A stretch of DNA of 33,071 bases from Candidatus Gastranaerophilales bacterium. GTDB taxonomy: Bacteria; Cyanobacteriota; Vampirovibrionia; Gastranaerophilales; Gastranaerophilaceae. Position numbers and translations under genes: made by a program. The stretch lies in the NCBI GenBank assembly GCA_944325885.1, contig CALVBT010000013.1, positions 1 to 33,071 on the forward strand. Reading direction: 5' to 3'. The first letter of the stretch is position 1. Every line of letters begins with the position of its first letter. The notes beneath the pieces are model-generated. The model was not told where the DNA came from. It searched no databases and was given only the letters and a program-made list of their open reading frames with translations. Of the stretch, positions 1 to 33,071 are shown piece by piece.

Positions 1-16
1 CCTTACCTTACCTTAC
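1..16. repeat. short 5-bp tandem repeat at window edge
   Basis: Three copies of CCTTA in a row followed by a C. The array begins at base 1, so it may continue outside the window. The rest of the stretch up to base 112 holds no gene. It contains a small TTGAC/GTCAA inverted repeat around 36-52 and a TTGTTACAA palindrome at 69-77. No terminator with a clear T-tract follows priA here. Confidence 0.5.
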
Positions 17-112
17 AGAAGAGCTTATCTGGCTTGACTTTCGGTGTCAATAAACTCGTGTTTACATTTTGTTACAATCACTCTTTTTATTAAGGTTTGT
101 TTACAAAATTAA

Positions 113-2368
113 TTACAAAATATCTATCGGGTCGACATCGACAATAAGTTTTATATCCTCGGGTAATTTTATTTGTTTTACAAAAGACAAAACAAATCTG
201 TGGCCTTTTTGCCCCAATTTATTTTTAATCAAAATTTGAAAACGATAATGCTCCTGCAGCCGCTCGATTACGCAGGAAGTCGGCCCTAAAAGCTCAACAG
301 GTTCAATGAGAGCGTGCTGTTCCAATATATTTTTCAACCTCATTGCAATTTCCTGAGAGCTTCTTTCTGCCCTAAACTGATTTTTTGAAGAAATAACAAT
401 ACGAATAATCTGGCTAAATGGCGGATAGTCAAAATCTTCTCTCGCTTCGATTTCTGTTTTGTAAAAACTTGAATAGTCCTGATTTTTTGCTGTTTCAAGC
501 CCAAAAAACTCTGGGTTGTAAGTCTGAAAATAGACCTCTCCGAGGTTGTCGCCACGTCCGGCACGGCCCGCAACCTGAGTGAGCAATTGGAATCCCCTTT
601 CGCAGGAACGAAAATCCGGCAGATTAAAACCGTTGTCCGCATTTATAACCCCGACAAGAGTAACATTAGGATTGTCCAGACCTTTGGCCAGCATTTGTGT
701 ACCGATTAAGATATCAATTTTTCCGTTTCTAAAATCATTGAGTATCTGAATATGCTGATTTTTCTTAGCCATTGCATCGCTGTCCAGACGTTCTATTGTA
801 CAATCCGGAAACAATTTTTTTGCAATGATTTCTACCTTTTGGACTCCAGTACCGCAATTTCTCAATGCATCACTTCCGCATTTCGGACATGTTGTCACAA
901 GAGGCTCTTCATGCTCACAATAATGACATTTTAAAGTCTGTGTTTGGGAATGAAAAATCAACGGGATAGCGCACTTGGGACACTGGATAACCTCTCCGCA
1001 TGCCAGACACTGTGTATAGGTAGAAAATCCTCTGCGATTCATCAGAATAATTGTCTGCTTTTTATCCCTCAAATTTTTTTCTATTGCTCTAACCAATGCT
1101 CTGGAAAAAACACCGTGATTGGCTCTAAAATGCTCTTCTCTCATATCGATTACACGGACTTTTGCCATAGGGTAATCATTATAGCGTTTTTTTAGTTCAA
1201 GCAAATTGCCGGAATTCAAAGCCTTATAATAAGTATTTATATCAGGAGTTGCACTGCCCGAAAGCAAGGGACAGTCATTCAACTGTGCAAGTTTTTCCGC
1301 AACTTTTCTCGCATCATATCTCGGAGCAGGCATTGTCTGTTTATAAGAGCTTTCGTGTTCCTCATCAATGATAATAAGCCCTATGTTTTTTAACGGAGCA
1401 AAAACCGCCGAGCGTGCGCCTGCGAGTATATTTATTTCGTTATTTTTAATTTTATTCCATACATCAAACTTTTCTCCCTCAGAAATACTCGAATGCCATA
1501 TAGCAGTCTTTTCTGTACCGAAGCGTCTTGAGAGCCTCTGCGTCAATACAGAAGCCAGCGCAATCTCAGGAGCCAGAAACAAAACATTTTTCCCCTGCTC
1601 CAGCACCTTTTTTATTGCCTTAAAATACACCTCGGTTTTTCCGGAAGAAGTAACACCGTGCAGCAAAATCGAACAAAAAGACCCGAGCCTTTTCTCTATC
1701 TCTTCGTAGACGTGTTCCTGCTCCGGCATAAGCAAAGGAAACGGCTCCAGTTCCTGCTGTTTAAAAATTTCGAGCGGGTTTCTAAAAAGCTCCTGCTCAA
1801 AAACTTTCACACAGCCCAGAGTTTCCAGTTTGTTAATTGTTGCACGGGTAGTTTTGGCTTGTTTTTCAAAATCTATTAATCTTGTTTGCCCTTTTGATTT
1901 TAAAAGCTCCAAAATCTCAAGCTGTCTTTTTGTTGCGCCTTCAAAAGTTTTAAACTCGACAAATTTTTCCGACTGTGTTTTTTGCACACCGTTCAAAAAC
2001 TTCATCGGCACAGCACATTCTATGACATTCTGGATATTACAAAAGTAATAATCAGCCACCCATTCCAAAAATTTCAAATACTTTATATCAAAAATCGGAG
2101 TTTCATCAAGGATTTTGGAAATATTTTTTGCCTTTATCCCTTCTGCCAGATAATTTGAAAACCCGACAACATACGCATTGATAAGCCCCATTCTGCCAAA
2201 AGGCACCAGCACCGGATGCCCGATTTTTATCACAGGTTTCATCTCTTCGGGGATAAGATAGCTAAAGGTCTTTACTCCCAGCCCCTTTATGCAGGTAAGA
2301 ACAAGGGCATATTTATTCAACATGCCCTCTTGTTGTTCTTCAATTGTTACACAATTCTTATTCTGCAT
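113..2368 (-). CDS. priA: primosomal protein N' (replication restart DNA helicase PriA)
   Basis: PriA is the 3'-to-5' DNA helicase that recognises stalled forks and reloads the replicative helicase. In the 751-residue reading the Walker A motif GVTSSGKT is at about 238-245, the DEEH box at 335-338, and eight cysteines (454, 457, 463, 466, 481, 484, 494, 497) form the two zinc sites typical of PriA. Motifs V and VI follow (GTQMLAKG, QVAGRAGRG). Length fits the family. The start is uncertain. The first ATG overlaps the upstream PC4-like gene by 11 bp. An internal ATG at 2323 (MLNKYALV) matches the usual PriA N-terminus better, and neither has well-spaced ribosome binding sequence, so translational coupling is likely. 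It is cotranscribed with the PC4-like gene from the promoter near 2646-2673. Confidence 0.95.
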   Translation of the reverse strand: MQNKNCVTIEEQQEGMLNKYALVLTCIKGLGVKTFSYLIPEEMKPVIKIGHPVLVPFGRMGLINAYVVGFSNYLAEGIKAKNISKILDETPIFDIKYLKFLEWVADYYFCNIQNVIECAVPMKFLNGVQKTQSEKFVEFKTFEGATKRQLEILELLKSKGQTRLIDFEKQAKTTRATINKLETLGCVKVFEQELFRNPLEIFKQQELEPFPLLMPEQEHVYEEIEKRLGSFCSILLHGVTSSGKTEVYFKAIKKVLEQGKNVLFLAPEIALASVLTQRLSRRFGTEKTAIWHSSISEGEKFDVWNKIKNNEINILAGARSAVFAPLKNIGLIIIDEEHESSYKQTMPAPRYDARKVAEKLAQLNDCPLLSGSATPDINTYYKALNSGNLLELKKRYNDYPMAKVRVIDMREEHFRANHGVFSRALVRAIEKNLRDKKQTIILMNRRGFSTYTQCLACGEVIQCPKCAIPLIFHSQTQTLKCHYCEHEEPLVTTCPKCGSDALRNCGTGVQKVEIIAKKLFPDCTIERLDSDAMAKKNQHIQILNDFRNGKIDILIGTQMLAKGLDNPNVTLVGVINADNGFNLPDFRSCERGFQLLTQVAGRAGRGDNLGEVYFQTYNPEFFGLETAKNQDYSSFYKTEIEAREDFDYPPFSQIIRIVISSKNQFRAERSSQEIAMRLKNILEQHALIEPVELLGPTSCVIERLQEHYRFQILIKNKLGQKGHRFVLSFVKQIKLPEDIKLIVDVDPIDIL

Positions 2369-2603
2369 CCTCTACAGCCATAAATTCTTTCATAGCTTCG
2401 TCAATAGCATCTTTCAACAATTCCAGATTTTCAGGAGAAACTGTAACGCCTTTTTTTGTAGGCAGCCAGTTAAGCCCGTCATCTGTTGTGTAATAAATTC
2501 TCATATCTAGATAGCTTTTGCCTTTATATTCGTTTATAGAAATTTGTAATTGTTCTGTTGCACTTCTTGGAACAGTTGCTATCAATTTTGGTTCTGCCGC
2601 CAT
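2358..2603 (-). CDS. PC4/YdbC-type ssDNA-binding protein
   Basis: A small protein of 81 residues whose core (EYKGKSYLDMRIYY, then W-x-P-T-K-K-G-V-T and a C-terminal helix) matches the transcriptional coactivator PC4 / YdbC fold. This fold binds single-stranded DNA as a dimer and in bacteria is found as a stand-alone protein. The start has a good ribosome binding site (AAGGAG, 8 bases before the ATG). The stop codon lies inside the first codons of priA, so the two form a tight unit. A role next to PriA, for example handling ssDNA at forks, is inference from context. The family call is by motif reading only. Confidence 0.75.
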   Translation of the reverse strand: MAAEPKLIATVPRSATEQLQISINEYKGKSYLDMRIYYTTDDGLNWLPTKKGVTVSPENLELLKDAIDEAMKEFMAVEDAE

Positions 2604-2645
2604 AATTCTATCTCCTTCATCTTCTTTATTTTCATTTCAAAAATT

Positions 2646-2673
2646 ATTGTATCATGCATTTACGGCTTTGTAA
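2646..2673 (-). promoter_or_regulatory. sigma70-type promoter for the PC4-like gene and priA
   Basis: Reading the minus strand: -35 TTACAA (2673-2668), 16-bp spacer, -10 TACAAT (2651-2646). The hexamers match the consensus at 4/6 and 5/6. The predicted start of transcription is about 35-40 bases before the ATG at 2603. The -35 hexamer is shared with the opposing promoter. Confidence 0.5.
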
Positions 2674-2695
2674 CTTAAGAAAAAAATGTTATATT
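2668..2695 (+). promoter_or_regulatory. opposing promoter, probably giving a leaderless mRNA
   Basis: Plus strand: -35 TTGTAA (2668-2673), 16-bp spacer, -10 TATATT (2690-2695). The expected start point, 6-8 bases after the -10, falls on the ATG at 2702. No Shine-Dalgarno sequence lies before that ATG. The same -35 hexamer serves the minus-strand promoter. Confidence 0.45.
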
Positions 2696-2701
2696 TATAT
2701 T

Positions 2702-3715
2702 ATGGCAAAGATTAGAAATTTGGCTTTAATCGATATTCCAAAGCTCAAAAAAATGATTTCTATGATTTCGAACCTGAGCAGTGCAGACGCTATACTGGAC
2801 TACACTGCATACGTTCCTTTTCCGATTAATCTAATCAACAGATGCCTGCCTTTGAGCCTGAAATTTGCACAGGATTCTTATGTTGCAATAGAAGATGACA
2901 AAATAACAGGACTCATCACACTGAAACCGCAGGTAAAAAATCCCCAAAGCTGGAGAATTTCAAAACTTTTTCTTGATGAAAACGGCTACGACACAGGGCG
3001 TCAGCTTATCAGCTATGTGATAGCAAAATACGGAGCCATGGGCGCAAACACCTTTACCGTAAAGGTGGACGAAAACCACGAAGAGCTGCTGGAGCTATTT
3101 TCCAAAGGCTGCGGATTCAGAGTTTGTGCCTCAGAGCAGCTGTGGAAAATGGAAGAAGTAAAACTGACCTCTCAATCTCTGGACAAAGGCTTTTTCCGTC
3201 CTTTCAAAAACTCTGATGCCTCAGTTGCTGCCAGCATTCACAATGAATTGATTTCACCGTATTTCAGATATTCTCTGGCTCGTACTCCCGCAGAATTTGA
3301 AAATATTATATGCAGCGGACTGTACAAAACTTCTTTCTTTAAATATGTAATAGAAGACCGCTCAAAACATTCCGTCAAAGGCTACTTTTCAATACAAACC
3401 AGCGACAATGAAAACTTTATCCTGAATGTTGATTTGGTAAGCGCATTTGACGATTATTTGTGCGATGTAATCAATTTTTCGATTAGCCAGATACTTATGC
3501 GAAAGAAAAAATTTAATCTGTATTTCAGAAACAAAAAATTCCAGACAAACGGCAATAAAATCGAAAAATATTTGATGGAAAACGGATTTAAAAATATAAA
3601 AAACCAGATTGTGCTTGTAAAAGACTACTACAAACGCATTCAAGAAGACGAAAGATACTCAAAACCCGCTATCGCTTTTTCTGAAATGAGCAGAAAACCC
3701 GCGTTCAAAATTTAA
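2702..3715 (+). CDS. tandem GNAT-like acetyltransferase protein
   Basis: About 337 residues. The first half reads like a GNAT N-acyltransferase: an 'IRNLALIDIPKLKKMIS' opening, a central strand 'YVAIEDDKITGLITLKP', and a later 'LLELFSKGCGFRVCASEQLWKM' that looks like the last helix and strand. The second half, from about residue 160, repeats this layout in weaker form (ASVAASIHNEL ... VKGYFSIQTSD ... YLMENGFKNIKNQIVLVKDYY). The substrate cannot be told, and the acetyl-CoA pyrophosphate loop is not obvious, so activity is not assured. I start it at the ATG at 2702 rather than an upstream in-frame ATG at 2654, because the promoter predicts transcription beginning there. It converges on scpB with a 3-bp gap. 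Confidence 0.6.
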   Translation: MAKIRNLALIDIPKLKKMISMISNLSSADAILDYTAYVPFPINLINRCLPLSLKFAQDSYVAIEDDKITGLITLKPQVKNPQSWRISKLFLDENGYDTGRQLISYVIAKYGAMGANTFTVKVDENHEELLELFSKGCGFRVCASEQLWKMEEVKLTSQSLDKGFFRPFKNSDASVAASIHNELISPYFRYSLARTPAEFENIICSGLYKTSFFKYVIEDRSKHSVKGYFSIQTSDNENFILNVDLVSAFDDYLCDVINFSISQILMRKKKFNLYFRNKKFQTNGNKIEKYLMENGFKNIKNQIVLVKDYYKRIQEDERYSKPAIAFSEMSRKPAFKI

Positions 3716-3718
3716 AAA

Positions 3719-4276
3719 TTAATTCTCTTCAACAAATTCGGATAAATCTATAGAATCTTCAATATCCTCGCCGTTTTCACGTGCCTGTTTTTCTATATCG
3801 ATAATTTTTGCCAGAGTTTTGGCATCACCCTTGAGTTTAAAATACTCTTTAAACTTTGGTGTGGTTTTAAGATTGAAAGAACGGCCGTTTTTGTCCCTGT
3901 GGCGTGAAATCAGACCCATCTTCAAAAGCTCCTGCACATGTTCATAGGCATTGGAGCGCAGTTCTTTTAAATAAGACTGTCTGATAGGCTCCTTGAGCGC
4001 AATAATTGTCAAGGTTTTTAAGACAGGAGGTTTCAGCTCTACAGGACACAACTGCTCTACAATATCCATGTAGTCTTCTTTTACCTGCAAAATATAACCG
4101 TTTTCGTCATCAATTTCTAAAGCACCTTCTCTTGAGGAATAATCCATAATAAGCTCCAGCAAAGCTTCTTCCACAACATCCTCTTCTTCTTTGAGAATCT
4201 CTGCAATATCTTTAACCTCTAATGCCTGTGCGGTAATGAACAACACCGCTTCAATTTTTGCTTTTAATGATGACAT
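3719..4276 (-). CDS. scpB: segregation and condensation protein B
   Basis: ScpB is the winged-helix kite subunit of the SMC-ScpA-ScpB condensin, which compacts and segregates the chromosome in the cytoplasm. The 185-residue length and the order of blocks fit: 'KAKIEAVLFITAQALEVKDIAEIL' at the N-terminus, 'LKTLTIIALKEPIRQSYLKELR' as the second winged helix, then 'LLKMGLISRHRDKNGRSFNLKTT'. The C-terminus is acidic. It is not with smc and scpA, which lie 3.3 kb away on the other strand; I believe this split is common in cyanobacteria. The homocitrate-synthase-like gene lies directly upstream on the same strand, 30 bp away, so the two may be cotranscribed. Confidence 0.92.
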   Translation of the reverse strand: MSSLKAKIEAVLFITAQALEVKDIAEILKEEEDVVEEALLELIMDYSSREGALEIDDENGYILQVKEDYMDIVEQLCPVELKPPVLKTLTIIALKEPIRQSYLKELRSNAYEHVQELLKMGLISRHRDKNGRSFNLKTTPKFKEYFKLKGDAKTLAKIIDIEKQARENGEDIEDSIDLSEFVEEN

Positions 4277-4306
4277 ATATCTCTCTCACAAATTTTGACA
4301 ATCCAA

Positions 4307-5623
4307 TTATACTATAGAAGAAGAAATCATGCCTGCCGATGCTTCCAAACGTTTTTTCAACTCACCAGTAGGTGCATAATACGGCGTAACAGTCATAATT
4401 TTTGCCGCAATGTCCGGATAATAATAAATAAATCTAAGCTCGCTATCCGTCAAAGGCAGCTGTGTATGAACATTGGCATAACGTGCCAGCTCCAGAATAT
4501 TTCTGGCTTCATCTTCGTCATGGAACTCAAGTTCAAGATTTTTATAAACGTTTCTGAACCCTTTGATACCGCCGTATTCTCCTACGGTAATCATTCTGCC
4601 TGTTTCTACAATTTCAGGTTCGCCTCTGCCGAGTTCTTCAAAATCATACAGCTCATAGTTTCTTCTGTCTTTTAAAGCTCCGTCAGCATGGATGCCGGAT
4701 TCATGAGCAAATGCATTCCCGCCCACAGCAGGCTGATTGGCAGGAATCGGAACACCAAAAGCATGTGAGGTGTATTTTGCAAGTTTCCATGCCTTTGATA
4801 AATCAATATTCGGGTCAACATTATACTTTCCGGCAAAACCGCTGGATTTTTTCACTGCCAGAAGACAAGAAATCAAATCAGCATTACCGGCACGCTCGCC
4901 CATACCGTTGATTGCAGTGTTTATATAAGCATCCACTCCCGCATCAACAGCAGCTTTTGCGCCGAGGACAGAACACCCGACAGCCATGCCCAAATCATTG
5001 TGAAAATGCATTTCCATATCAATTTGAGCTTCTTTTGCTATTTCATAAATTCTTTCATAAGCTGTTTTCGGGTCGTCATAACCAAGCGTATCACAGTATC
5101 TAAAACGCTTTGCCCCGTGTTTTTTACACTCTTTTGCGTATTTTATTAAATAATCCAAATCACTTCTTGAAGCATCCTCTGCATTCACGCCAATAATCTG
5201 TGCGCCGCAGGTCACGGCAGTATCAACAGCCTCAAGGGTCTGTGCTAAGATATCTTCTCTTGTTTTTTTGCCGCCGTATTTGCCGTTAATCATTTGATCA
5301 GATGTGGATTGAGAAAGGTTCACATTTTTCAATCTCGGAACATTTTGAAAAGACTCTGCCACATCTTTGGCAACAGCTCTCATCCAGCCTGATAGTTTTG
5401 TTTTTCTAATCACGCCTCTGTCAACGAGTTCGAGGTTGCCGTTAAGGTAATTGAGTTCGTGTTTTGTAGTTGGAAAGCCAAATTCCGACTGTGTAATCCC
5501 CATATCATCCAGCATGATATTTATTATTGTTTTTTGCAGTTTTGCCAGCCCGAGTCGTGAGGTTTGCACCCCGTCCCTGTTTGTTACATCCACAAAATAT
5601 ATTGTATTTTTGCTGTTTGACAT
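4307..5623 (-). CDS. homocitrate / isopropylmalate synthase-like DRE-TIM enzyme
   Basis: A 438-residue DRE-TIM metallolyase that should condense acetyl-CoA with a 2-oxo acid. Visible signatures: the N-terminal 'VDVTNRDGVQT' (RD metal/substrate motif), the HxH metal motif in 'HFHNDLGM' at about residue 205, and 'NGMGERAGNADL' downstream. 'HESGIHADG' marks the region after the barrel. It lacks the long C-terminal leucine regulatory domain of LeuA, so homocitrate synthase (NifV-like) or a related short synthase is more likely than true LeuA. No nif genes are in the window to support nitrogenase cofactor synthesis. The first motif reads DVTNRDG where most relatives have DTTLRDG. The start ATG has a GGAG about 11 bases upstream. 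The 2-oxo acid used cannot be decided from sequence. Confidence 0.75.
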   Translation of the reverse strand: MSNSKNTIYFVDVTNRDGVQTSRLGLAKLQKTIINIMLDDMGITQSEFGFPTTKHELNYLNGNLELVDRGVIRKTKLSGWMRAVAKDVAESFQNVPRLKNVNLSQSTSDQMINGKYGGKKTREDILAQTLEAVDTAVTCGAQIIGVNAEDASRSDLDYLIKYAKECKKHGAKRFRYCDTLGYDDPKTAYERIYEIAKEAQIDMEMHFHNDLGMAVGCSVLGAKAAVDAGVDAYINTAINGMGERAGNADLISCLLAVKKSSGFAGKYNVDPNIDLSKAWKLAKYTSHAFGVPIPANQPAVGGNAFAHESGIHADGALKDRRNYELYDFEELGRGEPEIVETGRMITVGEYGGIKGFRNVYKNLELEFHDEDEARNILELARYANVHTQLPLTDSELRFIYYYPDIAAKIMTVTPYYAPTGELKKRLEASAGMISSSIV

Positions 5624-5797
5624 AGGCTTTTTGGCTCCATTTCAGTTTAAAATCTTATATTAAAAATTAATTTATGGAGATTATAGCATATTTTAAGGGC
5701 AATTGGTCAATTAGTACAGAATTGTAATCAAATAGGGCTATAAATTTACTTAGCCTGTTAGTGTAATGTAAATTTTTTCAGGAATGCAACAATAAGA

Positions 5798-5820
5798 ATG
5801 TGAGTCGAAACAACTCACGT
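5798..5820 (+). promoter_or_regulatory. leader hairpin before the small exported protein
   Basis: Arms at 5798-5805 and 5813-5820 (ATGTGAGT / ACTCACGT) form an 8-bp stem with one U-G pair and a 7-base loop. The hairpin sits about 8 bases before the AAAGGAG ribosome binding site of the gene at 5844. It could stabilise the mRNA 5' end or modulate translation; function is not shown. Confidence 0.4.
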
Positions 5821-5843
5821 AACAATAAAAGGAGAAAAGTTAT

Positions 5844-6146
5844 ATGAAAAAGATATTTGCCTTAACGGCAGTTTCAATGATTTTGGCTGCTACATCAGCA
5901 TTTGCATCATGTCCGTTAAACACAATTAACAGTTGCTCTATGAACCATAGATACACAGGAGTGCCTACCGGTGCAGCAGCCCCTGTTTCTTACATAGTTG
6001 CTCCGGTGCAGCAAAGAACCTATCTTCCTGCCTGTAACAGCTGCAACTCACAACCTGCAAAAAAGGGGTTTTTTAGCAAAATGTTTTCCCCTGTCCAGGG
6101 CGTTTATGACGCTACCTTCGGACAAATCTTTACAGGACTTTATTAA
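5844..6146 (+). CDS. small exported cysteine-containing protein, unknown function
   Basis: A 100-residue protein starting with a clear Sec signal peptide (MKKIFALTAVSMILAATSAFA, cleavage expected after AFA). The mature part is about 79 residues with five cysteines (C-P-L-N ... N-S-C-S ... C-N-S-C), enough for disulfide bonding outside the cytoplasm, and ends in an aromatic 'FGQIFTGLY'. The cleavage site is a normal signal peptidase I type, without a clear lipobox. Ribosome binding site AAAGGAG is well placed. No family is recognised. It has a long AT-rich leader with a hairpin and converges on a second exported protein gene. Confidence 0.75.
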   Translation: MKKIFALTAVSMILAATSAFASCPLNTINSCSMNHRYTGVPTGAAAPVSYIVAPVQQRTYLPACNSCNSQPAKKGFFSKMFSPVQGVYDATFGQIFTGLY

Positions 6147-6178
6147 TTAAAGCCTTTCTAATTTGTTCACACACCTGC

Positions 6179-6202
6179 ATCGGGTACTAAATTGTACCCG
6201 AT
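6179..6202. terminator. hairpin between convergent genes
   Basis: A perfect 9-bp stem, ATCGGGTAC (6179-6187) and GTACCCGAT (6194-6202), with a 6-base loop. It lies between the convergent genes ending at 6146 and 6211. Only TTT follows on the plus strand, so it is a weak intrinsic terminator by sequence but well placed as one. Confidence 0.55.
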
Positions 6203-6210
6203 TTGCGGGT

Positions 6211-7275
6211 TTAGAGTATCATTGCGAGAACCATCAGCAATATACTGCCGATTTGAATACCGGTGTTGATACGCTGCGCCCACTTGTTGGAATCATATTC
6301 TCTGGACGTTTTTTGAGCGGTAGTCACTGCCAACAAACGCTGGGTGCGGGCCTCTTCATTATCGTTAAATGTACGCTGGAACACTTTGCTCTCCAGTCGT
6401 GCAAGCCGCTGTGAGGGCGGGTCTGAGGTATATCTTTTACCAAAGAGCTGCTTTTCCAGCACATCCAAATCATAACTCTGAGCATAACGTTCGGAATAAT
6501 CCGAATAATCAGAATAATCCCGCTGCTCAACAGGCTGCTGTATATGGTTTTTAGAATTTTCATAGCTGTAATAGTTGTAATGAGAATCATCAACACCGTA
6601 GCTGTAGTCATTCCCGTCATTTCCGTAATATTTTTTACCGTTGTCAAGGACAATCTCCTCGGTATACGGGTCTACCTGAGCAAGCGCACTTTGATTCCCT
6701 CCTAAAAGTTTGTCCCGCAAAGCATCGACTCTTTCATTCAAAGAAGCGGTGCTTTCTTTTTTAAAGACCTGCTTTTCCAGTCTTGAAAGCCTGTTATAAA
6801 TATCTTCGTTTGCATAAGCTTTTTTAAAAACCTGCTCCTCTAACCTGTCCACAACAGGGTATTTTATACCTGCGTCTGCTTTTGGGCCGATATCTTCTGT
6901 ACGTTTTTCAGAGATTGTGTCCTGCTGCTGATAAACTGGAGCAACGGGAGCAGCTGCTCCGGTATTTACACCGAGGCTCAGGTCTTTATAAATTCTATCC
7001 ACACGCAGTTTTTGAGATTTGTTGGAAACAGCACCGTACAAATCCTGTTCTATCTGCGACAGACGCTGTTCTGTATTCCCGCTCAGGTTGTAGCCGTAAT
7101 AATTGTTTTCTATCTCGTTTAATTTTGAAGTTATACTGTCAGCAAAAGCACCGGAAGTCAAAAAAACAGCCAGCGCAACTGCCAAAAAACATTTTTTTAA
7201 AAAATTACGTGTAAAAATAAACGCCGCACAAACAATATAAAAATTTTTTGCCTTATAAAAAAACTCTGACTTCAT
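6211..7275 (-). CDS. exported repeat protein with RLxxLExxVF motifs and C-terminal membrane segment
   Basis: About 354 residues from the ATG at 7275. An upstream TTG at 7380 would add 35 unconvincing residues. A signal-anchor or signal peptide is visible ('FLKKCFLAVALAVFLTSGAFA'), though preceded by an unusual 24-residue extension. The exported part carries at least five diverged copies of a short motif: RLSQIEQDLYG, RLEEQVFKKAY, RLSRLEKQVFKK, VLEKQLFGKRY, RLARLESKVFQRTF. Between copies 3 and 4 lies a Tyr/Asp/Asn/Ser-rich low-complexity stretch. The last ~17 residues are hydrophobic (IQIGSILLMVLAMIL) and look like a membrane anchor. The motif suggests short amphipathic helices that may pack on each other or on a partner. 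No function is recognised; an envelope structural role is a guess. Confidence 0.7.
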   Translation of the reverse strand: MKSEFFYKAKNFYIVCAAFIFTRNFLKKCFLAVALAVFLTSGAFADSITSKLNEIENNYYGYNLSGNTEQRLSQIEQDLYGAVSNKSQKLRVDRIYKDLSLGVNTGAAAPVAPVYQQQDTISEKRTEDIGPKADAGIKYPVVDRLEEQVFKKAYANEDIYNRLSRLEKQVFKKESTASLNERVDALRDKLLGGNQSALAQVDPYTEEIVLDNGKKYYGNDGNDYSYGVDDSHYNYYSYENSKNHIQQPVEQRDYSDYSDYSERYAQSYDLDVLEKQLFGKRYTSDPPSQRLARLESKVFQRTFNDNEEARTQRLLAVTTAQKTSREYDSNKWAQRINTGIQIGSILLMVLAMIL

Positions 7276-7368
7276 AAGAAAAACCTGTTTACTATACTTA
7301 TCCGAATTCAAAGTAAACGGATTTTTTAACTCTCTCAATCCGCCACACGCCGGCGCAGAACAAAAAAT

Positions 7369-7401
7369 ATTAGCCTTCAAAATCTAGTGCTAAAGGCTAA
7401 T
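7369..7401 (-). terminator. terminator-like hairpin in the leader of the repeat protein gene
   Basis: On the minus strand a 9-bp perfect stem ATTAGCCTT/AAGGCTAAT with a 15-base loop is followed by ATTTTTTG, as in an intrinsic terminator. It lies about 95 bases before the ATG at 7275 and no minus-strand gene precedes it. It could therefore end a short RNA or act as an attenuator for the downstream gene. Confidence 0.45.
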
Positions 7402-7588
7402 GAAATTTAGAAAAATATTCAAAACAACCGATTTCGCAAAAACGCCTGTAAGCCCTAAGCATAATAATTAAAAATTTTGCGCTGCAAAAAATAGTCAAAA
7501 TAAAATAGTAAAATATTGTAACCTTTTTGACTAACAATTTTCTTTATAAGACAATGAAAATGTCTAGACTGGGGATTAGAACAACTTA

Positions 7589-10500
7589 ATGTACATTAAA
7601 GAAGTAGAAATAGACAACTTCAAATCCTTTGCGAACAAAATCACCATACCGTTTTTAAAAGGTTTTACCACTATATCTGGCCCGAACGGCTCCGGTAAAA
7701 GCAACATTATTGACAGTGTGCTGTTTGCGCTTGGCCTGTCAACTTCACGTACATTACGTGCAGAAAAAATTTCACAGCTAATCTCCACCCACACCCGCCG
7801 TAACGAAGCTATTGTAAAAGTAACTTTTGCACCGGAAAACGCTGAAGAAAAAGAATTTTCCGTCGCACGTAAGATTAAAAAATCTTCTCAAGGTTACAAC
7901 AGCATATATTATCTGGATGACAAAATAGTCACTCTCACAGATATTCATACGGTGCTTGAAAAATACAATATTACCCCCAACAGCTACAACGTCATTATGC
8001 AAAACGACGTAATGTCTATCACAAACTGCTCTGACACGGAGAGAAGAAAAATAATAGACGAAATAGCAGGGGTTGCAGACTTTGACAGACGTATTGAACA
8101 GGCACAAAACGAACTCGGAACCGTAGAAGCAAGAGTCCAAAACTCCCTCTTGATTCTTTCGGAAGTAGAAACAAGGCTTGAACAACTCAAGGCAGAAAGA
8201 GAAGTTGCCCTGAAATACCAAAAACTGCGTGACGAAAAAACAGAGCTGGAAAGCAAAATTACAACAGTAAAATACTTTGAAATCAAAAAAGGGCTGGAAC
8301 GCTCTCACGAAAGTATACTGGATGCCAACAAAAAGAAAAAAGAAGAAGAATCAAAAGCCAAAAAGCTCGATACAGAACTTTTAAAAGTAAAAACAAAACT
8401 CGAAGAACTCTCCGACCTTGTCAAAGCAAAAGGCGAAGCAGAACAAATCGAAGTTAAAAAACAAGTCGAAGAACTAAAAGGTCAGGTGGACAGAAAAGAA
8501 TCCGCCATTGTTTACGCTGACAAGGGTATTCAGGATAACTTAAAAACCATTGAAAACGCTAAAAACGGTATTGAAGAACAAAAAAAGAAAAAAGAACAAA
8601 CAAAACTCAATATCGAAGAAAAAAATCAAGAAATAAAAAAACTTGAAGAAGACAAAGCCTTGAAGCACGAGGATTTGTTAAAAACACTGCAAGAAGTAGC
8701 AGGCCTGAACCAGAGTGCCGACAAATATGTTGCCCAGAGGAACGAACTGAGAAAACAACTCGAAACTCTTAAAGACGAAGAAACAAAAATCATCCAGACA
8801 CAGGCACCACTCGAGGCAGAACTGAGCAACCTCGTAAAAAATCTTGAAGACACAAAAAACAAACTCAAAGAGCTGGAAGACTTTAAACAAAACTTTGCCG
8901 GAAACAAAGACCGTGTACAGGTTCAGGTAGAAGAACTCGGCAAAGAGCTGCAGGATTTTAAAACTATTCAAGAAAACACTCTCTATGAACTCGACAAAAC
9001 AAAAAATGAGTTAATAGATGTTCAATTTAACGTACAAACCGCCTACAAAAAAATCTCGCAAATGGAAGCACAAAAGCAGGCCTTTGACGAAATGAACTTT
9101 GGCAGAGCGGTTGATACCGTGCTAAACGCAAAAATCAAAGGCGTCCACGCTACCCTTGCACAGCTCGGGCAGGTGGATAAAGAATATTCAACCGCACTGG
9201 AAGTGGCTATGGGCGGAAGAATGGCAAATGTTGTTGTTGACGATGACGAAACTGCCAGAATAGCTATCGAGGTTCTAAAAAGTGCCAACGCAGGCCGTGC
9301 AACATTCTTGCCGCTGAACAAGATAAGCAAAGCTCCACGTGCGCTAAAACTTCCAAAAGACAAAGGTGTTATTGATTTTGCAATAAATCTTATTGATTTT
9401 GATGACGAATATTTGAACGTATTTTTCCACGCACTGGGCGAAACTCTTGTTGTAGAAGATTACAATTCTGCAAGAAAACTAATCGGCCAGTACAGAATGG
9501 TCACCCTGACAGGCGAACTTTTTGAAAAATCAGGTTCTATCTCAGGCGGTTCTCAAAAACGCAGCGGTCTAAAATTTAGCCAGACACAAGATGATGAGCT
9601 TTTAAAATTCAAAGAACGATTACAGGCGTTTGAAAAACAATATGCTGACCTCAACAAGAAAAAAGAAGAGCTTGAAATAAAACTGGACAAAGTAAGAATC
9701 TCTTATTCAAACTCCATGACCGAATATAACAAGGCAAAAATGGAGCTTCAAAACCTCATTACACAGGCAGAGTCCAACGAAAACAGCATTAAAGAAAAAC
9801 AGGATTACATTAAAGAAACAGAACCAAAAATCCAAAAAATCGAAAAAGACCTCGATGAAATGGAACAAAAACTCGTTTCTTATAATGAACAAGCTTTAAA
9901 ACTTGATGAAGAAATAAAAGAAATTGAAGCCAAAATGACACCGGAAGAGCTTCAAAATCTCAAAAAATTAACAGAAGAAAAAGAAAACGAAATTAAGTTT
10001 ATCGAATCTTCTATTGCCCGTGCAAACAACGAAATAGACGGTTTTAACAGAGCTTTGGTCTTCCATGACGATGTTATTGATACAAAATCAAAAGAAATCG
10101 AAAAACTCACTGCCGATATCCAAATTTATGAACAGGACAAAGTAAAATACAAAGGCGAAATAGAAGAAGTTAAAAAACAAATAGAAGTTCTTGAAGAAAA
10201 AATAAAAGAACTTGGCGAAAAACTTATCGAACTGCAAACAGAAAGAGATGCGGTAAACAGCCAGTTCCTTGAACTTGAAAAAGAAAAGAATGTTATTGTT
10301 CTGAACATTGAAAAAATCGACGAACAGATAGAAGCCTTCAAAGCCCGCAGAAGAGAACTCGAACCGCAGCTTGAAAGCGTAAAAGAAGAACTAAAAGAAA
10401 ACGGCGTGGATATTTCTAAACTTGTGGAAATCGAAATCTCGGTAGAAGAAATCACAGGCAAAATCCAAAGACTGCAAAAACGTATGGATGAACTCGGTGA

Positions 10501-11086
10501 TGTAAACATGCGTGCGATAAAATCTTATGACGAAGTTTCCGAACGCCAGAACGAGTTAAAAACAAAAATAGACACTCTGTCTAACGAAAAAAATCAAATC
10601 ATGGACAGAATGCAGGGCTATGAAAACCTTAAAAAAGACACGTTTATGAACACATATAACAACATAAACGACAACTTTAAAGAAATTTTCCACAAACTCT
10701 CGGAAGGCGAAGGCACCTTGATTCTGGACAATCCGGATCAGCCTTTCACAGGCGGTATGTCCATAGAAGCACAGCCCAGAGATAAAGAAAAAACAAGACT
10801 AAACCTCATGTCAGGCGGAGAAAAATCTCTCACTGCTCTGGCTTTTGTATTTGCAATACAGCGTTACCTGCCAGCACCTTTCTATGCCTTTGACGAAGTA
10901 GATGCAAACCTCGACGGTATAAATGTTGAAAAACTTGCCGATATGGTAAAAACTCAGGCAGAAAATACGCAATTTGTAGTAGTTAGCCACCGCAAACCTA
11001 TGATAGAATCAGCTAATAGGACAATCGGTGTAACTCAAAAAGAAAAAGGTATTACCCGTGTCACGGGAGTAAAATTAAGGGATTAA
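7589..11086 (+). CDS. smc: chromosome segregation ATPase SMC
   Basis: SMC is the long coiled-coil ATPase of bacterial condensin, which loads on DNA and extrudes or tethers loops. The 1165-residue length is typical. Walker A GPNGSGKS is at 31-38. The hinge is near residues 510-660 (GVHATLAQLGQVDKEYSTAL; later LTGELFEKSGSISGGS), flanked on both sides by very long Lys/Glu-rich coiled coils. The ABC signature LMSGGEKS is at about 1073-1080 and Walker B 'YAFDEVDANLDG' at about 1098-1110; most relatives have DAALD here. It is followed 18 bp later by scpA, forming an operon. The start ATG is well supported by the conserved N-terminus, although the Shine-Dalgarno is weak. Confidence 0.97.
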   Translation: MYIKEVEIDNFKSFANKITIPFLKGFTTISGPNGSGKSNIIDSVLFALGLSTSRTLRAEKISQLISTHTRRNEAIVKVTFAPENAEEKEFSVARKIKKSSQGYNSIYYLDDKIVTLTDIHTVLEKYNITPNSYNVIMQNDVMSITNCSDTERRKIIDEIAGVADFDRRIEQAQNELGTVEARVQNSLLILSEVETRLEQLKAEREVALKYQKLRDEKTELESKITTVKYFEIKKGLERSHESILDANKKKKEEESKAKKLDTELLKVKTKLEELSDLVKAKGEAEQIEVKKQVEELKGQVDRKESAIVYADKGIQDNLKTIENAKNGIEEQKKKKEQTKLNIEEKNQEIKKLEEDKALKHEDLLKTLQEVAGLNQSADKYVAQRNELRKQLETLKDEETKIIQTQAPLEAELSNLVKNLEDTKNKLKELEDFKQNFAGNKDRVQVQVEELGKELQDFKTIQENTLYELDKTKNELIDVQFNVQTAYKKISQMEAQKQAFDEMNFGRAVDTVLNAKIKGVHATLAQLGQVDKEYSTALEVAMGGRMANVVVDDDETARIAIEVLKSANAGRATFLPLNKISKAPRALKLPKDKGVIDFAINLIDFDDEYLNVFFHALGETLVVEDYNSARKLIGQYRMVTLTGELFEKSGSISGGSQKRSGLKFSQTQDDELLKFKERLQAFEKQYADLNKKKEELEIKLDKVRISYSNSMTEYNKAKMELQNLITQAESNENSIKEKQDYIKETEPKIQKIEKDLDEMEQKLVSYNEQALKLDEEIKEIEAKMTPEELQNLKKLTEEKENEIKFIESSIARANNEIDGFNRALVFHDDVIDTKSKEIEKLTADIQIYEQDKVKYKGEIEEVKKQIEVLEEKIKELGEKLIELQTERDAVNSQFLELEKEKNVIVLNIEKIDEQIEAFKARRRELEPQLESVKEELKENGVDISKLVEIEISVEEITGKIQRLQKRMDELGDVNMRAIKSYDEVSERQNELKTKIDTLSNEKNQIMDRMQGYENLKKDTFMNTYNNINDNFKEIFHKLSEGEGTLILDNPDQPFTGGMSIEAQPRDKEKTRLNLMSGGEKSLTALAFVFAIQRYLPAPFYAFDEVDANLDGINVEKLADMVKTQAENTQFVVVSHRKPMIESANRTIGVTQKEKGITRVTGVKLRD

Positions 11087-11104
11087 GCAAACGGAAGATA
11101 AAAA

Positions 11105-11983
11105 ATGACAGAAACGGCCGAATCAAATTTGAATAGCGATTTTTATGTTCCCGAAGCCGCAATGCCAAGAGAACAGATTCTCGAAGAAATGAATATCATC
11201 TCTTCCACTCCGGCTGCTGCAGCCGAACAGGTTGATGGTATCGAGATTCTCGTAAACATGGCAAAAACCGGAAAGATTGACCCCTGGAACGTTGATATTG
11301 TGGATATCACAGACAAATATCTTGCTCACCTTTTCCAGATGAAAGCACAAAATCTAAGATTAACAGGCAGAACTCTCTTGTTTGCTGCTATTTTGCTCAG
11401 ACTGAAATCCAATGTTCTTGAAGGTATTGACGCAAACCAGATAGAAGGTATTGAAGAAGAGCAATACGATGATTTTGAAATGCAAGATGACAGCTGGGAT
11501 GATGAAGAAATCAACACAAACAATGTCATTTCTTTAGACGAAGTTTTGCAAAGAAGAACAAGCATCCGCCTGAACAGAAGCCGCATGGTCAACTTAAAAG
11601 ACCTTATCAAACAATTACAATTCTACGAAGAACTGGACAGAAAACAGGCTCTAAAAAATGCTCACGAACGTGCAAAAAGGCGTGTGCGCTCCTATGCAAG
11701 ACTCACTCCGGATGATATTGTAAACCTTGCGCACGATGAATATATTGAAAAAAGCGTAGAGGTTTTGCACGAAAACCTTAAAAAAATCTTCGAAACACAG
11801 GAAAAAGTAGAACTCACAACCCTTACACTGCTGGGTTTAGACAAAATTTCCGCATACATTGCACTGCTGTTTTTGACCGCAGAACCTGAATCTGATGTTG
11901 ATTTGTATCAGGAAAAATTCTACGGCGAGCTTTACGCAGTTCCATATAAAAAACAAAACCTTGAAGAAAAAGAATCCGCCTAG
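11105..11983 (+). CDS. scpA: segregation and condensation protein A (kleisin)
   Basis: ScpA is the kleisin subunit that bridges the SMC heads and binds ScpB. Family features: the N-terminal 'GIEILVNMAKTGKIDPWNVDIVDITDKYL' helix pair (the usual LL-x-x-I-x-x-x-x-I-D-P-W/I pattern), 'LRLTGRTLLFAAILLRLKS', a central acidic linker, and a C-terminal winged helix ('VELTTLTLLGLDKISAYIALLFLTA'). Its 292 residues include about 35 extra residues before the usual start of similarity. It follows smc by 18 bp. Its TAG stop overlaps the stop of the opposing XRE gene. Confidence 0.93.
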   Translation: MTETAESNLNSDFYVPEAAMPREQILEEMNIISSTPAAAAEQVDGIEILVNMAKTGKIDPWNVDIVDITDKYLAHLFQMKAQNLRLTGRTLLFAAILLRLKSNVLEGIDANQIEGIEEEQYDDFEMQDDSWDDEEINTNNVISLDEVLQRRTSIRLNRSRMVNLKDLIKQLQFYEELDRKQALKNAHERAKRRVRSYARLTPDDIVNLAHDEYIEKSVEVLHENLKKIFETQEKVELTTLTLLGLDKISAYIALLFLTAEPESDVDLYQEKFYGELYAVPYKKQNLEEKESA

Positions 11984-12294
11984 CTTTCCAGTGCAATAAT
12001 AAAATTGTACACAACCTTTATCAAAGAAGGATTCTTATCCATTTTTTCATATATAACTTTTTTCATTTTTTCATTGGAAATTTCATTAAAATAATAAAAT
12101 TCCCACGGTTCAACTTCCAAAACCTCGCTTAATTTTTGCAGTGTTTCAATAGACGGTGCAAATTTGCCTGTTTCTATATTGCTTAAACTTGGAATTTCAA
12201 TATTAATAAGCTCCGCCAGTCTTTCCTGTGTAAGCTGTTTTTCTTTTCGTATCTGCTTAATTTTTTTACCTAATGCTTTTTTTAAATCTGACAT
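11980..12294 (-). CDS. XRE-family helix-turn-helix regulator
   Basis: A 104-residue protein with an N-terminal Cro/C1-type HTH: 'LGKKIKQIRKEKQLTQERLAELINIEIPSLSNIETGK', with the usual 'LTQERLAE' and 'IPSLSNIETGKFAPS' positions. The rest is a short helical tail that may mediate dimerisation. A ribosome-site-like AGGAATGG precedes the ATG. Its stop codon overlaps the scpA stop within the palindrome CTAG at 11980-11983. The neighbouring divergent gene is the glycine-rich prepilin-type protein, which makes that gene, or its own promoter, a possible target. This is inference from position. Confidence 0.85.
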   Translation of the reverse strand: MSDLKKALGKKIKQIRKEKQLTQERLAELINIEIPSLSNIETGKFAPSIETLQKLSEVLEVEPWEFYYFNEISNEKMKKVIYEKMDKNPSLIKVVYNFIIALES

Positions 12295-12475
12295 ATAAAA
12301 ACCATTCCTGTTTGTTTTTATATTATTTGTTCAAAGCAAAAGTTTTATAATAATGTTTTTGTTTAATATGCATGTTGATTTTTAATGTTAAACATTATAT
12401 AATGATATATATATTATATTAATACTTTAAATTTGCTGTATTTATTTAAACTATAAACTAATCTCAGGAGCCAGT

Positions 12476-13966
12476 ATGAAAAAAAACATCCCTCAAATGA
12501 TTCACAAAAGTGCATTTTCGCTTGCAGAAGCATTGATTACATTATTAATAGTTTGTATTATTACACTGGCTTCAATTCCTGTTATAACAAAAAAACATCG
12601 TAATAAATTTAACGGAAACGAAAAGCTCTCAACAGGCAAATATTTTTGTTATCTCGACGCAAGCGGAAAACACAACTTTGTTTCCGATATTGATGGTGTA
12701 GAAACAAATGGAACATCTGAAAATGATTATTGCGAATTTACTCCTCCTGTTAATGCAAAAGACTTTATAATAATGGTGTCAGGCGGCGGTGCCGGAGGCG
12801 GTTTGGGTTACAATTATTTGGATAGACAAATGTTTCAGTCTTCCGATACCTATACAATACCCGAAGATGGCACTTATGACCTTCTTGTTGTAGGAGGTGG
12901 CGGAGCCGGTAAAACAGGAGATAATGATGGAGAATACAGTGGCGGTTCCGGTGGATGGGAACTTAAAACAGCAGAACTCAGACAGGGTGATGTACTGTCC
13001 ATTCAAGTCGGTGAAGGCGGCAAATTGGGCAGCTGTACAGAATTTGAAAAACCTGTATGGGACTATCATACAGAAATGGTTGTGAGTGATTTGCTGCATG
13101 GAAATTTTAAAGAAATACCTATATATGAAATGTCTTACAAAAAAGAAAAGAAATGTTTTGGCAGTACAAACGGCGCAGCAAGCTCTATTACTACAGACTC
13201 CATGCAAGTTCTTGCAAGCGGCGGTTATGCAAACAATACAGGTGAATTGCTGTGTTTTGGTTGGGACACTTTCGATGCATGCGGTGGTGAACCAAATGGG
13301 CGTGACGGAGGATTTTTAGATGGCACGGTAGCTCCATCTGTCCCCAAAAAATATCTGCCTGACAATATGAAACCAATACCCGGAAGCGGAGCGGCAACAA
13401 TTGGTTTGTTTAATGATGATGCTGTAGCAAAAATATTAAACGGTAATGGAGCTGACGGTATAGCTATTGTTGCATCTAACAACAATTATTGCGGTGAAGG
13501 CGGCGCTGCAGGCGACATATCAACTGTCGGGGTTTATACTTTAAAAAATGAACAAATCAGGATAAAAATAGGCAAAGGCGGAAAAGGCGCAACAGATAAA
13601 GAACATCCAGCAACTAACGGTGAAATGTCGAGTTTTGGAAACTTAATAAAAGCCATGGGCGGAAAAGCCGGCAGTTCAACAAGAAACTGTGTATACTCGG
13701 ACGATAAAAAAACAGTGTACGGTTACAATGGTGAGGCTTCTTCTTTTGTAAAAAAGCCTGATTCAGTTGGAGCGTGCGGCGGTTATTTAAAATGCAAAAC
13801 AGCAGATATGAACGGACAATCTATGATTTATACTTCTGCAGCTGACGGAATGAACGCGTTGAGTTTTGGCTCCGGCGGCGGCGGAGGCGGTCTAAGTTTA
13901 AATTCTGCTAATATCCTTGGTAAAGGCGGTGATGGGGCTTCAGGCTTTGTTTATATCGAATGGTAA
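12476..13966 (+). CDS. prepilin-type protein with glycine-rich domain
   Basis: A 496-residue protein with a type IV prepilin N-terminus: charged leader, then SA^FSLAEALITLLIV, a hydrophobic helix to about residue 37, and Glu at position +5 of the mature form. Prepilin peptidase would cut after Ala13 rather than the usual Gly. The large extracellular part is rich in Gly clusters (VSGGGAGGGLGY, VVGGGGAGKTG, GSGGGGGGLSL, GKGGDGASGFVYIEW) and holds nine or so cysteines. The pattern recalls glycine-rich domains that fold as polyglycine sandwiches in phage tail adhesins and in ALK-type receptors. A surface or adhesive minor pilin is a reasonable inference. Ribosome binding site CAGGAG is well spaced. 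A terminator at 14025 follows. The leader before it (12295-12475) is extremely AT-rich and shared with the XRE gene. Confidence 0.8.
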   Translation: MKKNIPQMIHKSAFSLAEALITLLIVCIITLASIPVITKKHRNKFNGNEKLSTGKYFCYLDASGKHNFVSDIDGVETNGTSENDYCEFTPPVNAKDFIIMVSGGGAGGGLGYNYLDRQMFQSSDTYTIPEDGTYDLLVVGGGGAGKTGDNDGEYSGGSGGWELKTAELRQGDVLSIQVGEGGKLGSCTEFEKPVWDYHTEMVVSDLLHGNFKEIPIYEMSYKKEKKCFGSTNGAASSITTDSMQVLASGGYANNTGELLCFGWDTFDACGGEPNGRDGGFLDGTVAPSVPKKYLPDNMKPIPGSGAATIGLFNDDAVAKILNGNGADGIAIVASNNNYCGEGGAAGDISTVGVYTLKNEQIRIKIGKGGKGATDKEHPATNGEMSSFGNLIKAMGGKAGSSTRNCVYSDDKKTVYGYNGEASSFVKKPDSVGACGGYLKCKTADMNGQSMIYTSAADGMNALSFGSGGGGGGLSLNSANILGKGGDGASGFVYIEW

Positions 13967-14024
13967 ATCAAATTTTTCTAAACACAATCCTTATATAGTT
14001 TATATTTTAAAAAGTGTTTAGATT

Positions 14025-14050
14025 GGCTCTTGTTTTATCAAGAGCCTTTT
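14025..14050 (+). terminator. intrinsic terminator after the prepilin-type gene
   Basis: A perfect 8-bp stem GGCTCTTG (14025-14032) / CAAGAGCC (14039-14046) with a 6-base loop, followed by TTTTCCTTATT. A second, weaker inverted repeat (TAAACAC/GTGTTTA, 13979-14020) lies just before it. Confidence 0.85.
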
Positions 14051-14055
14051 CCTTA

Positions 14056-14256
14056 TTATTTTGACTGTTTAAAAAAATAAAACGGTTCATTTACAGGCGA
14101 CACCATGCTCGTATAAAACCGGTTCATGCTGTAATTGAAATTGTTTACATTATCAAGATACCTCGCTTTTATCCCCATTGCTTTCAGCCCCACAGGAGCC
14201 TGAGGTATGCAAAAAAAGTCTTTAAGTTTGTTGAAGATTTGCTTTAAAAATGACAC
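14056..14256 (-). CDS. small hypothetical protein
   Basis: A 66-residue frame. I place the start at the GTG at 14256 because GGAG lies 6 bases before it; a GTG at 14268 is the other choice. The product begins with an amphipathic Lys/Phe-rich segment (SFLKQIFNKLKDFFCIP) and ends in an aromatic tail. No family is recognised and no signal peptide is convincing. The gene lies head to head with the DUF1858 gene. Confidence 0.4.
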   Translation of the reverse strand: MSFLKQIFNKLKDFFCIPQAPVGLKAMGIKARYLDNVNNFNYSMNRFYTSMVSPVNEPFYFFKQSK

Positions 14257-14346
14257 GATACACTCCACACTCGTATTTTTTAATGTATAATCTAATTAAT
14301 GAAATTAAGAAAAAAGTCAAAATAAGTTTGGAAAGGATAACTCATT

Positions 14347-14556
14347 ATGGCAGGAAAAGTAACTAAAGACATGGGATTAATCGATATAGTTCAAAATCAC
14401 CCGGAAGCATTAGAAGTTTTTGCAAAATACGGTCTTGGCTGTATCGGTTGTGCTGCTGCAAGATTTGAAAACCTTGAAGCAGGTGCAAAAGTTCACGGTG
14501 TAGATCCGGATGTTATGGTAGCAGAAATCAACGCTCTGATAGAAGCTAACGCCTAA
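14347..14556 (+). CDS. DUF1858 (hybrid-cluster-associated) CxxC protein
   Basis: A 69-residue protein of the DUF1858 type: 'IVQNHPEALEVFAKYGLGCIGCAAA', in which the CxxC pair follows the 'P-E-x-x-x-V-F-x-x-x-G-x-x-C' pattern. Family members are often found with hybrid-cluster (prismane) proteins and are thought to act as redox disulfide or sulfur-handling partners; no such gene is near here. Ribosome binding site AAAGGA is well placed. A perfect -10 box TATAAT lies at 14286-14291 without a clear -35. The gene ends in a very strong terminator, so it is monocistronic. Confidence 0.88.
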   Translation: MAGKVTKDMGLIDIVQNHPEALEVFAKYGLGCIGCAAARFENLEAGAKVHGVDPDVMVAEINALIEANA

Positions 14557-14572
14557 CAAAAAAATCAATAAT

Positions 14573-14606
14573 AAAAAAGCACACTATTTAGATAGTGTGC
14601 TTTTTT
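14573..14606. terminator. strong bidirectional intrinsic terminator
   Basis: A perfect 15-bp stem: A6-GCACACTAT (14573-14587) and ATAGTGTGC-T6 (14592-14606), with a 4-base loop TTAG. The symmetric A and T runs would let it work on both strands. Confidence 0.92.
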
Positions 14607-14658
14607 AAATCTTTCTAATATGTAACTATGACGTAATGTGACAGCCTTCCGCCCTGTT

Positions 14659-14814
14659 TTAGTGTTTTTTAATTTCTATAGGGACAGTAGCATATCTTGA
14701 GCAGCGATAAATAGCATTATCACTAAAACTTTTTTCTTCTTTTTCTTTTTCTTCTACCAAAAAATCATCTGCGTCTCGGCCGATTAAAAATCTCATAAAC
14801 ATTGGACTATACAT
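14659..14814 (-). CDS. possible very small protein, unknown
   Basis: A 51-residue frame from the ATG at 14814, with an AGGTG about 9 bases upstream. Product: a hydrophobic start (MYSPMFMRFLIG), a Glu/Lys-rich middle, and 'RCSRYATVPIEIKKH' at the end. An in-frame TTG at 14853 would add 13 residues. No family is recognised. Support is only the ribosome-site-like sequence and the empty position, so it may not be a gene. Confidence 0.25.
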   Translation of the reverse strand: MYSPMFMRFLIGRDADDFLVEEKEKEEKSFSDNAIYRCSRYATVPIEIKKH

Positions 14815-14920
14815 TAAAGAACACCTACACTTTCTACATATATATAAACACAAAAAACAAGAAATTTTTTCACGTAAACAAAATAATTTTTACAAAATTA
14901 ACAAAAATTGTTACAATCTA

Positions 14921-14944
14921 TCACGATTGTAGTAGTTATCGTGA
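14921..14944. other. inverted repeat in a gene-poor stretch
   Basis: A 7-bp perfect repeat TCACGAT / ATCGTGA separated by 10 bases, just after a TTGTTACAA palindrome (14908-14916). No gene is seen in about 14815-15086. The T-run needed for a terminator is lacking, so an operator or RNA stem is possible. Confidence 0.3.
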
Positions 14945-15004
14945 AATATCTCCCTATTAAACCCAAACCTAAGACCACACATGGCCAAGCACATAGCCAC
15001 ATAC

Positions 15005-15032
15005 TTGAATATTTGAAGAAATTGTTTATAAT
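15005..15032 (+). promoter_or_regulatory. possible antisense promoter facing the small peptide ORF
   Basis: Plus strand: TTGAAT (15005-15010), 16-bp spacer, perfect TATAAT (15027-15032). Transcription would begin near 15039 and run through the complement of the terminator and the peptide ORF. Caution: the TATAAT overlaps the complement of the terminator T-tract, so it may be a by-product of that sequence. Confidence 0.35.
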
Positions 15033-15092
15033 AAAAATATAGGGAAACGGTCTAAATGCCATAACATTTAAACCGTTGTTCGCCCCCTATAT
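15033..15092 (-). terminator. long intrinsic terminator overlapping the peptide ORF stop codon
   Basis: On the minus strand: a lower stem ATATAGGG / CCCTATAT (15092-15085 with 15044-15037), an upper 13-bp stem with one mismatch (15077-15065 with 15058-15046), a 6-base loop, then TTTTT. It would end both leuS readthrough and the small peptide mRNA. The TAG of the peptide ORF is inside the lower stem. Confidence 0.8.
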
Positions 15093-15161
15093 GAAGATTA
15101 ATAAAACTTTAAGAAGCGCATCTAGCACCACTAGAGCGCTTCTTATTATTTGTCTCTTCAT
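15087..15161 (-). CDS. candidate 24-residue hydrophobic peptide (type I toxin-like)
   Basis: A 24-codon ORF starting at 15161 with AGGAGGT, the strongest Shine-Dalgarno in this part of the window, 6 bases before the ATG. The product starts MKRQIIR and continues SALVVLDALLKVLLIFI, a single short membrane-type helix with a basic N-terminus. The layout, and loosely the L-x-x-LDA-x-LK-x-L pattern, recall type I toxins such as TisB; this is resemblance, not demonstrated homology. It lies 77 bases after leuS. ATATGAAGA at its start and TCTTCATAT at its end are perfect complements, and an internal AAGAAGCGC/GCGCTTCTT repeat folds most of the coding sequence. It could instead be a structured element that happens to contain an ORF. 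Confidence 0.4.
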   Translation of the reverse strand: MKRQIIRSALVVLDALLKVLLIFI

Positions 15162-15167
15162 ATACCC

Positions 15168-15212
15168 ACCTCCTCTCTGTCCTTTTCTTCGCCAGCATGT
15201 GACAGCGGAGGT
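15168..15212 (-). promoter_or_regulatory. anti-SD hairpin sequestering the ribosome binding site
   Basis: In the minus-strand RNA, ACCUCC (15212-15207) pairs with GGAGGU (15173-15168), and CUGUC (15205-15201) pairs with GACAG (15181-15177), leaving a 19-base loop. The GGAGGU is the ribosome binding site of the 24-codon ORF, so this stem would block translation. Such blocking is usual in type I toxin mRNAs. Confidence 0.55.
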
Positions 15213-15238
15213 TGGAGCTTACCCCAAAGGTATAAACG

Positions 15239-17728
15239 TTATTTCACTACAATATTAACAAGTCTGCCGGGAACAACGATTGTTTTTACAATCTGTTTAC
15301 CGTCAATAGCTTCCTTAATTTTTTCACTTGCCATTGCAGCTTTTTCCAGCTCTTCTTTAGAAGATTCGGAATCCACTTCTATCTTATCTTTTACCTTGCC
15401 GTTGATTTGCACAACGAGTGTAATTGCTGCTGTTTTTGCAAGTTTATCATCATATTTCGGCCATTGAGTTTCGTGTATAGAACCTTTGCCGCCCATCTGA
15501 TGATAAAGTTCTTCAGTAAGGTGAACTGTTGTCGGTGCCATCAACTTTAACAATGTAACCATTGCAAAGCTGAACACGTTCTTGTCCTCTTCAGAAAATT
15601 CTGATTTCTTGCCTGCATAATCATATATAGCATTAACAAACTCACGGTATTTTGAGATAACAGTATTGAACTGAAACTCGTTAGAAATATCCTGTGTAAT
15701 GCCTTTAATAGCGATATGAGTAGTTCTGACAAGGTCGTTGTTTTCCTTGGTAAGTGTAGAAACATCCTCAGGCAGTTTGTAATCCAGAATAAGATTTTGC
15801 TGCTGCGAAGCATACAATCTCCATACTCTGTTTAAAAATTTATAACAGCCTTCCACACCTGCATCAGACCAGTCAAAATCTCTTGCCGGCGGTGAATCTG
15901 AAAGGATAAACAATCTCGCAGTATCTGCACCGTAATTTTCAAATATTTCATCAGGGTCAACCGTGTTGCCCTTTGATTTTGACATTTTAGAACCGTCTTT
16001 CAACACCATACCCTGTGTCAAAAGATTTTTGAAAGGCTCGTCAAAATCCAGAAGACCCAAATCTTTTAAAGCTTTGGTAAAGAATCTTGAATACAAAAGG
16101 TGCAAGATAGCATGTTCAATACCGCCGACATACTGATCTACAGGCAGCCACTTGTTAACAAGTTCTTTGCTGAACGGCGCATTTGAATTTTTTGCATCTG
16201 CATATCTCAAATAATACCAGCTTGAACAGATAAATGTGTCCATGGTATCTGTTTCTCTTGTAGCTTTTCCGCCGCAAACAGGACATGTTGTTTCGAGGAA
16301 AGTTTTTGAAGTGAGAATAGGAGATTTTCCTACCACTTTAAAATCAACATCCTCAGGCAATTTTACGGGCAGCTGGTCTTCCGGCACCGGCTGAGGGCCG
16401 CATTTTTCACAATAAACTATCGGAATCGGCGCACCCCAGTATCTCTGACGGGAAATCAACCAGTCACGCAGTCTGTATTGAGTTTTGAATTCGCCGTATC
16501 CGCCATCCACAGCCTTTTGTGTAATAGCTTTTTTAGCTTTTTCATTTTCCATTCCGTTAAATTCTTCGGAATTTACAAGCACTCCGGGGTCTGTATAAGC
16601 AGCGTCTTTGCAATCAGAAGGATTTTCAGGGCTTTGGATTACAACCTTCATCGGAAGATTATATTTTTTTGCAAAATCAAAATCTCTTTCATCGTGCGTA
16701 GGTACAGCCATTACAGCACCTGTACCGTATTCTACGAGTGCGTAATCAGCAGTCCAGAGCGGGAACTCTTCGCCGTTAAACGGATTTATTGCGTGGGTAC
16801 CCAACGGTACACCTGTTTTTACACGTTCTGTTGAAAGTCTTTCGATTTCCGTCATTTTGCGTGCATTGGCTCTATATGCTTCTACAGCCTCTTTTTGTTC
16901 AGGGGTTGTCAGTTTTTCTATATCCTTGTATTCAGGAGCCACAACAAGATAAGTGATACCGTAAACCGTGTCGGGTCTAGTTGTGTAAACAGGAATTTCC
17001 AGCCCTTCAATTTCTTTTACTTTAAACTTAAGAATTGCGCCTTGAGATTTGCCAATCCAGTTTCTCTGCATTGTTTTTACGCTGTCAGGCCAGCCTTCGA
17101 GCTTATCAATATCCTGCAACAGCTGTTCTGCGTAATCAGTAATTTTCAAAAACCATTGAGAAAGATATTTTTTCTCAACAACGCTGTCGCATCTCCAGCA
17201 TTTGCCGTCTATTACCTGCTCATTTGCAAGAACCGTAGCACATTCGTCACACCAGTTTACTGCAGCTTCTTTTTTGTAAGCCAGACCTTTTTTATAAAGC
17301 TGCAAGAAAAGCCATTGAGTCCATTTGTAATAATCAGGTTTGCAGGTTGCAACTTCTCTATCCCAATCATACATAAGACCGAGTTTTTTAAGCTGCATTT
17401 TCATATAAGAAATATTTTCATCAGTCCATTTTTCAGGGTTTTCATTGTGCTGTATGGCAGCATTTTCTGCAGGAAGCCCGAAACTGTCCCAGCCTATCGG
17501 ATGAAGCACATTAAAACCATGCATTTTTTTAAAACGGGCAATTACGTCCGTGATAGTGTAGTTTCTGACATGACCCATGTGCAGTTTGCCTGACGGGTAT
17601 GGAAACATTGACAGTGCATAATATTTCGGCTTGTCGGAATCATCGTAAGTTTTGCCGAATTTGTTGTCTTCCCAGACTTTTTGCCACTCTTTTTCAATCC
17701 CCTGAGGAAAATATTGTTCTTTTATCAC
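15239..17728 (-). CDS. leuS: leucyl-tRNA synthetase
   Basis: LeuRS charges tRNA-Leu with leucine and edits wrong amino acids. The 829-residue length is typical. The HIGH motif appears as HMGH at 50-53 within PYPSGKLHMGHVRNYT, and KMSKS at about 582-586 (DGSKMSKSKGNT). The CP1 editing domain with 'TTRPDTVYGITYLVV' and 'GTGAVMAVPTHDERD' is intact. CxxC pairs (CDEC/CWRC and CPVC) are present. The start is a GTG with GGTGG 7 bases upstream. It has its own promoter (17768-17796), separating it from the flavoprotein gene. No T-box leader is present in the short 5' region. Confidence 0.97.
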   Translation of the reverse strand: MIKEQYFPQGIEKEWQKVWEDNKFGKTYDDSDKPKYYALSMFPYPSGKLHMGHVRNYTITDVIARFKKMHGFNVLHPIGWDSFGLPAENAAIQHNENPEKWTDENISYMKMQLKKLGLMYDWDREVATCKPDYYKWTQWLFLQLYKKGLAYKKEAAVNWCDECATVLANEQVIDGKCWRCDSVVEKKYLSQWFLKITDYAEQLLQDIDKLEGWPDSVKTMQRNWIGKSQGAILKFKVKEIEGLEIPVYTTRPDTVYGITYLVVAPEYKDIEKLTTPEQKEAVEAYRANARKMTEIERLSTERVKTGVPLGTHAINPFNGEEFPLWTADYALVEYGTGAVMAVPTHDERDFDFAKKYNLPMKVVIQSPENPSDCKDAAYTDPGVLVNSEEFNGMENEKAKKAITQKAVDGGYGEFKTQYRLRDWLISRQRYWGAPIPIVYCEKCGPQPVPEDQLPVKLPEDVDFKVVGKSPILTSKTFLETTCPVCGGKATRETDTMDTFICSSWYYLRYADAKNSNAPFSKELVNKWLPVDQYVGGIEHAILHLLYSRFFTKALKDLGLLDFDEPFKNLLTQGMVLKDGSKMSKSKGNTVDPDEIFENYGADTARLFILSDSPPARDFDWSDAGVEGCYKFLNRVWRLYASQQQNLILDYKLPEDVSTLTKENNDLVRTTHIAIKGITQDISNEFQFNTVISKYREFVNAIYDYAGKKSEFSEEDKNVFSFAMVTLLKLMAPTTVHLTEELYHQMGGKGSIHETQWPKYDDKLAKTAAITLVVQINGKVKDKIEVDSESSKEELEKAAMASEKIKEAIDGKQIVKTIVVPGRLVNIVVK

Positions 17729-17767
17729 TATAAATCCACCTTGTATTTAATTCTTATTACATTTTCA

Positions 17768-17796
17768 ATTATAGTGAAAAAACAAATTCGTGCCAA
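17768..17796 (-). promoter_or_regulatory. strong sigma70-type promoter for leuS
   Basis: Minus strand: -35 TTGGCA (17796-17791, 5/6), 17-bp spacer, -10 TATAAT (17773-17768, 6/6). The expected start is near 17761, giving a leader of about 33 bases before the GTG, too short for a riboswitch or T-box. Confidence 0.75.
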
Positions 17797-17816
17797 ATTA
17801 AGAAAATTTAATTCAA

Positions 17817-19016
17817 TCACAATATCGCATTACCTGCGACAAAACCGGTTGACCAGCAGTTTTGCAAATTAAACCCGCCTGTCAGCCCGTCAACATCAAT
17901 GACCTCGCCGCAAAAATACAACCCCTTAACAATCTTTGACTCCATTGTTTTTGAATCAATCTCCCGAAGGTCAACCCCGCCGGCTGTAACAATTTCTTCT
18001 CCTTTTGTGACATCAACAGCATTAAAATTTAGTGCGGTCAAAGACTTTGAAATTTTTTCCCTGTCAACTTTGCGTATCTGGCCGGATTTTGTATGCAAAT
18101 CAATTTTTTCCTTTTCCAAAATCGCAATTGCAAGATTCTTCGGAACAAACTCCGCTGTCACATTAACAATATCTTTCTGAGCATTAGTTTTCAATATTTC
18201 CAAAAACTCACTGTCAAATTCGTGAAAATCCTTCCCGACAAAATTCAAACAAATTTTAAGCGGATTATTTTTGTTAAAGTTCAAATACGCACAATAAGAC
18301 GAAATTTTATAAACCAAAGGGCCGGAAATTCCGGTGTGAGTAAACAAAAAATCTCCGCTAAGAGTCTTTATCTTTTTGTTTTCAAAAAACACCTGCGCCT
18401 CTATATTTTTCAAACTTATTCCGCTCAAAGCGTTAAAATCTTTTTCCAGCGTAATTAAAGAACTCAATGCAGGTTTTAAATCAACGATATTATGCCCGAG
18501 AGACTTTGCCAGTTTTTGCCCCGAGCCTCTGCCGCCTGTTGCAATCACCACACTGTCAAACGAATAAGTATTTTTATCCGTTAAAACGCAAAAGCCGTCA
18601 GATGTTTTCTTTATTTCTACAACTTTTTCAAAAAACTTTTTAATATTCGGTTTTGCAATTTGTTTTAACAAGGCCTGTTTTACATCTTTAGACGAATCAG
18701 AAACAGGGAAAATCCTCGAGTCTTGTTGTGTATATGTTTTTATGCCGATAGTTTCAAAAAAATCTATGGTATCGGCCGTAGAAAACCTTGAGAAAATACT
18801 GTACAAAAATTTTTCGCCCCGTGGATAATGTTTTGCAAGCTCCTTAAAATTAAACTCAGAATATGCCAGATTACACCGCCCGCCGCCGGTTGGCAGAATC
18901 GTATTCAGTATAATGCTCCTGTCAAAAATAGAAATTTTGTTTTCCGGATTTTTCGAGGCAAATATCGCAGCCATTACCCCTGCAGGCCCGCCGCCTATTA
19001 TACAAACCTTAGTCAT
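17817..19016 (-). CDS. YhiN/HI0933-family FAD-dependent oxidoreductase
   Basis: A flavoprotein of about 399 residues. It has the dinucleotide-binding GGGPAGVMAA near the N-terminus, the family's 'TGGGRCNLA' motif, 'VVIATGGRG' in the middle, and a C-terminal 'GLYFCGEVIDVDGLTGGFNLQNCWSTGFVAG', all standard for the HI0933/YhiN (BaiN-like) group. The physiological substrate of this group is not firmly known. The start is placed at the ATG at 19016, which overlaps the end of folK by 8 bases (ATGACTAA), suggesting translational coupling. An upstream in-frame start at 19067 would give a non-homologous Lys-rich extension. Confidence 0.9.
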   Translation of the reverse strand: MTKVCIIGGGPAGVMAAIFASKNPENKISIFDRSIILNTILPTGGGRCNLAYSEFNFKELAKHYPRGEKFLYSIFSRFSTADTIDFFETIGIKTYTQQDSRIFPVSDSSKDVKQALLKQIAKPNIKKFFEKVVEIKKTSDGFCVLTDKNTYSFDSVVIATGGRGSGQKLAKSLGHNIVDLKPALSSLITLEKDFNALSGISLKNIEAQVFFENKKIKTLSGDFLFTHTGISGPLVYKISSYCAYLNFNKNNPLKICLNFVGKDFHEFDSEFLEILKTNAQKDIVNVTAEFVPKNLAIAILEKEKIDLHTKSGQIRKVDREKISKSLTALNFNAVDVTKGEEIVTAGGVDLREIDSKTMESKIVKGLYFCGEVIDVDGLTGGFNLQNCWSTGFVAGNAIL

Positions 19017-19515
19017 CTGTTCTTGTTCCGTACAAATAAACTTCTTCAACTTCTTCAAGATTATCATACAATTGCGAAATTGTTATGTTAAAAACAGGAT
19101 GCACAAAATCCGGAATCAACTCCAGCAAAGGTACAAGTACAAAAGCCCGTTTGTGCATAAATTTGTGAGGAATTGTCAGCACATCAGACTCCAGAACCAA
19201 ATTGTCGTAAAAAATAATATCAATATCTATAGGCCGCTCTCCCCAGCGGATTTCTTTTTCTCTGTTTCTGCCGAGAGTCCTTTCAATGTTCTGCAGTTTA
19301 ACCAACAAATCCTGAGGACTCAAAGACGTCTTGATTTCTACAGCCATATTCAAAAACCAGTTCTGATTTTTTACTCCCCACGGCTCTGTTTCATACAGTG
19401 CAGACGTTCTTATCAGTTTTATATCCTGTGCAAGGTTCAAAAAGCCTACCGCCTGTTCGATAAGCTTGAGTCTGTCACCTGAATTTGAACCCAAACACAA
19501 ATACACTATTGCCAT
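19009..19515 (-). CDS. folK: 2-amino-4-hydroxy-6-hydroxymethyldihydropteridine pyrophosphokinase
   Basis: HPPK transfers pyrophosphate from ATP to the pterin in folate synthesis. The 168-residue protein shows 'YLCLGSNSGDR' at the N-terminus, 'YETEPWG' and 'NWFLNMAVEI' of the pterin site, 'ERTLGRNR', and the metal-binding 'RWGERPIDIDIIFYD' (usual form RWGPRxxDLDIL), then 'IPHKFMHKRAFVLVPLLEL'. It is the first gene of a unit with the overlapping flavoprotein. Other folate genes are not in the window. Confidence 0.95.
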   Translation of the reverse strand: MAIVYLCLGSNSGDRLKLIEQAVGFLNLAQDIKLIRTSALYETEPWGVKNQNWFLNMAVEIKTSLSPQDLLVKLQNIERTLGRNREKEIRWGERPIDIDIIFYDNLVLESDVLTIPHKFMHKRAFVLVPLLELIPDFVHPVFNITISQLYDNLEEVEEVYLYGTRTDD

Positions 19516-19635
19516 AACAAAATCTTATATTTTTTTTATATTATTTACAATTTTGTTAAAAAATCAGGCGGAAAGTTTCTCATGTATTCATTTTTATGTT
19601 AAGATTCTATACATCAGTATAATTGAGGACAATCT

Positions 19636-20193
19636 ATGATTTCAGTAAACGATTTAAAAACAGGTTTGACACTTGAATTGGACAACGGACTCTGGTCAGT
19701 TGTTGAATTTTTACACGTAAAGCCGGGTAAAGGCGCAGCTTTTGTAAGAACAAAACTCAAAAACGTTGAAACAGGGAACGTAGTTGAAAAAACATTCAGA
19801 GCAGGTGAAAAAGTAGCAAAAGCTACCCTCGACAAACGTGAAATGCAATACCTTTACAAAGAAGGTGCTGACTACATCATGATGGATACAGAAACTTACG
19901 AACAACTCGCAGTAACAGATGACCACATCGGTGACGGCGTAAAATATTTGAAAGAAAATATGAACGTAAATATTCTGCTCCACGACGGCAAAATCATCGG
20001 ACTCGATATGCCAAACCACGTTGAACTCGAAGTTGTTGATACTCCGCCTGCAGAAAAGGGCAACACTGCTCAAGGCGGCACAAAACCTGCAACACTCGAA
20101 ACAGGTGCTGTTGTTAACGTTCCGTTCTTTATTTCTAACGGCGACAGAATCAGAGTCGACACCAGAACAAACGAATATCTTGACAGAGTATAA
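19636..20193 (+). CDS. efp: elongation factor P
   Basis: EF-P relieves ribosomes stalled at polyproline. The 185 residues show the three-domain layout and end in 'NGDRIRVDTRTNEYLDRV', the EF-P signature. The modification loop reads KPGKGAAF with Lys32 at the tip, so a lysine-type modification is possible, but no epmA/B gene is here to say which. Ribosome binding site GAGG is 7 bases before the ATG. accB follows 35 bp later, an order I associate with cyanobacteria. Confidence 0.97.
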   Translation: MISVNDLKTGLTLELDNGLWSVVEFLHVKPGKGAAFVRTKLKNVETGNVVEKTFRAGEKVAKATLDKREMQYLYKEGADYIMMDTETYEQLAVTDDHIGDGVKYLKENMNVNILLHDGKIIGLDMPNHVELEVVDTPPAEKGNTAQGGTKPATLETGAVVNVPFFISNGDRIRVDTRTNEYLDRV

Positions 20194-20228
20194 CAGTTAT
20201 AAAAACTGTATTGATAAAGGACTAAGTT

Positions 20229-20687
20229 ATGAATTTTGATTTAGAATACATTGAACAACTTGTAAAAATGGTTTCTGACAGTGAACTGAGCGAACTTACA
20301 CTGGAAGAAGGCGAAAACGCAATTGTTGTAAGAAAAGAAAAAACAGTTGTACAGGCACAAACAATCATGCCTCAGGCTGTTGCCGCAGCTCCTGCTGCTG
20401 CTCCTGTTGCTGCTGCCGCTGCTGCAGAAGAAAAGAAAGAAGATGCCCCGAAAGGCAAACCGATTACATCTCCGATGGTCGGCACATTCTATCTTGCTTC
20501 TTCTCCGGGTGCAAAACCGTTTGTGGAAGTTGGTTCAACAGTTTCTACAGGACAGGTTGTATGTATCATTGAAGCTATGAAACTCATGAATGAAATCGAA
20601 TCAGAAGTTTCCGGCAAAGTTACTCAAATTTGTGTAAAAGACGGCGAAGCTGTTGAATACGGACAGGTTTTAATGTACGTAGAATAG
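20229..20687 (+). CDS. accB: acetyl-CoA carboxylase biotin carboxyl carrier protein
   Basis: BCCP carries biotin between the carboxylase and transferase of acetyl-CoA carboxylase. The 152 residues have an N-terminal part similar to AccB, an Ala/Pro-rich flexible linker (about 48-66), and the biotinyl domain with the EAMKLMNE motif; Lys118 is the biotinylated residue. Start ATG follows AAAGGA. It is the second gene after efp, and accC lies 1.2 kb downstream with one unrelated gene between. Confidence 0.96.
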   Translation: MNFDLEYIEQLVKMVSDSELSELTLEEGENAIVVRKEKTVVQAQTIMPQAVAAAPAAAPVAAAAAAEEKKEDAPKGKPITSPMVGTFYLASSPGAKPFVEVGSTVSTGQVVCIIEAMKLMNEIESEVSGKVTQICVKDGEAVEYGQVLMYVE

Positions 20688-20825
20688 CCTGTTGATTAAA
20701 GTTTTTTATTTTTTGCATGTTACAGTTTGTAAATATCACAAAAATAAAAAGCAACATTTTGCGTTCATGGGGTTTAACATGAATACAAAATAACATGTAG
20801 GTTAAAGAAGTAAAGGAATAAAACT

Positions 20826-21710
20826 ATGTCTATTCAAGCCATCAATGCACAAGCTTTAAAACCGGCAGTAAGCTTTAAGGCTGAAGAAACAAAAGCTGCT
20901 GCAGTAGCAGAAGCTCCTGCAGATAAAGCAGAAAACAAACACACTGCAGCTAAAGTCGTAGGCGGTGCTGCTGCTCTTGCTATTTTAGGCTTTGGTATCT
21001 TTAAAGCTGCTAAAGGCAAAGGCGTTAAAGGTGCAAAAATTTCATCACAGTGGACTCAAATCAAAGAAGGCGTCAAAGAAATGACGGCTAAAAACGGAAA
21101 CAAATACAGAATCTACGATGGTAAAAATGGCGATAGACTGGTTGTTATTAAAAATAAAGACGGCGAAATGATTAAAATGATTAGAAGAAGAAAAATCGAT
21201 TTCGCACCGGCAGCAAAAGCAGATGATGTAAATCTTGACAAAAAATTCGCTGATGCTCTGCAGGAAGCAAAAGATAAAACAACTCCAAGACATCTGCAAG
21301 CTCCTGTTACTGAAGAAATAAAAGCACCTACAGTACGTACGGTCACAGGCAAAAACGAATTTGCCGCATCAGGTAACGAAAGAGTAAACATTAATCAAAA
21401 ACCTGAATTCATCACTACTGTAACTGACTATGTAACAAAAGACGGCAAAGTTTCTAAAAAACCTGTTATGACAACAGTCCTCGGCAAATCTGCAGAAGGC
21501 AGCTACAAAATGACATCAAGCCCTTCTTCTCATTATGTTAATGAAGTAACTACAGCTAAAGACGGCACAAAAACATTAAACATAATGGAAGATACAGGAA
21601 AAGAACTCGGCAGCATAAAATACAAAGATGGTAATATCATAGAAAAAACAGATAATATTTATGCTAATTTCAATGAAAAAGGCGAATTGTTCTTTGAATT
21701 TGTTAAATAA
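20826..21710 (+). CDS. lineage-type membrane-anchored protein of unknown function
   Basis: A 294-residue protein. The N-terminus, MSIQAINAQALKPAVSFKAE, resembles a short leader I associate with many Gastranaerophilales proteins; its function is unknown. An Ala-rich stretch follows, then one membrane segment at about 43-62 (KVVGGAAALAILGFGIFKAA), flanked by Lys. The rest is hydrophilic with many short strands such as 'KYRIYDGKNGDRLVVIKNKDGEMIKMIRR' and 'YKDGNIIEKTDNIYANFNEKGELFFEF', which read like beta-hairpin repeats. No enzyme motif is visible. It interrupts accB and accC, and a strong terminator follows it. Confidence 0.8.
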   Translation: MSIQAINAQALKPAVSFKAEETKAAAVAEAPADKAENKHTAAKVVGGAAALAILGFGIFKAAKGKGVKGAKISSQWTQIKEGVKEMTAKNGNKYRIYDGKNGDRLVVIKNKDGEMIKMIRRRKIDFAPAAKADDVNLDKKFADALQEAKDKTTPRHLQAPVTEEIKAPTVRTVTGKNEFAASGNERVNINQKPEFITTVTDYVTKDGKVSKKPVMTTVLGKSAEGSYKMTSSPSSHYVNEVTTAKDGTKTLNIMEDTGKELGSIKYKDGNIIEKTDNIYANFNEKGELFFEFVK

Positions 21711-21724
21711 GCAATAAACTAAAT

Positions 21725-21764
21725 AAAAAAACAGGCTCTCAAAACAAAGGGAGCCTGTTTTTTT
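21725..21764. terminator. strong bidirectional intrinsic terminator
   Basis: A perfect 14-bp stem, A7-CAGGCTC (21725-21738) and GAGCCTG-T7 (21751-21764), with a 12-base loop. It ends the efp-accB-20826 unit, so accC (start 21888) needs its own promoter. Confidence 0.92.
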
Positions 21765-21887
21765 ATACATATCTTTAACACATTTTGAATACTCTTTACA
21801 TTGTAACTACAAAATTTAATAAAATTATGAAAATTCGTAAGTTTGAGATAAAATTAAACTATCAAACTAGACTTTAGGGATAAAATT

Positions 21888-23273
21888 ATGATAAAAAAAG
21901 TTTTAATTGCAAATAGAGGCGAAATTGCCGTAAGAATAATAAGAGCCTGCAGAGAACTCGGAATCAAAACAGTAGCAGTATATTCTCAGGCAGATGCAGA
22001 TTCTCTGCATGTCAGTCTGGCTGACGAAGCCTACTGCATAGGCCCTGCACAGAGTGCAAAAAGCTACCTGAACATTCCTGCCATTATCTCTGTAGCATTA
22101 ACAAGCGGTGCTGATGCTATCCACCCAGGTTATGGCTTTATGTCAGAGCGTGCTGATTTTGTAGATATCTGTACAGACCACGGCATCAAATTTATCGGCC
22201 CGTCAGCAGAAGCAATGAGAAAAATGGGCGACAAAGCTACTGCCAGAAAAACAATGACAGCAAACGGCGTGCCTGTTACCCCGGGTACAGACCTCGTAGA
22301 CGATATGGAAGCTGCAAAAGCTTTTGCGCAAAAAGCCAAATATCCCGTTATTGTTAAAGCAACAGCAGGCGGCGGCGGCAAAGGCATGAGAATTGCCAAC
22401 AATGCTGACGAACTTGAAGAAGCAATAAAACTCTGCCAGACAGAAGCACAAAATGCTTTTGGCAATGCCGGCGTGTATATCGAAAAATATATTATCAACC
22501 CTCGCCATATTGAGGTACAAATTATTGCAGACAGCTACGGAAATGTTGTACACCTCGGCGAACGTGACTGTTCAGTCCAGAGAAGACACCAAAAATTGTT
22601 GGAAGAAGCACCTTCTCCGGCTATTGATGAAGAAACAAGAAAAGCCATGGGTGCTGCAGCTGTTACTGCAGCAAAAGTTATCGGCTACGAAGGTGCCGGC
22701 ACAATAGAATTTTTGCTTGACCACGACGGCAGCTGGTATTTTATGGAAATGAATACACGTATTCAGGTTGAACACTGCGTAACAGAAATGGTTTCCAGCG
22801 TAGATTTGCTCAAAGAACAAATCCGTGTAGCAGCAGGAGAAAAACTCTCCTTTACACAAGATGATATCCAGTTGAGAGGTCATGCCATCGAATGTCGTAT
22901 CAATGCAGAAGACGCTGACAAAGACTTTATGCCATGCCCCGGAGAAATCAAAGGTTATATTGCACCGGGCGGTTTCGGTGTAAGGGTGGACTCTCATTCT
23001 TATACAGGTTACAAAATTCCGCCGTACTACGACTCTATGATAGGAAAACTTATCTGCTGGGGCGTAGACAGAGAAGATGCAAGAAAAAGAATGCTGCGCG
23101 CACTTGATGAATATGTAATCACAGGAATCAAGACAACAATTCCTTATCACAAGAAAATTTTAACAAATGAAGTATTCATCTCAGGCAACTTCAACACCGG
23201 TTTTATTCCGGAACACATGACCCCTAAAAAAGATGTTCTGGAAGAAACAGAAGACGACACAGCAAAAGTATAA
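21888..23273 (+). CDS. accC: acetyl-CoA carboxylase, biotin carboxylase subunit
   Basis: AccC uses ATP and bicarbonate to carboxylate the biotin on AccB. The 461 residues show '[22 protein letters not shown]' at the start, the glycine-rich ATP-grasp loop '[10 protein letters not shown]', '[20 protein letters not shown]', the catalytic '[16 protein letters not shown]', and '[22 protein letters not shown]'. The acidic C-terminal tail is slightly longer than usual. The ATG starts the family's own N-terminus. It is separated from the upstream unit by a strong terminator and converges on hisF with a 4-bp gap. Confidence 0.97.
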
Positions 23274-23277
23274 TCGA

Positions 23278-24033
23278 TTATCGAACCACAATACCGCTGT
23301 TCTTGAGTTCCTGCTTTAATACAGGGACAGGAAGTGTGCCAAAATGAAAGATTGATGCTGCAAGAGCCGCATCAGCGTATGCTTTTGTGAAAACATCCAC
23401 AAAATGACTGCTGTCAGCACCGGCTCCGCCCGAAGCTATCACAGGAATTTTGGAATTTTGTGCAACAAGTTTTGTCATTTCTATATCAAAACCTGACTGC
23501 GTACCGTCAGCATCCATTGAGGTGAGCAAAATTTCGCCCGCACCCAGATTCTGAACTTCTTTTACCCAGTCCACAAGTTTTATCCCTGTATTTTTTTGAC
23601 CTGCATTAATAAACACATAAAAATCATCATCAACTCTTTTTCCGTCTATTGCAACAACAATACACTGTGACCCAAAGTAAGAAGATGCCTCTTTAATAAG
23701 CTGAGGATTCTTAACGGCCTGAGAGTTTATAGACACTTTATCCGCACCAGCAAGCAGGATAGAGCGCATATCTTCAATGGTTTTTATCCCGCCGCCGACC
23801 GTAAAAGGAATAAAAACTTGTTTTGCGACCTGTTCTACCATATTGAGAGTAGTTTTTCTACCCTCATTGGTAGCTGTTATATCCAGAAATACAAGCTCGT
23901 CTGCGCCCTCATCGCTGTATTTTTTGGCAAGTGCAACAGGGTCGCCTGCGTATTTCAAATTTTCAAAATTCACCCCTTTGACAGTCTGTCCGTTTTTTAC
24001 GTCAAGGCAGGGTATAATTCTTTTTGCTAACAT
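23278..24033 (-). CDS. hisF: imidazole glycerol phosphate synthase cyclase subunit
   Basis: HisF closes the imidazole ring in histidine synthesis using ammonia from HisH. The 251-residue (beta/alpha)8 protein has the catalytic aspartates at D11 ([10 protein letters not shown]) and D130 (VVAIDGKR), plus the phosphate loops 'FTVGGGIKT' and '[10 protein letters not shown]'. It follows pheS by 27 bp on the same strand. No other his gene is near, so its place after pheS looks like a coincidental operon rather than a pathway cluster. Confidence 0.97.
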
Positions 24034-24060
24034 TTATAATCCTGCTATGGTTGCGGTTAA

Positions 24061-25095
24061 TTAAAACTGTTTTAAGAATCTTACATCGTTATTAAAGAAC
24101 AGTCTTATATCATCAATACCCCATTTTAGCATAGCGAGTCTTTCTACCCCCATACCAAAGGCAAAACCGCTGTATACCTCGGGGTCAACATTGACGTTTC
24201 TTAAAACATTAGGGTCAACCATGCCGGAACCCAGAATTTCCAACCAGCCGGTACCGGAACAAATACGGCAGCCTTTGCCTTCGCACATAATACATTGAAC
24301 ATCAACTTCAGCTGACGGCTCTGTAAACGGGAAGAAGCTGCTTCTAAATCTTGTTGGTCTGGCTGCGCCAAAGTATTGTCTTAAAAATTCATTCATTACA
24401 CCTTTTAAATCAGCAAATGTAATATCTTTGTCCACAACAAGCCCTTCAATCTGGTGGAAAAGATTGTTTTTGCGTGCGCTTACAGATTCTTTTCTATAAA
24501 CTCGACCCGGAGAAATAACTCTGATAGGCGGTGTATGAGAGAGCATTTCGTGGATTTGTGCGCCGGAAGTCTGGCTTCTTAACACAACATTTTTTGCTAC
24601 TTCTGTATAGAAGGTATCCTGCATATCTCTTGCAGGGTGGTCTTTTGGTGTATTGAGCATATCAAAATTGAAATACTCTGTTTCTACCTCGGGTGAATTT
24701 TCATTGCTTACCACAGAAAATCCCATGCCCTGAAAAATTTCTGTAATTTCTTCAATAGTTTGTGTCAGAGGATGAATTTTGCCATAAGGATTGTAAGACC
24801 CGGGCAATGTTATATCTATTCTTTCTTTTTCAAGTTTTTCATTAAGCTCTTTTTGATAAAAAGCTGTATATTTTTCTTCGAGCTTTGCTTCGATATCTTT
24901 TGTTATTTCATTGGACAATGAACCGACTATACGTTTGTCCTCATTAGAAAGGTCTTTCAGATTCTTTTTTATGTTGTTCAATTCGCTTTTACGGCTCAAG
25001 AATGTGTTTCTTACTTCTTCGATATCAGCTGTGGATTGAACCTTTGCTATAGCGTCGAGCGCATTTTTATGAATCTTTTCTAATGTTTCTTTCAT
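24061..25095 (-). CDS. pheS: phenylalanyl-tRNA synthetase alpha subunit
   Basis: PheS is the catalytic subunit of the alpha2-beta2 PheRS. The 344 residues include the N-terminal tRNA-binding coiled coil, '[11 protein letters not shown]', the class II motif 2 region '[22 protein letters not shown]', and motif 3 '[22 protein letters not shown]'. The block '[20 protein letters not shown]' has paired cysteines seen in some PheS types. Motif 2 lacks the common 'DATHS' and reads ESVSARKNN, closer to what I remember of Bacteroidetes-type PheS. pheT is not adjacent. GAGG lies 7 bases before the ATG. Confidence 0.95.
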
Positions 25096-25159
25096 TTTTC
25101 ATCCTCAAATTATTATTCTTAATCAAATTATATAATAAAATAATATTTCATACAGTCAA

Positions 25160-25260
25160 CTAACTCCAACTACTCATTGAACCTGTGCATTTAACAAGTC
25201 CATTTTTATCCCAAAAGTCCGGCACAGGCAACAAGTACATGGGGTCACTTCACAAGCTAT
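25160..25260 (-). other. structured intergenic element between aroF and pheS
   Basis: On the minus strand, ACTTGTTG-CCTGTGC (25236-25222) pairs with GCACAGG-TT-CAATGAGT (25188-25172): a 15-bp irregular stem with a 2-base bulge and two U-G pairs. The loop of about 33 bases contains two related GGACTT stretches. An ATG at 25240 opens a 26-codon frame (MYLLPVPDFWDKNG...) through the stem to a TAG at 25160-25162, but with no good ribosome binding site. Base composition is richer in GC than its surroundings. No T-box or other known riboswitch signature is present. It may be a small RNA, a leader of pheS, or a copy of a repeated element. Confidence 0.4.
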
Positions 25261-25282
25261 AAGCAAGGGCGCCTAAGACAAT

Positions 25283-26311
25283 TTATTTCACAGCGGGTTC
25301 GCTTATATGTTTGCCAATGATAGGAGCAATTTTTTCCAAATCACTTTTTAAATCAGCAAACTGTGACGGATAAAGTGATTGCGCACCATCACAAAGAGCC
25401 GTGTCAGGATCATGGTGAACCTCTATTATCAAACCGTCGCAGCCTGCAGCAACCGCCGCTCTGGACATTGGAGCAACTTTGTCACGAAGTCCTGTGCCGT
25501 GGCTGGGGTCTATAATGATTGGCAAATGGCTCAGCTTTTTAACAACAGGAATAGCACTCAAGTCCAGTGTGTTTCTTGTTATTCTTTCAAAAGTTCTGAT
25601 ACCTCTTTCACAGAGAATAACTTCTCTGTTTCCGCCTGACATAACATATTCCGCTGCCATCAAAAGTTCTTCTATAGTGTTGCACATACCACGTTTTACA
25701 ACAACAGGTTTGTTAATATATCCGAGTTCCCTTAAAAGATTAAAATTCTGCATATTGCGTGCGCCAACCTGCAATATATCAACATATTTTAAGCACATAG
25801 GGATTTGAGATATTTCCATAACCTCGCTTGTAACAGCCATTCCGTAACGGTCTGCCACATCTCTTATTATTTTCAAACCTTCTTCACCCAGACCCTGAAA
25901 AGCATAAGGTGAGGTTCTGGGTTTGAACGCACCGCCTCTTAATATTTTTACACCCATTTCACTCAGCTGTTTTGCTGTAGCGTCCATCTGCTCATAACTT
26001 TCTACAGTACAAGGCCCTGCAATAAGACCTATATTATCGCCGCCGAACTTTACTCCATTCACTTCGATAATCGTATCTTCGGGCTTGAACATACGGCCGG
26101 CAAGTTTGTAGCTGGAAGAAATTCTTATTACCTCTTTAACCCCTTCCAAAAGTTCTATATCACGAGGGTCGATAATTTTTCCGCCGACAGCACCTATTAC
26201 GGTCTGCACCTCGCCTTTTGAAACATGCGCATCAAAGTTTTTTCTTTTTATAAAGCTGACAACATTTTGAATCTGTTCATCTGTTGCGCTGGGGTTCATA
26301 ATTATTAGCAT
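25283..26311 (-). CDS. aroF: 3-deoxy-7-phosphoheptulonate synthase (DAHP synthase)
   Basis: First enzyme of the shikimate pathway: phosphoenolpyruvate plus erythrose 4-phosphate. The 342-residue protein is of the small, type Ib class. An N-terminal ferredoxin-like regulatory domain (about 1-70, 'MLIIMNPSATDEQIQNVV') is joined to the barrel with 'AGPCTVES' (metal cysteine at 101), 'LRGGAFKPRTSPYAFQG', 'LQVGARNMQNFNLL', 'RTFERITRNTLDLSA' and 'DPSHGTG'. AGGAAG lies 7 bases before the ATG. It heads a same-strand series with pheS and hisF; the structured element at 25160-25260 lies between. Confidence 0.95.
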   Translation of the reverse strand: MLIIMNPSATDEQIQNVVSFIKRKNFDAHVSKGEVQTVIGAVGGKIIDPRDIELLEGVKEVIRISSSYKLAGRMFKPEDTIIEVNGVKFGGDNIGLIAGPCTVESYEQMDATAKQLSEMGVKILRGGAFKPRTSPYAFQGLGEEGLKIIRDVADRYGMAVTSEVMEISQIPMCLKYVDILQVGARNMQNFNLLRELGYINKPVVVKRGMCNTIEELLMAAEYVMSGGNREVILCERGIRTFERITRNTLDLSAIPVVKKLSHLPIIIDPSHGTGLRDKVAPMSRAAVAAGCDGLIIEVHHDPDTALCDGAQSLYPSQFADLKSDLEKIAPIIGKHISEPAVK

Positions 26312-26476
26312 AAATTTTCTTCCTTATCGTTATTAATGTTAGCAATTTTATTTTTTACGTGTTTTATTTTTCATATACTTGTGTAATATTCATGATGGTA
26401 CTACAAATATAATTTTTGTTGTACAATATAAAATACACGTACAAAATTAACTGACCCAAAATTTAATGGAGATTTT

Positions 26477-26512
26477 ATGATAAATGTTAAAAGCAAAGAC
26501 AAAAACACGTAA
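26477..26512 (+). other. possible 11-codon upstream ORF overlapping the decarboxylase start
   Basis: ATG at 26477 has the better spacing to GGAG (26468-26471, 5 bases). Its frame reads MINVKSKDKNT and stops at TAA 26510-26512. The decarboxylase ATG at 26484 is in another frame, 12 bases from GGAG. Either the ribosome uses the second ATG despite the spacing, or the short frame tunes translation. Confidence 0.3.
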
Positions 26513-27935
26513 GTTCAGAAAAATTGCAGATGATTTAAGAAGCGACGTAAAAGCACCGCTCGTAGAAGCACTGGAAAAATTTTATAAAAATCCAATGATG
26601 CAATTCCACATTCCGGGGCATACAGCAGGCAGAGCTTCTTATCAGCCGTTTAAAAGGCTCATCGGCAACCGTGCTTTGCTTTTAGACACTACTGATGAAT
26701 TTGACAATCTCGGTACATTACACCCCGCAACAGGCCCTATTAAAGAAGCTCAGGAGCTTGCGGCACAGGCTTTTGGTGCGCAAAGAACCTTCTTCCTTCT
26801 TGGCGGCTCCACAATAGGCAACCTTACCCTCGCAATGTGTATGTCCAAAAAGGGTAAAAAAGTAATTGTAAACAGAAACTGCCACCGTTCAATTTTGACA
26901 GGGATGATTATCTCAGGAGCAGAACCGGTATGGATTCTGCCGGAAAAATTAAACGAATGGTCGCTCTGGGGCGAAATTGAACCGAGAGAAATTGAAAAAG
27001 CCCTGAAAGAAAATGATGATGTAGCAATGGTATGGCTCACAAACCCTACTTATGAAGGGGTTGTATCAAATATAAAAGCTATTGCCCAAATCTGTAAAAA
27101 ATACGATGTGCCGTTAATAGTTGATGAGGCTCACGGATGTTTGTGGAACTTTAACAAAAATCTGCCGGAATCCTCTTTGCACCTCGGCGCAGATGCCGTT
27201 GTACATTCTCTGCACAAAACAGGCGGCAGCATGTCGCAGAGTTCTATGCTGCACATTACAAAAGGTTCAAAATTTGACCCTCAAGAAGTAGAAAGAACGC
27301 TCCAGCTTTTGCAAACCACAAGCCCCTCTATGCTGCTTATGGCCAGTCTGGACGCTGCAAGAGCAAACCTCGAATCAAAAAGAGGAAAAAGACAGCTCAA
27401 ACGTGCAATCCAGTACGCCGGTTATGTAAGAAAAAAATTACACAAAATTGAAGGAGTACACGTTCTTGAAGCTACTGAAAACTTTAACCAAGACATTACA
27501 AAAGTTTTTGTTCGTGTAGACGGACTGTCAGGCAAACGTCTTGAAAGTATTTTAGAAATTGACTTTGACATAGAAGTCGAATCAGCAAGCGACATAGGTG
27601 TTTTGTTACTTATCAACATAGGCAACACAAAACAAGAAATTCAATACCTTGTTAATGCTTTTGAAAAAATTGCAAAATCAAAATACTCAGATATTTATTA
27701 CATAGAAAACAGAAAACACATGCCAATGCTCACTCCGCAAATTGTCATGAATCCGAGAGAAGCATACTACAGCGAAAAAGAAACAATCCCCAAAGAAGAA
27801 GCCGTAGGAAGAATTTCTGCAGAAGTTATTGCAGAATGCCCGCCCGGCATTTCTATTCTTTTGCCGGGAGAACTTATAACAGAAGCCCACATGCCTTATT
27901 TGAACGAATACAAGTATCTTGAAGTTATAAAATAA
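26484..27935 (+). CDS. Orn/Lys/Arg decarboxylase family PLP enzyme (probable arginine decarboxylase)
   Basis: A 483-residue fold-type I PLP decarboxylase of the short, Bacillus SpeA-like type, which makes agmatine (or a related diamine) for polyamine synthesis. Signatures: 'FHIPGHTAGR', 'LHPATGPIKEAQELAA', 'LLGGSTIGNLTL', 'VNRNCHRSILTG', the PLP-aspartate 'IVDEAHG', and PLP lysine 245 in 'HSLHKTGGSMSQSS'. The C-terminal domain has 'RISAEVIAECPPGISILLPGE'. The substrate cannot be chosen among arginine, lysine and ornithine by sight. The start is complicated by an overlapping short ORF at 26477. Confidence 0.88.
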   Translation: MLKAKTKTRKFRKIADDLRSDVKAPLVEALEKFYKNPMMQFHIPGHTAGRASYQPFKRLIGNRALLLDTTDEFDNLGTLHPATGPIKEAQELAAQAFGAQRTFFLLGGSTIGNLTLAMCMSKKGKKVIVNRNCHRSILTGMIISGAEPVWILPEKLNEWSLWGEIEPREIEKALKENDDVAMVWLTNPTYEGVVSNIKAIAQICKKYDVPLIVDEAHGCLWNFNKNLPESSLHLGADAVVHSLHKTGGSMSQSSMLHITKGSKFDPQEVERTLQLLQTTSPSMLLMASLDAARANLESKRGKRQLKRAIQYAGYVRKKLHKIEGVHVLEATENFNQDITKVFVRVDGLSGKRLESILEIDFDIEVESASDIGVLLLINIGNTKQEIQYLVNAFEKIAKSKYSDIYYIENRKHMPMLTPQIVMNPREAYYSEKETIPKEEAVGRISAEVIAECPPGISILLPGELITEAHMPYLNEYKYLEVIK

Positions 27936-28015
27936 TTTTCAAAAACTTTACGCTGCTTTTATGATATAAATATATCTATAATTTATTTTGTTTAAGAATA
28001 GAAGCGGGTATTAAA

Positions 28016-28480
28016 ATGAGCAATATATTAAAGTGGAGTTTTAAAAATGCACTGGTGGGACTTGGCTGCCTGTTTTGTATTGTAGTAATTGCGTGTGCAT
28101 TTTTGGCACCTGTTCTGGCGCATTCAAATTTTTCACAAGCAGCAAATGTTTTGTATGACTTTTTGCACAAACTCTGCAAAATGCACGGCACAAATATCTT
28201 CACTATACTGCATCACCCCATAGGCATTTGTGCAAGATGTATCGGCTCATATATCAGTGCAGCAATAATTTTATACGCATACTTGCATAAATTTAAAATG
28301 GACAAAATCATTTTTATAATAATCGGGACTCTCGCTTTTGGCGAAATTGCAGCAGAGTATTTCAATTTATTTGTAACAAATGATTTTATAAGACTGATAG
28401 ACGGATTTTTCCTCGGTGCATTTTTGGGAATGTTATTTATAAAAATCCTTGATTGGCTCGAGGGTAAAAAAGGCTGGTAG
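28016..28480 (+). CDS. DUF2085-family membrane protein
   Basis: A 154-residue membrane protein. It has a hydrophobic helix at about 11-33, a Cys/His-containing middle 'HKLCKMHGTNIFTILHHPIGICARCIGSY' characteristic of DUF2085 (H..C ... P.. CARC.G.Y), then three more hydrophobic segments. The conserved cysteines and histidine suggest metal binding or redox, but the family's function is not known. The Shine-Dalgarno is weak. It lies 80 bp after the decarboxylase and may be read from its mRNA. Confidence 0.8.
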   Translation: MSNILKWSFKNALVGLGCLFCIVVIACAFLAPVLAHSNFSQAANVLYDFLHKLCKMHGTNIFTILHHPIGICARCIGSYISAAIILYAYLHKFKMDKIIFIIIGTLAFGEIAAEYFNLFVTNDFIRLIDGFFLGAFLGMLFIKILDWLEGKKGW

Positions 28481-28827
28481 CCTATCGTTGCACATGTTTT
28501 ATTTTTGTATTGCACAAACAAAATTATATTCAATTTTGTTAAAATTTTGTTACAAAATTTCGACAAAAATATCATGTTAATTTTACGTAAAGAACTCTAT
28601 TATTAAAAAAACAATTTACTATTTTTATATTATTTAAACTTTAGAAGTATTCCCAAAGCCACAAAAAATGTTATAATAATAAAACAGAGAAATAATAAGT
28701 GTTCTCTTTACCCTTATTTAAAATATGTAAAGATATTGTTTACAAAACAAAAAACAAAGTCAATTATTTTTATCACAATGTTTTTAATATATATGTAGGA
28801 AATTTTAGGTAATGTCGGAGGAAAGGC
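28481..28827. other. AT-rich intergenic stretch upstream of the HEAT-repeat gene
   Basis: No gene is seen in these 347 bases. They contain a near-perfect palindrome AAATTTTGT-T-ACAAAATTT (28542-28560), direct repeats of ATTTTGTTA beside it, and a TATAAT at 28672-28677 without a clear -35. The leader before the HEAT gene may be long, with the promoter in this stretch. Confidence 0.5.
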
Positions 28828-29682
28828 ATGACAATTAGTGTGAACTCAAGAAAAAAACAAGCAAAAAAATCATTTGATGAATTACTTAATGACTTAAGAA
28901 CAAGCAATTCTGAAAAAGTTAGATATAATGCAGCTCGTATTCTTGGTGAACTCGGCGATTCTCAAGCAGTAGAACCGCTTATTGATGTATTAAAAAATGA
29001 CAAAAACGGTTCTGTCCGTTTATATGCAGCCAGAGCTTTGGGCGAACTCGGTGATGTTAGCGCAACTATCCCTCTTATCGAATCTTTGAGAGAAGACAGA
29101 AACGTTGACGTTCGTGTTCGTGCAGCACGTGCTTTGGGTCGTTTGGGCGGCAAAGAAGTTGTAGAACCGCTTGTAGAAGCACTCAACGACGAAAATCCAC
29201 AAGTTTGTATCACTGCTACTGATGCTTTAATCGAAATCGGTGATGTTGCTACTGATGCTTTGATGGAATCTTTAGACCACGAAAAAGTTAATGTCAGATG
29301 CGATGCAACAAGAGCATTGGGCGAAATCGGCAACCCCAAAGCAGTTGATAAAATAATCACTATGCTGAAAGATGAATGGGTAAATGTCAGAATTTATGCA
29401 GTAACATCATTAGGCAAATTAAGCGACAAAAAAGCAGTTCCTGCTTTGATTGAAGTAATGCAGGATAAGAAAGAAAATGATTTGGTAAGAGCTGGTGCAG
29501 CTGCTGCACTGGGCGTTTTGAGAGATCAAAGAGCATTGATGCCGTTGAGAGAACTCATCATGGCAGCAGACGAACTCGGCGAACTCGAAGACACTGCTCT
29601 AAAATCATTTAAGAAAATAATGGCAGCTAACTGGCAGGCTATCCCCGGTGCTGCTCCGCAAAAGAAAACAGTCGGTGCCTAA
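28828..29682 (+). CDS. HEAT-repeat (PBS-lyase type) protein
   Basis: A 284-residue protein built of about seven HEAT repeats of about 31 residues, with the PBS-lyase-type pattern 'VRxxAARALGELGDxxAVxPLIxxL'. Such repeats form a helical solenoid that binds proteins. In photosynthetic cyanobacteria related repeats are phycobilin lyases or phycobilisome factors, but no phycobiliprotein gene is here and the repeats are found widely, so a general scaffold or binding role is all that can be said. Start ATG follows GGAGGAAAGG. A terminator follows. Confidence 0.85.
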   Translation: MTISVNSRKKQAKKSFDELLNDLRTSNSEKVRYNAARILGELGDSQAVEPLIDVLKNDKNGSVRLYAARALGELGDVSATIPLIESLREDRNVDVRVRAARALGRLGGKEVVEPLVEALNDENPQVCITATDALIEIGDVATDALMESLDHEKVNVRCDATRALGEIGNPKAVDKIITMLKDEWVNVRIYAVTSLGKLSDKKAVPALIEVMQDKKENDLVRAGAAAALGVLRDQRALMPLRELIMAADELGELEDTALKSFKKIMAANWQAIPGAAPQKKTVGA

Positions 29683-29724
29683 TTTTATTAATTAAAAAAT
29701 AAAATTGACATTAAACCTGATTTA

Positions 29725-29753
29725 AAAAGCTCCTTAAATATTAAGGAGCTTTT
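29725..29753. terminator. intrinsic terminator after the HEAT-repeat gene
   Basis: Stem AAAAGCTCCTTAA (from 29725) and TTAAGGAGCTTTT (to 29753), about 12 bp with a 3-base loop, followed by GTTTTAT. Works for the plus strand and, with the A-run on the other side, possibly for the opposing PilZ gene. Confidence 0.85.
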
Positions 29754-29784
29754 GTTTTATCAAATATTCTTAAAAATTAACGGT

Positions 29785-30387
29785 TTAGCCCTTAAATTTC
29801 ATACACTGCAGTGTAATAAAGTTCATTTCTTCTTTAGAAATAGTTGTAAATGTCACCGCTGTCAAAAATTTAAACGTATTGTCCACCCTGATGGGGTTTG
29901 AATAAACAAGCTCTGCAGCTGTTTTAATTTCTTTTCCAGCCAAAAACAAATCAACTTCGAGTTTGGTATATGCGCTCATCTGTTTGTCAGCGACAAAAGC
30001 CAGACCCTTTGCGCAGATATTTTTCGTTGTAGCAATAATTTTGTCTACCTGCGTACCCTCAAACTCTATCGTCAAAGCAAAATCCGTCTGTATATCCGCT
30101 CTCAAGTATTCACGTCTTTGTGAATGTTTTATATTTGAAGGGAATGAAAGCATATAAAAAGTCGTTTCATTCAAATAATTGCTCGAGAGTATTCTGCTGG
30201 TAGCATTATATATGCCGTCTTCCGCATAAATATTTATTTCGATTTCCTTTTCAGGCAAATCAGTCTGTTTTTCAAAAAAGACTGTCAGCTTATCGTTTTC
30301 AACATAATAAATAGTACAAAAATAACTTTTGCCGTCTACTATTATTTCCAATTTGTTGGAAGGTTTTAAAAAACTGTATGCGTCCAA
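29785..30387 (-). CDS. PilZ-domain protein (YcgR-like)
   Basis: A 200-residue protein with an N-terminal beta-rich domain (about 1-85) resembling the YcgR-N flagellar-brake fold, then a PilZ domain that begins with the c-di-GMP-binding 'QRREYLRADI' (RxxxR, about residue 91-97). The second PilZ motif, usually D/NxSxxG, reads NICAKG, with Cys for Ser. The protein may bind c-di-GMP and act on motility or pili; no flagellar gene is in view, while a prepilin-type gene is. The start is a TTG with GGAG 6 bases upstream, a good ribosome site. It diverges from leuA. Confidence 0.8.
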   Translation of the reverse strand: MDAYSFLKPSNKLEIIVDGKSYFCTIYYVENDKLTVFFEKQTDLPEKEIEINIYAEDGIYNATSRILSSNYLNETTFYMLSFPSNIKHSQRREYLRADIQTDFALTIEFEGTQVDKIIATTKNICAKGLAFVADKQMSAYTKLEVDLFLAGKEIKTAAELVYSNPIRVDNTFKFLTAVTFTTISKEEMNFITLQCMKFKG

Positions 30388-30457
30388 ATCAAACTCCGCT
30401 AATTTTCTATATGCCTATTATAATATCATGATTCCACATTTTGCTAAAAATTAAACA

Positions 30458-30478
30458 TTGTATACAAATATTGCAATA
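30458..30478 (+). promoter_or_regulatory. two adjacent palindromes overlapping the leuA -35
   Basis: TTGTATACAA (30458-30467) and TATTGCAATA (30469-30478), both perfect 10-bp palindromes with centres 11 bp apart, one helical turn. Both lie just at or over the -35 box. They could be operator half-sites for one dimer pair, but AT-rich sequence gives such palindromes easily. Confidence 0.3.
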
Positions 30479-30500
30479 AATTGAATAAAAAAGTTATAAT
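30471..30500 (+). promoter_or_regulatory. sigma70-type promoter for the LeuA-like gene
   Basis: -35 TTGCAA (30471-30476, 4/6), 18-bp spacer, -10 TATAAT (30495-30500, 6/6). Predicted start near 30507, leaving a leader of about 40 bases that ends in AAAGGA before the ATG. Confidence 0.65.
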
Positions 30501-30547
30501 ATCTTGTCAGCAAAAGGCTCATTGCACACTAACATAAAGGATTTTTA

Positions 30548-32071
30548 ATGGCACGACAACCGTTTTTTTATGACATTACACTAAGGGACGGCAACCAATC
30601 CCTCAAAAAACCGTGGAATTTAAAAGAAAAAGAATTTGTCTTTAACAAACTCGTAGACTTTGGTGTGCAGGCTATAGAGGCAGGATTCCCTGCTGCATCG
30701 GAAATGGATTTTGAGGCAGTGCAGCATCTTTCCCGAATTGCACCTGAAAATCTTGTCATAAGCGGACTGGCCAGAGCGGTTGAACATGACATAACAACGG
30801 CTATTGAGGCTATCGCACCCTGTAAAAAACCAAGATTGCACACTTTTATTGCGATGAGTCCGTTCAATATGAAATATGTCCTCAATAAAACGCCCCAACA
30901 GGTACGTGATATTGCAATTGAGGCAGTAACATTTGCAAAAGAACAAATAAAAAAAATTAATCAAAACGGAGAAGTTCAATTTTCTGTAGAACATTTTGGA
31001 GATTGCAGCGAAAATCTTCCTTTTGTAATAGATACATTACAAGAAGTTGTAAAAGCAGGTGCCACTGTCATAAATCTGCCGAACACCGTTGAGCGCACAA
31101 GGATAAAAACCTTTGTGGATATGGTAGAACAGGTCTATGATGCACTGCCAAAAGATATAATAATTGCCGTTCACTGTCACAATGATTTGGGGATGGCAAC
31201 CGCAGCGACTGTAGAGAGTTACTTTGCAGGTGCAACACAGCTGGAATGCGGTCTGAACGGACTCGGAGAACGTGCAGGAAACACAAATATTTACGAAGTA
31301 GCAATTGCGCTGCACAACAGCGGTGTCGAAGTTCCTTTAAAATTGAAAGAAATATATGAGCTTGCACTGACAATAGCAGATATGTCAAAAGTTCCGATTC
31401 CGGAAAAAGCCCCACTGATAGGGCCGGAGGCACTTGCACACCGCAGCGGTATTCATCAAGACGGTGCTGTCAAAACAAAAGATATGGAAAAAGGTGCTTA
31501 CAGACCCATACATCCTACTCTCATCGGAAGAAAAGACGACGAAAAAATCGGCTTCACCAGCCAGTCAGGCAAAACTGCTATTTTTGAAATCATATCTGAC
31601 GCAGGATATCCCATCACTATTCAAGAGGCAGTCAGAATCACTCCTATTGTTAAAGAAGCAGCCGAAAAAGTCGGAGAGCTGCCCGCAAGAAACATTATCG
31701 ACATCTACTTTAACGAAGTCTTTAACGTTAAAGGTGATTTCAAACTCGTTGCGTTTGAAAAACTCGCTGAAAATTTATTCAATTTAAAATTCTTCCACAA
31801 AACAGAATTTTTTGATATGAATGCACAGGGCAACGGGCCTGTGGATGCATGCCTGTCAGCCTTGAAGCAGGCCGGATTCCCGCAAAAGCTTGTCGATTAC
31901 GAACAATATGCGCTTGACGGACAGATTTTTGGCGCAGGTGCAACAGCTATGACGGTAATCCACTTTGAAGACCTTGAAGGCCGCACAATAATTGCTCGTG
32001 CAAAAGACGAAAGCACCTCAAAAGCAAATGTCAAAGCGATATTCAACGGGCTGAATTTGATGAATAATTAA
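30548..32071 (+). CDS. leuA: 2-isopropylmalate synthase (LeuA-like)
   Basis: A 507-residue DRE-TIM enzyme, first committed step of leucine synthesis (acetyl-CoA plus 2-oxoisovalerate). The N-terminus 'FYDITLRDGNQSL' with IEAGFPAASEMDF and the HxH of 'VHCHNDLGM' (about 208-216) match the LeuA type that has LRDGNQ, as in the Mycobacterium-like class. 'NGLGERAGNTN' and 'HRSGIHQDGA' follow. The C-terminal region from about 390 resembles the LeuA regulatory (leucine-binding) domain, which the shorter enzyme at 4307 lacks. Other leu genes are not in the window. Start follows AAAGGA; no leader peptide rich in Leu codons was seen. Confidence 0.88.
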   Translation: MARQPFFYDITLRDGNQSLKKPWNLKEKEFVFNKLVDFGVQAIEAGFPAASEMDFEAVQHLSRIAPENLVISGLARAVEHDITTAIEAIAPCKKPRLHTFIAMSPFNMKYVLNKTPQQVRDIAIEAVTFAKEQIKKINQNGEVQFSVEHFGDCSENLPFVIDTLQEVVKAGATVINLPNTVERTRIKTFVDMVEQVYDALPKDIIIAVHCHNDLGMATAATVESYFAGATQLECGLNGLGERAGNTNIYEVAIALHNSGVEVPLKLKEIYELALTIADMSKVPIPEKAPLIGPEALAHRSGIHQDGAVKTKDMEKGAYRPIHPTLIGRKDDEKIGFTSQSGKTAIFEIISDAGYPITIQEAVRITPIVKEAAEKVGELPARNIIDIYFNEVFNVKGDFKLVAFEKLAENLFNLKFFHKTEFFDMNAQGNGPVDACLSALKQAGFPQKLVDYEQYALDGQIFGAGATAMTVIHFEDLEGRTIIARAKDESTSKANVKAIFNGLNLMNN

Positions 32072-32135
32072 TGATTCCTCAGGCAAAATAACAATAATAT
32101 TTATTCACTTTCGTGTGCAGCTTCGCTGCTTAAAA

Positions 32136-32348
32136 ACAGATAATTGTTAAAAAAAGACCTTTGCAAAGTGAATTACAGAATGTTGCATATACAACTGCAA
32201 ACGAGGTATTGTCCGAGGCACGGGGAAATTATTTGAACCACAGATAATATTTGTACTTTAGCAATTTTGACGTGCCGAGTTGCCGAGACAGGTATATGCT
32301 ACTTTCTGTATGAACGACGCAGCAGGTCGATTTTTAATAATTATCTGT
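32136..32348. ncRNA. long-hairpin RNA candidate, 6S-like architecture
   Basis: Complementary 24-base arms (32136-32159 and 32325-32348, three mismatches) enclose about 165 bases that fold further: ACAGA/TCTGT, GCATATAC/GTATATGC, TGTC/GACA, GGCACG/CGTGCC and AAATT/AATTT, with asymmetric bulges between. One long irregular rod of about 213 bases with a central asymmetric bubble is the layout of 6S RNA, which binds RNA polymerase. No primary-sequence signature of 6S was recognised. The minus strand is somewhat favoured because its 3' arm is followed by TTTTT, but no good promoter was found on either side. It fills the gap between leuA and the phosphohexomutase gene, which has no other gene. Confidence 0.45.
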
Positions 32349-32437
32349 AGCAATTTTCAGGTTGAAAAATTAAATTCCACTGCAAAAAAGAAAAGAAATG
32401 AACATATTAAAAAAACAATAAATAAGAATAATCTTAG

Positions 32438-33071
32438 TTATTTAAAAAACTCTTTTAATTCATCAATCTTATCCTTAGCATCAGATTCAAAATAAATCCT
32501 CAATAAAGGCTCAGTGCCGCTCGGACGAATCAGCACCCATGTTTTGTTGTCATCAAGATAATATTTGACACCGTCTTTTGTGTCTTTTTCAAGAACATTA
32601 AATCCTGCTATCTCATCAAGAGAAGAATACTTCTTCATCAAAATTTCCAGCTGGGTATTATCTTGCAACTTTACATCAATTCTTTCATTAATAAAACTGC
32701 AGCCGGCATCCTGTCTTAATTCTTCCTGCAATTCCCACATAGGTTTGTCCTCGTATGCGAGCATTTCCAATACAAGCAAATCAGCCAGTATACCGTCTTT
32801 TTCAGGAATATGACCTTTTATGCTCAAACCGCCTGACTCTTCTCCGCCGATTATTGTGTCATACTCTCTCATTGCAGCACCGACCCATTTAAACCCGACC
32901 GGTGTTTCCACAACATCAACATTATATTTTTCTGCAATGATATCCAACATCCGGCTTGCACCTACCGTTTTCACAAGTTTTCCCGTATAACCTTTGTTTT
33001 TAATCAAATGACCGAGCAATAATGCAATAATTTCATTAGGAGTAACGTACTCGGCTTTTTCATTTATCACA
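32438..33071 (-). CDS. phosphohexomutase (phosphoglucomutase/phosphomannomutase), C-terminal part
   Basis: The last 210 or so residues of an alpha-D-phosphohexomutase; the gene runs off the end of the window, so its start and active-site serine are not seen. Visible: 'GGEESGG' (sugar-binding loop of domain 3), 'HIPEKDGILADLLVLEML', and the phosphate loop 'RPSGTEPLLRIYFES' of domain 4. These fit a phosphoglucomutase/phosphomannomutase; glucosamine mutase is less likely, because GlmM normally has a different sugar loop, but this is not proven. Confidence 0.85.
   Translation of the reverse strand, partial: VINEKAEYVTPNEIIALLLGHLIKNKGYTGKLVKTVGASRMLDIIAEKYNVDVVETPVGFKWVGAAMREYDTIIGGEESGGLSIKGHIPEKDGILADLLVLEMLAYEDKPMWELQEELRQDAGCSFINERIDVKLQDNTQLEILMKKYSSLDEIAGFNVLEKDTKDGVKYYLDDNKTWVLIRPSGTEPLLRIYFESDAKDKIDELKEFFK

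Follow-up and report, generated by a model that had tools for sequence, protein, structure and literature searches.

According to a paper of 2025, the known type I toxin–antitoxin systems were confined to Proteobacteria, Firmicutes and Tenericutes, apart from a candidate in Microcystis (PMC12390103). In par/fst (Fst/Ldr; pAD1 and its chromosomal relatives), a short mRNA encodes a small membrane toxin and the promoters are convergent; the Shine-Dalgarno (SD) sequence is hidden in a 5′ stem-loop, the 5′ end is paired within the mRNA, and the antisense RNA overlaps the 3′ part (PMC7472228). The aapA/IsoA systems of Helicobacter and other epsilon-proteobacteria combine a 5′–3′ long-distance interaction in the full-length mRNA with SD-hiding hairpins, a cis-antisense RNA, and several chromosomal copies (PMC6733600). 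Finally, msoT1/msoA1 of Microcystis, which a 2025 paper put forward as the first type I system from Cyanobacteria, has a 63-residue toxin with two predicted helices, and its named closest relatives are all in Cyanobacteria (PMC12390103).

We analyzed a stretch of 33,071 nucleotides from a Candidatus Gastranaerophilales bacterium (hereafter the window), whose minus strand at 15224–15029, behind leuS, is one copy of a family of conserved modules. With good confidence, judging from sequence, we interpret this family as a type I toxin–antitoxin-like module, in which an antisense RNA would silence the mRNA of a membrane peptide. When 99 related genomes were searched at the nucleotide level, several had clear homologues, near leuS in some and elsewhere in others, and a covariance model (R1) was built from an alignment of eight homologues. 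The parts of the window copy are as follows:

15029–15224, minus strand: whole conserved module, matching covariance models R1 (E = 1e-46) and R2 (2e-40), both of which include this copy among their building sequences
15218–15224, minus strand: conserved GGGTAAG motif, where the peptide mRNA is predicted to begin (a −10 box lies 6–9 nt upstream in many free-standing copies)
15214–15218, minus strand: long-distance pairing, 5′ arm GCUCC (covariation)
15082–15086, minus strand: long-distance pairing, 3′ arm GGGGC, immediately after the stop codon (covariation)
15207–15212, minus strand: anti-SD ACCTCC (sequence and covarying stem)
15168–15174, minus strand: SD AGGAGGT, 6 nt ahead of the ATG (sequence)
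15177–15205, minus strand: second stem of 5 bp within the SD hairpin, CTGTC (15205–15201) with GACAG (15181–15177), covarying in the alignment
15087–15161, minus strand: 24-codon ORF MKRQIIRSALVVLDALLKVLLIFI, predicted membrane peptide, putative toxin
15155–15164, minus strand: start-codon arm TATATGAAGA, pairing with the ORF end TCTTCATATA at 15088–15097
15110–15119 with 15136–15145: inner inverted repeat of the ORF, TAAGAAGCGC with GCGCTTCTTA
15025–15077, minus strand: intrinsic terminator of the peptide mRNA, arms 15077–15065 and 15058–15046, then CCCTATATTTTTATT
15005–15032, plus strand: predicted antisense promoter TTGAAT-16-TATAAT, 10/12 consensus bases
15039–15155, plus strand: predicted antisense RNA (antitoxin), about 115 nt, a 5′ hairpin then a terminator, ends approximate
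15110–15151, plus strand: antisense intrinsic terminator inside the ORF, stem 15110–15119/15136–15145, T-rich tail from 15143

The original prediction had placed a possible type I toxin–antitoxin-like module at 15033–15212. The place was right, but the module is slightly larger, covering about 15025–15224 with the antisense promoter starting at 15005. The minus-strand ORF, its ribosome site, the upstream ACCTCC, the second stem, and the two nested inverted repeats in the coding sequence are all present as described. The stop codon, by contrast, had been put within a strong terminator; a terminator does stand directly behind it, but the stop lies at the foot of the stem, outside the hairpin. 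Two features were absent from that account: the 5′–3′ long-distance pairing and the antisense, or antitoxin, half.

Downstream of the module, the window also contains an inverted repeat, TCACGAT...ATCGTGA (14922–14945), ahead of a small conserved ORF (14659–14853, minus strand) that begins MYSPMFMRFLIGRD...; relatives, G001, G005 and G022 for instance, have similar repeats and the same ORF start after leuS, and the repeat is possibly an operator.

Of 192 genomes of the order Gastranaerophilales, 122 had R1 matches (E ≤ 0.05), as many as 10 in a single genome; another genome had 12 by R2. Hundreds of family modules, that of the window being some 200 bases long, are found in gut Gastranaerophilales, mostly away from leuS, often directly 3′ of same-strand genes, and often as tandem copies, spaced about 290 nt apart. 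Among 292 genomes sampled across the phylum, 80 had a match and all 80 came from one Gastranaerophilales family, a restriction that doubles as a specificity control; the few matches that lie outside this family, elsewhere in the order or class, may reflect transfer or contamination. When the antisense-promoter pattern was run across 84,980 species, 53 stretches were returned, nearly all of which carry the module by R2, and their labels read Gastranaerophilales, Melainabacteria, cyanobacterium, uncultured or unnamed bacteria and, for one genome, Muribaculaceae. The genome with this last label (JAMPCZ01; loci L134, L148 and L157) has 12 modules and may be a mislabelled Gastranaerophilales assembly. 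No match was obtained in phage and plasmid records searched with one type A peptide, nor in viral contigs searched with one promoter-based pattern (0 matches); a second pattern gave four matches in viral contigs, none fitting the covariance model. In the window's own genome, four further weak matches were obtained (E 0.025–0.74), and the best of the four proved on inspection to be an ordinary terminator behind another gene.

Copies are patchy across genomes, and some have decayed (L012, L045, L081, L082 and L089). Apparent decay takes several forms: the antisense promoter is weakened in L010 (G007, behind leuS), the 5′ half is gone in L012 (G013, behind leuS), and the start codon is missing in L045 (G050).

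The peptide itself is conserved. Its main pattern is MxxxIIKxAIxxxIAxLxIILxxL, with 23–25 residues in most of 80 distinct aligned copies and a mean GRAVY of 1.57 for this main type. Across 61 distinct aligned coding blocks, frame 0 is free of stops throughout, codon position 2 is the least variable, and the proposed frame is the best conserved of the six (BLOSUM 2.00 per site, next best 1.04); the spacing from the SD to the peptide start is likewise fixed across copies.

We next consider the RNA fold. The window module has a folding energy of −80.6 kcal/mol, compared to −49.2 in dinucleotide shuffles (z = −7.1). In the alignment of 80 copies, which was fitted to the covariance-model structure and whose members are kin, so that the statistics on stems, promoters, terminators and codons are not independent events, 89.3% of stem cells are paired and 35 of 38 pairs have changed on both sides, while slid controls with the partner moved by 1–3 columns reach at most 51% pairing. 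Short ORFs are common, and this could be a small ORF with repeats that both arose by chance; conservation and covariation in 80 distinct aligned homologous copies already refute this reading, whose probability we put at next to nil.

The consensus fold also has a long-distance helix between the 5′ end of the mRNA and the bases after the stop codon. Its arms vary among copies (GCUCC, GUACC, GUUCC and others against GGAGC, GGUAC and GGAAC), yet it is 96.5% paired and all five pairs covary. The helix between the start codon and the ORF end, exemplified by AUGACCAAA with UUUGGUUAU, lies outside the covariance model and is hence independent of it; it averages 8.0 bp within copies, as against 6.0 bp between copies. 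The stop-codon region could instead pair with the terminator tail; this alternative helix is 92.5% paired but covaries little, and it and the long-distance pairing may be mutually exclusive.

The opposite strand has a promoter-like site, TTGACA-16/17-TATAAT or AATAAT, at one fixed position directly beyond the sense terminator in all 80 copies. It agrees with the sigma-70 consensus at 10 or more of 12 bases in 97.5% of the copies, compared to 2.6% of shuffles, and an antisense terminator lies within the ORF in 80 of 80 (mean score 16.5, compared to 6.4 when shuffled). An antisense RNA gene is therefore predicted for every aligned copy. The codon ATA accounts for 99 of the 114 isoleucine codons opposite the antisense U-tract, compared to 17 of 137 near the C terminus, counted over related copies. 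The predicted RNA folds as two hairpins and spans the mRNA 3′ UTR and most of the ORF; it overlaps neither the SD nor the start codon, which is a point against the proposed block of translation. The nested repeats of the ORF are explained by these predictions, one being the terminator of the antisense RNA and the other a lock on the start codon.

A sigma-70-like sense promoter is also present in many copies, often the free-standing ones, 6–9 nt ahead of GGGTAAG; counting all copies, 35% score at least 10/12, compared to 2.7% of shuffles. These promoters bear on whether the ORF is incidental and the module is a mobile or selfish element of palindromic form, or else a cassette that supplies a terminator behind genes. 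The element is indeed palindromic, often sits directly behind same-strand genes and, at leuS, takes the place of an ordinary terminator-like hairpin in a relative (G001). But the peptide is conserved in frame at a fixed distance from its SD, and nearly all copies retain the antisense promoter and many the sense promoter, which is more than any terminator cassette needs; we regard such an origin as very improbable.

The position behind leuS was compared among 21 genomes of the genus. A module or remnant directly follows the leuS stop in 10 of them, at least one remnant (G013) lacking its 5′ half, and none does in the other 11; the modules found there carry different peptides. None of the leuS copies scored (L038, L009, L010 and L018) has a recognisable sense promoter. 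The window copy lacks a good one (best 8/12), so its peptide mRNA would be made by read-through from leuS, if it is made. The window copy may be driven by such read-through, or it may be becoming a mere terminator, and its terminator probably now serves leuS. That this one copy is retired, and kept merely as the leuS terminator, is a tentative reading which we hold to be possible rather than probable, and one compatible with our explanation of the family: the missing sense promoters and the remnants at this site speak for it, but the window copy has an intact ORF and SD, has lost none of its stems and retains both its antisense promoter and its antisense terminator, and read-through from leuS could still transcribe it.

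The same RNA scaffold, in the same layout, also carries at least four further, unrelated peptide types: M(I/V)DKIIMLL..., ...ITEKALWLILLIIIAL..., ...LELLELFL.. and ...IKALVILEL.... A similar antisense terminator site lies within the ORF in these other peptide types as well. It appears somewhat likely that one RNA chassis in gut Gastranaerophilales bears at least five unrelated, interchangeable membrane peptides, each coding sequence holding the terminator of its antitoxin, so that conserved residues (e.g., the IIK motif) would be partly fixed by the opposite strand. At one locus (L016, G041:C24; match 1098–1320, minus strand), a type A copy whose 5′ leader has been swapped for unrelated sequence has as its neighbour another module, which encodes a different peptide, MILVLLLLCKQYKEKVPILEVLELFLFN.

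These peptides could also be regulators instead of toxins, acting for example on a membrane complex or in stress physiology under the same antisense control. All the evidence is anatomical, and the type D peptides (ending LELLELFL) are just mildly hydrophobic, both of which leave room for a regulator; however, a module that is patchily distributed, multiplied within genomes, arrayed in tandem and able to carry five unrelated peptides on a single scaffold looks more like one for addiction or stress than like a dedicated partner, and we consider a regulator unlikely.

The type I toxin–antitoxin-like reading of the original prediction is supported in homologues, where the peptide is conserved, each stem has compensatory changes, and copies unlinked to leuS occur, with an antisense RNA gene predicted in 80 of 80 aligned copies. 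What the sequences themselves show is the conservation of the ORF, the stems, the promoter-like sites and terminators, and how many copies there are and where they occur. Of the marks of a type I system, the modules have a small hydrophobic peptide gene with a ribosome site, a toxin mRNA fold that hides this site, as borne out by covariation, and a cis-antisense RNA gene whose promoter and terminator are predicted from sequence. By this architecture, as predicted, the modules are a new type I toxin–antitoxin family.

We propose the following mechanism, of which transcription, the pairing of the two RNAs, a role for RNase III, and toxicity are what we infer. The minus strand would yield a short mRNA encoding the 24-residue membrane peptide, whose translation would be locked three times: the SD is held in its hairpin with the anti-SD, the start codon pairs with the ORF end, and the 5′–3′ long-distance pairing adds a third lock. 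The promoter beyond the toxin terminator, facing the mRNA, would make the cis-antisense RNA of about 115 nt that ends inside the ORF. When abundant, this RNA would pair with the peptide mRNA, first at exposed hairpin loops, and silence it through duplex formation, perhaps with decay by RNase III, which the window's genome encodes. Pairing and silencing are suggested here by analogy with par/fst (PMC7472228) and aapA/IsoA (PMC6733600). If the antisense RNA dropped, the mRNA would be unlocked and the peptide would damage the cell membrane.

The family was previously unnamed and has no match in Rfam, Pfam or NCBIfam. In Rfam release 15, the window and seven other loci gave nothing over the gathering score, and the matches listed were far below it. 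Five to seven peptides had no Pfam match up to E = 10, a search in which HMMER filters limit sensitivity at 24 residues, and five peptides had none over the NCBIfam cut-off, with merely sub-threshold TatA matches for one variant. A literature search of partial coverage returned no type I system described for Gastranaerophilales or Melainabacteria. If our interpretation is correct, these modules are a large further type I family, in gut bacteria related to cyanobacteria. The copies and their covariation suffice for the definition of an RNA family together with a model to search for it, and a toxin coding sequence that doubles as the antitoxin terminator, with peptides swapped on one scaffold, would offer a route to studying how modules gain toxins.

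Compared to the described systems, the predicted antisense RNA resembles msoA1 in covering the 3′ end of the ORF and the 3′ UTR (PMC12390103), whereas the peptide has 24 residues against the 63 of msoT1, and covariance-model matches in the sampled phylum are limited to one Gastranaerophilales family. With par/fst, the module has in common a small-toxin mRNA, convergent promoters, a hidden SD, a paired 5′ end, and a 3′-overlapping antisense RNA. Unlike Fst/Ldr, the new peptide lacks a Pfam match, a PXXXG motif, and a charged C-terminal tail, and no Pfam or NCBIfam model makes it an Fst/Ldr homologue. Where Fst/Ldr has one shared bidirectional terminator, the new module has two, with the antisense one inside the ORF, and whereas the Fst/Ldr antisense covers the start site via the direct repeats DRa/DRb, the one predicted here ends before the start codon. 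The 5′–3′ interaction, SD-hiding hairpin, cis-antisense RNA, and several copies are shared with aapA/IsoA. In that system, which sits in another phylum, the SD is trapped by the long-distance interaction, whereas here it pairs locally and the long helix connects the 5′ end with the bases that follow the stop codon; the contrast is one of RNA layout and phylum. The new module is closest to par/fst and aapA/IsoA and has their logic in common, but lacks the features of membership tested for each.
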